Below are positions 1 to 41,022 of a stretch of DNA of 41,022 bases, piece by piece. Source of the DNA: Sphaerotilus sulfidivorans. Lineage in GTDB: Bacteria > Pseudomonadota > Gammaproteobacteria > Burkholderiales > Burkholderiaceae_C. The translations under genes were made by a program, and so were the position numbers. Below the pieces are notes generated by a model. That model did not search any database. It saw only the letters and a program-made list of their open reading frames with translations, and was not told the origin of the DNA. Location of the stretch: the NCBI RefSeq assembly GCF_013426975.1, contig NZ_JACCPY010000034.1, positions 1-41,022 of the forward strand, given 5' to 3'. The stretch's first letter is position 1; each line of letters begins with the position of its first letter.

Positions 1-1
1 C

Positions 2-163
2 GCCTTCTCCGCCTACTTCAAGGGCGTGGAGATGCTGACCGAGAACACGCGCGAGCTGCCCGAGGACTGGCTGCGCCGCATGCTCGAGCGCGAGCTTTCC
101 GCCGAGGAGCGCACCCGCCGGCTTGCGGCGGCCCTCGCCGGTGCCGATGCCGGCGGTGACTGA
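2..163 (+). CDS. C-terminal end of an unidentified protein (5' truncated by the window)
   Basis: An open frame runs in from the window edge and ends at the TGA at 161-163, giving 53 C-terminal residues. The piece is hydrophilic and probably helical, rich in Glu and Arg, with no motif I recognise. folK starts inside it (17-bp overlap), so the two are very probably co-transcribed. In many beta- and gammaproteobacteria the gene before folK is pcnB, poly(A) polymerase I. This tail does not show the Arg/Lys-rich end usual for PcnB, so I do not assign it. Confidence 0.6.
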   Translation, partial: AFSAYFKGVEMLTENTRELPEDWLRRMLERELSAEERTRRLAAALAGADAGGD

Positions 164-692
164 GCCGCTGGCCGCGCCGCGCCGTGCCGTCATCGGTCTG
201 GGCGCCAACCTCGGCGACCTGGACGCGACGCTGGACGCGGCCTGCGCCGCGATCGCCGCGCTGCCGCACAGCCGCTGGCTCGGCGTGTCGGGGCGCTGGT
301 GCAGCCGGCCGGTCGATTCGTCCGGCCCGGACTACCTGAACGCGGTCGCCGCGATCGAGACCCGGCTGGTGCCGCGCGAGCTGCTCGCCGCGCTGCAGGC
401 GATCGAGAACGCGCATGGCCGCGAGCGCCCCTGGCGCAACGCGCCGCGCACGCTCGACCTCGATGTGCTGCTGATCGACGATCTGGCCAGCGACGATCCG
501 GTGCTGCTGCTGCCGCATCCGCGCCTGCTCGAGCGCGCCTTCGTGCTGCTGCCGCTGCTGGAGCTGCATGCCGCGCTGGGGGGCGCGCTGCCGCTGCCGC
601 TGCCGCTGCCGGGCCGCGCCGATCGGGCTGGGCTGCAGGCGCTTGCCGACCGGCTGGCCCGCGAACAGGGCCTGGAGCGCCGGCCCGACTGA
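147..692 (+). CDS. folK: 2-amino-4-hydroxy-6-hydroxymethyldihydropteridine pyrophosphokinase (HPPK)
   Basis: Transfers pyrophosphate from ATP to 6-hydroxymethyl-7,8-dihydropterin, a cytosolic step of folate synthesis just before dihydropteroate synthase. The protein (181 aa from ATG 147) opens with the family motif IGLGANLGD. It contains the catalytic block RPWRNAPRTLDLDVLL, with the two Asp of DLD that bind Mg, followed by LPHPRLLERAFVLLPL. All are HPPK signatures, and the length is only slightly above the family norm of about 160. An in-frame TTG at 123 would add eight residues; I prefer ATG 147. The C-terminal stretch is a low-complexity Leu-Pro run encoded by a ccgctg repeat near 590-612. 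It overlaps the end of the upstream gene by 17 bp. Confidence 0.95.
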   Translation: MPAVTEPLAAPRRAVIGLGANLGDLDATLDAACAAIAALPHSRWLGVSGRWCSRPVDSSGPDYLNAVAAIETRLVPRELLAALQAIENAHGRERPWRNAPRTLDLDVLLIDDLASDDPVLLLPHPRLLERAFVLLPLLELHAALGGALPLPLPLPGRADRAGLQALADRLAREQGLERRPD

Positions 693-831
693 GGCGTTTC
701 CGGCCTGTGCCCGCCAAGCGGCTACACTCCGGCGTTTCCAATCATGACAATTCTGTGACGGGTTGCCGCCGCCTGGCGGGCATTCGGTCACCCCCTGACC
801 GTTCCTGTCCCTCTCCCCCCTGGAGCTCAAC

Positions 832-1479
832 ATGCTGTTCGGCAAGCTGCTGCCGCGCGAAGGCAATTTCTTCGAACTGTTCAACAAGCACGGCGAGGCG
901 ATGGTCGCCGGATCGCGCTCCTTCCAGAGTCTGCTGCAGAACTACGGCGACACCTATCTGCGCGAGAAGTATGCCGCCGAGGTGGACGCGGCCGAGCACG
1001 CCGCCGACAAGGTGACCGCCGAGGTCAACCGCCTGCTGCACAAGACCTTCATCACGCCGATCGACCGCGAGCAGATCCACGGCCTGATCAACGCGATGGA
1101 CGATGTGCTCGACCTGTTCCAGGACGTCTCCGAGACGCTGGCGCTGTACGACGTGCGCACCATCACCGAGGAGGTGCTGCGCCTGGGCGATCTGGCGGCC
1201 AAGTGCGGCGAGCGCGTCGCACATGCGGTGTCGCTGCTGGGCAAGCTCAGCGACCACAGCGTCGCCGAGGCCACCGTCAAGACCTGCGAGGAGATCGACC
1301 GCCTCGAGTCCGACGCCGACCGCGTCATGCGCTCGGCGATGTCGCGCCTGTTCCGCGAGGAGCAGGACATCCGTGAGCTGATCAAGCTCAAGGCGATCTA
1401 CGAGATGCTCGAGTCGATCACCGACAAGTGCGAGGACGTGGCCAACCTGATCGAGGGCATCGTCCTCGAAAATTCCTGA
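832..1479 (+). CDS. DUF47 / PhoU-like phosphate transport regulator
   Basis: A 215-residue all-helical cytosolic protein of the TIGR00153/DUF47 family, distantly related to PhoU. It begins MLFGKLLPREGNFFELF, which is typical of the family, and has the conserved acidic helices seen in PhoU-like metal-binding bundles (for example TCEEIDRLESDADRV). Family members are nearly always encoded directly before a PiT transporter and are thought to control its activity. The same holds here: its TGA is 7 bp before the start of the permease. The 139 bp upstream (693-831) should hold the promoter. I found no convincing Pho box there. Confidence 0.9.
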   Translation: MLFGKLLPREGNFFELFNKHGEAMVAGSRSFQSLLQNYGDTYLREKYAAEVDAAEHAADKVTAEVNRLLHKTFITPIDREQIHGLINAMDDVLDLFQDVSETLALYDVRTITEEVLRLGDLAAKCGERVAHAVSLLGKLSDHSVAEATVKTCEEIDRLESDADRVMRSAMSRLFREEQDIRELIKLKAIYEMLESITDKCEDVANLIEGIVLENS

Positions 1480-1486
1480 TCGCATC

Positions 1487-2497
1487 ATGGACGGCATTCA
1501 GGTCAGTCTCTGGGTGGTGGTGCTGCTGGTCGCTCTGGCGCTGCTGTTCGACTTCATGAACGGCTTCCATGATGCGGCCAACTCCATCGCCACCGTCGTC
1601 TCCACCGGCGTGCTCAAGCCGCAGCAGGCGGTGCTGTTCGCGGCCTTCTTCAACTTCATCGCCATCGGCATCTTCCACCTGAAGATCGCCGCCACCGTCG
1701 GCAAGGGCATCGTCGAGCCGGGCATCGTCGACTATCACGTCGTCTTCGGCGCGCTGGTCGGGGCGATCACCTGGAACGTGGTCACCTGGTTCTACGGCAT
1801 TCCGTCGAGTTCCTCGCATGCGCTGATCGGCGGCATCGTCGGCTCGGTGACCGCCAAGGCCGGGCTGGATGCGCTGATCGGCGCGGGCATCTGGAAGACG
1901 GTCGCCTTCATCCTGGTCTCGCCTACGCTGGGCTTCATCCTGGGCTCGCTGCTGATGGTGGTGGTGGCGTGGATCTTCCGGCGCAGCACGCCGATCCGGA
2001 TCGACAACTGGTTCAGGCGCCTGCAGCTGGTCTCCGCCGGCCTGTACAGCCTGGGCCACGGCGGCAACGACGCGCAGAAGACCATCGGCATCATCTGGAT
2101 GCTGCTGATCGCCACCGGCTACACCAGTGCCACCGACGCGATGCCGCCGGGCTGGGTCATCTGGTCGTGCTACATCGCCATCGGCCTGGGCACGATGTTC
2201 GGCGGCTGGCGCATCGTCAAGACCATGGGCCAGAAGATCACCAAGCTCAAGCCGGTGGGCGGCTTCTGCGCCGAGACCGGTGGCGCGATGACGCTGTTCC
2301 TGGCGTCCTGGCTGGGCGTGCCGGTGTCGACCACGCACACCATCACCGGCGCCATCGTCGGCGTGGGCTCGACGCAGCGCGCCTCGGCGGTGCGCTGGGG
2401 CGTGGCCGGCAACATCGTCTGGGCCTGGATCTTCACGATTCCGGCCTCGGCGGCGGTCGCGGCCGGCGCCTACTACCTGGGCACGCTGATTCTCTGA
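1487..2497 (+). CDS. pit: low-affinity inorganic phosphate transporter, PiT family
   Basis: A 336-aa inner-membrane permease that takes up phosphate, probably as a metal-phosphate complex with protons. Both halves of the internally duplicated PHO4 fold are visible. The first repeat has DFMNGFHDAANSIATVV near residues 22-38 with GIPSSSSHALIGGIVGS. The second has SLGHGGNDAQKTIG near 188-201 with GVPVSTTHTITGAIVGVG. The rest is about ten hydrophobic segments. It lies 7 bp after the DUF47 gene, so the two form an operon. Its last 25 bp overlap the end of the convergent TM2-type gene. Confidence 0.95.
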   Translation: MDGIQVSLWVVVLLVALALLFDFMNGFHDAANSIATVVSTGVLKPQQAVLFAAFFNFIAIGIFHLKIAATVGKGIVEPGIVDYHVVFGALVGAITWNVVTWFYGIPSSSSHALIGGIVGSVTAKAGLDALIGAGIWKTVAFILVSPTLGFILGSLLMVVVAWIFRRSTPIRIDNWFRRLQLVSAGLYSLGHGGNDAQKTIGIIWMLLIATGYTSATDAMPPGWVIWSCYIAIGLGTMFGGWRIVKTMGQKITKLKPVGGFCAETGGAMTLFLASWLGVPVSTTHTITGAIVGVGSTQRASAVRWGVAGNIVWAWIFTIPASAAVAAGAYYLGTLIL

Positions 2498-2943
2498 GGC
2501 GTCTGCAGGTCGGCCTCGGCCTGCGCCTCGAACCAGCGCTGCAGGCCGAAGGCGATCGACGACATCAGCACCGTCGTGCCGATCAGCAGCGCGGCGATCA
2601 CCGCCAGCACCGCGCCCCAGCCGCTGGGCGGCGTGCCGCCGCTGCGCCCGGCGTTGTGCTGCGCATCCCAGCGCTCGTCGGGCGTCAGGCCGGTCAGGAT
2701 GGTCGCGAGCATCGCCGCGGCGAAGGACAGCCCGCCCAGCGGCAGCATCCAGGCCGCCTGGGCATCGTCGATGCCGAAGGCGTCGAGCCGCTGCAGGCCG
2801 GCCAGCCCGGTCAGCGTGGCCAGCAGATGCAGCCATCCCCAGGCGTCACGCAGGCCGTGACGCCAGAATCGGTGCAGGCCGAAGGTGCCGCCCAGCAGCG
2901 TCAGCCAGGTGGCGCGGGTCTTGGAGCGGGGGCGGGCGCTCAT
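2473..2943 (-). CDS. small TM2-domain-like membrane protein
   Basis: A 156-aa protein with about four hydrophobic segments. The N-terminus contains LLGGTFGLHRFW around residues 16-27. This resembles the TM2 motif, in which a first helix carries a G-x-x-G-x-H-r-F pattern followed by a second helix. Function is unknown for the family. The C-terminal half has two more hydrophobic stretches separated by a polar, Gly-rich linker. It is convergent with pit and overlaps it by 25 bp, so there is no room for a terminator between them. It is followed upstream on the same strand by the GNAT gene, 19 bp away, so the pair may be co-transcribed. Confidence 0.75.
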   Translation of the reverse strand: MSARPRSKTRATWLTLLGGTFGLHRFWRHGLRDAWGWLHLLATLTGLAGLQRLDAFGIDDAQAAWMLPLGGLSFAAAMLATILTGLTPDERWDAQHNAGRSGGTPPSGWGAVLAVIAALLIGTTVLMSSIAFGLQRWFEAQAEADLQTPQRISVPR

Positions 2944-2962
2944 CTCGCGGCTCCGGGCGGGA

Positions 2963-3514
2963 TCAGTCGCCGGCTGGCGCCGAGGCGCTGCCGTCGCCGA
3001 GCGCGCGCTGCATGATCACCACATCCAGCCAGCGATCGAACTTCCAGCCCGAGTCGCGCATCACGCCGGTGTGCTCGAAGCCGCAGGCGCGGTGCACGCC
3101 GATCGAGCCGGCATTGGCCGAGTCGCCGATGACCGCGAACATCTGCCGCGCGCCCAGCGCGGTGCAGCGCGCGATCAGCTCGGCCAGCAGCAGCCTGCCC
3201 AGGCCCCGGCGCTGCGCCTGCGGGCCCAGATAGATCGAGTCCTCCAGCGAGAAGCGCCAGGCCGGCCGCAGCCGGAACAGGTTGGCATAGGCATAGCCGA
3301 CGACCTGCGGGCCGCGGCCGTCGCCGCTGTCGACCTCGGCCACCAGCCAGGGCAGATTGCGGCCGAGCACCTCGTCGCGCCGTCGTGCCATCTCGGTCGC
3401 GTCGGGCGCTTCGGTCTCGAAGGTGCCGGTGCCGTGGAGCACATTCCAGGCATAGATCTCGGTGATGGCCGCCACGTCGGTCGGCAGGCTGGGGCGAATC
3501 AGTGTCTCGGGCAT
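2963..3514 (-). CDS. GNAT family N-acetyltransferase (phosphinothricin/methionine sulfone acetyltransferase-like)
   Basis: A 183-aa GNAT-fold enzyme resembling the Pat/Bar/YncA (MnaT) group, which acetylate the amino group of amino-acid analogues such as methionine sulfone or phosphinothricin using acetyl-CoA. Visible family features are the N-terminal IRPSLPTDVAAITEIY, the GTGTFETEAP segment, and the acetyl-CoA-binding region YLGPQAQRRGLGRLLL. After these come GDSANAGSIGVHRACGFEHTG and a WKFDRW motif near the C-terminus. I chose ATG 3514 because homology begins directly there. Longer in-frame starts would run through the rpsP promoter region. The true substrate is not predictable; protein or drug acetylation are alternatives. 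Confidence 0.88.
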   Translation of the reverse strand: MPETLIRPSLPTDVAAITEIYAWNVLHGTGTFETEAPDATEMARRRDEVLGRNLPWLVAEVDSGDGRGPQVVGYAYANLFRLRPAWRFSLEDSIYLGPQAQRRGLGRLLLAELIARCTALGARQMFAVIGDSANAGSIGVHRACGFEHTGVMRDSGWKFDRWLDVVIMQRALGDGSASAPAGD

Positions 3515-3525
3515 CGAAGGCAGCT

Positions 3526-3541
3526 TATAATCTCGGGTTTT
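3526..3541 (+). promoter_or_regulatory. candidate rpsP promoter: TATAAT with shared downstream motif
   Basis: A perfect -10 box (TATAAT, 3526-3531) is followed by CTCGGGTTTT. The same arrangement recurs before rplS at 5446-5461, with 14 of 16 bases identical. No good -35 box is visible at the usual distance, so this may be an activator- or UP-element-driven promoter. If used, transcription would start near 3538, leaving a leader of about 190 nt before rpsP. Confidence 0.55.
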
Positions 3542-3590
3542 CCGGCGACGGCTGATCGGCAGCATGCCACGCAGCACGTATCTAACGGGG

Positions 3591-3698
3591 CCGGGAGAAG
3601 CCTGATTGTCAATGCATTCGTCACTTCGATCTGCCGGCCTGCGTGTCTCCCGGTCCTGTGGATCACCGGTCATTCCGGGGCACCGGTACCTGCGCCCC
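3591..3698 (+). promoter_or_regulatory. foldable 5' leader of rpsP
   Basis: Between the putative promoter and the rpsP start lies an inverted pair CCGGGAGA (3591-3598) and TCTCCCGG (3646-3653). It extends to about 11 bp with G-U pairs and encloses 47 nt. It is followed by GGGGC (3677-3681) pairing with GCCCC (3694-3698) around a GGTACC core. No uridine run follows, so this is not a simple terminator. It could be an autoregulatory or stability element; the function is inferred only from the folding. Confidence 0.35.
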
Positions 3699-3729
3699 GA
3701 ACCTGACACCTTCTGATCGAGGAAACATC

Positions 3730-3999
3730 ATGGTCGTGATTCGTCTGTCCCGCGGCGGCTCCAAGAAGCGCCCGTTCTACAACATCGTCGTCGCCCCGAA
3801 GGCCGAGCGCCGTGACGGCCGCTTCATCGAGCGCGTCGGCTTCTACAACCCGGTCGCTTCCGGCCAGGCCGAAGCCCTGCGCGTCGCCTTCGACCGCGTC
3901 GAGTACTGGACCGGTGTCGGCGCCCAGATGTCGCCGACCGTCGACCGCCTGGTCAAGCAGGCCAAGGGCGCTGCCGTCGCTCCGGCCGCTGCCGCCTGA
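3730..3999 (+). CDS. rpsP: 30S ribosomal protein S16
   Basis: Small-subunit protein needed for 30S assembly, 89 aa. The start [21 protein letters not shown] and the following [16 protein letters not shown] are near-invariant S16 sequences. The last residues are an Ala-rich tail typical of betaproteobacterial S16. ATG 3730 is set by the GAGGAA Shine-Dalgarno at 3719-3724 and by the conserved N-terminus. It is the first gene of the widely conserved rpsP-rimM-trmD-rplS cluster. Confidence 0.98.
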
Positions 4000-4052
4000 G
4001 ATCGGCCAGGCCGGTCTTCCCTGCATCTCTCGTCTGACCTGAACGGATTCCG

Positions 4053-4646
4053 ATGAACACGCAGCCTCACGACGACGACGTGGCCTGGCCCGACGACGCC
4101 GTCGAGGTCGCGCGGGTGCAGGATGCCTGGGGCATCAAGGGCTGGCTGCGCGTGCAGCCGCATGCCGCCGATCCCCAGGCGCTTTTCTCGTCGCGCCGCT
4201 GGTTCCTGCAGCCGCCGGCCGGCAAGCCGCGTCCGAAGGACGCGCCGCCGCTGCCCCGCCTGCTGCATGTGACGCTGGTGAAGGAGCACGGCGACGGCAT
4301 CGTCGCGTCGGTGCGCGAAGTCGCCGACCGCAACGGCGCCGAGGCGCTCAAGGGCGCACGCATCTTCGTGTCGCGCCAGAGCTTCCCGTCGACCGATGAC
4401 GGCGAGTACTACTGGGTCGACCTGATCGGCCTGGAGGTCGTCAACCGCGAGGGCGAGCCGCTGGGCACCGTCGCCGAGATGATCGACACCGGGCCGCACT
4501 GCGTGATGCGGCTCGAGCAGGCCTCGACCGATGCCGCCGGCAAGGCGCGCACCGTCGAGCGCATGATTCCCTTCGTCGCCGCCTACATCGATGGCGTCGA
4601 CCTGCCCGGACGGCGCATCACCGCCGACTGGGGCCTCGACTACTGA
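4053..4646 (+). CDS. rimM: ribosome maturation factor RimM
   Basis: Binds S19 in the 30S head and assists 16S rRNA maturation. The 197-aa protein has the N-terminal beta-barrel domain, starting VARVQDAWGIKGWLRVQPH, and the C-terminal PRC-barrel with EYYWVDLIGLEVVNREGEPLG. It ends at the family's RRITADWGLDY. An internal insertion around residues 50-70 (PAGKPRPKDAPPLPR) is common in Burkholderiales. It lies 53 bp after rpsP in the canonical order. Confidence 0.97.
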   Translation: MNTQPHDDDVAWPDDAVEVARVQDAWGIKGWLRVQPHAADPQALFSSRRWFLQPPAGKPRPKDAPPLPRLLHVTLVKEHGDGIVASVREVADRNGAEALKGARIFVSRQSFPSTDDGEYYWVDLIGLEVVNREGEPLGTVAEMIDTGPHCVMRLEQASTDAAGKARTVERMIPFVAAYIDGVDLPGRRITADWGLDY

Positions 4647-4685
4647 CTTGCCGTCGCGCGGGTGCCGCGTGCCGGACCGGATGGC

Positions 4686-5450
4686 ATGCGCTTCGATGTC
4701 CTGACCCTCTTTCCCGAGCTGTTCGACCCGTTCATGAAGGTCGGCGTGACCCGCCGCGCCTACGCGACGCGCCAGGTCGACGTGCGGCTGTGGCCGCTGC
4801 GCGACTTCGCCGACGACAACTACCGCCGGGTCGATGACCGGCCCTACGGTGGCGGCCCGGGCATGGTCATGCTGGTCGAGCCGCTGGAGCGGGCGCTGGC
4901 GGCGCTGCGCGCCGACCGCGCCGAGCCTGAAGGTGCGCAGGCGCCGGTGATCCTGTTCAGCCCGGCCGGCGCGCCGCTGACGCAGGCGCGGGTGCAGCGC
5001 CTGGCGGCCTCGCCCGGCGCGGTGCTGCTGTGCGGCCGCTACGAGGGCATCGACCAGCGCTTCGTCGACCGCCATGTCGACGAGGAGATCAGCCTGGGCG
5101 ACTTCGTGCTGTCGGGCGGCGAGCTGCCGGCGCTGACGCTGCTCGATGCGGTCACGCGCCTGCAGCCCGGCGTGCTGCACGACGCGGCCTCGCATGAGCA
5201 GGACAGCTTCTCCGACGGCCTGCTCGACTGCCCGCACTACAGCCGTCCCGAACGCCTGGGCGACGATGGCGTGCCGGAGGTGCTGATGTCGGGCCACCAT
5301 GCCCGCATCCAGCGCTGGCGGCGCGAGCAGCAGCTGGCCATCACTGCCCGGCGTCGGCCTGACCTGATCGAGGCGGCGCGGGCCGCCGGACGCCTCAGTC
5401 GCGCCGACGAGCAGTTCCTGGTGCAGTTCCTGTCGAAAACCGAGCTATAA
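4686..5450 (+). CDS. trmD: tRNA (guanine-37-N1)-methyltransferase
   Basis: SPOUT-class, SAM-dependent enzyme that methylates G37 next to the anticodon and prevents +1 frameshifting. The protein (254 aa) begins [15 protein letters not shown]. It carries the trefoil-knot signatures [23 protein letters not shown] and [13 protein letters not shown]. An in-frame GTG at 4662 would add eight residues, but ATG 4686 matches the family N-terminus. Its last codons and stop (5448-5450) lie inside the putative -10 box of rplS, so the next promoter is embedded in this gene's end. Confidence 0.97.
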
Positions 5451-5461
5451 TCTTCGGTTTT
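5436..5461 (+). promoter_or_regulatory. candidate rplS promoter inside an inverted repeat
   Basis: TATAAT at 5446-5451 lies in the loop of a perfect 8-bp inverted repeat, AAAACCGA (5436-5443) and TCGGTTTT (5454-5461). The 16 bases from TATAAT onward nearly match those before rpsP. The same repeat, read as RNA from trmD, is a short hairpin ending in four U. It could therefore act as a weak terminator for trmD and a promoter for rplS. Confidence 0.5.
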
Positions 5462-5483
5462 GATCCTCTGCCTGAAGGCAACC

Positions 5484-5505
5484 AGGCGTCCGAGCACGGG
5501 CGCCT
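5484..5505 (+). promoter_or_regulatory. hairpin in the rplS leader
   Basis: A 9-bp stem (5484-5492 with 5497-5505, one G-U pair) is closed by an AGCA loop, about 33 nt before the rplS start. There is no U-run after it. Leader hairpins of ribosomal protein genes often serve autoregulation, but for this one that is inference. Confidence 0.45.
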
Positions 5506-5538
5506 CCGCCGCTGCAGGCACGATCTCAGGAGCCCCTC

Positions 5539-5892
5539 ATGGATCTGATCCGTCAGCTCGAGCAAGAAGAAATTGCTCGTCTCAACAAGACCATTCCCGA
5601 GTTCGCCCCCGGCGACACGGTGATCGTCAGCGTCAACGTCGTCGAAGGCACCCGCAAGCGCGTCCAGGCCTACGAAGGCGTCGTGATCGCCCGCCGCAAC
5701 CGTGGCCTGAACAGCAACTTCATCGTCCGCAAGATCTCCAGCGGCGAAGGCGTGGAGCGCACGTTCCAGCTGTACAGCCCGCTGATCGCCTCGATCGAGG
5801 TCAAGCGCCGCGGCGACGTGCGCCGTGCGAAGCTGTACTACCTGCGCCAGCGCAGCGGCAAGTCGGCCCGCATCAAGGAAAAGCTGGCCTGA
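5539..5892 (+). CDS. rplS: 50S ribosomal protein L19
   Basis: Large-subunit protein at the 30S-50S interface, 117 aa, the normal length. Diagnostic segments are the N-terminal helix [28 protein letters not shown], and the conserved core [20 protein letters not shown]. It ends with [28 protein letters not shown] Shine-Dalgarno lies upstream at 5526-5531. It is the last gene of the cluster and is closed by a strong terminator. Confidence 0.98.
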
Positions 5893-5915
5893 TCGTCAGA
5901 TCATCGGCAAAGCTG

Positions 5916-5944
5916 CAAGGCCGCCTTCGGGCGGCCTTGTCATT
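5916..5944 (+). terminator. rho-independent terminator after rplS
   Basis: A perfect 10-bp GC-rich stem (5916-5925 with 5930-5939) is closed by a UUCG tetraloop and followed by TCATTTT. It begins 23 bp after the rplS stop and ends the ribosomal cluster. Confidence 0.9.
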
Positions 5945-5952
5945 TTCGGCCT

Positions 5953-6693
5953 ATGCTGAAAGGCATGGCCCGACCCTCGCTCATCCGTGATCCGCGCGCC
6001 GTGCCGGTGATGCGTGCCGACGATCACCTGCCCGCGCTGCCGCCGCAGCTGCTGCTGCCGCCGGTGCTGCGGCATGTCTTCGCCACCGCGCCGACCGACT
6101 GGCCGCCCGAGCTGCCCGGCGACGGCGGCGGACCCCTCGCCGAGCGCACGCCGGCTGCCGCCGCGGTGCTGGTGCCGCTGGTGCCGCGCGAGGATGGCCT
6201 GCGGGTGCTGCTGACGCGGCGCACCGACCATCTGCGCGACCATGCCGGCCAGATCAGCTTTCCCGGCGGCCGGGTCGATCCGGGCGAGACCGATCCGGTG
6301 GTGACCGCGCTGCGCGAGGCGCGCGAGGAGGTCGGCCTGGATGCACGCCATGTCGAGGTGATCGGCGCGCTGCCGGTCTACACCACCGTGACCGCCTACC
6401 GGGTCACGCCGGTGGTCGCGCTGGTGCACCCGCCCTTCGAGCTCTCGCTTGACGCCTTCGAGGTGGCCGAGGCCTTCGAGGTGCCGCTGCAGTTCCTGAT
6501 GACGCCGGCCCATCACCGCATTCACCAGCTCGACGGCGATGCCGGCAGGCGCTTCCTGTCGATGCCGTGGCGCGAAGGTGAGCGCGAATATTTCATCTGG
6601 GGAGCGACCGCCGCGATGCTGCGCAACCTCTACCACTTCCTGGCGCGGGCTCAGGCGGGAGCGGCATCGGCACCGCTATCATTCATGGCATGA
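5953..6693 (+). CDS. NUDIX hydrolase, CoA pyrophosphatase type (NudL/YeaB-like)
   Basis: Predicted to cleave CoA or acyl-CoA to 4'-phosphopantetheine (or its acyl form) and 3',5'-ADP. The NUDIX box is complete at about residues 106-129: G, five residues, E112, then REAREEVGL at 121-129. Just before it is the UPF0035 segment LLTRRTDHLRDHAGQISFPG, which marks the CoA pyrophosphatase subgroup. It has 246 aa from ATG 5953; an alternative ATG at 5965 lacks a well-spaced ribosome site. The stop overlaps the next start (ATGA), so it is translationally coupled to the CobD-like gene. Confidence 0.87.
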   Translation: MLKGMARPSLIRDPRAVPVMRADDHLPALPPQLLLPPVLRHVFATAPTDWPPELPGDGGGPLAERTPAAAAVLVPLVPREDGLRVLLTRRTDHLRDHAGQISFPGGRVDPGETDPVVTALREAREEVGLDARHVEVIGALPVYTTVTAYRVTPVVALVHPPFELSLDAFEVAEAFEVPLQFLMTPAHHRIHQLDGDAGRRFLSMPWREGEREYFIWGATAAMLRNLYHFLARAQAGAASAPLSFMA

Positions 6694-7682
6694 GTTTTCT
6701 TGCCGTCCTGCTGGCCCTGATCGTCGAGCAGCTGCGTCCGCTGCCGCAGGGCAATCCTGTCCATGAATCCCTGATCGACTGGGCGCGCTGGACGGCGCGC
6801 AACTTCGACGCCGGCCGCGAGCACCATGCCTGGGTGGTCTGGGCGGTCACGCTGAGCGTGCCCTCGCTGCTGGTGTTCGGCGTGTTCAAGCTGTTCGACC
6901 ACTACAGCGTGCTGCTGGCCCTGCTGTGGAATCTGGTGGTGCTCTACCTGACGCTGGGTTTCCGCCAGTTCAGCCATCACTTCACCGACATCCGCGACGC
7001 GCTCGAGCAGGGCCAGGAAGAGCGCGCGCGCACGGTGCTGCAGCAGTGGCGCCATCTCGATGCCAGCGAGCTGCCGCGCACCGAGCTGCTGCGCCATGTC
7101 ATCGAGCATGCGCTGCTGGCCGCGCATCGCCATGTCTTCGGCGTGTTCTTCTGGTTCGTGCTGGGCTCGGCGATGGGACTGGGGCCGGTCGGTGCGGTGG
7201 TCTACCGCATGGCCGAGTTCTGCTCGCGCTACTGGGCCTTCAAGACCCGCGCCGAGGTCGCTGCGGTCAACGAGGGGCTGTCGCGGCGCTCGCAGCTGGC
7301 CTTCTCGGTGCTCGACTATGTGCCGGCGCGCATGACCGCGGCCGGCTTCGCGGTGGTCGGCAACTTCGAGGAGGCGGTCGATGGCTGGCGCCAGCACGCC
7401 GGCCTCTGGAAGAACGACAACGACGGCATCCTGCTGTCGGCCGCGGCCGGGGCCTGCGGCGTGTCGCTGGGTGGCGCGGCCGCGCCGGTCATCGCACCGG
7501 CTTCGGTGTCGACCACCTTCGACGCGATGCTGCCGGTCGACGAGGATGACGGCCAGGGCAGCATGCCGGGCGCCGCCCCGACGCTGGCGCATCTGCGCTC
7601 GGTGGTCGGGCTGGTCTGGCGCTCGATGGTGCTGTGGATGCTGCTGCTGGCGCTGCTGTCGCTGGCCAATCTGCTGGGCTGA
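6690..7682 (+). CDS. CobD/CbiB-family membrane protein
   Basis: A 330-aa protein with hydrophobic segments at the N-terminus (FLAVLLALIVEQL), around residues 47-92, around 150-172, and at the C-terminus. The layout and the NDGILLSAAAGACGVSLGG motif resemble CobD/CbiB, the adenosylcobinamide-phosphate synthase. AmpE is a related membrane protein of similar length. There are no other cobalamin genes in the window, and CobD-like proteins are common in Burkholderiales outside cob clusters. A role in B12 synthesis is therefore doubtful. It overlaps the NUDIX gene by 4 bp. Confidence 0.75.
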   Translation: MSFLAVLLALIVEQLRPLPQGNPVHESLIDWARWTARNFDAGREHHAWVVWAVTLSVPSLLVFGVFKLFDHYSVLLALLWNLVVLYLTLGFRQFSHHFTDIRDALEQGQEERARTVLQQWRHLDASELPRTELLRHVIEHALLAAHRHVFGVFFWFVLGSAMGLGPVGAVVYRMAEFCSRYWAFKTRAEVAAVNEGLSRRSQLAFSVLDYVPARMTAAGFAVVGNFEEAVDGWRQHAGLWKNDNDGILLSAAAGACGVSLGGAAAPVIAPASVSTTFDAMLPVDEDDGQGSMPGAAPTLAHLRSVVGLVWRSMVLWMLLLALLSLANLLG

Positions 7683-7713
7683 GGGCGGCGTCTGCCGGCC
7701 GCCGCCGTGCGGC

Positions 7714-8355
7714 TCAGGGGTGCAGCGAGCGCATCGTCAGTCCGCCGGCCAGGCCCATCATCATCAGCGCGACGCTGGCATCGAAGACCCGCCAGGTCTG
7801 CGGGCGGCGGAACAGCGGCGCCAGGCGGCCGGCCGCCCAGGCCAGCAGCGTGAACCACAGCAGGCTCGACGAAGTCGCGCCGGCCGCGAAGGCCCAGCGC
7901 CCGTCAGCACCCTGCGCATTGGCCAGCGAGCCGATCAGCACCGTGGTGTCCAGCCACGCGTGCGGATTGAGCCAGCTGAAGGCGGCCGCCTGCAGCATCA
8001 CCCGCCCGCGGCCGACCGGTGCGGCATCCTCGCGGCTGGCCAGCCCGGATGCCGCCGGCTGCCAGGCCCGCCGCGCCGCCTGCCAGCCATAGACCGACAG
8101 GAACAGGATGCCGGCCACCGTGATGATCGGCACCACCATCGGCAGCCGGTCCGACACCAGGCCGATGCCGGCGGTGCCCAGCGCGATCAGCAGCAGATCC
8201 GACAGGGTGCACACCGCGACGACCGCACCCACATGCTCGCGCCGGATGCCCTGGCGCAGGATGAAGGCGTTCTGCGCGCCGATCGCGATGATCAGGCCTG
8301 CGCAGGTCGCCATGCCCAGAAAATAGGTCGAGAGGGAGAAGGTGCTGAAGCTCAT
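7714..8355 (-). CDS. argO: LysE/ArgO-family arginine (lysine) exporter
   Basis: An inner-membrane exporter of 213 aa with six hydrophobic segments. The N-terminal part contains the conserved GLIIAIGAQNAFILRQG (about residues 19-35), followed by CTLSDLLLIALGTAG. FSWLNPHAWLDTTVLIG lies in the middle, and both blocks are diagnostic of LysE/ArgO. It exports basic amino acids, relieving toxic accumulation or canavanine stress. ATG 8355 is supported by homology beginning there. It is divergent from an ArgP/LysG-type LysR gene, the classical activator-exporter pair. Confidence 0.93.
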   Translation of the reverse strand: MSFSTFSLSTYFLGMATCAGLIIAIGAQNAFILRQGIRREHVGAVVAVCTLSDLLLIALGTAGIGLVSDRLPMVVPIITVAGILFLSVYGWQAARRAWQPAASGLASREDAAPVGRGRVMLQAAAFSWLNPHAWLDTTVLIGSLANAQGADGRWAFAAGATSSSLLWFTLLAWAAGRLAPLFRRPQTWRVFDASVALMMMGLAGGLTMRSLHP

Positions 8356-8430
8356 GGCTGCCAGCGTAGGGTGCAGCCAGGGTGCAGGCCAGCTAAACTT
8401 CCTAAGCATGATTAAGCCGGGCTTCACTTC
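8356..8430. promoter_or_regulatory. argO-argP divergent control region
   Basis: A 75-bp spacer between divergent genes that must hold both promoters and the ArgP site. It contains the direct repeat TAAGC-ATGAT-TAAGC (8403-8417) next to an AT-richer patch. TTCCTAAGCAT (8399-8409) is identical, over 11 bases, to half of the MarR-type palindrome at 23865-23885. The precise operator cannot be fixed by eye. Confidence 0.5.
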
Positions 8431-9333
8431 ATGATCGATCTGGTGGCGCTGCGGGCGCTGGCGATGGTGCTGCGGCTGGGCTCCTTCGAGCGTGCGGCGC
8501 GCGAGCTGCATGTGACGCCCTCGGCGATCTCGCAGCGGGTCAGGGCGCTGGAAGATCGCCTGGGCTGCATGCTGGTGGTGCGCGCCAGTCCGGCCGAGGC
8601 CACGCCCGAAGGCGCGCGGCTGTACCGGCATTTCCTGCAGATCGAGCTGCTCGAGGCCGACCTGCGCGAGGATCTGCAGCCGCTGGCCGAGGTCGATCCG
8701 GTCGGACCCCGCAGCATCCCGATCGCGGTCAACGCCGACAGCCTGGCGACCTGGGTGGTTCCGGCGCTGTCGGACTTTCATGCCCGCACCGGCGACACGG
8801 TGGCGCTGCAGGTCGACGACCAGGATCACACCCGCGAGTGGCTGAAGAACGGCACCGTCGTCGGCGCGGTCACCGCCGCGGCCGAGCCGGTGGCCGGCTG
8901 CCGGGTCGACGCGCTGGGCTCGATGCGCTATGTCGCGGCGGTCAGCCCGGACTTCCGCGCCCGCCATTTCGACGGCCGCTCGCTGGCCGAGGGCTTCCGG
9001 CAGGCGCCGATGCTGGTCTTCAACCAGAAGGACCTGATGCAGCACCGCTTCCTGACCCAGGCCGCCGGGCAGGACTGCGTGCCGCCGCAGTGGTGGGTGC
9101 CCTCGACGCAGGGCTTTCTGGATGCGGCGCTGGCCGGCCTGGGCTGGGGCCTGCATCCGCGCCCGCTGGTGGCCGGCATGCTGGCCGACGGCCGGCTGGT
9201 CGACCTCTGCCCGGGCCACAGCCTGACGGTCACGCTCTACTGGCAGAGCTGGCGGCTGGAGTCGGCGCGGGTGAAGCTGCTGCGCGAATGCCTGTGGCGT
9301 GCCTCCAGCGCGGTGCTCGAGGCCGGTGCCTGA
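8431..9333 (+). CDS. argP: LysR-family regulator ArgP/LysG
   Basis: A 300-aa LysR-type activator of the amino-acid exporter. The N-terminal helix-turn-helix (residues 1-60) includes GSFERAARELHVTPSAISQRVRAL. The remainder is the periplasmic-binding-like effector domain, which in ArgP/LysG senses arginine or lysine. It contains the subgroup-typical FNQKDLMQHRFL and the C-terminal GWGLHPRPLV. It is divergent from argO with 75 bp between. The start has only a weak Shine-Dalgarno but matches the family N-terminus. Confidence 0.92.
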   Translation: MIDLVALRALAMVLRLGSFERAARELHVTPSAISQRVRALEDRLGCMLVVRASPAEATPEGARLYRHFLQIELLEADLREDLQPLAEVDPVGPRSIPIAVNADSLATWVVPALSDFHARTGDTVALQVDDQDHTREWLKNGTVVGAVTAAAEPVAGCRVDALGSMRYVAAVSPDFRARHFDGRSLAEGFRQAPMLVFNQKDLMQHRFLTQAAGQDCVPPQWWVPSTQGFLDAALAGLGWGLHPRPLVAGMLADGRLVDLCPGHSLTVTLYWQSWRLESARVKLLRECLWRASSAVLEAGA

Positions 9334-9355
9334 GCCACGGGTCTGGGCGCGCGGC

Positions 9356-10270
9356 TCACCAGCGGGTACGGGTCAGCTCGTCGCGCAGGTCGAGGTAGAT
9401 GCGGTGGCGGATGTCGGTGATCTCGCCGCGATCGAGTGCCGCCAGCACCTGGCAGCCGGGCTCGTGGTCGTGGCTGCAGTTGGCGAAGCGGCAGGCGCCC
9501 AGATGGCGCGCGAAATCGGGCATCAGCGCGGCCAGATCGGCCACCGGCACCTGGCGCAGGCCGAATTCCTGGAAGCCGGGCGAATCGATCAGCGCCGCCT
9601 CGTGCGCCTTGTCGAGCCAGTACCAGCGGGTGTGCGTGGTGGTGTGGCGGCCGGAGTTCAGCGCGGTCGAGATCTCGCCGACCTGCGCGGCCGCGTCCGG
9701 CACCAGCAGATTGACCAGCGTGCTCTTGCCGGTGCCCGACGGCCCCAGCACCAGCGTGGCGCCGATCGAGAGCGCGGCCAGGCGCTCTCTGGCCTCGTCG
9801 GGGCGGGTCTTCAGCGCCACCTCGATGATCGGGTGACCCATCGCGGCGTAGGGTGCCAGGCGTGCGCGTGCGGCCGCAGCCGCCTCGCTCAGGTCGGTCT
9901 TGTTCAGCAGGATGTGGGCCGGAATGCCGGCGTGTGCGGCGGCGATCAGCGCGCGGGTGAGCTGGCTCTCGCTGAAGACCGGCTCGGCGGCGACCATCAC
10001 CAGCAGCCGGTCGAGGTTGGCGGCGAAGGACTTGGTCTTCCACTCGTCCTGGCGGTAGAAGAGGTTGCGCCGCGGCTCGATCGCCTCGATCACGCCTTCA
10101 TGGCCGCGGCTGTCGGTGACCTGCCAGCGCACCCGGTCGCCGACGACGCAGTCGCTCTTCTTGCCCCGGGTGCTGCACTGGACCTCGCGGCCCTCGGGCG
10201 TCTCGACGATGTAGTGGCGGCCGTGGCCGGCGATGACGCGGCCGATGTCGAGTTCGATGGTTTGCGGCAT
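9356..10270 (-). CDS. rsgA: ribosome small subunit-dependent GTPase A
   Basis: Circularly permuted GTPase acting late in 30S maturation, 304 aa. The order is an OB-fold (residues 1-70), then the G4 motif NKTD (123-126), then the P-loop GPSGTGKST (176-184), then G3 DSPG (229-232), as expected for RsgA. The C-terminal zinc site is C260, C265, H267 and C273. The P-loop has Thr where most family members have Val (GxSGVGKS), a mild change. It is followed downstream on the plus strand by argP (convergent) and preceded by the M48 peptidase, 10 bp away on the same strand. Confidence 0.96.
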   Translation of the reverse strand: MPQTIELDIGRVIAGHGRHYIVETPEGREVQCSTRGKKSDCVVGDRVRWQVTDSRGHEGVIEAIEPRRNLFYRQDEWKTKSFAANLDRLLVMVAAEPVFSESQLTRALIAAAHAGIPAHILLNKTDLSEAAAAARARLAPYAAMGHPIIEVALKTRPDEARERLAALSIGATLVLGPSGTGKSTLVNLLVPDAAAQVGEISTALNSGRHTTTHTRWYWLDKAHEAALIDSPGFQEFGLRQVPVADLAALMPDFARHLGACRFANCSHDHEPGCQVLAALDRGEITDIRHRIYLDLRDELTRTRW

Positions 10271-10280
10271 GAAGCGGGGG

Positions 10281-11546
10281 TCAGCGCCCGGCCAGCGCGG
10301 CGAGGCGTTCCGACGCGGGCGGGTGGGAATAGTGGAAGCGCACGTACACCGGGTCCGGCGTCAGCGTCGAGGCATTGTCCTGGAAGAGCTTGAGCAGCGC
10401 GGCGCGCAGGTCGGCGCCCGAGGCCTGGCGGCAGGCATAGGCATCGGCCTCGAACTCGTGGCGGCGCGAGCTGGCGGCGGTCAGCGGCGCCAGCAGGAAG
10501 CCGAACACCGGCCCGGCCAGCATCAGCAGCAGCAGTGCCAGCGCATGGTTGGGCGCGAGCATGTTGGGCTGCACGCCCAGGCCGGTGTAGAAGGCCGCCT
10601 GGCCCATCAGCCAGCCCAGCAGCGCCAGGCTGCCCAGCCACACGCCCATCAGCATCAGGATGCGCTTCGGGACATGGCGATGGTGGAAGTGGCCCAGCTC
10701 ATGCGCCAGCACCGCTTCCACCTCGCCGGGCGTCAGCCGCGACAGCAGCGTGTCGAAGAACACCACCCGCTTGGAGGCGCCGAAGCCGGTGAAATAGGCG
10801 TTCGCGTGCGCCGAGCGGCGCGAGCCGTCCATCACGAACAGCCCCTGCGCGCGGAAGCCGCAGCGCTGCATCAGCGCCTCGACGCGGTCTTTCAGCGCCT
10901 CGTCGGCCAGCGGCTGGAAGCGGTTGAACATCGGCGCGATGACGGTCGGATAGACCACCTGCATCAGCAGCGTGAAGCCAGCCAGCGCCGCGAAGGCCCA
11001 CAGCCACCACAGCGGGCCGGCGGCGGCCATCAGCCACAGCACCAGCGCCAGCAGCGGCACGCCGACCACCGCGCCGACCACCGCGCCCACCACCGCATCC
11101 TTCAGCCACAGTCCCGGCGTCATGCGGTTGAAGCCGAAGCGCTGCTCCAGCCGGAAGGTGCGCCACAGGTCGAAGGGCAGGTCGATCAGGCTGCCGATCA
11201 CGCTGACGGCCATCACCAGCGCGATCTGGTAGGCCAGATCGCCCCAGCGCGGCAGCACCGCCTCGCGCACCGCGATGTTGAGCAGGTCCAGCCCGCCCAG
11301 CAGCGTCCAGCCCAGCAGCACCGCGCTGCCCCAGGCGGTGGTCAGCAGCTCCAGGCGCTGGCGCGCGATCGTGTAGTCGGCGGCCTTGCGGTGCGCCTCC
11401 AGGCTGACGGTGCCGGCGAAGTCGGCCGGTACCGTGTCGCGGTGGCGCGCCACATGGCGGATCTGGCGGCCGATCAGCCACAGCCGCAGCACCAGCCGCA
11501 GCACCACGGCGGCGGCGAAGACGGACATCACGACAAGCGAGTTCAT
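10281..11546 (-). CDS. M48 family metallopeptidase, Ste24/CAAX protease type
   Basis: A 421-aa integral membrane zinc protease of the Ste24 type. The zinc motif [10 protein letters not shown] lies near residue 280, and the third ligand is in [10 protein letters not shown] near residue 360. Several hydrophobic segments flank a first domain rich in basic residues ([14 protein letters not shown]). Bacterial members have no prenylated substrate and are thought to act in membrane-protein quality control. ATG 11546 starts the first membrane helix directly. It is separated from rsgA by 10 bp and co-occurs with rsgA and orn in many betaproteobacteria. It is divergent from orn with 58 bp between. Confidence 0.93.
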
Positions 11547-11604
11547 GCGCGGCATTCTCGCCGATGGCGCGTGGGAAAATCCCGGCCTTCCGATGGAGTC
11601 CCCG

Positions 11605-12201
11605 ATGTCCGACCTGACTGTTCCCGCCGCCCCCGAAGCCCCGGCGGTTCCCGAGCTTGCCCGCCATGACCAGAACCTGATCTGGGTCGACATGGAGATG
11701 ACCGGGCTCGATCCGATGACCGACCGCATCATCGAGATCGCCGTCGTCGTCACCGACGCGCAGCTCAATCTGCGGGTCGAGGGTCCGGTGATCGCGGTGC
11801 ACCAGTCCGACGAGGTGCTGAACCGGATGGATGCCTGGAACAAGGGCACGCACGGCAAGAGTGGCCTGATCGACCGGGTCAAGGCCTCGACGATCGACGA
11901 GGACGCCGCGCAGCTGCAGGTGATCGAGTTCCTGCGCAGGTACGTCAGCGCCAAGGCCTCGCCGATGTGCGGCAACAGCATCTGCCAGGACCGCCGCTTC
12001 ATGGCCAACTACATGAAGCGCCTGGAGGCCTTCTTCCACTACCGCAACGTCGATGTCTCGACGCTGAAGGAGCTGGCGCGGCGCTGGCAGCCCGGCCTGG
12101 TCGAAGGCTTCAGGAAGCACCAGAAGCACACCGCGCTGGCCGACATCCACGAGTCGATCGACGAGCTGCAGTACTACCGCCAGCACATCCTGAAGATCTG
12201 A
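11605..12201 (+). CDS. orn: oligoribonuclease
   Basis: DEDDh 3'-5' exonuclease that degrades di- to pentaribonucleotides at the end of RNA decay, including pGpG from c-di-GMP. It has 198 aa. Exo[14 protein letters not shown], supplies D and E. ExoII includes [11 protein letters not shown]. Exo[18 protein letters not shown], supplies H and D. An N-terminal Pro/Ala-rich extension of about 24 residues precedes the fold. I chose ATG 11605 because GGAG lies 6 nt upstream; an in-frame ATG at 11593 would add four residues. Confidence 0.96.
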
Positions 12202-12244
12202 GCCTGGCGGTGGCCGGGGCTCGGTGCCTCGGCGCCTCAGCGCC

Positions 12245-12832
12245 TCAGCGCCGGCCGAGCATCAGCACCCAGTAGCTGCCGTACTGCGCGGTGCTGGAGG
12301 GCGTGCAGGCCAGCGCGACCTCCTGGAAGCCGGCATTCATCAGCGCCGAGCAGTGGCCGGTGCTGGCCAGCCAGCCCTGCAGCGCGGCCTCGGCCGAAGC
12401 GTAGCCCGCGCCGATGTTCTCTCCGACCTGATCGCTGGTGTAGCCGGCCCGCCGGGCTCGGCTGGCGGGCGTCGAGCCGTCCAGGCCGATGTGGTCGAAA
12501 TAGTTGCTGCGGGCCATGTCGCTGGCATGCGCCTGCGCTGCGCTGGCCAGCGTGCTGCTCCAGCTCAGCGCGCCGGCCGCCGCGAAGCGGGTGTCGCCGC
12601 ACTGGCGCGCCACCGCTCGCAGCGCATTGATCCGGGCCAGGACCGTCGCCGAGGCGCCCGCCACATCGCTGCAGCCCAGGCTGCTGGTCGTGCTGGTGCT
12701 GCCGTAGCTGCCGCCACTGCTGTCGCCGCTGGTATCGCTGGAGCCGCCGCAGCCGCCCAGCAGCAGCGCGATCAGGCTGGCTGCCGCGGCTGGCCTGATC
12801 CGGCTTCCAGTCCAGGAACCTGTCGTAACCAT
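12245..12832 (-). CDS. CAP-domain (SCP/PR-1-like) lipoprotein
   Basis: A 195-aa exported protein. The N-terminus is a signal peptide ending in a lipobox LLGGC with Cys28, followed by a Ser/Gly-rich linker. The CAP fold then shows the cavity residues expected of the family: His in YFDHIG, Glu in VGENIG and His in STGHCSALMN. C-terminal blocks are GFQEVALAC and YWVLMLG. CAP proteins of bacteria have no settled function; lipid binding and cell-wall roles are suggested. It is convergent with orn. It shares its strand with the MarR gene 104 bp upstream but is probably a separate unit. Confidence 0.88.
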   Translation of the reverse strand: MVTTGSWTGSRIRPAAAASLIALLLGGCGGSSDTSGDSSGGSYGSTSTTSSLGCSDVAGASATVLARINALRAVARQCGDTRFAAAGALSWSSTLASAAQAHASDMARSNYFDHIGLDGSTPASRARRAGYTSDQVGENIGAGYASAEAALQGWLASTGHCSALMNAGFQEVALACTPSSTAQYGSYWVLMLGRR

Positions 12833-12936
12833 TGTTTCTTCCTCCCGTCGAGAAGGGCGATTCTTCCGGGTCGGAATGTTTCAATGGGTTGAGCAGGTGT
12901 GAGGGCGTGTCTTCTTGCGTGTTGACCTGTTGCGAT

Positions 12937-13410
12937 TCAGTCCGCGGCACCGACCTGGTGCCGCGCCACCTTGTCGAGCAGCTCGATCAGCATCGCGCGC
13001 TCGGCACGGCTGAGCGCGCCGTCGAGGTCGGCCTCCATCGCCGGCGTGCGCGCCAGCGCCTGGTCGGTCAGCGCGCGGCCGGCCGAGCTCAGCAGCACAT
13101 GCTGCGAGCGCCGGTCGGTCTCGCTGCGGATGCGCTCGATCAGGCCGCGCTCCTGCATGCGGTCGAGCATGATCGTCAGGTTCGGCGCCGACAGTGCCAG
13201 CGCCTGCGCGAGCTGCTTGGGCGTCAGCCGGGTGTTGGCATCGAGCAGCATCAGCAGCGAATAGTCGACCGGGCGCAGCTCGAGCGGCTGGCCGACATGG
13301 CGCAGGAACATCGCCTGCGTCGTGACCCGCGCGCGGGCGACGTGGTAGCCGACGACATCGTCGAGCACGCCCTGGCGGACCGGATTCTTCTTGGCGTGGG
13401 AGGTGTCCAT
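12937..13410 (-). CDS. MarR-family transcriptional regulator of the hydroxycinnamate-type cluster
   Basis: A 157-aa winged-helix regulator. The fold is visible as an N-terminal helix (YHVARARVTTQAMFLRHVG), the HTH with LTPKQLAQALALSAPNLT around residues 62-79, and a wing ERIRSETDRRSQHVLLS. MarR members such as CouR and FerR repress phenylpropenoid catabolic genes and are released by the CoA thioester. This gene is last in a minus-strand run starting with a crotonase and a feruloyl-CoA synthase, so the same role is likely. The 21-bp near-palindrome at 23865-23885 is a plausible target. Specificity is inferred from context. Confidence 0.85.
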   Translation of the reverse strand: MDTSHAKKNPVRQGVLDDVVGYHVARARVTTQAMFLRHVGQPLELRPVDYSLLMLLDANTRLTPKQLAQALALSAPNLTIMLDRMQERGLIERIRSETDRRSQHVLLSSAGRALTDQALARTPAMEADLDGALSRAERAMLIELLDKVARHQVGAAD

Positions 13411-13457
13411 GTCGCCATCTTGCCCGCACTCGGACGGCGGGCCCGCGGGCGAGCGGC

Positions 13458-15269
13458 TCAGAGACCTGGCCACGCCAGCTCCGGCACGCCGGATTCGATG
13501 CGTGTCCAGCGCCAGCGCGCGGCCGGCAGCAGCCAGTCGCGGCCGTGCGCGCACAGCGCCTGCAGGCGCTGGCGCCGCGCCGCGTCCAGGTCGCCCAGGC
13601 TGGCGCGCAGCAGCCGCGCCCAGGCCCAGGCCAGCAGGGTGTGGCCGAGCGCGTGCAGATAGTCGTCGGCCACCAGGAAGGGCAGGTCCGGCCGTGCAGC
13701 GCGCTCGCGCTGCAGCGTCGCGGTGGCGCGCTCCAGGGTCGTGGCCTCGTCGCGCAGCAGCGCGGCCCAGCGCGCCAGGCCGGCCGGATCGCCGTCCGCG
13801 GCCGTCCCGGCCAGCGTGTCGAGCGTGCCGGCCTCGCCGCGCAGCACCTCGAGCAGCAGCGCCAGCCGCCCCGGCCGGTCGAGCACCTTGCGCATCAGGA
13901 GATCGATGGCCTGGATCTCGTTGGTGCCCTCGTAGATCAGCGCGATGCGGCTGTCGCGCACATGCTGCTCGATGCCCCAGTCGTGCACATAGCCGTGGCC
14001 GCCGAGCACGCCCAGCGCCTCGTTGGCGCCGTGGTGGCCCAGGTGGGTCAGGAAGGCCTTGACCACCGGCGTGAGCAGGGCGACCAGATCGTGGCGCTGC
14101 GCGCGCACCGCGGCGTCCGGATGGTGTTCGGCCTCGTCGAGCAGCAGCGCGGTCCAGTAGGCGATGACCCGCGCGCCCTCGGTGCGGGCCTGCAGGTCGA
14201 GCAGGATGCGGCGCATCGCCGGATGCCAGGCGATCGGGTCGGGGCCGCGGGCAGCGGCCGCGTCGCTGCCGGCCGGGCGACTCGGCGCGCGCAGCTGCAG
14301 CCGCTCCTGCGCGTAGGCCGAGGCGATGCGGGTGGCCGCCTCCAGGTGCCCCAGGCCCTGCATGCCGACATGCAGCCGCGCCGAGTTCATCATCAGGAAC
14401 ATCGCCGCCAGGCCGGCGTTGGGCTCGCCCAGGATCCAGCCCTCGGCCTGCTCGAAGCGCATCTGCGCGGTGGCGCTGCCCTTGATGCCCATCTTCTTCT
14501 CGATGCCATCGCACCAGGCGCCGTTGCGCCGGCCGTCGGGCAGGATCTTGGGCACCAGCACCAGCGTCAGGCCCTTGGTGCCGTCCGGTGCGCCGGGCAG
14601 GCGCGCCAGCACCAGGTGGACGATGTTGTCCGTCATGTCCTGGTCGCCGCCGGAGATGAAGATCTTCTGGCCGGTGACCGTGACCGCCGCGCCGTTGGCG
14701 ACCGGCGCGGCCGCATCCACCGGCTCGCAGCGGGTGCGGCTCAGGCCGAGGTCGCTGCCGGCCTGCGGCTCGGTCAGGTTCATCGTCGCCAGCCATTCGC
14801 CGCTGACGACCCGGGGCAGGTAGCGCTCGCGCAGCGCCGGCACCGCGTGGTGGCGGATCGCCTCGCAGGCGCCGTGCAGCAGGCCGGGATACATCGTCCA
14901 GGCGTGGTTGGCGCCCACCAGCATTTCGAAGAGCGCGGCGTTGAGCAGCTGCGGCAGGCCCTGGCCACCGTCCTCGGGCGCGCAGGGCAGGGCGGGCCAG
15001 CCGCCCTCGACGAAGGCCCGCCAGGCGGCGGGAAAGCCGTCGGGCGTCTTCACCGTGCCGCCGGACTGCCAGGTGCAGCCCTGCAGGTCGGCCGGGCCGT
15101 TCAGCGGCGCGATCACGTCCTGCGCGAAGCGGCCGGCCTGCTCCAGCACCTCGCGCGCCAGATCGGCGTCGACCTCGGCGAAGTCGGGCATCGCGCGCCA
15201 GGAGGCCGGCGCGTCGAGCACCTGCTCGATGACGAAGCGCATGCGCTCCAGCGGGGGGATGTAGCTCAT
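13458..15269 (-). CDS. acyl-CoA dehydrogenase, long form (DmdC/AcdA-like, about 600 aa)
   Basis: FAD enzyme that makes the alpha,beta double bond in an acyl-CoA. It has 603 aa, the length of the subgroup with a short N-terminal extension (SYIPPLERMRFVIEQV) and an extra C-terminal domain. The FAD/substrate motif NLTEPQAGSDLG is near residues 163-175, followed by KIFISGGDQDM. The catalytic base is the Glu of IYEGTNEIQAID, near residue 447. In this cluster a likely substrate is a 3-arylpropanoyl-CoA (dihydro-hydroxycinnamoyl-CoA), which would join the pathway at the cinnamoyl level. That is inference. GGAG lies 7 nt before the start. Confidence 0.9.
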   Translation of the reverse strand: MSYIPPLERMRFVIEQVLDAPASWRAMPDFAEVDADLAREVLEQAGRFAQDVIAPLNGPADLQGCTWQSGGTVKTPDGFPAAWRAFVEGGWPALPCAPEDGGQGLPQLLNAALFEMLVGANHAWTMYPGLLHGACEAIRHHAVPALRERYLPRVVSGEWLATMNLTEPQAGSDLGLSRTRCEPVDAAAPVANGAAVTVTGQKIFISGGDQDMTDNIVHLVLARLPGAPDGTKGLTLVLVPKILPDGRRNGAWCDGIEKKMGIKGSATAQMRFEQAEGWILGEPNAGLAAMFLMMNSARLHVGMQGLGHLEAATRIASAYAQERLQLRAPSRPAGSDAAAARGPDPIAWHPAMRRILLDLQARTEGARVIAYWTALLLDEAEHHPDAAVRAQRHDLVALLTPVVKAFLTHLGHHGANEALGVLGGHGYVHDWGIEQHVRDSRIALIYEGTNEIQAIDLLMRKVLDRPGRLALLLEVLRGEAGTLDTLAGTAADGDPAGLARWAALLRDEATTLERATATLQRERAARPDLPFLVADDYLHALGHTLLAWAWARLLRASLGDLDAARRQRLQALCAHGRDWLLPAARWRWTRIESGVPELAWPGL

Positions 15270-15288
15270 GTCCGGGCTCCGGGGCGCA

Positions 15289-16008
15289 TCACTTCTTCGC
15301 GCCCAGATAGGTCTCGATGACACGCGGATCGACCGCCAGCTCGCGCGCCGGGCCCTCCAGCGCGATCGCGCCGGTCTCCAGCACATAGCCGTAGTCGGCC
15401 ACTTCCAGCGCGGCGCGCGCGTTCTGCTCGATCAGCAGGATGGACACGCCGGTCTCGCGCAGCCGCTCGATGATGCGGAAGATCTCGCGCACGATCAGCG
15501 GCGCCAGGCCCAGGCTGGGCTCGTCGAGCATCAGCACCTTGGGCTGGCTCATCAGCGCGCGGCCGACCGCCAGCATCTGGCGCTCGCCGCCCGACATCGT
15601 GCCGGCCTGCTGGTCGCGGCGCTCCTTCAGGCGCGGGAACAGGGTGTAGACCCGCTCGAGCTGCTCCAGCCACTGGTCGTTGCCACGGCGCTTCTGGCGC
15701 CAGCCGCCCAGCACCAGGTTGTCCTCGACCGTCATCGTCGAGAACAGCTCGCGCTTCTCGGGCACCAGCGCCAGGCCGGCCATCACCCGTTCCTCGAGCG
15801 GCACGTCGATGATGTCGCGGCCGTCGAAGGTGATCGCGCCGCTGGCCGGCAGGATGCCCATCAGCGCGTTGAGCGTCGTCGACTTGCCGGCGCCGTTGGG
15901 GCCGATCACCGTCACCACGCTGCCCTGGGGCAGCTTCAGGTTCAGGCCCGAGAGCACCTCGGCCTTGCCGTAGCCGGCGCGCAGGCCGCGCACTTGCAGC
16001 AGATCCAT
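15289..16008 (-). CDS. livF: branched-chain-type ABC transporter ATPase LivF
   Basis: A 239-aa cytoplasmic ATPase of a HAAT/Liv-type importer. Walker A GPNGAGKST is at residues 36-44, the signature SGGERQ at 139-144, Walker B LMLDEP at 159-164, and the H-loop region is replaced by LLIEQNA as usual for LivF. It is transcribed after the livMG fusion (28 bp) and before the acyl-CoA dehydrogenase (19 bp). In this setting the solute is probably an aromatic acid rather than a branched-chain amino acid. Confidence 0.95.
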   Translation of the reverse strand: MDLLQVRGLRAGYGKAEVLSGLNLKLPQGSVVTVIGPNGAGKSTTLNALMGILPASGAITFDGRDIIDVPLEERVMAGLALVPEKRELFSTMTVEDNLVLGGWRQKRRGNDQWLEQLERVYTLFPRLKERRDQQAGTMSGGERQMLAVGRALMSQPKVLMLDEPSLGLAPLIVREIFRIIERLRETGVSILLIEQNARAALEVADYGYVLETGAIALEGPARELAVDPRVIETYLGAKK

Positions 16009-16036
16009 CGTCCTTGTCTCCCGTGAAGGCTGAGTC

Positions 16037-17818
16037 TCAGTGCTCGGTGCCGAGGTAGGCCGCGCGCACCTCGGGGCTGTCCTGCACCTCGGCCGGCGTG
16101 CCCTCGATCAGCTTGGTGCCGAACTCCATCACCACGATGCGGTCGGTCAGGTTCATGACGAAGTCCATGTCGTGCTCGACCAGCAGCAGGCTCATGCCCT
16201 CGCCTTTCAGCTGGCGCAGCACCGCAGCCAGTGCCTGCTTTTCCTTGTGGCGCAGGCCGGCGGCCGGCTCGTCGAGCAGCAGCAGCGCCGGGTCGGTGCA
16301 CAGCGCGCGCGCGATCTCCATCAGCCGCGCCGGGCCCAGCGCCAGGTTGCCGGCCAGCTCGTGCATCTGCTCCTTCATGCCGATGCGCTCGAGCTGGCGC
16401 TCGGCCTCGCGGAAGAGGCGGCGCTCCTCGTCGCGGTCCAGCCGCAGCATCGCCTGCGCCATGCCGGCCGAGCTGCGCAGATAGCCGCCCAGCGCGACGT
16501 TCTCCAGCACCGTCATGTCCGGCAGCATCTTGACGTGCTGGAAGGTGCGGCTCATGCCGCGCCGCGCGATCTCGCGCGAGGCCAGCGCCGAGACATCCTC
16601 GCCGCGGAAGCTGACCCGCCCGGAGGTCTTCGACAGCACGCCCGAGATCAGGTTGAAGGTGGTCGACTTGCCCGCGCCGTTCGGGCCGATCAGGCCGATG
16701 ATCTCGCCGGCGCGGATCCGGAACGACACATCGTTGACCGCCACCAGGCCGCCGAACTGCTTGCGCACCCGGTCGACCTCGAGCAGCAGTTCGCCCGGCG
16801 CCGGCTTGGCGCGCTCGGGCAGCGGCGCGGCGTCGGCCCAGTCGCGCACCCGGCGCTTCTCCGGCAGGAAGCGCGCGAACAGGCGCTCGATGTGCGGCCA
16901 CAGGCCCTCGGAGGCGTACTTCAGCACCACCACCAGCACCAGGCCGAAGACGATGACCTCGTAGTTGCCGCTGGTGCCGATCAGCCGCGGCAGCCAGTCC
17001 TTGAGCTGATCCTCGGTCAGCTTGACCAGTGCCGCGCCGGTGAAGGCGCCCCAGACATGGCCGACGCCGCCCAGCACCGCCATGAACAGGTACTCGATGC
17101 CCTTCGACAGCGAGAAGGGCGAGGGATTGACGGTGCGCTGGAAGTGCGCAAAGAGCCAGCCCGAGACCGAGGCCAGCATCGCCGCCAGCACGAAGATCTG
17201 GACCTTGTAGCGGTAGGTGGAGATGCCCATCGCCTCGGCCATGGTCGTGCCGCCCTTGAGCGCCCGGATCGCGCGGCCGCTGCGCGAGTCCAGCAGGTGG
17301 ATGACCGCCAGCGCCGCCAGCAGCGCGATCACCCAGATCACGTAGAAGTAGCTGCGACCGGAGCCGAGATCGAGGCCGAACAGGCTCAGCGCCGGCACGC
17401 CCAGGATGCCGTCGTACTTGCCCAGCATCTCCATGTTCGACATGGTGTAGTAGAGCGCCAGCGCCCAGGCGATGGTCGCCAGCGGCAGGTAGTGGCCCGA
17501 CATGCGCAGCGTGACGGCGGCCAGCACCAGCGCCACGACCACGGTGATGCCCAGGCCGATGAACAGCGTCAGCCAGGGCGACAGCCCGACATTCACCGCC
17601 AGCGTGGCCGCGGTGTAGGCGCCGATGCCGACGAAGGCGGCCTGGCCGAAGGAGGTGAGGCCGGCCACGCCCGTCAGCAGCACCAGGCCGAGCGAGACGA
17701 TGGCATTCAGGCCGATGTAGTTGAGCTGGGTGATCCAGAACTCGGGAACCGGCAGGACCGGCAGCAGCGCAAGCAGCGCGGCGAAGGCGATGAACCAGCG
17801 TGTACGGGCCGACACCAC
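16037..17818 (-). CDS. livMG: fused LivM permease - LivG ATPase of a branched-chain-type ABC importer
   Basis: One polypeptide (593 aa) carries both the permease and an ATPase. The permease (residues 1-305) has about nine membrane segments and the LivM motif FGQAAFVGIGAY. After a charged linker, the ATPase has Walker A GPNGAGKST near 378-386 and Walker B LLLLDEPAAGL. Its signature region reads LALGPARLMEIARAL instead of the usual LAYGQQRRLEIAR. The start is decided by AGGAGG (17825-17830), 6 nt before GTG 17818, one base after the livH stop. GTG 17845 and ATG 17833 are in frame but have no Shine-Dalgarno. The fusion is common in Burkholderiales. Confidence 0.92.
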   Translation of the reverse strand: MVSARTRWFIAFAALLALLPVLPVPEFWITQLNYIGLNAIVSLGLVLLTGVAGLTSFGQAAFVGIGAYTAATLAVNVGLSPWLTLFIGLGITVVVALVLAAVTLRMSGHYLPLATIAWALALYYTMSNMEMLGKYDGILGVPALSLFGLDLGSGRSYFYVIWVIALLAALAVIHLLDSRSGRAIRALKGGTTMAEAMGISTYRYKVQIFVLAAMLASVSGWLFAHFQRTVNPSPFSLSKGIEYLFMAVLGGVGHVWGAFTGAALVKLTEDQLKDWLPRLIGTSGNYEVIVFGLVLVVVLKYASEGLWPHIERLFARFLPEKRRVRDWADAAPLPERAKPAPGELLLEVDRVRKQFGGLVAVNDVSFRIRAGEIIGLIGPNGAGKSTTFNLISGVLSKTSGRVSFRGEDVSALASREIARRGMSRTFQHVKMLPDMTVLENVALGGYLRSSAGMAQAMLRLDRDEERRLFREAERQLERIGMKEQMHELAGNLALGPARLMEIARALCTDPALLLLDEPAAGLRHKEKQALAAVLRQLKGEGMSLLLVEHDMDFVMNLTDRIVVMEFGTKLIEGTPAEVQDSPEVRAAYLGTEH

Positions 17819-17819
17819 G

Positions 17820-18857
17820 TCAATCCTCCTCATGATGCGGGTCACGCAGCGAACGCCACAGCAGGACCGGCAGGATGGAGGTGAACACGATCACCTCCTT
17901 GAACGAACTGGCCCAGAACGAGCCGAACGATTCGAGCAGTCCGACGCCCATCGCGCCGACCAGGGCCAGCGGATAGCTCGACAGCCCGGCGAAGACCGCC
18001 GCGACGAAGCCCTTCAGGCCGATCAGGAAGCCCGAGTCGTAGAACACCGTGGTGGTCGGCCCGATCAGCAGGCCCGAGAGCGCGCCGATGAAGGCTGCCA
18101 TCGTGAAGCTCAGCCGGCCGGCCTGCACCGTCGAGATGCCCATCAGCCGCGCGCCGACCCGGTTCACCGCGGTCGCGCGCAGGGCCTTGCCGTACAGCGA
18201 GCGCTCGAAGAACAGCCACAGCATCACGATCAGCGCCGCCGAGGCCAGGAAGATGATGATCGTCTGGCCCGAGAGCATCAGCGGCCCGGCCGAGAAGCGC
18301 TCGTCCCAGAAGCTCGGGTTGCGGAAGCCCTCGGCGCCGAAGAACAGCAGGCCCAGGCCCAGCAGCGCGAAATGCACGCCCACCGAGACGATCAGCAGCA
18401 CCAGCACGGTGGCGTCGGCCAGCGACTCGTAGGCCAGCCGATAGGTCAGCCCGCCCAGCGGCGTGACGATGGCCAGCGTCAGCAGCGCCTGCGCCACCAG
18501 CGGCAGCTGCATCGGCGCCACCGTGATGGCCAGCGCCGCCACCGCCACCGGCACCGCCAGCGTCAGGCCGGCCTCGCGCAGCAGCAGCGCGGTCGGCCGG
18601 CCCTGGCGCAGGCCCTGCACCAGCGTGGTCAGCGCCACCAGCACTGCCATGATCAGCAGCAGCCAGACGGTGCCCGGCACCTGGCCGGTCTGCAGCAGCG
18701 CCAGCGTCAGCGCCCCGAAGGCGACGAACTCGCCCTGCGGGATGAAGATCACCCGGGTCACGGCGAAGAGCAGCACCGTCGCGGTGGCCAGGAGCGCGTA
18801 GACCGCGCCGTTGGTCACCCCGTCGAGTGCGAGGATGCTTGCGATCGAGAAGTCCAT
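17820..18857 (-). CDS. livH: branched-chain-type ABC transporter permease LivH
   Basis: A 345-aa inner-membrane permease with eight or nine hydrophobic segments. The LivH-type start is [25 protein letters not shown], and there is an internal EAA-like region [15 protein letters not shown]. The C-terminal half, [30 protein letters not shown], is typical of LivH homologues that accompany LivMG fusions. It lies 51 bp after livK and is followed almost without a gap by livMG. Confidence 0.94.
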
Positions 18858-18908
18858 GGGTTCGTCTCGTGCGGGCCCGCGCTGGCAGCGGCACGGGCGG
18901 GGCGGTTG

Positions 18909-20090
18909 TTACTCGACCTTCCAGTCGCCGTTGACCACCTTGAGGATCACGCCGGTCTCGGTGGTGAAGCCCCAGTGGTTGTCCTTCGCATAGGTCAGGA
19001 CGCCGTGCGAGACGACGGTGCGGCCCATCGTCTCGACCGCGTCCTTCAGCGCGGCGCGGAATTCCGGCGTGCCGGGCTTGCCCTTCTTCAGCGCCACCGG
19101 CACCACCTTCTCCAGCACCAGCGCCGCGTCATAGGCGTGGCCGGCGAACTGGTTGCGCGAGCCCGCGCCATGGGCCTTCTCGTACTTCTGCACGAAGTCG
19201 AGCGCGACCTTCTTCGACGGGTGGCTGTCGGGCAGCTGCTCGCCGATCACCGCCGTGCCGGAGACGACATAGGCGCCCTCGACATCCTTGCCGCCGATGC
19301 GCATCAGGTCACGGGTGGCCGCGGCATGGGTCTGGTAGATCCTGCCCTTGTAGCCGCGCTCGACGACCGCCTTGTGCGGCATCGCCGCGCCCGAGCCCGA
19401 GGCGACGATCAGCATCGCGTCCGGGTTGGCGGCCACCAGCTTGAGCGCCTGCGCAGTCACGCTGGTGTCGGAGCGGGCGAAGCGCTCGGTGGCCACCACC
19501 TTGATCTCGGGCGCGATCTTCGCGGCCTCGGCCTGGAAGTCCTTCAGCCAGCTCTCGCCGTAGGCGTCGGTGTAGCCCAGGAAGCCGACCGACTTCACGC
19601 CGAGCTTCTTCATGTGCGTCAGCAGCGCATGCGACATCACCGCGTTGGACTGCGGCAGCCGGAAGGCCCAGGCGTCCTTGCCGGCCTGCAGCACCGCCGG
19701 CGAGAACATGAAGTGCGGCGTGCTGGCGGCCGCGACGGTGTCGGACATCGCGATGGCCACCGGCGTGGCGGCCGAGCCCATGACGATGTCGGCCTTGTCC
19801 TGGGTGACGAAGCGCTGCGCGTTCTGCACGCCCTTGGTCGGGTCGGTGGCGTCATCGAGCACGATGACATTGAGCTTCTCGCCGGCGATCGAGGTCGGCC
19901 ACAGCTTGATCGCATTGCCCATCGGAATGCCCAGGCCGCTGGCCGGCCCGGTCAGCGGCAGCGACACCCCGATGGTGATGTCGGCCATCGCCGCGCCCGA
20001 CACCGCCCACAGCGCCGCGCTGGCGAGCAGGGTCTTCAGGAGCGGCTTGCTGGCGTTCTCTTGCGTCTCTTGCGTCTTGTGCGTCGTCAT
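18909..20090 (-). CDS. livK: periplasmic substrate-binding protein of the Liv-type ABC importer
   Basis: A 393-aa type I periplasmic binding protein with a signal peptide (hydrophobic stretch LLASAALWAVSGAAMA, cleavage expected after AMA near residue 36). The mature part begins DITIGVSLPLTGPASGLG, the standard Peripla_BP_6 opening, and contains GYTDAYGESWLKDF. Related proteins bind aromatic acids (for example p-coumarate in Rhodopseudomonas) as well as amino acids. The cluster suggests a phenylpropenoid ligand. ATG 20090 is preceded by GGAGGAAGAC, a strong ribosome site. A TetR-type palindrome lies 72-87 bp upstream. Confidence 0.92.
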   Translation of the reverse strand: MTTHKTQETQENASKPLLKTLLASAALWAVSGAAMADITIGVSLPLTGPASGLGIPMGNAIKLWPTSIAGEKLNVIVLDDATDPTKGVQNAQRFVTQDKADIVMGSAATPVAIAMSDTVAAASTPHFMFSPAVLQAGKDAWAFRLPQSNAVMSHALLTHMKKLGVKSVGFLGYTDAYGESWLKDFQAEAAKIAPEIKVVATERFARSDTSVTAQALKLVAANPDAMLIVASGSGAAMPHKAVVERGYKGRIYQTHAAATRDLMRIGGKDVEGAYVVSGTAVIGEQLPDSHPSKKVALDFVQKYEKAHGAGSRNQFAGHAYDAALVLEKVVPVALKKGKPGTPEFRAALKDAVETMGRTVVSHGVLTYAKDNHWGFTTETGVILKVVNGDWKVE

Positions 20091-20161
20091 GTCTTCCTCC
20101 GGGGTCCGGTGAGGTGGTGGCACTGTGCCGTTGAGGGAAATCAAGGACCATGCGGATATTC

Positions 20162-20177
20162 CCGACCGTCCGGTCGG
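20162..20177. promoter_or_regulatory. TetR-type operator-like palindrome upstream of livK
   Basis: A perfect inverted repeat CCGACCG-TC-CGGTCGG sits between the SDR stop and the livK start. Palindromes built on ACCGACCGGTCGGT are bound by TetR-family regulators of aromatic and acyl-CoA catabolism; this one has a 2-bp central insertion. No TetR gene is in the window. It suggests an internal, separately controlled promoter for the transporter part of the gene run. Confidence 0.5.
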
Positions 20178-20219
20178 TCTATCCGTCGTCGTTCTGCATC
20201 GTGTCCTGTGTGCGCCGGT

Positions 20220-20990
20220 TCAGCGCGGCGCCAGTCGCAGCGCGCCGTCGAGGCGGATGACCTCGCCGTTGAGGTGGCCGTTGGCGACGATGTGGGCTGC
20301 CAGCATCGCGAACTCGGCCGGGTCGCCCAGCCGTTTCGGGAAGGGAATCGCCGCGGCCAGCGACTGCTGCACCGCCTCGGGCAGCTCGTTCATCAGCGGC
20401 GTGGCGAACAGGCCCGGCGCGATCGTGCAGACCCGGATGCCCCACTGCGCGAGGTCGCGCGCCAGCGGCAGCGTCATGCCGACCACGCCGCCCTTGCTGG
20501 CCGCATAGGCCTCCTGGCCGACCTGGCCGTCGAAGGCCGCGACCGAGGCGGTGTTGACGATGACGCCGCGCTCGCCGGCGGTGCCCTCCAGCGGCTCGAG
20601 CTTCGCGATGCGTGCGGCCGCCAGCCGGACCATGTTGTAGGTGCCCAGCAGGTTGACGCGCACCACCCGCTCGAAGTCCTCCAGCGGCGCGGGCGAGCCG
20701 TCGCGCTGGATCACCCGCTTGGCGGTGCCGATGCCGGCGATGTTCATCAGGATGCGCGCGGGTCCGAGCGCAGCCTCGGCGGCATCGAGCGCGGCCGAGA
20801 CGCTGGCGCTGTCGGTGATGTCGCAGCGCAGCGCCAGGCCGCCGATCTCGGCGGCGACCGCCTCGGCGCCGGCGGCGTTGACATCGAGCACCGCGACCTT
20901 CGCGCCCTGGCGGGCCAGCTCGCGGGCGACCGCGGCGCCGAGGCCGGAGCCGCCGCCGGTGACGAGGGCGGTGTGTCCTGGGATCTGCAT
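20220..20990 (-). CDS. short-chain dehydrogenase, 3-hydroxyacyl-CoA dehydrogenase type
   Basis: A 256-aa classical SDR. The cofactor motif TGGGSGLG is at about residues 11-18, and an Asp after beta-2 (VLDVN) indicates NAD(H). The NxAG motif appears as NIAGIG, and the active site is Ser in [10 protein letters not shown] with YAASKGG. It ends like the HSD17B10/type II 3-hydroxyacyl-CoA dehydrogenases ([13 protein letters not shown]). Here it would oxidise 3-hydroxy-3-arylpropanoyl-CoA to the 3-keto thioester, the role of CouN-type enzymes. It lies 78 bp after the ligase with a REP-like hairpin between. Confidence 0.9.
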
Positions 20991-21006
20991 GGGAGGGGTT
21001 CCTTCG

Positions 21007-21033
21007 TGGGTCCCCGCCTGCGCGGGGATGACG
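21007..21033. repeat. REP-like short palindromic element
   Basis: TCCCCGC-CTGC-GCGGGGA (21011-21028), flanked by GTGG and TGACG, matches the common proteobacterial intergenic palindrome of the form tcccCGCctgcGCGggga-tgacg. It lies between the ligase and SDR genes and could affect mRNA stability. I found no second copy in the window. Confidence 0.5.
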
Positions 21034-21068
21034 GAATCAAGCGGGTGGCGTGCGGGCGCGCTCGGCGC

Positions 21069-22973
21069 TCAGCCGCGGCGCGGCAGGATCAGGAAGGGAT
21101 CGCTCTCGCGGCCCTCGTACATCGCCTCGACCAGCGCGGCGCGGTGCTGCAGCACCGCACGCTGGTTGATCGAGCCCTTGTCGGTGACCTCGCCCTTGTC
21201 GATCGAGGGCGGCTCGGCCAGCACATGCAGCCGCGCCGGCCGGTTGGCGCTGCCGGTGCCCTCGCACCAGAGCCGGTCGGCGAGCTGCTGGAAGAAGTCG
21301 CGCACCGCGGGCGTGTGCAGCAGCTCCGGCACCGGCAGCGCCTCGGCCTCCAGCCCGTCGGCGGCGGCCAGGCGGCGGCATTCGTCCAGGCGCGGGAAGA
21401 TCAGCAGGCCGATCTCGTCGCGGTTCAGGCCGGCGACCACCACGTCCTGGATGCAGGGCGCGCCGGCCAGCGTGACCCGGGCGCGCAGGGGGCCGACGCT
21501 GACGAAGGTGCCGGTCGAGAGCTTGAAGTCCTCGGCGGTGCGGCCGTCGAAGACCAGGCCGCGCGCCGGATGCGCCGGATCGACGAACTTCGCCGCGTCG
21601 CCGGTGCGGTAGAAGCCGTCTTCGTCGAAGGCGGCCGCGGTCTGCTCGGGCGCGCGCCAGTAGCCCGGCGTGACGTTGGGGCCGCGGAAGCGGATCTCGG
21701 TCTTGGCGTGCGGGTCGCCAGCGGCGCCGTCGCGCACCAGCTTGACCTCGACGCCCGGCACCGGCAGGCCGATCCAGCCCGAGCGCACATCGGTGCCGAC
21801 CGCGAAGGTGCACGACGGCGCCGTCTCGGTCATGCCCAGCCCGGTGATGATGCGCACCCGCTCGCCGATCTCGGCCTCGCCGTGGGCGTCGAGCCGGTCC
21901 CAGACCGCCTGGCTCAGGCCGGCGCCGGCGAACATGAAGGCCTGGACCCGCGAGAACAGCGTGCGTCGCAGCAGCGGATCGTGGTCCATCGCGCTGGCGA
22001 TCTCCTCGAAGCCCTTCGGGACATTGAAGTAGACCGTGGGCGCGATCTCGCGCAGGTTGCGCAGCGTCTCGGCGATGCCCTTCGGCGTGGGCTTGCCCTC
22101 GTCGATGTAGAGCGTGCCGCCGTTGTAGAGCACGATGCCGACGTTGTGGTTGCCGCCGAAGGTGTGGTTCCACGGCAGCCAGTCGACCAGCACCGGCGGC
22201 TCGTCGGCCAGGAAGGCCAGGCACTGGCGCAGCATCTGCTGGTTGGCGCAGATCATGCGCTGGGTGTTGATCACCGCCTTGGGCAGCTTGGTCGAGCCGG
22301 AGGTGAACAGGAACTTGGCGATGGTGTCGGGGCCGACCCGGTCGTGTGCGGCATCGCCCGTGGGGCCGGGTTCGGTGGCCAGCAGCGCGGCGAAGGGCGT
22401 GACCGGGCGCTCGTCGAGCGCGCCGGCAGTCAGCACCACCTCGACCTCGGGGCCGAAGACCGCCTCGATCGCTCGCCCGTAGGCCGGCGAGGCCGCGAAC
22501 ACCAGCCCCGGCGTGACCGTCTGCGCGATGTGGCGCAGCTTGCCGAAGTCCTGCGACACCAGCGAGTAGGCCGAGGACACCGGCACCACCGGCACGCCCG
22601 CCCACATCGCCCCCATCACCAGCGACAGGTGCTCGAGGTCGTTGTCGGACAGGATCAGCACCGGCCGCTCGGCCGACAGGCCGCGGTCGGTCAGCGCCTG
22701 GCCGATGGCGCGGGCGCGCTGGCGCATCTCGGCGTAGCTGATGTGAACCCAGTCGCCGCCGCTACCTCCGTCAGCCGCCGGCGTGCGCCGGGCGACGAAG
22801 GTGCGCTCGGGCGCTTCCTCGGCCCATTGGTCGAGGCAGTCGGTCAGGCGTGCCGGGTACCAGCCCAGCGGCTCGGTCGAGCGCAGCAGCAGAGGGCCGT
22901 CGTCGCGGGTCTCGAGCTGCGCGTCGACGCAGCCGCCGACACGGGCGTCACGGTAGCGGGGCGAGATGCTCAT
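21069..22973 (-). CDS. fcs: feruloyl-CoA synthase family acid-CoA ligase
   Basis: ATP-dependent CoA ligase (634 aa, family length) that activates ferulate, p-coumarate or caffeate to the CoA thioester via an acyl-AMP. The AMP-binding P-loop reads FTSGSTKLPKAVINTQRM. The subgroup hallmark DWLPWNHTFGGNHNVG, followed by LYNGGTLYIDEGKPTP, is specific to feruloyl-CoA synthases. Later come TGLGMTETAP and FYRTGDAAKF. The C-terminal domain has FDGRTAEDFKLSTGTFVSVGPLR, and DKGEVTDKGSINQR carries the usual lysines. It starts 4 bp after the crotonase stop, with GGAGG upstream. Exact acid preference cannot be read from sequence. Confidence 0.93.
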   Translation of the reverse strand: MSISPRYRDARVGGCVDAQLETRDDGPLLLRSTEPLGWYPARLTDCLDQWAEEAPERTFVARRTPAADGGSGGDWVHISYAEMRQRARAIGQALTDRGLSAERPVLILSDNDLEHLSLVMGAMWAGVPVVPVSSAYSLVSQDFGKLRHIAQTVTPGLVFAASPAYGRAIEAVFGPEVEVVLTAGALDERPVTPFAALLATEPGPTGDAAHDRVGPDTIAKFLFTSGSTKLPKAVINTQRMICANQQMLRQCLAFLADEPPVLVDWLPWNHTFGGNHNVGIVLYNGGTLYIDEGKPTPKGIAETLRNLREIAPTVYFNVPKGFEEIASAMDHDPLLRRTLFSRVQAFMFAGAGLSQAVWDRLDAHGEAEIGERVRIITGLGMTETAPSCTFAVGTDVRSGWIGLPVPGVEVKLVRDGAAGDPHAKTEIRFRGPNVTPGYWRAPEQTAAAFDEDGFYRTGDAAKFVDPAHPARGLVFDGRTAEDFKLSTGTFVSVGPLRARVTLAGAPCIQDVVVAGLNRDEIGLLIFPRLDECRRLAAADGLEAEALPVPELLHTPAVRDFFQQLADRLWCEGTGSANRPARLHVLAEPPSIDKGEVTDKGSINQRAVLQHRAALVEAMYEGRESDPFLILPRRG

Positions 22974-22977
22974 GGTC

Positions 22978-23808
22978 TCAGTCCTCCGACTTCACGACCT
23001 TGCCGGCACGGCCTTCGAGGAAGGCGCGCAGCCGCGCCTGCGCCTCGGGCGTGTTGCTGGCCGAGGCGGCCATCAGCGATTCGGCGAACAGGCCCTCCGA
23101 CGGGCTCATCTCGACGATGCGCGGCAGCGCGTGCATCACCGCGAACGCGGTCATCGGTGCGTTGCCGGCGATCTTGCGGGCCAGCTCGATGCCCTTGGCC
23201 AGGCCGGCGCCGTCGCCGACGCGGTAGTTGACGATGCCGTAGCGCTCGCCCTGGTCGGCGTCGAAGACGCGGCCGGTCAGCATCATGTCGGTCATGCGCG
23301 CCGCGCCCATCAGGCGCGGAATGCGCACCGAGCCGCCGCCGCCGACGAAGATGCCGCGCTGGCCTTCGGGCAGGCCGAAGTAGGCCGAGTCCTCGGCGAC
23401 GCGGATGTGGCAGGAGGCCGCCAGCTCCAGCCCGCCGCCGACCACCGCGCCGTGCAGCACCGCGATCACCGGCACGCGGCCGAACTGGATCGCGTCGAAG
23501 GCGGCATGCCAGCCGCGCGAGTGCAGGATCGCGGCGTGGATGTCGCGCTCGACCAGCTCGGAGAGGTCCAGCCCGGCGCAGAAGTGCGCGCCCTCGCCGC
23601 TGACCACCACCGCACGCACGTCGGCGGGCAGGTTGACGAAGGCGGTGTGCAGCTGCGCGATCAGGCCGTCGTTGATCGCGTTGCGCTTGACCGGGCGGTT
23701 CAGGCGGATGTGCAGCACCGCGCCGTCCTGGCTGATCTGCAGCAGCTCGAGGCCGGCCAGCAGGCCGGTCGCGGGGGTGAAGGTGGCGTCGGGGGCAGGC
23801 GTGCTCAT
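22978..23808 (-). CDS. enoyl-CoA hydratase/isomerase (crotonase), hydroxycinnamoyl-CoA hydratase candidate
   Basis: A 276-aa crotonase. The oxyanion-hole segments (HFCAGLDLSEL and HGAVVGGGLEL) are present. Both hydratase glutamates are retained: Glu in GGGLE and Glu in FGLPEGQRG. It does not show the sequence features of the hydroxycinnamoyl-CoA hydratase/lyases that release vanillin. Simple hydration to the 3-hydroxy thioester is more likely, as for CouM-type enzymes. It is first in the minus-strand gene run, with a MarR-type palindrome 57-77 bp upstream. The N-terminal 20 residues before the fold are Pro/Thr-rich. Confidence 0.9.
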   Translation of the reverse strand: MSTPAPDATFTPATGLLAGLELLQISQDGAVLHIRLNRPVKRNAINDGLIAQLHTAFVNLPADVRAVVVSGEGAHFCAGLDLSELVERDIHAAILHSRGWHAAFDAIQFGRVPVIAVLHGAVVGGGLELAASCHIRVAEDSAYFGLPEGQRGIFVGGGGSVRIPRLMGAARMTDMMLTGRVFDADQGERYGIVNYRVGDGAGLAKGIELARKIAGNAPMTAFAVMHALPRIVEMSPSEGLFAESLMAASASNTPEAQARLRAFLEGRAGKVVKSED

Positions 23809-23864
23809 GTCGGGGCGGCGATGGGGGAGATCCGGGGCGTCTGACGGGCGCTTTGCAGGCCCTG

Positions 23865-23885
23865 ATGCTTAGGAAATATAAGTAT
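23865..23885. promoter_or_regulatory. MarR-type operator-like near-palindrome in the crotonase/amidohydrolase control region
   Basis: ATGCTTA-GGAAATA-TAAGTAT: 7-bp arms with one mismatch, in an AT-rich island of a GC-rich region. On the minus strand it contains TATATT (complement of 23875-23880), a possible -10 box for the crotonase operon, so a bound repressor would block it. It lies 181 bp before the divergent amidohydrolase start. Confidence 0.6.
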
Positions 23886-24066
23886 CTGGCTGTGCCCTGG
23901 ATCTCCATGAAAACCCTCGACTCACCAAATTCAACTTCCGTGCGGTGCGTTTTTACGGGTAAACCCTTGGTGTAGGGCTATTTTTTGATTACAGAATTTA
24001 AGCAAATGATCCGCAAGATCACCGACAAGCTGCCCACCAGACCGCCCACCAGACTGGACCCCGCCG

Positions 24067-24957
24067 ATGAACACCGATGACCTGATCGCGATCGACATCC
24101 ACACCCATGCCGAGGTGTCATGCTGGAACCCGTTCGACAACTACGGCGAGGAGTACGACCGCGCCGCCGACAAGTACTTCGGCTCGAACCGGCGCCCGAC
24201 CATCGCCGAGACGGTCGCCTACTACCGGGAGCGCAGGATCGGCCTGGTGATGTTCACCGTCGACAGCGAGAGCAAGCTGGGGCGCCGGCGCATTCCCAAC
24301 GAGGAGATCTGCGAGGCGGCGAAGGCCAATTCGGACATGATGATCGCCTTCGCCTCGATCGACCCGCACAAGGGCAGGATGGGGGCACGCGAGGCGCGCC
24401 GCCTGATCGAGGAGCATGGCGTCAAGGGCTTCAAGTTCCACCCGACGGTGCAGGACTTCCTGCCCTACGACCGCATGGCCTGGCCGATCTACGAGGTGAT
24501 CGCCGAGTACAGGCTGCCGGCGATCTTCCACTCGGGCCACTCGGGCATCGGCTCAGGGATGCGCTGCGGCGGCGGCCTGCGGCTGCAGAACTCCAACCCG
24601 ATGCTGCTGGAGGACGTGGCGATCGACTTTCCCGACATGGAGATCGTCATCGCGCACCCGAGCTGGCCGTGGCAGGACGAGGCGCTGAGCCTGGCGCTGC
24701 ACAAGCCCAACATCTGGATCGATCTCTCGGGCTGGAGTCCGAAGTACTTTCCGCAGCAGCTGGTGCAGTACGCCAACACGCTGCTGAAGGACCGCATGCT
24801 CTTCGGCTCGGACTATCCGCTGATCACGCCCGAGCGCTGGATGAAGGACTTCGACGAGGCCGGCTTCAAGGACAAGGTCAAGCCGCTGATCCTCAAGGAC
24901 AACGCGATGCGGCTGATGCGCCTGGGGCCCTACCGGGAAAGCGCTGCGTCGGTCTGA
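24067..24957 (+). CDS. amidohydrolase-2 family protein, probable 3-keto-3-arylpropanoyl-CoA hydrolase
   Basis: A 296-aa TIM-barrel metal hydrolase. Ligand candidates are H12 and H14 (DIHTH), H155/H158 (FHSGHSG), H197 (AHPSWPW) and D249 (FGSDYP). In the actinobacterial Cou and Phd pathways an amidohydrolase of this family hydrolyses the beta-keto thioester formed from p-coumaroyl-CoA, replacing a thiolase. Its position at the head of a divergent ligase-crotonase-SDR set fits that role exactly. Decarboxylases related to gamma-resorcylate decarboxylase share the fold and are the main alternative. The upstream 258 bp hold the MarR-type site and a TTTAC-GG-GTAAA dyad (23952-23963). Confidence 0.87.
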   Translation: MNTDDLIAIDIHTHAEVSCWNPFDNYGEEYDRAADKYFGSNRRPTIAETVAYYRERRIGLVMFTVDSESKLGRRRIPNEEICEAAKANSDMMIAFASIDPHKGRMGAREARRLIEEHGVKGFKFHPTVQDFLPYDRMAWPIYEVIAEYRLPAIFHSGHSGIGSGMRCGGGLRLQNSNPMLLEDVAIDFPDMEIVIAHPSWPWQDEALSLALHKPNIWIDLSGWSPKYFPQQLVQYANTLLKDRMLFGSDYPLITPERWMKDFDEAGFKDKVKPLILKDNAMRLMRLGPYRESAASV

Positions 24958-25162
24958 GGCGCGGTGTCACGGAGTTGAGCACTGTTCGCGGCATTTGTCC
25001 CGCACCTGGTGGGGTGATCCGCGTCGGCACAGGGTAAGCACTGTCACTGGGCGGGGGGCAGGGCCGTTGAATCACACGGCACGCGGCTTGCTGATGACGC
25101 CGCGGCCCGGCCGGCTCACCGGCCGAACCTGTCCGATCAACGCCCCGTATCGAGGAGACCCC

Positions 25163-25468
25163 ATGAAGTTCGTCGTGCTGTCCGCCCTGGCTGCCACCCT
25201 GTCCCTGTCCGCCGGTCTGTCGCAGGCTGCCGACGGCAAGGAAATCTACAACCAGAGCTGCGCGATGTGCCATGCCGCCGGTCTGGCCAATGCGCCGAAG
25301 CTCGGCGACAAGGCCGCCTGGGAGCCGCGTCTGAAGGCCGGCAAGGACGGCCTGGTCCAGTCCGCGCTGAAGGGCAAGGGTGCGATGCCCGCCAAGGGCG
25401 GCAACCCGAAGCTGACCGATGAGCAGATCGGTGCCGCGGTCGACTTCATGCTGGCGTCGGTCAAGTGA
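25163..25468 (+). CDS. cytochrome c5-like monohaem c-type cytochrome
   Basis: A 101-aa periplasmic electron carrier. It has a Sec signal peptide (residues 1-22, ending SQA-A), the haem site CAMCH at 33-37, and a probable axial Met75 in GAMPAKGG. The compact class I fold and ending (IGAAVDFMLASVK) match the cytochrome c5/c555 group. ATG 25163 follows GAGGAGA. The 205 bp upstream hold the direct repeat AGCACTGT (near 24980 and 25051) and a 7-bp hairpin (25108-25125), but no promoter I can place with confidence. Confidence 0.92.
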   Translation: MKFVVLSALAATLSLSAGLSQAADGKEIYNQSCAMCHAAGLANAPKLGDKAAWEPRLKAGKDGLVQSALKGKGAMPAKGGNPKLTDEQIGAAVDFMLASVK

Positions 25469-25582
25469 ACCGGGCCCGCCAGCCGGCCGGATGACCGGAT
25501 TGCACAAATTTGTTGCAAACTAGTGAAACTTCTTGAATATCAACGACTTGCGAGTCGGTTCAGACAGTAATCCCCAGGGTTG

Positions 25583-25599
25583 TCCACAGGCACTGTGGA
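25583..25599. repeat. inverted repeat between the cytochrome and fpr genes
   Basis: TCCACAG-GCA-CTGTGGA, a perfect 7-bp palindrome. It lies in a 216-bp convergent spacer that also holds an AT-rich dyad around CAAATTTG (25500-25518). TTGTCCACA differs by one base from a DnaA box, but a single site here is weak evidence for DnaA binding. Confidence 0.4.
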
Positions 25600-25611
25600 A
25601 TGGCGGGCACA

Positions 25612-25641
25612 AAAAAAGCGCGACGGCTGTCGCGCTTTTTT
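25612..25641. terminator. bidirectional rho-independent terminator
   Basis: Seven-bp GC stem (25618-25624 with 25629-25635), loop GGCT, flanked by a run of A on the left and six T on the right. It can therefore stop both the cytochrome transcript (+) and the convergent fpr transcript (-). Confidence 0.92.
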
Positions 25642-25684
25642 CATTGGGGGATGGGGCAGGCGATGGTCGCTCGCCCTGCCGCGC

Positions 25685-26455
25685 TCACTGCTCGGCGAAG
25701 GCGCGCTCGATGACGAAGTCGCCCGGCTTGGTGGTGTTGCCTTCGGCGAAGCCACGCTCTTCCAGCATCTTCTTCAGGTCGCGCAGCATGGCCGGGCTGC
25801 CGCAGATCATCACGCGGTCCTCGGCCGGATTCAGCGCCGGCAGACCGAAGTCGTTCCACAGGCGGCCGTCCTCGATCAGGTCGGTGATGCGGCCCTGGCG
25901 CTCGAACGGCTCGCGGGTCACGGTCGGGCAGTAGATCAGCTTGTCGCCGATGATCTCGCCCAGGAACTCGTGGTTCGGCAGGCTCTTGAACAGGTCCTGG
26001 TAGGCCAGCTCGGCGACCTCGCGGCAGCCGTGCACCAGGATGACCTTCTCGTAGCGCTCGTAGGTCTCGGGGTCCTGGATGATCGACAGCCACGGCGCCA
26101 GACCGGTGCCGGTGCCGAACAGGTACAGGCGCTTGCCGGGGTTCAGGTAGTCGACCAGCAGCGTGCCGGTGGGCTTGCGGCCGACCAGGATCTTGTCGCC
26201 CGGCTGCAGATGCTGCAGGCGCGAGGTCAGCGGGCCGTCCGGCACCTTGATCGAGAAGAAGTGCAGCGTCTCTTCCCAGTTCGGGCTGGCGATCGAGTAG
26301 GCGCGCAGCAGCGGCTTGCCGTCGACCGGCAGGCCGATCATCACGAAGTGACCGTTGGAGAACCGGAACGCGGTGTCGCGGGTGGTGGTGAAGCTGAACA
26401 GGCGATCGGTCCAGTGATGCACCGAGAGCACGGTCTCTTCGTTGAAGGCTTTCAT
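25685..26455 (-). CDS. fpr: ferredoxin-NADP(+) reductase
   Basis: A 256-aa FAD enzyme moving electrons between NADPH and ferredoxin or flavodoxin. The FAD-binding motif RAYSIAS is near residues 51-57. The NADP domain has LFGTGTGLAPWLSI and ICGSPAML. The C-terminus (DFVIERAFAEQ) extends past the FAD as in bacterial subclass I Fpr. ATG 26455 matches the family start (MKAFNEETVL); an upstream start would add an unrelated piece. It lies 163 bp after dxs, whose product feeds the ferredoxin-dependent isoprenoid steps. The spacer has a 16-bp palindrome and a possible own promoter. Confidence 0.95.
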   Translation of the reverse strand: MKAFNEETVLSVHHWTDRLFSFTTTRDTAFRFSNGHFVMIGLPVDGKPLLRAYSIASPNWEETLHFFSIKVPDGPLTSRLQHLQPGDKILVGRKPTGTLLVDYLNPGKRLYLFGTGTGLAPWLSIIQDPETYERYEKVILVHGCREVAELAYQDLFKSLPNHEFLGEIIGDKLIYCPTVTREPFERQGRITDLIEDGRLWNDFGLPALNPAEDRVMICGSPAMLRDLKKMLEERGFAEGNTTKPGDFVIERAFAEQ

Positions 26456-26589
26456 GGCGGCAGGATCAAGAGCGAGTGAAGCCCCACCCGGTATCACAGG
26501 TCGTCGCCTGTGGCAAGTGAAAGTGGGGCGAGCAAAGGTGCCGAGGATAACCGAATCCGCGCGGGATCAGGGTTTGTCCGGTGCATCCG

Positions 26590-26605
26590 CGGTTGACTTC
26601 AACCG
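26590..26605. promoter_or_regulatory. palindrome CGGTTGA-N2-TCAACCG between dxs and fpr
   Basis: A perfect 7-bp-arm dyad just after the dxs stop and about 135 bp before the fpr start, next to two tandem TGAACACGG units (minus strand). On the minus strand a TTATCC -10-like box follows further down (complement of 26546-26551). It could be a regulator site for fpr or a weak attenuator. Confidence 0.35.
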
Positions 26606-26618
26606 TGTTCAGCCGTGT

Positions 26619-28553
26619 TCAACCATTGACCACGGTGCGCAGCGTGGTCGGCGGGTTGATGAATCGTTCGGTGATCGCGCGCTCGATGCCGGCGGCATCC
26701 AGGCCGCACTGCGACAGCAGCACCGCCGGATCGCCGTGATCGATGAAGCGGTCGGGCAGGCCGAGCTGCAGCACCGGCACCGTCAGGCCGAGCGCATTCA
26801 GATGCTCGGTGACCGCGGAGCCGGCGCCGCCCGTCACGCAGCCTTCCTCGATCGTCACCAGCGCGTCGTGGCTGCGGGCGAGCTGCTCGACCAGCGCGCC
26901 GTCGATCGGCTTGACGAAGCGCATGTCGGCCACCGTCGCGTCGAGCTTCTCGGCCGCGGCCAGCGCCGGATGCAGCAGCGTGCCGAAGGCCAGGATGGCG
27001 ACGCGCCGGCTGCCGGCCGCGCGGCCGGCAGCAGCCTGCGTCGATTCGCGGCGCACCACGCCCTTGCCCCATTCGATCTCGTCGAACTCGCGGCCGGCCT
27101 CGGCGCCGATGCCGCTGCCGCGCGGGTAGCGCACCGCCACCGGGCCGCCGTGGCGGTAGGCGGTGGTCAGCGCGCGGCGCAGCTCGGACTCGTCGGAGGG
27201 GGTCAGCATCGCCATGTTCGGGATGCAGCGCACGAAGGCGATGTCGTAGGCGCCGGCGTGCGTCGCGCCGTCGGCGCCGACCAGGCCGGCGCGGTCCAGC
27301 GCGAAGACCACGTCGAGGTTCTGCAGCGCCACGTCATGGATCAGCTGGTCGTAGGCGCGCTGCAGGAAGGTCGAGTAGATGGCGACCACCGGCTTGAGGC
27401 CCTCGCAGGCCATGCCGCCGGCGAAGGTCACCGCATGCTGCTCGGCGATGCCGACATCGTGGTAGCGGGCCGGGAAGCGCTTGTGGAACTCGACCATGCC
27501 GGAGCCCTCGCGCATCGCCGGGGTGATGCCCACCAGCTTCATGTCGGCGGCGGCCATGTCGCACAGCCACTGGCCGAAGACCTGCGTGAAGGTCGTCTTC
27601 GGGGCGACGGCCGGCTTGACCAGGCCGACGGCCGGATCGAACTTGCCGGGGCCGTGATAGGCGATCGGATCGGCTTCGGCGAGCTTGTAGCCGTAGCCCT
27701 TCTTGGTGACGACATGCAGGAACTGCGCGCCCTTGCGGTCGCGCAGGTTCTCCAGCATCGGGACCAGCGCGTCGAGGTCATGGCCGTCGATCGGGCCGAC
27801 ATAGTTGAAGCCGAACTCCTCGAAGATCGTGCCCGGCACCACCATGCCCTTGGCGTGCTCCTCGAAGCGGCGCGCCAGCTCCAGCAGCGGCGGCGCGTTC
27901 CTCAGCACCTGCTTGGCGCTCTCGCGCGCGGCGGCGTAGAAGCGTCCGCTCATCAGCCGCGCGAGGTACTTGTTCAGCGCGCCGACCGGCGGGCTGATCG
28001 ACATGTCGTTGTCGTTCAGGACCACCAGCAGATTGGGCACGCGGCCGGCGTGCGGCATGCCGCCGTTGTTCAGTGCCTCGAAGGCCATGCCGGCGGTCAT
28101 CGCGCCGTCGCCGATGATGGCCACGCAGTGGCGGCTCTCGCCCTTGAGCTGTGCGCCCAGCGCCATGCCCAGCGCCGCCGAGATCGAGGTCGAGGAGTGC
28201 GCGGTGCCGAAGGCGTCGTACTCGCTCTCGTCGCGCTTGGGGAAGCCCGACAGGCCGCCGGCCTGGCGCAGCGTCGGGAAGCGCTCCTTGCGGCCGGTCA
28301 GGATCTTGTGCGGATAGGTCTGGTGGCCGACGTCCCAGACCAGGCGGTCGTCCGGCGTGTCGAAGACATGGTGCAGCGCGATCGTCAGCTCGACGGTGCC
28401 GAGGTTGGACGACAGGTGGCCGCCGGTGCGGGCCACATTGCGCAGCAGGTAGTCGCGCACCTCGGTGGCGAGCTGCTTGAGCTCGGGCCGGGACAGGGCA
28501 CGCACATCGGCCGGGGACTGGATGCGGTCGAGCAGCGGAGTAGGCAGGGTCAT
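26619..28553 (-). CDS. dxs: 1-deoxy-D-xylulose-5-phosphate synthase
   Basis: Thiamine diphosphate enzyme condensing pyruvate and glyceraldehyde-3-phosphate, the entry to the MEP isoprenoid pathway. It has 644 aa, normal length. The N-terminus has [20 protein letters not shown], then the [16 protein letters not shown] block. The ThDP motif is GDGAMTAG with the NDNDMSIS that follows. The transketolase-like part has the catalytic [15 protein letters not shown], then ATHAGAYD. It lies 41 bp after ispA on the same strand, so xseB-ispA-dxs form an operon. Confidence 0.97.
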
Positions 28554-28594
28554 CGCGAGGGATCCGTCGAAGGGCGCGTCGGCGCGTCAGGGCA

Positions 28595-29497
28595 TCAGGA
28601 GACGCGGTCGATGACGCGGTCGGCCAGGACCGCCAGCGTCGAGGTGTCGGGCAGGTCGCTGGTCTCGAGCGCGGCGCGCGCGCGGGCATGCAGCGCGACG
28701 GCGCGGGCGCGGGCACCCTCGAGGCCGAGCAGCGAGACATAGGTCGGCTTGTTCTGGTCGGCGTCCTTGCCGGCGGTCTTGCCCAGCACCTCGGAGTCCT
28801 GGGTGCAGTCAAGAATGTCGTCGACCACCTGGAAGGCCAGGCCGATCGCCCAGCCGTAGTCCGACAGCGCCGCGGCGGCGCGTCCGGGCAGCTCGCCACA
28901 GGCCGCGCCCATCATCACGCTGGCCTGCAGCAGTGCGCCGGTCTTGCGGCGGTGCATGTCCTGCAGCTGCGGCTCGGTGAGCGGGCGGCCGACGCTGGCC
29001 AGGTCGATCGCCTGCCCGCCGGCCATGCCCTCGACACCGGAGGCACGCGCCAGCAGGCTGCACAGCCGCGCTTGCAGCGCCGGGGGCACCCGGTCGCGGC
29101 CGTCCTCGGCCGGTGGAGTCAGCACCTCGAAGGCCAGCGCCTGCATCGCGTCGCCGGCCAGCATGGCCTGGGCCTCGCCGAACTCGACATGCACCGTCGG
29201 CTTGCCGCGACGCAGCACGTCGTTGTCCATGCACGGCATGTCGTCGTGGATCAGCGAGTAGGCGTGGATCAGCTCGACCGCGCAGGCCGCGCGCATCGCC
29301 GCTTCGGCATGGCCGCCGACGGCCTCTGCCGCAGCCAGCACCAGCAGCGGGCGCAGGCGCTTGCCGCCGTCGAGCACGCCGTAGCGCATCGCCAGTCCGA
29401 GGCTGGCCGGGGCATCTGCGCGGACATGGGTGCTCAGCGCGGTCTCGACCGCTGTCAGCTGCGCAGCCACCCAGTCATCGAAGGCAGGGCGCTTCAT
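28595..29497 (-). CDS. ispA: farnesyl diphosphate synthase (geranyltranstransferase)
   Basis: Short-chain trans-prenyltransferase making FPP from IPP and DMAPP, 300 aa. The first Asp-rich motif, DDMPCMDND, is at residues 85-93 and has the two-residue insertion of bacterial type II FPP synthases. The second, DDILD, is at 226-230. GGKRLRP (44-50) and [13 protein letters not shown] are also present. It overlaps xseB by 4 bp (ATGA), so translation is coupled. Confidence 0.96.
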
Positions 29498-29745
29498 GAG
29501 GGATCGCTCCAGGGTTTGAGCTGCCCGTCGTCGAGCATCCTCACCTGCTGCTCCACCTCGTCGAGCCGGGCACGGCAGAAGCCGAGCAGCTCGGCGCCGC
29601 GACGGTAGCCGTCGAGCAGCTGGTCGAGCGGCAGCTGGGCGGACTCCATCGACTGCACCAGCCGATCGAGTTCGGCCAGCGCGCTTTCATAGCTCTCGGG
29701 CTCGCGGGCGCTGGGGGAGGAGGGGGCGGAGGCGCTCTTGGGCAT
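29494..29745 (-). CDS. xseB: exodeoxyribonuclease VII small subunit
   Basis: An 83-aa helical subunit that binds XseA to form exonuclease VII. The family core [37 protein letters not shown] is seen across residues 18-54, then [12 protein letters not shown]. The N-terminal 16 residues are a Ser/Pro-rich lead. It is the first gene of the xseB-ispA-dxs operon, the common proteobacterial arrangement. Confidence 0.95.
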
Positions 29746-29767
29746 GGCGTCTGGGGGAAAGGGCTCG

Positions 29768-29795
29768 ATTGTAGAGGGCCGCTCCTGCTGTCACC
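29768..29795 (-). promoter_or_regulatory. candidate xseB-ispA-dxs promoter
   Basis: On the minus strand TACAAT (complement of 29768-29773) is preceded by GGTGAC (complement of 29790-29795) with a 16-bp spacer, and xseB starts 22 bp downstream. GGTGAC units recur on the plus strand at 29806-29811 and 29817-29822. The -35 region therefore lies in a small inverted/direct repeat cluster that could bind a regulator. Confidence 0.5.
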
Positions 29796-29938
29796 GTGCA
29801 TCGTGGGTGACGCGCCGGTGACGATGAGGCCGCTCCCTCAGGCAAGCCGAAAGATCGTCGCATGTTGTATCCGGTCGACACACGCAGACGCAGCGGGGGC
29901 ATGGACGCCACGTGGGCAGCGCGATCGATGAGCTCGGC

Positions 29939-29944
29939 TACAAT
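29939..29944 (+). promoter_or_regulatory. candidate promoter -10 box for the Rieske oxygenase gene
   Basis: TACAAT in the context GGCTACAATG; no clear -35 at 16-18 bp. A start near 29951 would give a leader of about 150 nt before the Rieske start codon, and that leader is highly structured. Confidence 0.45.
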
Positions 29945-29957
29945 GTCAGGTTCGCCC

Positions 29958-30066
29958 TGGGCGACACCGCCCACCCCGGTCCGGCAGCATGCCGCTGCAC
30001 TCATGCCTCCCATGTTTCCAGCATGGGGCAGGCGCCCAGTGGTCTGGGACCATTTCCGTGGGGTGG
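29958..30066 (+). ncRNA. candidate structured 5' leader RNA upstream of the Rieske oxygenase gene
   Basis: Predicted by eye. An optional first hairpin TGGGCG-ACAC-CGCCCA (29958-29973) competes with a long-range stem, CCACCCC (29971-29977) with GGGGTGG (30060-30066). This stem continues as GGTCC (29978-29982) with GGACC (30047-30051), with 8 unpaired bases on the 3' side. It encloses three hairpins: GCAGC/GCTGC (29984-29998), GCCT-CCCATG/CATGGG-GC-AGGC (30005-30033) and CCAG/CTGG (30036-30047). A further GATCC-TGG-GGATC hairpin (30089-30101) touches the ribosome site. I recognise no known riboswitch, 4.5S, 6S or tRNA consensus. This 356-bp stretch (29746-30101) has no gene. Confidence 0.5.
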
Positions 30067-30101
30067 TGGTTCGACATGGATTTTTGGAGATCCTGGGGAT
30101 C

Positions 30102-31223
30102 ATGTCCGACCTGAGCACACAGCAAGCTCTCCTTCGCAGCCGCACCCAACTTCCGGTGACCAGCTATTTCGACCCGGCGCTCTACGAGCAGGAGATGAAA
30201 CTCATCTTCGATGCCGGTCCCCGCTATGTCGGGCACGAGCTGATGGTCCCGGCGCGGGGTGATTTCCATGCGCTTGCGCAGGAACGCGAGGGCCGCGCGC
30301 TGATCCGCACCGACAAGGGCGTCGAGCTGGTCTCCAATGTCTGCCGCCACCGTCAGGCGGTCATGCTCAAGGGCCGCGGCAACACCGGCGGCAACCTGGT
30401 GTGCCCGCTGCACCGCTGGACCTACGACCTGGGCGGCAAGCTGATCGGTGCGCCGCACTTCAGCGAGGATCCGTGCCTGAACCTGCGCAACTATCCGGTG
30501 CGCACCTGGAACGGCCTGGTCTTCGAGGACAACGGCCGCGACATCGCCGCCGACCTGGCGAACCTGGGCCCGAAGGATGTCCTCAACTTCGAGGGCTACC
30601 AGTTCCACAACGTCATCCAGCACGAGTGCAACTACAACTGGAAGACCTTCATCGAGGTCTATCTGGAGGACTACCACGTCGGTCCGTTCCATCCGGGGCT
30701 GGGCAACTTCGTCACCTGCGACGACCTGCGCTGGGAGATGGGGCGGGACTACTCGGTGCAGACCGTCGGCACCGCGCCGGGCATCGGCGAGGCGCTGGGC
30801 CGGCCGGGCAGCAAGGTCTACGAGCGCTGGCATGAGCAGGTGCGCCGCTTCCAGGGCGGCGTGGCGCCGAAGCACGGCGCGATCTGGCTGACCTACTACC
30901 CGCACATCATGATCGAGTGGTACCCGAACGTGCTCACGGTCTCGACCGTGCATCCGATCAGCCCGGAGAAGACGCTCAACACGGTGGAGTTCTACTACCC
31001 CGAAGAGATCGCCGCCTTCGAGCCCGAGTACATCGAGGCCCAGCAGGCCGCCTACATGGAGACCTGCATCGAGGACGACGAGATCGCCGAGCGCATGGAC
31101 GCCGGCCGCCGCGCGCTGATGGAGCGCGGCGACAACGAGGTCGGCCCCTACCAGAGCCCGATGGAGGATGGCATGCAGCACTTCCACGAGTGGTATCGCC
31201 GCGTCATGGACTTCAAGGACTGA
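30102..31223 (+). CDS. Rieske [2Fe-2S] aromatic-ring-hydroxylating oxygenase alpha subunit-like protein
   Basis: A 373-aa oxygenase. The Rieske cluster ligands are C81, H83, C101 and H104 (VCRHRQ and CPLHRWTY). The mononuclear iron site has H192 and H197 in EDYHVGPFHP, with the bridging D190 just before. No reductase or ferredoxin partner gene is adjacent. Fpr, four genes away in the divergent operon, could serve, but that is a guess. Such genes beside xseB-ispA-dxs are frequent in Burkholderiales with no known substrate. ATG 30102 is preceded by GGAGA and lies directly after a small palindrome. Confidence 0.92.
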   Translation: MSDLSTQQALLRSRTQLPVTSYFDPALYEQEMKLIFDAGPRYVGHELMVPARGDFHALAQEREGRALIRTDKGVELVSNVCRHRQAVMLKGRGNTGGNLVCPLHRWTYDLGGKLIGAPHFSEDPCLNLRNYPVRTWNGLVFEDNGRDIAADLANLGPKDVLNFEGYQFHNVIQHECNYNWKTFIEVYLEDYHVGPFHPGLGNFVTCDDLRWEMGRDYSVQTVGTAPGIGEALGRPGSKVYERWHEQVRRFQGGVAPKHGAIWLTYYPHIMIEWYPNVLTVSTVHPISPEKTLNTVEFYYPEEIAAFEPEYIEAQQAAYMETCIEDDEIAERMDAGRRALMERGDNEVGPYQSPMEDGMQHFHEWYRRVMDFKD

Positions 31224-31302
31224 TGTTCGCGCACTGATCGCTGCCTGCGGCCCCTGACGGCCGCCGCACGTCGCCGCACCCGGGGAGGCCCGGGCCGTTA
31301 GC

Positions 31303-32223
31303 ATGCCGGGCATGAATGCTCCGATGCTGATGGTCCTGGCCTCCCTTCTTTTTTCGCTGATGGGGGTGTGCGTCAAGCTCGCCAGCACGCAGTTCGGCAC
31401 CGGCGAGATCGTGATGTACCGCGGCCTGGTCGGCGCGGTGGTGATGGCGGTGCTGGTGCGCGCGCGCAGGCAGTCGCTGCGCACCGCCGTGCCGGGCATG
31501 CACCTGTGGCGTGGCATCGTCGGCGTGTCGGCGCTGTGCCTGTGGTTCTACGCGATCAGCGGTCTGCCGCTGGCCACCGCGATGACGCTCAACTACATGT
31601 CGCCGATCTGGATGGCGATGTTCCTGATCGGCGGCTCGGTGCTGCTGGGCGGCGCGCGGGTGGATGCGCGGCTGGTGGCGACCGTGCTGGCCGGCTTCGT
31701 CGGCGTGGCGGCGATCCTGCGCCCGAGCATCGACCGCGACCAGCTCTGGTTCGGCGTCGTGGGGCTGTTCTCGGGCATGCTCTCGGCGCTGGCCTATCTG
31801 CAGATCACCGCGCTGGGCCGCGCCGGCGAGCCTGAGACGCGGGTGGTCTTCTATTTCTCCTGCGCCGGCACGCTCGCAGGCCTGGCGCTGACGCTGCTGC
31901 AGGGCGGCCCCAGCGGCGGCCATGACCTGCGCGGCCTGCTGCTGGTGCTGGCGGTGGGCGTGTTCGCCACCGCCGCGCAGCTGGCGATGACCCGCGCCTT
32001 CTCGATCGGCCGGCCGCTGGTCAATGCCAGCCTGCAGTACCTGGGCATCGCCTTCTCCTTTGCCTGGGGCGTGCTGCTGTTCGACGATCCGGTCCATCCG
32101 CTGGCACTGCTGGGCATGGCGATGGTGGTGGGCTCGGGTATCGTCGCCACCCGGCTGCGCCATGCCGGTGCCGCGCCGCGCCGCGGTGCCTCCGACACGC
32201 TGCCGCCCGATCTCGAGTCCTGA
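31303..32223 (+). CDS. EamA/DMT-superfamily permease
   Basis: A 306-aa inner-membrane protein with ten hydrophobic segments arranged as two EamA repeats. The first repeat begins LMVLASLLFSLMGVCVKLAS and has FYAISGLPLATAMTLNYMSP. The second carries LVNASLQYLGIAFSFAWG and a C-terminal GMAMVVGSGIVATR. DMT proteins export amino acids, nucleotides or other small metabolites; the substrate is unknown here. A second in-frame ATG at 31312 is possible. It is followed 17 bp later by a sulfurtransferase gene, so the two are probably co-transcribed. Confidence 0.9.
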   Translation: MPGMNAPMLMVLASLLFSLMGVCVKLASTQFGTGEIVMYRGLVGAVVMAVLVRARRQSLRTAVPGMHLWRGIVGVSALCLWFYAISGLPLATAMTLNYMSPIWMAMFLIGGSVLLGGARVDARLVATVLAGFVGVAAILRPSIDRDQLWFGVVGLFSGMLSALAYLQITALGRAGEPETRVVFYFSCAGTLAGLALTLLQGGPSGGHDLRGLLLVLAVGVFATAAQLAMTRAFSIGRPLVNASLQYLGIAFSFAWGVLLFDDPVHPLALLGMAMVVGSGIVATRLRHAGAAPRRGASDTLPPDLES

Positions 32224-32240
32224 TCCTGCCGCCCCACACC

Positions 32241-33098
32241 ATGACGATCTCCCCCGACTTCTCCTCTCCGCTGATCTCCGCCGAGGCGCTGAAGGCTGCG
32301 CTCGGCCGTGTGCGCGTGTTCGACGTGCGCTTCGACCTGGCCCGGCCGGACGCCGGCGAGGCCGCCTGGCGCGAGGCTCATCTGCCCGGCGCGCACTACC
32401 TGCACCTGGATCGCGACCTGAGCGCCAAGGACGGCGTGCCCGCGCTGTGCGGCGGCCGCCATCCGCTGCCGACGCGCGAGGTCTTCGCCGCCACCGCCGC
32501 ACGGCTCGGCCTGACGCCGGACACGCCGGTGGTGCTGGTCGACGCGCAGGGCGGCATGTTCGCCGCGCGCGCCTGGTGGATGCTGCGCTGGATCGGCGCG
32601 CGCGACGTGCGGGTGCTCGACGGCGGCCTGGCCGCATGGCGCGCGGCCGGCGGCGCGCTGGAGCCGGGCGAGGTCGCGCCCGCCGCGCCTGGGCCCGCCT
32701 GGCCGCTCGGACCCGAGCCGGAGGGCCTGCGCCTGACCGCCGACGCGCTGGCGGCGCAGCTGGGCCGCGTCGCGCTGCTGGATGCGCGTGCGCCCGAGCG
32801 CTACCGCGGCGATGTCGAGCCGCTCGATCCGGTGGCCGGCCACATTCCCGGTGCGCTGAACCGCCCCTTCAGCGCCAACCTCGGGCCGGACGGCCGCTTC
32901 CTGCCGCCCGAGGCGTTGCGTGCGGCCTTCCAGGGCCTGGCCGGCGCGCGTCCGGTGGTGCACCAGTGCGGCTCGGGCGTGACCGCCTGCCACAACCTGC
33001 TGGCGATGGCGGTGGCCGGCCTGCCCGGCGGCGCACTCTATGCGGGCTCGTGGAGCGAGTGGTGCCGCGACCCGGCGCGGCCGGTGGCGCAAGGCTGA
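32241..33098 (+). CDS. sseA: tandem-rhodanese sulfurtransferase (thiosulfate/3-mercaptopyruvate type)
   Basis: A 285-aa protein with two rhodanese domains. The inactive N-terminal domain (about 1-140) has VFDVRFDLARPDAGEAAW and the HLPGAHYLHLD motif. The active C-terminal domain has LLDARAPERYRG and the catalytic Cys243 in the loop CGSGVTA. That loop is of the 3-mercaptopyruvate sulfurtransferase type (CGSGV) rather than the thiosulfate type (CRxG). It transfers sulfur to thiols or cyanide. Confidence 0.9.
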   Translation: MTISPDFSSPLISAEALKAALGRVRVFDVRFDLARPDAGEAAWREAHLPGAHYLHLDRDLSAKDGVPALCGGRHPLPTREVFAATAARLGLTPDTPVVLVDAQGGMFAARAWWMLRWIGARDVRVLDGGLAAWRAAGGALEPGEVAPAAPGPAWPLGPEPEGLRLTADALAAQLGRVALLDARAPERYRGDVEPLDPVAGHIPGALNRPFSANLGPDGRFLPPEALRAAFQGLAGARPVVHQCGSGVTACHNLLAMAVAGLPGGALYAGSWSEWCRDPARPVAQG

Positions 33099-33216
33099 CG
33101 CTGCCCTTGCCGTCCTTGCCGTCGGTGCGGTTCTTGATGAAGCTCAAGCCGCGCCTGGCCGTGCGGCGCATGATCGGTTCACCCCTTTTGCTTTCCAGTC
33201 CGCAGGAGTTCCGATC

Positions 33217-33657
33217 ATGTCCATGTACAAGCGCATCCTGGTGCCGACCGACGGCTCGGAGATCACCGCCAAGGCGGTCGAGACCGCGGTGACGATGGCC
33301 CGGGCCTTCGGCGCGACGCTGCTGACGCTGGCGGTCAAGGAGCCCTTCCCGTACAGCGCGATCACCGAGATGCAGCCGATCCCGCCGCAGGAGTTCTTCG
33401 ATGCGCAGGAGCGCATCGCGGTCAAGCATCTCGATCAGGTCAAGGCGGCCTGTGCCGCCGCCGGCGTCGAATGCCTGGCGGCGGCGGTCGAGGCCGCCCA
33501 TCCGTGGGAGTCCATCATCGACTTCGGCAAGGACCAGGGCGCCGACCTGATCGTCATGGCCTCGCACGGCCGCCGCGGCGTGGCCGCGCTGCTGCTGGGC
33601 AGCGAGACCCAGAAGGTGCTGACCCACAGCACCGTGCCGGTGCTGGTGGTGCGCTGA
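33217..33657 (+). CDS. universal stress protein, UspA family
   Basis: A 146-aa single-domain Usp. It starts YKRILVPTDGSEITAKAVETA (residues 4-24), the usual first strand and helix. The nucleotide-binding end is MASHGRRGVAALLLGSETQKVL with STVPVLVVR, the G-x2-G-x9-G-S/T pattern of ATP-binding members. ATG 33217 follows CAGGAG. The 118-bp gap to the sulfurtransferase gene leaves room for an own promoter. Confidence 0.93.
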   Translation: MSMYKRILVPTDGSEITAKAVETAVTMARAFGATLLTLAVKEPFPYSAITEMQPIPPQEFFDAQERIAVKHLDQVKAACAAAGVECLAAAVEAAHPWESIIDFGKDQGADLIVMASHGRRGVAALLLGSETQKVLTHSTVPVLVVR

Positions 33658-33681
33658 TCTCGCTGGGGCGCCGGGTGCGCC

Positions 33682-34578
33682 TCAGCGGTTGCCGCCGAGG
33701 AAACCGCCGAGCAGCGAGCCCTCGTCGCTCGACGAGCCGCCGGTCTGCGGCGCGGCGGCAAACACCCGGCTGGCCAGGCGCGAGAACGGCAGGCTCTGCA
33801 GCCACACCGTGCCCGGGCCGGTCATCTTCGCGAAGAACAGGCCCTCGCCGCCGAAGAGCGCCGTCTTGATCTTGCCGACGTACTGGATCTCGAAGTCCAC
33901 GTTCGGCGTGTAGGCCACGACGCAGCCGGTGTCGATCAGCAGCGTTTCGCCGTGGCGCAGCTCGCGGCGCAGCACCGTGCCGCCGGCATGCACGAAGGCC
34001 AGACCGTCGCCCTCGAGCTTCTGCATGATGAAGCCCTCGCCGCCGAAGAATCCCACCGAGAGCTTCTGCTGGAAGTGGATGCCCAGCGAGACGCCGCGCG
34101 CCGCGCACAGGAAGGAATCCTTCTGGCAGATCAGCATCCCGCCGAGCTGGCGCAGGTCCATCGGCAGGATCTTGCCGGGATAGGGTGCGGCGAAGGCGAC
34201 GCGCTGCTTGGCGTGGGCCTGGTTGCTGTAGACGGTGGTGAACAGCGACTCGCCGGTGATCAGCCGCTTGCCCGCGCCGAGCAGCTTGCTCATGAAGCCG
34301 CCCTCCTGGCGACCGCCGTCGCCGAAGACGGTGTCCATCTGGATGCCGCCCTCCATGAACATCAGGCTGCCGGCCTCGCCGATCGCGGCCTCGCCGGGGT
34401 CGAGCTCGACCTCGACGAACTGCATCTCGGCGCCCTTGATCTCGTAGTCGACCGCATCCATGCGGCCGCCGGGCACCGGCGCCTGGCCGAAGGAGGACAT
34501 CGGCGACGGTGCGGGTGCCGGTGCGCCGGACGGCGTCGGTGCGGGACTAGGGGCGTTGTAGGAGGAGAAGAGTGACAT
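33682..34578 (-). CDS. AIM24/TIGR00266 family protein
   Basis: A 298-aa protein of the AIM24 (DUF124) family, a beta-rich fold with an internal repeat. After a Pro/Ala-rich leader (residues 1-38) come EIKGAEMQFVEVELDPGEAAIGEAGSLMFM and later GGEGFIMQKLEGDGLAFVHAGGT. The ending, NVDFEIQYVGKIKTALFGGEGLFFAKM, is the family's most conserved block. Mitochondrial AIM24 affects inner-membrane organisation; bacterial function is unknown. The last residues are Gly/Ser-rich. Confidence 0.9.
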   Translation of the reverse strand: MSLFSSYNAPSPAPTPSGAPAPAPSPMSSFGQAPVPGGRMDAVDYEIKGAEMQFVEVELDPGEAAIGEAGSLMFMEGGIQMDTVFGDGGRQEGGFMSKLLGAGKRLITGESLFTTVYSNQAHAKQRVAFAAPYPGKILPMDLRQLGGMLICQKDSFLCAARGVSLGIHFQQKLSVGFFGGEGFIMQKLEGDGLAFVHAGGTVLRRELRHGETLLIDTGCVVAYTPNVDFEIQYVGKIKTALFGGEGLFFAKMTGPGTVWLQSLPFSRLASRVFAAAPQTGGSSSDEGSLLGGFLGGNR

Positions 34579-34608
34579 GGCGTTCAGTTTTGGACGACGT
34601 GTCCGCGA

Positions 34609-35370
34609 TCATCGCACCAGCGGTGCGCGCAGCCGGGCAAAGTCCCGGGGAGCCACATACTGCAGCACGGGTTTGCCCCGGCCCTGCGGGTCGAGCGAGA
34701 CCACCAGGCCGCGCTCCGGGTAGAGCAGATGCACCTGGCCATCGGCCGAGCCGATGCGCTCCGGCGCCGGTCCGAAGCGCTCCAGCGCCACCGCCTCGTC
34801 GAAGCGCGCGGCCGGCAGGAAGGTCAGCGCGGCCAGCGTGGCCTGCCGGGCCTGCATCGCATCGTCGAACCTCAGCGTCAGCCGGTAGCTGCCGCTGGGC
34901 TGGGGTTCGCGCTCGGTGGCCTGGTCGGCCCAGCGCTGCAGCGTGGCGGCTTCGGCCGCGCCGGTCAGCACCAGCCGGCCCTGCACGAAGCCGGCGCGCA
35001 CCGTCTCCAGATAGGCCTCCAGCGTCAGCGTGCCCTGCGGATCGCGCACCAGCGCGACCTTCATCTCGGCCGCCTCGGCCGGCCAGCTGCGCTCGATGCG
35101 CGCCAGCGGATCGCGCCCCGGCGTGACGCCGAAGACCTCGGTCAGGCCATCGCCCAGCGGCGTGATCTGCCAGGGCAGCAGCCGGGCGGCGTCGGCGCTG
35201 GCGGCCGGCGGCGGTCCGCCGCGCAGCTGCTGCCAGGCCCACGGCGCCATCAGCGCGACGACCAGGAACAGCAGCGTGCCCAGCAGCAGCAGCGCCACCA
35301 TCCGGCCGGTGCCGACGCGGGGCGCCGGGGGCGGGGAGACATTCGGATCGGTCGGTTCAGCGGACGACAT
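34609..35370 (-). CDS. membrane-anchored protein of unknown function
   Basis: A 253-aa protein with a Pro-rich cytoplasmic lead and one membrane segment at about residues 23-46 (GRMVALLLLGTLLFLVVALMAP). The rest is a soluble, presumably periplasmic region with no motif I recognise. The Ala-rich body contains alternating polar and hydrophobic stretches. It overlaps the end of the M48-TPR lipoprotein gene by 14 bp on the same strand. This makes translational coupling, and possibly a shared envelope role, likely. Confidence 0.75.
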   Translation of the reverse strand: MSSAEPTDPNVSPPPAPRVGTGRMVALLLLGTLLFLVVALMAPWAWQQLRGGPPPAASADAARLLPWQITPLGDGLTEVFGVTPGRDPLARIERSWPAEAAEMKVALVRDPQGTLTLEAYLETVRAGFVQGRLVLTGAAEAATLQRWADQATEREPQPSGSYRLTLRFDDAMQARQATLAALTFLPAARFDEAVALERFGPAPERIGSADGQVHLLYPERGLVVSLDPQGRGKPVLQYVAPRDFARLRAPLVR

Positions 35371-36733
35371 GGCCCATCGCTTTCAGTCGGTTGGCGGAGA
35401 ACTGCGCCGCCTCGCCCTGGCGGCTAATCTGCAGGAAGCGCGCATAGTGCTCGGCCGCACGGCGGTCCTGGCCCATGCCGTCGAGCGAGACGGCCTTCAG
35501 GAACAGCACGCCCGGATCGCCTGGCAGCACCCGGTCGTGCTGCTCCAGCGCGGCGTAGGCCGCACCGGGGTCGCGCAGGCCCAGATGCAGGGTCGCGGCC
35601 AGCTTGTGCGCCTGCGCCTCCTGCGGGTAGATCGCCCGGGCGGTCTCGACATGGCGCTGCGCCTCGCGGGCCTGGCCCTGGGCCTGCAGGCACTGGCCCA
35701 TGCGCAGATGGGCGGCGTAGTCGCGCGGGGCGACCTTCAGCGCCTGGGCGAACTGGCCCTGCGCCTCGCCGAGCGCCTTGCGGCCCATCGCCAGCTCGCC
35801 GTTCTTGCAGGCCTGGATGGCCGGACGAATGCGGCGCAGGCTGGCGGTCGAGTCCATGAAGCGCTCGCGCTGGCGCGGTGCGCTGCGGCTGCCGGCGTAC
35901 TGGGTGCGGGCCAGCTCCTGCGCGCGGGCCATGCGGTCGGTGCTCATCGGGTGCGAGGAAAACATCGTCTCCAGCAGGCCCGGCTTGTCCTTGTGCTGGC
36001 TGACCAGCAGCTGGTGCAGCCGGGTCATGCCCTCGGCCGGATAGCCGGCCTGCACCAGATAGTCCTGGCCGAGCGCATCGGCCTGATGCTCATGCTCGCG
36101 CGAGTAGCTCGCCAGCATCGCGCTGGCGCCGAGCTGCGAGCCCAGACCCACCAGCGGCGACCAGGCCGAGTCCTGGGTGGCTGCCGCCAGCGACACCACC
36201 GCCACCTGCGCGACCAGCGCCTGGCCCTGGCGCTGCGCCGCATGGCGCGCGTTGACATGCGCCAGCTCGTGGCCGAGCAGCGCCGCCAGCTCCGATTCGT
36301 CCTGCAGCTCCACCAGGATGCCGCGGGTCACGCCCATCGCGCCGCCGGGAAAGGTGTAGGCGTTGATGTAGTTGGCGTTGAGCGTGCGGTAGCTGTAGGG
36401 CATGTCGCGGCGCTGGGTGCGCTGCTGCAGCGTGCGGCCGACCGTCCCGACATAGCGGTTGACCTCGTCGTCCTGCACCGCGCCGAGGTCCTGCGAGAAC
36501 TGGTGCGGCGCCTGCTGCGCGTCGATCTGGCGCTCCTGCTCCTCGCTCATGCCGACCAGGATGCGCTCGCCGGTCACCGGCGAGACCGCGCAGCCCGACA
36601 GGCCCGACGACAGCGTGCCGGCCCCCAGGCTGGCGCCGAACAGCCAGAGCGCATCGCGCCGGCTCGGGCGGTTGCGCCGCAGTCGCGCGGCGAGATCGGG
36701 CGGGGTGCTGGAGGGAAGATCGATCGGTCTCAT
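35357..36733 (-). CDS. M48 metallopeptidase with C-terminal TPR repeats (BepA/YfgC-like), probable lipoprotein
   Basis: A 458-aa periplasmic protease-chaperone related to BepA, which guards outer-membrane protein assembly. The zinc motif is HELAHVNARH near residues 160-169, with the third ligand in EHEHQADALGQDYL. A family block NAYTFPGGAMGVTRG precedes it. The C-terminal third shows TPR-like helices (AMGRKALGEAQGQFAQALKV and onward). The N-terminus has paired arginines, SRRDALW, then a hydrophobic stretch and a lipobox GLSGC near residue 48. That suggests Tat export with lipid anchoring; BepA itself is Sec-exported and soluble. ATG 36733 has a poor ribosome site but is the last start before the signal. 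Confidence 0.92.
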   Translation of the reverse strand: MRPIDLPSSTPPDLAARLRRNRPSRRDALWLFGASLGAGTLSSGLSGCAVSPVTGERILVGMSEEQERQIDAQQAPHQFSQDLGAVQDDEVNRYVGTVGRTLQQRTQRRDMPYSYRTLNANYINAYTFPGGAMGVTRGILVELQDESELAALLGHELAHVNARHAAQRQGQALVAQVAVVSLAAATQDSAWSPLVGLGSQLGASAMLASYSREHEHQADALGQDYLVQAGYPAEGMTRLHQLLVSQHKDKPGLLETMFSSHPMSTDRMARAQELARTQYAGSRSAPRQRERFMDSTASLRRIRPAIQACKNGELAMGRKALGEAQGQFAQALKVAPRDYAAHLRMGQCLQAQGQAREAQRHVETARAIYPQEAQAHKLAATLHLGLRDPGAAYAALEQHDRVLPGDPGVLFLKAVSLDGMGQDRRAAEHYARFLQISRQGEAAQFSANRLKAMGHVVR

Positions 36734-36785
36734 GGGGGTGATTCTAGGCACCCGGGTCCGACGCGGTCCGGCCGACAATCCAGGC

Positions 36786-37607
36786 ATGAACCCGACCTCC
36801 TCCCTCGCCGCACCGTCCTGCGGCCCGCTCGATCGTCTTGATCATCTCGTCATCCTGACCGGCGCCTCGCGCGGCCTGGGGCTGGCGATGGCGCGTCGCC
36901 TGCTGGCCGGCCCCGGCCTGCTGCTGGTGGGCATCGCGCGCCAGCCCGATGCGGGGCTGGACACGCTGGCCACCGCTCACGGCAGCCAGCACCTGGCCTG
37001 GCCGCTGGACCTGAGCGACGCGCCGGCTGCGGCCGCGCGGCTGTCGGCCTGGCTGGCCACGCAGCCGCCGGCGCGCTGGCGCCGCGTCACGCTGATCAAC
37101 AACGCCGGCGTGATCCCGCACATCGGCCCGCTGGGCGAGGATGCGCCCGGCGCGCTGTCGGCCGCGCTGCGTGTCGGCCTGGAGGCGCCGATGCTGCTGA
37201 CGGCCGCGCTGCTGGGCGCGACCGCCGGCTGGGCGGCGCGTGCCGGCGGCGAGGTGCGGGTGCTCAACATCTCGTCCGGCCTGGGCCGGCGCGCGATGGC
37301 CGGCAGCGCCGCCTACTGCGCCGCCAAAGCCGGCATGGACCATTTCAGCCGCGCGGTCGCGCTGGAGGAAGCGGCCGGCGCGCACCCTGCGCGCATCGTC
37401 TCGCTGGCGCCGGGCGTGATCGACACCGACATGCAGGTGCAGCTGCGCGGCGCCGACCCGGCCGGATTTCCCGACCACGGCCGCTTCATGCATCTGCAGT
37501 CGGCCGGCCTGCTCGACAGCGCCGACGCGGCCGCCGCCAAGGTGCTGGCCTGGCTGGATCGGCCGGACTTCGGCGTGCAGCCGGTGGCGGATGTGCGCGA
37601 GGGCTGA
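36786..37607 (+). CDS. short-chain dehydrogenase/reductase
   Basis: A 273-aa classical SDR. The cofactor loop is TGASRGLGLAMARRL (about residues 25-39), NNAGV is present, and the active site is NISSGLGRRAMAGSAAYCAAKAG with Ser, Tyr and Lys in the usual spacing. The SLAPGVIDTDMQ segment following is typical of sepiapterin-reductase-like and benzil-reductase-like members. Substrate unknown. It is divergent from the M48-TPR gene (52 bp) and ends 4 bp from the convergent RTX gene. Confidence 0.9.
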   Translation: MNPTSSLAAPSCGPLDRLDHLVILTGASRGLGLAMARRLLAGPGLLLVGIARQPDAGLDTLATAHGSQHLAWPLDLSDAPAAAARLSAWLATQPPARWRRVTLINNAGVIPHIGPLGEDAPGALSAALRVGLEAPMLLTAALLGATAGWAARAGGEVRVLNISSGLGRRAMAGSAAYCAAKAGMDHFSRAVALEEAAGAHPARIVSLAPGVIDTDMQVQLRGADPAGFPDHGRFMHLQSAGLLDSADAAAAKVLAWLDRPDFGVQPVADVREG

Positions 37608-37611
37608 GGCC

Positions 37612-40600
37612 TCAGCTCCAGCTGGCCGCCAGCACCGGCGCGAGCAGCATCTGCTGGCCGGCTGTCAGCGAGGTCTGTCCAGCTGCCGGCGGCACCATCG
37701 CCGCCATCGCGCTGACCAGCGCATCGACCTTGGTGTCGAGCAGGACGCGGCCAGTGCTGGTGCGGATCTGCTCGACATGGCCGGCCTGGCCGAGATACCA
37801 GTCCTGGATCGTCACCTGGTCCGACGTGCCGATCACGCTGATCTGCAGGTTGTTGCCGCTGCGGCTCAGCCAGAGCTGGTCGTGACCGATGCCGGACTGG
37901 AACAGGAGCTGGTCGCTGGCGGCGCCCGCATTCTGCGATTCGACGACGAGATCGATGCCATCGCCGCGCGAGAACAGGTAGGTGTCCGCTCCGGCGCCGG
38001 CCCAGATCGTGTCGTTGCCGGTGCCTCCCTGCAGCGTGTTCTGGCCACCGCCGGCATAGAGTCGATCGTCACCGCTGTCTCCGCTCAGAAGATCGTTGCC
38101 ATCGTTGCCTGCGACCGTGTCGTTGCCATCACCACCGTAGACCTGGTTGTTTCCTGCACCTCCGATGATGGTGTCGTTGCCGCCCATTCCGTAGATCGTG
38201 TCGTCGCCGTCCAGACCGTACAGCTCGTTGGATCTTTGGCTGCCGACGATCACGTTGGCAGAAGCGTTGCCATACCCGAACCATGCTGAGCCGATCATCG
38301 TCAGATTCTCGACATGGGCATTCAGAGTCCATTCGGTCACTGAAGAGATGACCGTGTCGGTCCCTTCACTGGCGAATTCGATCGTCTGGTCATACATGTG
38401 GTTGACGACATAGGTGTCATTGCCTGTACCCCCATACATGACATCCATCCACGAGCCGCCATCCAGCCAGTCATCGCCTTCATAGCCCAGGAGCGTGTCG
38501 CTGCCCTCCATGCCGCTGAGCGTGTCGGCCAGGTAGGAGCCGCGGATCGAATCATTGCCTGCGGTGCCGGTGAGGGCCAGGGTGCGCAGCGCGTCGGGGC
38601 CCCACTGGCTGCCGTCGGCGAAGCGCACGATCTGAGCGCCCGAGAGCCGGCCGCCCAGATCGGCGCCCTGCATCGGCACCCACGGATTGCGGTACATGTT
38701 CAGCGTGACCGAGTCGGTCGTGCCGCGTAGCGACAGCACGAGGTCGTTGCCGGAGAGCGTGACCGCGACATCGGCCTGGGTGATGCTGGCGCCGAACTGG
38801 AGCGTGTTGTTGCCGAAGGCGGTGTCGGTGCGTGCACCGATCACGTCCTGGCCGTCGCCGCGGTTGAAGACGAAGGTGCTCGCGCCGAGGCTGCGCAGGA
38901 CATCGTTGCCGGTGCCGCCGGTGATCATGGCGTTGCCGTTGGCGGAGATCGTGTCGTTGCCCGCGCCGCCCAGGATCGTGTCGGCGCCTTCGAAACCGCC
39001 GTTGATGGAGTCGTTGCCGTCGCCGCCGAGAATGGAGTCGGCGTGGATCATGCTGCCGATGATCGTGTCGTTGCCTGCGCCGCCGTCGATCGTGTTGCTG
39101 CCGTAGCCGCCGTCGAGCCAGTCGTTGCCGTCCAGGCCGTAGATCGTGTTGGCCAGATCGTTGCCGGTGATGACGTTGGCCAGTTCATTGCCGGTACCGG
39201 TCAGCGCCTGGCCTGTCAGGATCAGGTTCTCGACGTTGGTGCCGAGGGTCCAGCCGCTGACGCTGCTGATGACCGTGTCGGTCTCCATGAAGTCGTAGGG
39301 AGATTCGAAGACCCCATCCTGGAGGCTGTCGACGATGTAGGTGTCGTTGCCGGAGCCGCCGACCAGCCAGTCAGCGCCGGTGCCACCGTCAAGCCAGTCA
39401 TTGCCTGCTCTGCCTGCCAGCGTGTCGTTGCCACTGCCGCCATACAGCATGTCGTCACGGAAACTTCCGGTGATGGTGTCGTTGGCTGTCGTGCCGGAGA
39501 AGATGATGGTTTTCAGGTCATCCAGGGTCCAGGACGAGCCATCCGCGAAACGCACCTGCTGCACGCCGCTCATGCCACCACCGATGTTGAATCCTTCGCC
39601 TGACGGGTGACTGGAGTTGTAGAACTGGTCGATCGTCACCGAATCGGTCGTGCCTCGGATACTCAGCACAAGATTCTTGTTGACCACCGACAGCTCGATG
39701 TCGCCTTTGCTGATGTTGCCAGTGAACTGCAGTGTGTTGGCTGGATTGGCCCAGTCGGCATGTCCTCCGATGGTGTCTTGACCATCTCCGCGGCCGAAAT
39801 AGGCTGTCATGGACCCCATGCCACCTGTCTGGAGCATGTCGTTGCCCGCACCTCCGTGGAAGGTCAGCGATCCCATGTTGCCGCGGAGTGTGTCGTTGCC
39901 TGCACCTCCGTAGAGACTGTCGTTGCCTTGCAGGCCATGCAGAGAGTCATTGCCGTCCCCTCCGAACAGCAAATCGTCTTCGTTGTAACTGCCAATCAGC
40001 GTGTCATTGCCACTGCCTCCATCAATCGTGTTGCTGCCCAGGCCGCCGTCGAGCCAGTCATTGCCCTCAAACCCCTCCAGCAGGTCGCTGCCAGCGCCGC
40101 CACTGATGGTGTCGGCCAGAAAGGAGCCACGAATCGAGTCGTTGCTGGCGGTACCAGCGAAGACGATCGCCTTGAGGTCTTCAAGCGTCCATTGGCTGCC
40201 ATCGGCGAAGCGCACGATCTGCGCGCCGGTCATGCGCGTACCTATGTCTGCACCGCTGAAGGGCGAGGGCGCATAGAACTGTTGCAGCGTGACAGTGTCG
40301 GTCGTGCCGCGCAGACCCAGCACCAGATCGTTGCCGGAAACCCTCACGTCGACGTCTGCCTTGGCGATGCCTGCACCGAACTGCAGCGTGTTGGCGAAGA
40401 ACGCGGTGTCAGGGCGTGATCCGATGGTGTCCTGACCATCGCCGCGGTCGAACAGGATGGTGGCTGCACCGGTGCGCGCCGAGATGACATCATTGCCCGT
40501 GCCACCGCGGATCAGGGTGCCCAGACCGTTGCCGACCAGCGTGTCGTTGCCAGCCCCGCCGAGCAGTGTGTCTGCACTGTCGCCACTGCCGCCGTCGATC

Positions 40601-41022
40601 CAGTCGTTGCCGTCCTGGCCTGCCAATGTGTTGGCCAAGGCATTGCCGATGATGATGTTGTCGAGGGTGTTGCCGTTGCCGGTCAGTGCGGAGCCTGACA
40701 GGGTGAGGTTCTCGAGGTTGGCGCCGAGGGTCCAGGAGACGGAGCTGATGACGGTGTCGGTGCCGGCACCGGCCTGCTCGGTGATGCGGTCGAGGCTGCT
40801 GTCGACCAGGTAGGTGTCGTTTCCGCTGCCACCGACGAGGCTGTCCGCTCCGCTGCCGCCGATCAGGGTATCGTCGCCCGCGCCGCCATCGAGCGTGTCG
40901 TTGCCGTCACCGCCGTCGAGCAGATTGGCGATCTCGCTGCCGGTGATGCGATTGTTCAGGGCGTTGCCTGTGCCTTGCCGTGCCGCACTGCCGCTGAGCA
41001 CCAAGGTTTCCAGATGGTCGCC
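37612..41022 (-). CDS. RTX calcium-binding protein, type I secretion substrate (N-terminus beyond window)
   Basis: The frame is open to the window edge, so at least 1,136 C-terminal residues are visible. They contain dozens of GGxGNDxL-type nonapeptides that form calcium beta-rolls. Three full haemolysin-type-associated modules, with LQFGAxI, LRGTTDxVTL and QIVRFADGSQW, lie near 40150-40390, 39510-39730 and 38590-38800, and a worn fourth is near 37700-37900. NVENLTLSG-type segments separate the blocks. The last 60 residues lack RTX repeats and are Ala/Leu/Val-rich, as expected for an uncleaved type I secretion signal. Enzymatic or adhesive parts, if any, lie outside the window. No transporter genes are seen here. 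GC content varies strongly along the gene. Confidence 0.93.
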   Translation of the reverse strand, partial: GDHLETLVLSGSAARQGTGNALNNRITGSEIANLLDGGDGNDTLDGGAGDDTLIGGSGADSLVGGSGNDTYLVDSSLDRITEQAGAGTDTVISSVSWTLGANLENLTLSGSALTGNGNTLDNIIIGNALANTLAGQDGNDWIDGGSGDSADTLLGGAGNDTLVGNGLGTLIRGGTGNDVISARTGAATILFDRGDGQDTIGSRPDTAFFANTLQFGAGIAKADVDVRVSGNDLVLGLRGTTDTVTLQQFYAPSPFSGADIGTRMTGAQIVRFADGSQWTLEDLKAIVFAGTASNDSIRGSFLADTISGGAGSDLLEGFEGNDWLDGGLGSNTIDGGSGNDTLIGSYNEDDLLFGGDGNDSLHGLQGNDSLYGGAGNDTLRGNMGSLTFHGGAGNDMLQTGGMGSMTAYFGRGDGQDTIGGHADWANPANTLQFTGNISKGDIELSVVNKNLVLSIRGTTDSVTIDQFYNSSHPSGEGFNIGGGMSGVQQVRFADGSSWTLDDLKTIIFSGTTANDTITGSFRDDMLYGGSGNDTLAGRAGNDWLDGGTGADWLVGGSGNDTYIVDSLQDGVFESPYDFMETDTVISSVSGWTLGTNVENLILTGQALTGTGNELANVITGNDLANTIYGLDGNDWLDGGYGSNTIDGGAGNDTIIGSMIHADSILGGDGNDSINGGFEGADTILGGAGNDTISANGNAMITGGTGNDVLRSLGASTFVFNRGDGQDVIGARTDTAFGNNTLQFGASITQADVAVTLSGNDLVLSLRGTTDSVTLNMYRNPWVPMQGADLGGRLSGAQIVRFADGSQWGPDALRTLALTGTAGNDSIRGSYLADTLSGMEGSDTLLGYEGDDWLDGGSWMDVMYGGTGNDTYVVNHMYDQTIEFASEGTDTVISSVTEWTLNAHVENLTMIGSAWFGYGNASANVIVGSQRSNELYGLDGDDTIYGMGGNDTIIGGAGNNQVYGGDGNDTVAGNDGNDLLSGDSGDDRLYAGGGQNTLQGGTGNDTIWAGAGADTYLFSRGDGIDLVVESQNAGAASDQLLFQSGIGHDQLWLSRSGNNLQISVIGTSDQVTIQDWYLGQAGHVEQIRTSTGRVLLDTKVDALVSAMAAMVPPAAGQTSLTAGQQMLLAPVLAASWS

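Follow-up and report, generated by a model that had tools for sequence, protein, structure and literature searches.

Several bacterial systems for the catabolism of hydroxycinnamates have been described. In Agrobacterium fabrum C58, the SpG8-1b hydroxycinnamate pathway comprises Atu1415, Atu1416, Atu1417, Atu1421 and HcaR, according to the part of the account available to us (PMC7797058). Rhodopseudomonas palustris carries the cou system (CouA, CouB, CouPSTU and CouR), which also has a TRAP transporter and is reported, in the sections of the source consulted, as non-beta-oxidative (PMC3610893). In Rhodococcus jostii RHA1, the Cou pathway (CouL, CouN, CouO and CouR) proceeds via CoA ligation and beta-oxidation to the amidohydrolase CouO, which yields an aromatic acid, and the excerpt seen describes a MarR repressor, CouR, that responds to p-coumaroyl-CoA (PMC4737184). 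Here, we describe a locus in a 41,022-nucleotide stretch of DNA from Sphaerotilus sulfidivorans (the window), where ten genes quite probably form a regulon for the uptake and side-chain shortening of p-hydroxycinnamates (p-coumarate, ferulate and caffeate).

The ten genes are all full open reading frames. Nine are colinear on the minus strand (12937–23808) and separated by no more than 129 bp, in the listed order MarR, acyl-CoA dehydrogenase, LivF, LivM-LivG fusion, LivH, binding protein, SDR, ligase and crotonase; the tenth, an amidohydrolase gene (24067–24957), is divergent on the plus strand. This set of one unit plus one divergent gene had been recognized in an initial annotation of the window, and the protein classes proposed there agree with our Pfam and NCBIfam assignments. 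Leptothrix sp. C29 (L087) has the same ten genes at 94–99% identity, except for the ligase (83%), and subsets are found again in many relatives; owing to this recurrence, the grouping is not a product of chance.

In the proposed pathway, a CouP-like binding protein and a Liv-type ABC importer would bring the acid into the cell, where the ligase would convert it to a cinnamoyl-CoA. Hydration by the CouA/DmdD-type crotonase would give the beta-hydroxyacyl-CoA, which the HSD10-type SDR would oxidize to the beta-ketoacyl-CoA. The CouO/HpeF-type amidohydrolase would then hydrolyse this product to acetyl-CoA and a free aromatic acid (4-hydroxybenzoate or vanillate), a single step in place of the thiolase and aroyl-CoA thioesterase of sister operons. 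The acyl-CoA dehydrogenase may additionally desaturate dihydro-hydroxycinnamoyl-CoAs into the path. We infer the enzymatic activities, the order of steps and the exact substrate from protein families, gene order, ligand and catalytic residues and comparative contexts. The genome also encodes the 4-hydroxybenzoate hydroxylase PobA (677 bits, cut-off 539), which is counted in favour of the pathway.

The periplasmic binding protein (18909–20090, minus strand; Peripla_BP_6), predicted to bind p-hydroxycinnamates, matches CouP 4JB0 at 331 bits and shares 46% identity with the copy of CouP in R. palustris XCP (L010). Compared with that copy, it retains F306 and all five residues described, in the part of the source seen, as hydrogen-bonding ferulate in CouP (T102, R197, S222, Q305 and H309; PMC3610893), while E50 is replaced by M; the retained contacts support the p-hydroxycinnamate reading. 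The remainder of the importer, also on the minus strand, consists of a LivH-type permease (17820–18857; BPD_transp_2), a LivM-LivG fusion of permease and ATPase (16037–17818; BPD_transp_2 at 32–299 and ABC_tran at 361–519), whose GTG start is preceded by AGGAGG, and a LivF-type ATPase (15289–16008; ABC_tran), which scores 256 bits against the LivF model, under its cut-off of 441.

The 157-aa MarR-family protein (12937–13410, minus strand; MarR_2), a predicted repressor, is by sequence of the CouR type of the R. palustris cou system: of 48 matching PDB sequences, R. palustris CouR (6C28) ranks first (E 1.6e-18, against 7.7e-7 for 3FM5/5CYV, identified as R. jostii CouR in the source as seen; PMC4737184). 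This relationship likewise counts for the p-hydroxycinnamate reading. The divergent promoter contains two palindromes proposed as operators, from which a CoA thioester would free the protein. One of them, an inverted repeat resembling an operator and close to the crotonase promoter (23864–23886), is the proposed MarR site and is conserved: aligned 23-mers from 26 homologous divergent promoters, those of the window and L087 among them, have on average 5.15 complementary pairs out of 8, against a background of 2.03, and none of 20,000 random draws reached 5.15. This statistic concerns the first repeat; at the second proposed operator, near the amidohydrolase promoter (23984–24006), 7 of the 8 outer pairs are complementary and the spacing is identical in L087. 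At about the equivalent place, L035 and L036 have a palindrome with other spacing, and a search at that place in L079 found none.

The predicted feruloyl/p-coumaroyl-CoA ligase (21069–22973, minus strand) scores 722 bits against PRK12582 acyl-CoA synthetase (NF009232), below the cut-off of 777, which is counted against the proposed pathway; it is 53–54% identical to the ligase adjoining the CouA-like gene in Rhodopseudomonas loci (L009–L016). The SDR (20220–20990, minus strand; adh_short) matches 3TL3 at 270 bits and the type II 3-hydroxyacyl-CoA dehydrogenase 1U7T at 261 bits; the one FabG-type chain among the matches listed at E 1e-35 scores 130 bits. These scores place it clearly among HSD10-type 3-hydroxyacyl-CoA dehydrogenases, a further point in favour of the pathway.

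The amidohydrolase, proposed to act as an aryl-beta-ketoacyl-CoA hydrolase, belongs by sequence to the CouO/HpeF beta-ketoacyl-CoA hydrolase family, as set by relatives recognized from their operon context rather than by CouO, HpeF, PhdC or Atu1421 of the published strains. It matches Amidohydro_2 (PF04909) at 161 bits (cut-off 26.4), and no NCBIfam match was found at E 0.001. Identity to proteins from Cou-type and Hpe-type operons is 48–81% overall (55–61% to members of actinobacterial ligase/SDR/MaoC clusters, 49–81% to those beside acetophenone-type genes), and in a 67-row tree it groups with these proteins, separate from the paralogue L002 and also from L134 and L136. H12, H155, H197 and D249, which with H14 we take to be the metal ligands, occur in all 47 core rows, and H14 in 46. 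A Rhizobium copy, 60% identical, is annotated ‘4-hydroxyphenyl-beta-ketoacyl-CoA hydrolase’. The family occurs in hydroxycinnamate clusters (L003, L004 and L128–L131; actinobacterial L005, L126 and L127) and in operons of the acetophenone type that also hold genes for a carboxylase, a phosphatase and a ligase (L006 and L008); a member in L120 (81% identical) lies beside a ligase alone and is nested in the window's own clade. The two pathway types converge on one intermediate, aryl-beta-ketopropionyl-CoA, which argues for the proposed hydrolysis, and 17 of the 41 amidohydrolase loci from sampled genomes have no recognized context, which is counted against it.

The crotonase (22978–23808, minus strand), proposed as a hydroxycinnamoyl-CoA hydratase, scores 388 bits against PRK08150 (cut-off 232); in the PDB it matches 3HIN at 300 bits and 4IZB, presumably DmdD, at 211 bits. 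The R. palustris protein 3HIN, to which it is 57% identical, occupies the place of CouA in the cou locus by gene order. An alternative that we consider unlikely is that the crotonase is a CouA-like hydratase/aldolase releasing acetyl-CoA and 4-hydroxybenzaldehyde or vanillin, with an unlinked aldehyde dehydrogenase finishing the conversion, and the SDR and amidohydrolase serving other substrates. CouA is indeed reported, in the part of the source seen, as a hydratase/aldolase that gives the aldehyde (PMC7997838), and in Paraburkholderia L007 an amidohydrolase lies beside a genuine hydratase/lyase and an aldehyde dehydrogenase, with L176 looking similar; both points are counted against the beta-oxidative pathway. 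The window crotonase has both Glu128 and Glu148, unlike the L007 hydratase/lyase with Ser and Glu there, but CouA shares both catalytic Glu too. None of 14 genome matches to hydroxycinnamoyl-CoA hydratase/lyase (NF006588) passes the 276-bit cut-off (best 142; the L007 gene, as positive control, scores 508), which favours beta-oxidation. Pfam finds no aldehyde dehydrogenase among the ten window genes; the genome has 12 aldehyde-dehydrogenase matches, a point for the retro-aldol alternative. Of the ten compared with NCBIfam, nine best fit models for other aldehydes and one had no match at E 1e-60, in a collection where the L007 protein itself also drew no vanillin-dehydrogenase model; the best genome candidate is 37% identical to that vanillin-dehydrogenase-like protein. 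The thiolase, SDR and thioesterase in sister operons with the same crotonase also fit beta-oxidation. The initial annotation called the retro-aldol genes absent, which holds for the NF006588 matches and for an aldehyde dehydrogenase among the ten genes; for the hydratase/lyase it is too strong and unsafe, because the crotonase is CouA/DmdD-type and CouA-type crotonases are claimed for both routes.

The acyl-CoA dehydrogenase (13458–15269, minus strand, 603 aa; Acyl-CoA_dh N/M/1 and Acyl-CoA_dh_C) has its best PDB matches in 8r1e/8png (466/463 bits) and 6ijc (433 bits), the latter presumably DmdC. Its place within this operon and those of many relatives would suit a dihydro-hydroxycinnamate or other arylpropionate as the main substrate, rather than a hydroxycinnamate, an option made improbable by the retention of the CouP residues for 4-hydroxylated cinnamates and by the lack of a dehydrogenase in the read stretches of two ligase/crotonase/SDR/amidohydrolase clusters (L130 and L131). 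The 6ijc match, the DmdD-like crotonase and plasmid homologues of the crotonase annotated dmdD could together point to DMSP demethylation, a methylthiopropionate pathway of the DmdB-DmdC-DmdD type. Such a pathway is scarcely credible beside a PRK12582-like ligase and CouP-like and CouR-like partners, and DmdD is not the crotonase's nearest relative, 3HIN being much the better match. A resorcylate-type decarboxylase or unrelated hydrolase is a very improbable identity for the amidohydrolase: its PDB matches after 3IRS (65 bits) do include 2,3-dihydroxybenzoate decarboxylases, but decarboxylase chains reach at most 39.8 bits, against 260–405 bits for proteins from CouO/HpeF contexts, and the enzyme recurs in hydroxycinnamate and acetophenone-type operons. 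By sequence scores, resorcylate-type decarboxylases are not its closest relatives, and the grouping that the initial annotation named as refuting its own reading did not appear.

What is new here is the distribution of operon endings over 32 comparable betaproteobacterial loci: 20 have the amidohydrolase only, 10 a thiolase only, one both (L052) and one neither. A thioesterase is present in 2 of the 20 amidohydrolase-only loci versus 8 of the 10 thiolase-only loci. On the crotonase tree, loci with one ending and loci with the other are intermingled. The earlier statement that an amidohydrolase replaces a thiolase survives as a tendency and not as a rule; four further sampled loci (L119, L157, L159 and L171) also carry both. 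In one of the 20 (L070), the amidohydrolase match is weak and broken (102 bits in two pieces). An SDR match of at least 150 bits is found in 11 of the 20, the other nine being without a linked SDR, and the gene lists of L037, L047, L072 and L076 contain none; SDR-less and double-ending loci are both counted against the proposed pathway. Tentatively, the cou-like operon could be a platform on which the C-C-cleaving end has been exchanged repeatedly between a thiolytic form (thiolase and aroyl-CoA thioesterase) and a hydrolytic one (amidohydrolase), both freeing the aromatic acid; in that case R. palustris CouA, which sits deep in this beta-oxidation clade and next to a thioesterase that has been left over, would either have become a lyase secondarily or be a hydratase with a mis-assigned route. 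The same operon with either ending offers a natural experiment on why bacteria forgo thioester energy.

In comparison with known systems, the initial annotation's view of a hydroxycinnamate side-chain module is borne out by the CouO/HpeF-family amidohydrolase, HSD10-type SDR, CouP-like importer and CouR-like MarR protein, as classified by sequence; its overall interpretation is partly supported, mostly right but too narrow. The correspondence it drew with the actinobacterial Cou/Phd route is not supported: three actinobacterial clusters (L005, L126 and L127), from which we take a MaoC-type hydratase to be the mark of that route, also have other ligase and SDR types, whereas the window has a crotonase and, by Pfam, no MaoC match among its ten proteins. 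The crotonase/ligase/SDR/amidohydrolase set also occurs in alphaproteobacteria (L003 and L128–L131). CoA ligation, beta-oxidation and an amidohydrolase leading to an aromatic acid are nonetheless common to the window and R. jostii RHA1. In the Hpe pathway for acetovanillone, HpeF belongs to the same amidohydrolase family and is assigned to the same beta-keto-CoA intermediate in the source as seen (PMC9618137; compare L006 and L008), but there the intermediate arises by carboxylation of an acetophenone instead of from a cinnamate. PipU, V, W and X of Rhodococcus ruber, a four-enzyme beta-oxidation-like set for piperine catabolism tested in vitro, are related to hydroxycinnamate enzymes but are actinobacterial and act on piperic acid; the likeness is by description, in the part of the source available, and not by sequence (PMC12753220).

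Among described systems, the two closest to the window both come from proteobacteria, namely R. palustris cou and A. fabrum SpG8-1b. With the former, the window shares a related crotonase, ligase and binding protein with the same ligand residues, the LivH/LivM-G fusion/LivF arrangement and a CouR-like MarR protein; in the seven Rhodopseudomonas loci whose flanks are complete (L009–L013, L015 and L016), neither an amidohydrolase nor a thiolase is matched, an SDR is not linked (L013 has one distant SDR match, 70 bits), and a thioesterase is present instead. SpG8-1b, as described in the excerpt seen (PMC7797058), has in common a feruloyl-CoA synthase, an enoyl-CoA hydratase, a phenylhydroxypropionyl-CoA dehydrogenase, a beta-keto-CoA-cleaving enzyme and a MarR repressor, and its product is a free aromatic acid, as proposed here; it differs in being alphaproteobacterial and in gene order, and that excerpt mentions neither a Liv importer nor an acyl-CoA dehydrogenase. 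Its cleaving enzyme Atu1421 is termed a beta-ketothiolase there and is likened to the window amidohydrolase by description, not by sequence comparison. With the Sphaerotilus locus, Betaproteobacteria would gain a well-defined operon for the hydroxycinnamate route of the amidohydrolase type, in which importer, regulator and enzymes are tied together at residue level; the pathway is already known from other bacteria, and the operon is a well-assembled new example of it and not a novel type of system.

The region at 12937–24957 is occupied by ten genes, nine of which lie head-to-tail on the minus strand in the transcription order crotonase, ligase, SDR, binding protein, LivH, LivM–LivG fusion, LivF, acyl-CoA dehydrogenase and MarR. 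The tenth encodes an amidohydrolase, is read divergently on the plus strand and is separated from the crotonase gene by 258 bp; the ten-gene hydroxycinnamate-type set described in the initial annotation is confirmed. A genome scan with the crotonase gave 154 confirmed stretches, the best 80 of which were taken as loci. The closest among these is that of Leptothrix sp. C29 (L087), where all ten genes are present at 94–99% identity (ligase, 83%), which places the window in Leptothrix or a near relative; labels on the crotonase tree point to Sphaerotilaceae. LivM and LivG form a single fused protein (16037–17818), and a single full-length match to it in each of three Rhodopseudomonas loci (L009, L010 and L012) suggests that these carry the same fusion.

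The importer, regulator and SDR have relatives of known type. The binding protein matches CouP (4JB0) at 331 bits, together with related chains. With positions transferred by number from the CouP copy in L010 (R. palustris XCP), T102, R197, S222, Q305, H309 and F306 are kept and E50 is replaced by M; the first five are reported to form hydrogen bonds with ferulate in CouP (PMC3610893). The nearest relative of MarR is R. palustris CouR, and the SDR scores 216–270 bits against HSD10-type 3-hydroxyacyl-CoA dehydrogenases and related enzymes, versus 130 bits for the sole FabG-type chain among the matches listed at E 1e-35. The divergent promoter contains an inverted repeat (23864–23886) that is conserved in the divergent promoters of relatives, with a mean of 5.15 of 8 pairs over 26 regions versus 2.03 in the background (0 of 20,000 draws reach that mean); the palindrome had first been spotted in the window, which is itself among the regions tested. 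Conservation is weaker for a second palindrome near the amidohydrolase gene (23984–24006). These palindromes tie the divergent amidohydrolase gene to the operon, and they are putative binding sites of MarR.

The reaction of the amidohydrolase can be approached through the company that its relatives keep. Sequences without a clean frame (L061, L073, L074, L135 and, from the window's own genome, L112) were left out of the set, and three with in-frame stops (L173, L175 and L185) out of the tree. The top plasmid relatives are from P. putida YC-AE1 (73.5% identity) and Paraburkholderia (67%); further plasmid copies, from Sphingobium, Nonomuraea, Rhizobium, Streptomyces and others, are mostly 55–61% identical. 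A ligase/crotonase/SDR context occurs in Rhizobium Q54 (L003), Sinorhizobium (L128), Paracoccus (L129), Peteryoungia (L130) and Rhizobium TH2 (L131), and since these alphaproteobacterial clusters hold the identical set, a module restricted to actinobacteria is rejected. Terrarubrum (L004) has ligase and crotonase without a linked SDR, while actinobacterial copies lie in ligase/SDR/MaoC clusters (L005, L126 and L127). Acetophenone-type operons are the context in P. putida (L008, 74% identity) and Rhodococcus JS3073 (L006, 49%). The two operon types, hydroxycinnamate and acetophenone, would meet at one intermediate, hydroxyphenyl-beta-ketopropionyl-CoA, which the amidohydrolase would cleave, and this common intermediate is the main argument for the proposed reaction. 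The Rhizobium Q54 copy is annotated as 4-hydroxyphenyl-beta-ketoacyl-CoA hydrolase; HpeF, described as a hydroxyphenyl-beta-ketopropionyl-CoA hydrolase, is reported to be 95% identical to CouO (PMC9618137), whose product is given as the aromatic acid (PMC4737184). A role as a decarboxylase is rejected by the scores, which are at most 39.8 bits to decarboxylase chains versus 260–405 to CouO/HpeF-context proteins.

Other settings of the gene were also encountered. In L120, from a genome that belongs to the same family as the window, an amidohydrolase 81% identical adjoins an acetoacetate-CoA-ligase-like gene and is nested within the betaproteobacterial crotonase-context clade of the 67-row tree. 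On a plasmid of Streptomyces sp. NBC_00841 (L132), the amidohydrolase shares a locus with a CouA-type crotonase and an acetoacetate-CoA-ligase-like gene. Crotonase, ligase, SDR and an amidohydrolase 71% identical also occur in a metagenome-assembled genome bearing the label Runella (Bacteroidota; L032), by either transfer or binning error. Genomes of families f88 (6–9 Mb; e.g. L174, 8419–9300) and f85 (about 3 Mb) carry the amidohydrolase without recognized pathway neighbours, and frames around it in L174 and L164 gave no pathway hints.

The pathway may end hydrolytically, by the amidohydrolase, or thiolytically. Endings were counted in 60 of the best 80 of 154 loci, 20 being excluded for short flanks: 21 had the amidohydrolase only, 18 a thiolase only, 1 both and 20 neither. 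The assignment of loci to alpha- or betaproteobacteria was manual and relied on record titles and on position in the tree. The 32 betaproteobacterial loci comprise 20 with the amidohydrolase only (including L070, where the match is weak and broken), 10 with a thiolase only (including L082, where it lies 4 kb away on the opposite strand), 1 with both (L052) and 1 with neither (L083); the exclusion gives a Fisher p of 1.8e-6 with shared descent ignored. A thioesterase is present in 2 of these 20 amidohydrolase-only loci versus 8 of the 10 thiolase-only loci. Loci with the two endings are interspersed in the crotonase tree, which was built without L013, L016 and L076. The 27 alphaproteobacterial loci, drawn by CouA sequence, include 8 with a thiolase and none with the amidohydrolase, although other alphaproteobacteria do carry it in plasmid loci.

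Separate genome samples weaken this exclusion. In 200 genomes of the order, with at most 12 crotonase and 8 thiolase candidates scored per genome, so that absences are soft, the crotonase was found in at least 13, the amidohydrolase in 10 and the thiolase in at least 5. Among the 13 crotonase genomes, the amidohydrolase is present in 8 (and lies no more than about 8 kb from the crotonase in 6 of these), a thiolase in 3, both in 1 (G049, in the single locus L119) and neither in 3, these absences again being soft. Across the phylum sample, the amidohydrolase occurs in 37 of 398 genomes and 24 of 213 genera. Neighbourhoods were read for 41 of the 42 sampled amidohydrolase loci beyond the window's own, from both samples (G058 was left out): 19 have crotonase and ligase beside the gene, three of these also a thiolase (L119, L157 and L159), and 17 have no recognized context. 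In L171 the amidohydrolase is accompanied by a crotonase, an SDR and a thiolase but not by this ligase. As L052, L119, L157, L159 and L171 hold both endings, strict mutual exclusion is rejected; the proposal that the amidohydrolase takes the place of the thiolase holds as a tendency but not as a strict replacement.

The rival route is retro-aldol cleavage to an aldehyde. The crotonase is a PRK08150 member, and of the PDB entries it matches R. palustris 3HIN best (300 bits, 57% identity); the DmdD structure 4IZB reaches only 211 bits, and on these scores the DMSP pathway is rejected. We infer that 3HIN is RPA1786, because in Rhodopseudomonas a 3HIN-like gene, followed by ligase, thioesterase and CouP, sits where CouA does. 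Directly before the CouA-type crotonase of Rhodopseudomonas and its kin (L010, 9151–9603, and many alphaproteobacterial loci) lies a small protein, which we take to be DUF3237; it had no NCBIfam match at E 1e-60 and recurs near the amidohydrolase of Paraburkholderia sp. PREW-6R (L007, 14109–14597) at 37–41% identity. In the crotonase alignment, glutamate occupies the Glu128 site in 90 of 91 rows, the exception being the L007 hydratase/lyase with Ser, and the Glu148 site in all 91; Rhodopseudomonas CouA has both equivalents, so the pair alone cannot tell the two routes apart. Aldehydes are the reported products of CouA from p-coumaroyl- and feruloyl-CoA (PMC7997838), and a review classes the same pathway as beta-oxidative (PMC10458429). 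In the tree, crotonases from operons with SDR and thiolase surround the CouA clade, and a thioesterase lies between CouB and CouP in seven Rhodopseudomonas cou loci (L009–L013, L015 and L016), which together question the assignment of CouA outside beta-oxidation.

Against the beta-oxidative reading with the amidohydrolase, only 11 of the 20 betaproteobacterial loci that end in the amidohydrolase alone give an SDR match of at least 150 bits, and none was seen in the gene lists of L037, L047, L072 and L076. Moreover, L007 (7623–12888) has a true hydratase/lyase (508 bits against a cut-off of 276), an aldehyde dehydrogenase, ligase and amidohydrolase adjoining, so the two routes are not strict alternatives; L176 likewise has hydratase/lyase-like and similar dehydrogenase genes close to the amidohydrolase. 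In the window's genome, no hydratase/lyase exceeds the 276-bit cut-off of NF006588 (highest score, 142), and the closest of 12 aldehyde-dehydrogenase matches shares 37% identity with the vanillin-dehydrogenase-like L007 protein. PobA is present (677 bits), protocatechuate 3,4-dioxygenase beta falls short of its cut-off (71 versus 296 bits), and two VanA_C and two LigB matches over Pfam cut-offs make vanillate demethylation and meta-cleavage possible. Contig C8 (27802–34011, L115) has a second PRK12582-type, feruloyl-CoA-synthase-like ligase (653 bits, below cut-off), adjoining a Liv-type transporter with pobA about 3 kb away; farther along is a 3,4-dehydroadipyl-CoA semialdehyde-type aldehyde dehydrogenase.

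Among titles and abstract openings, in a collection with few subscription papers, no publication was found that describes the amidohydrolase form in betaproteobacteria or an exchange of endings. For Cupriavidus basilensis B-8, a hydratase/lyase–vanillin-dehydrogenase route is proposed and a beta-oxidative route via a thiolase (Aat) is considered possible (PMC3560178), while a figure legend for Burkholderia ISTR5 names a beta-ketothiolase (PMC6880542); the available portions of both papers make no mention of an amidohydrolase ending. The pathway type itself is already published, for A. fabrum (PMC7797058), R. jostii (PMC4737184) and piperine degradation (PMC12753220). The initial reading as hydroxycinnamate side-chain degradation was mostly right, but the nearest kin are proteobacterial and the hydratase is of the CouA/DmdD type.
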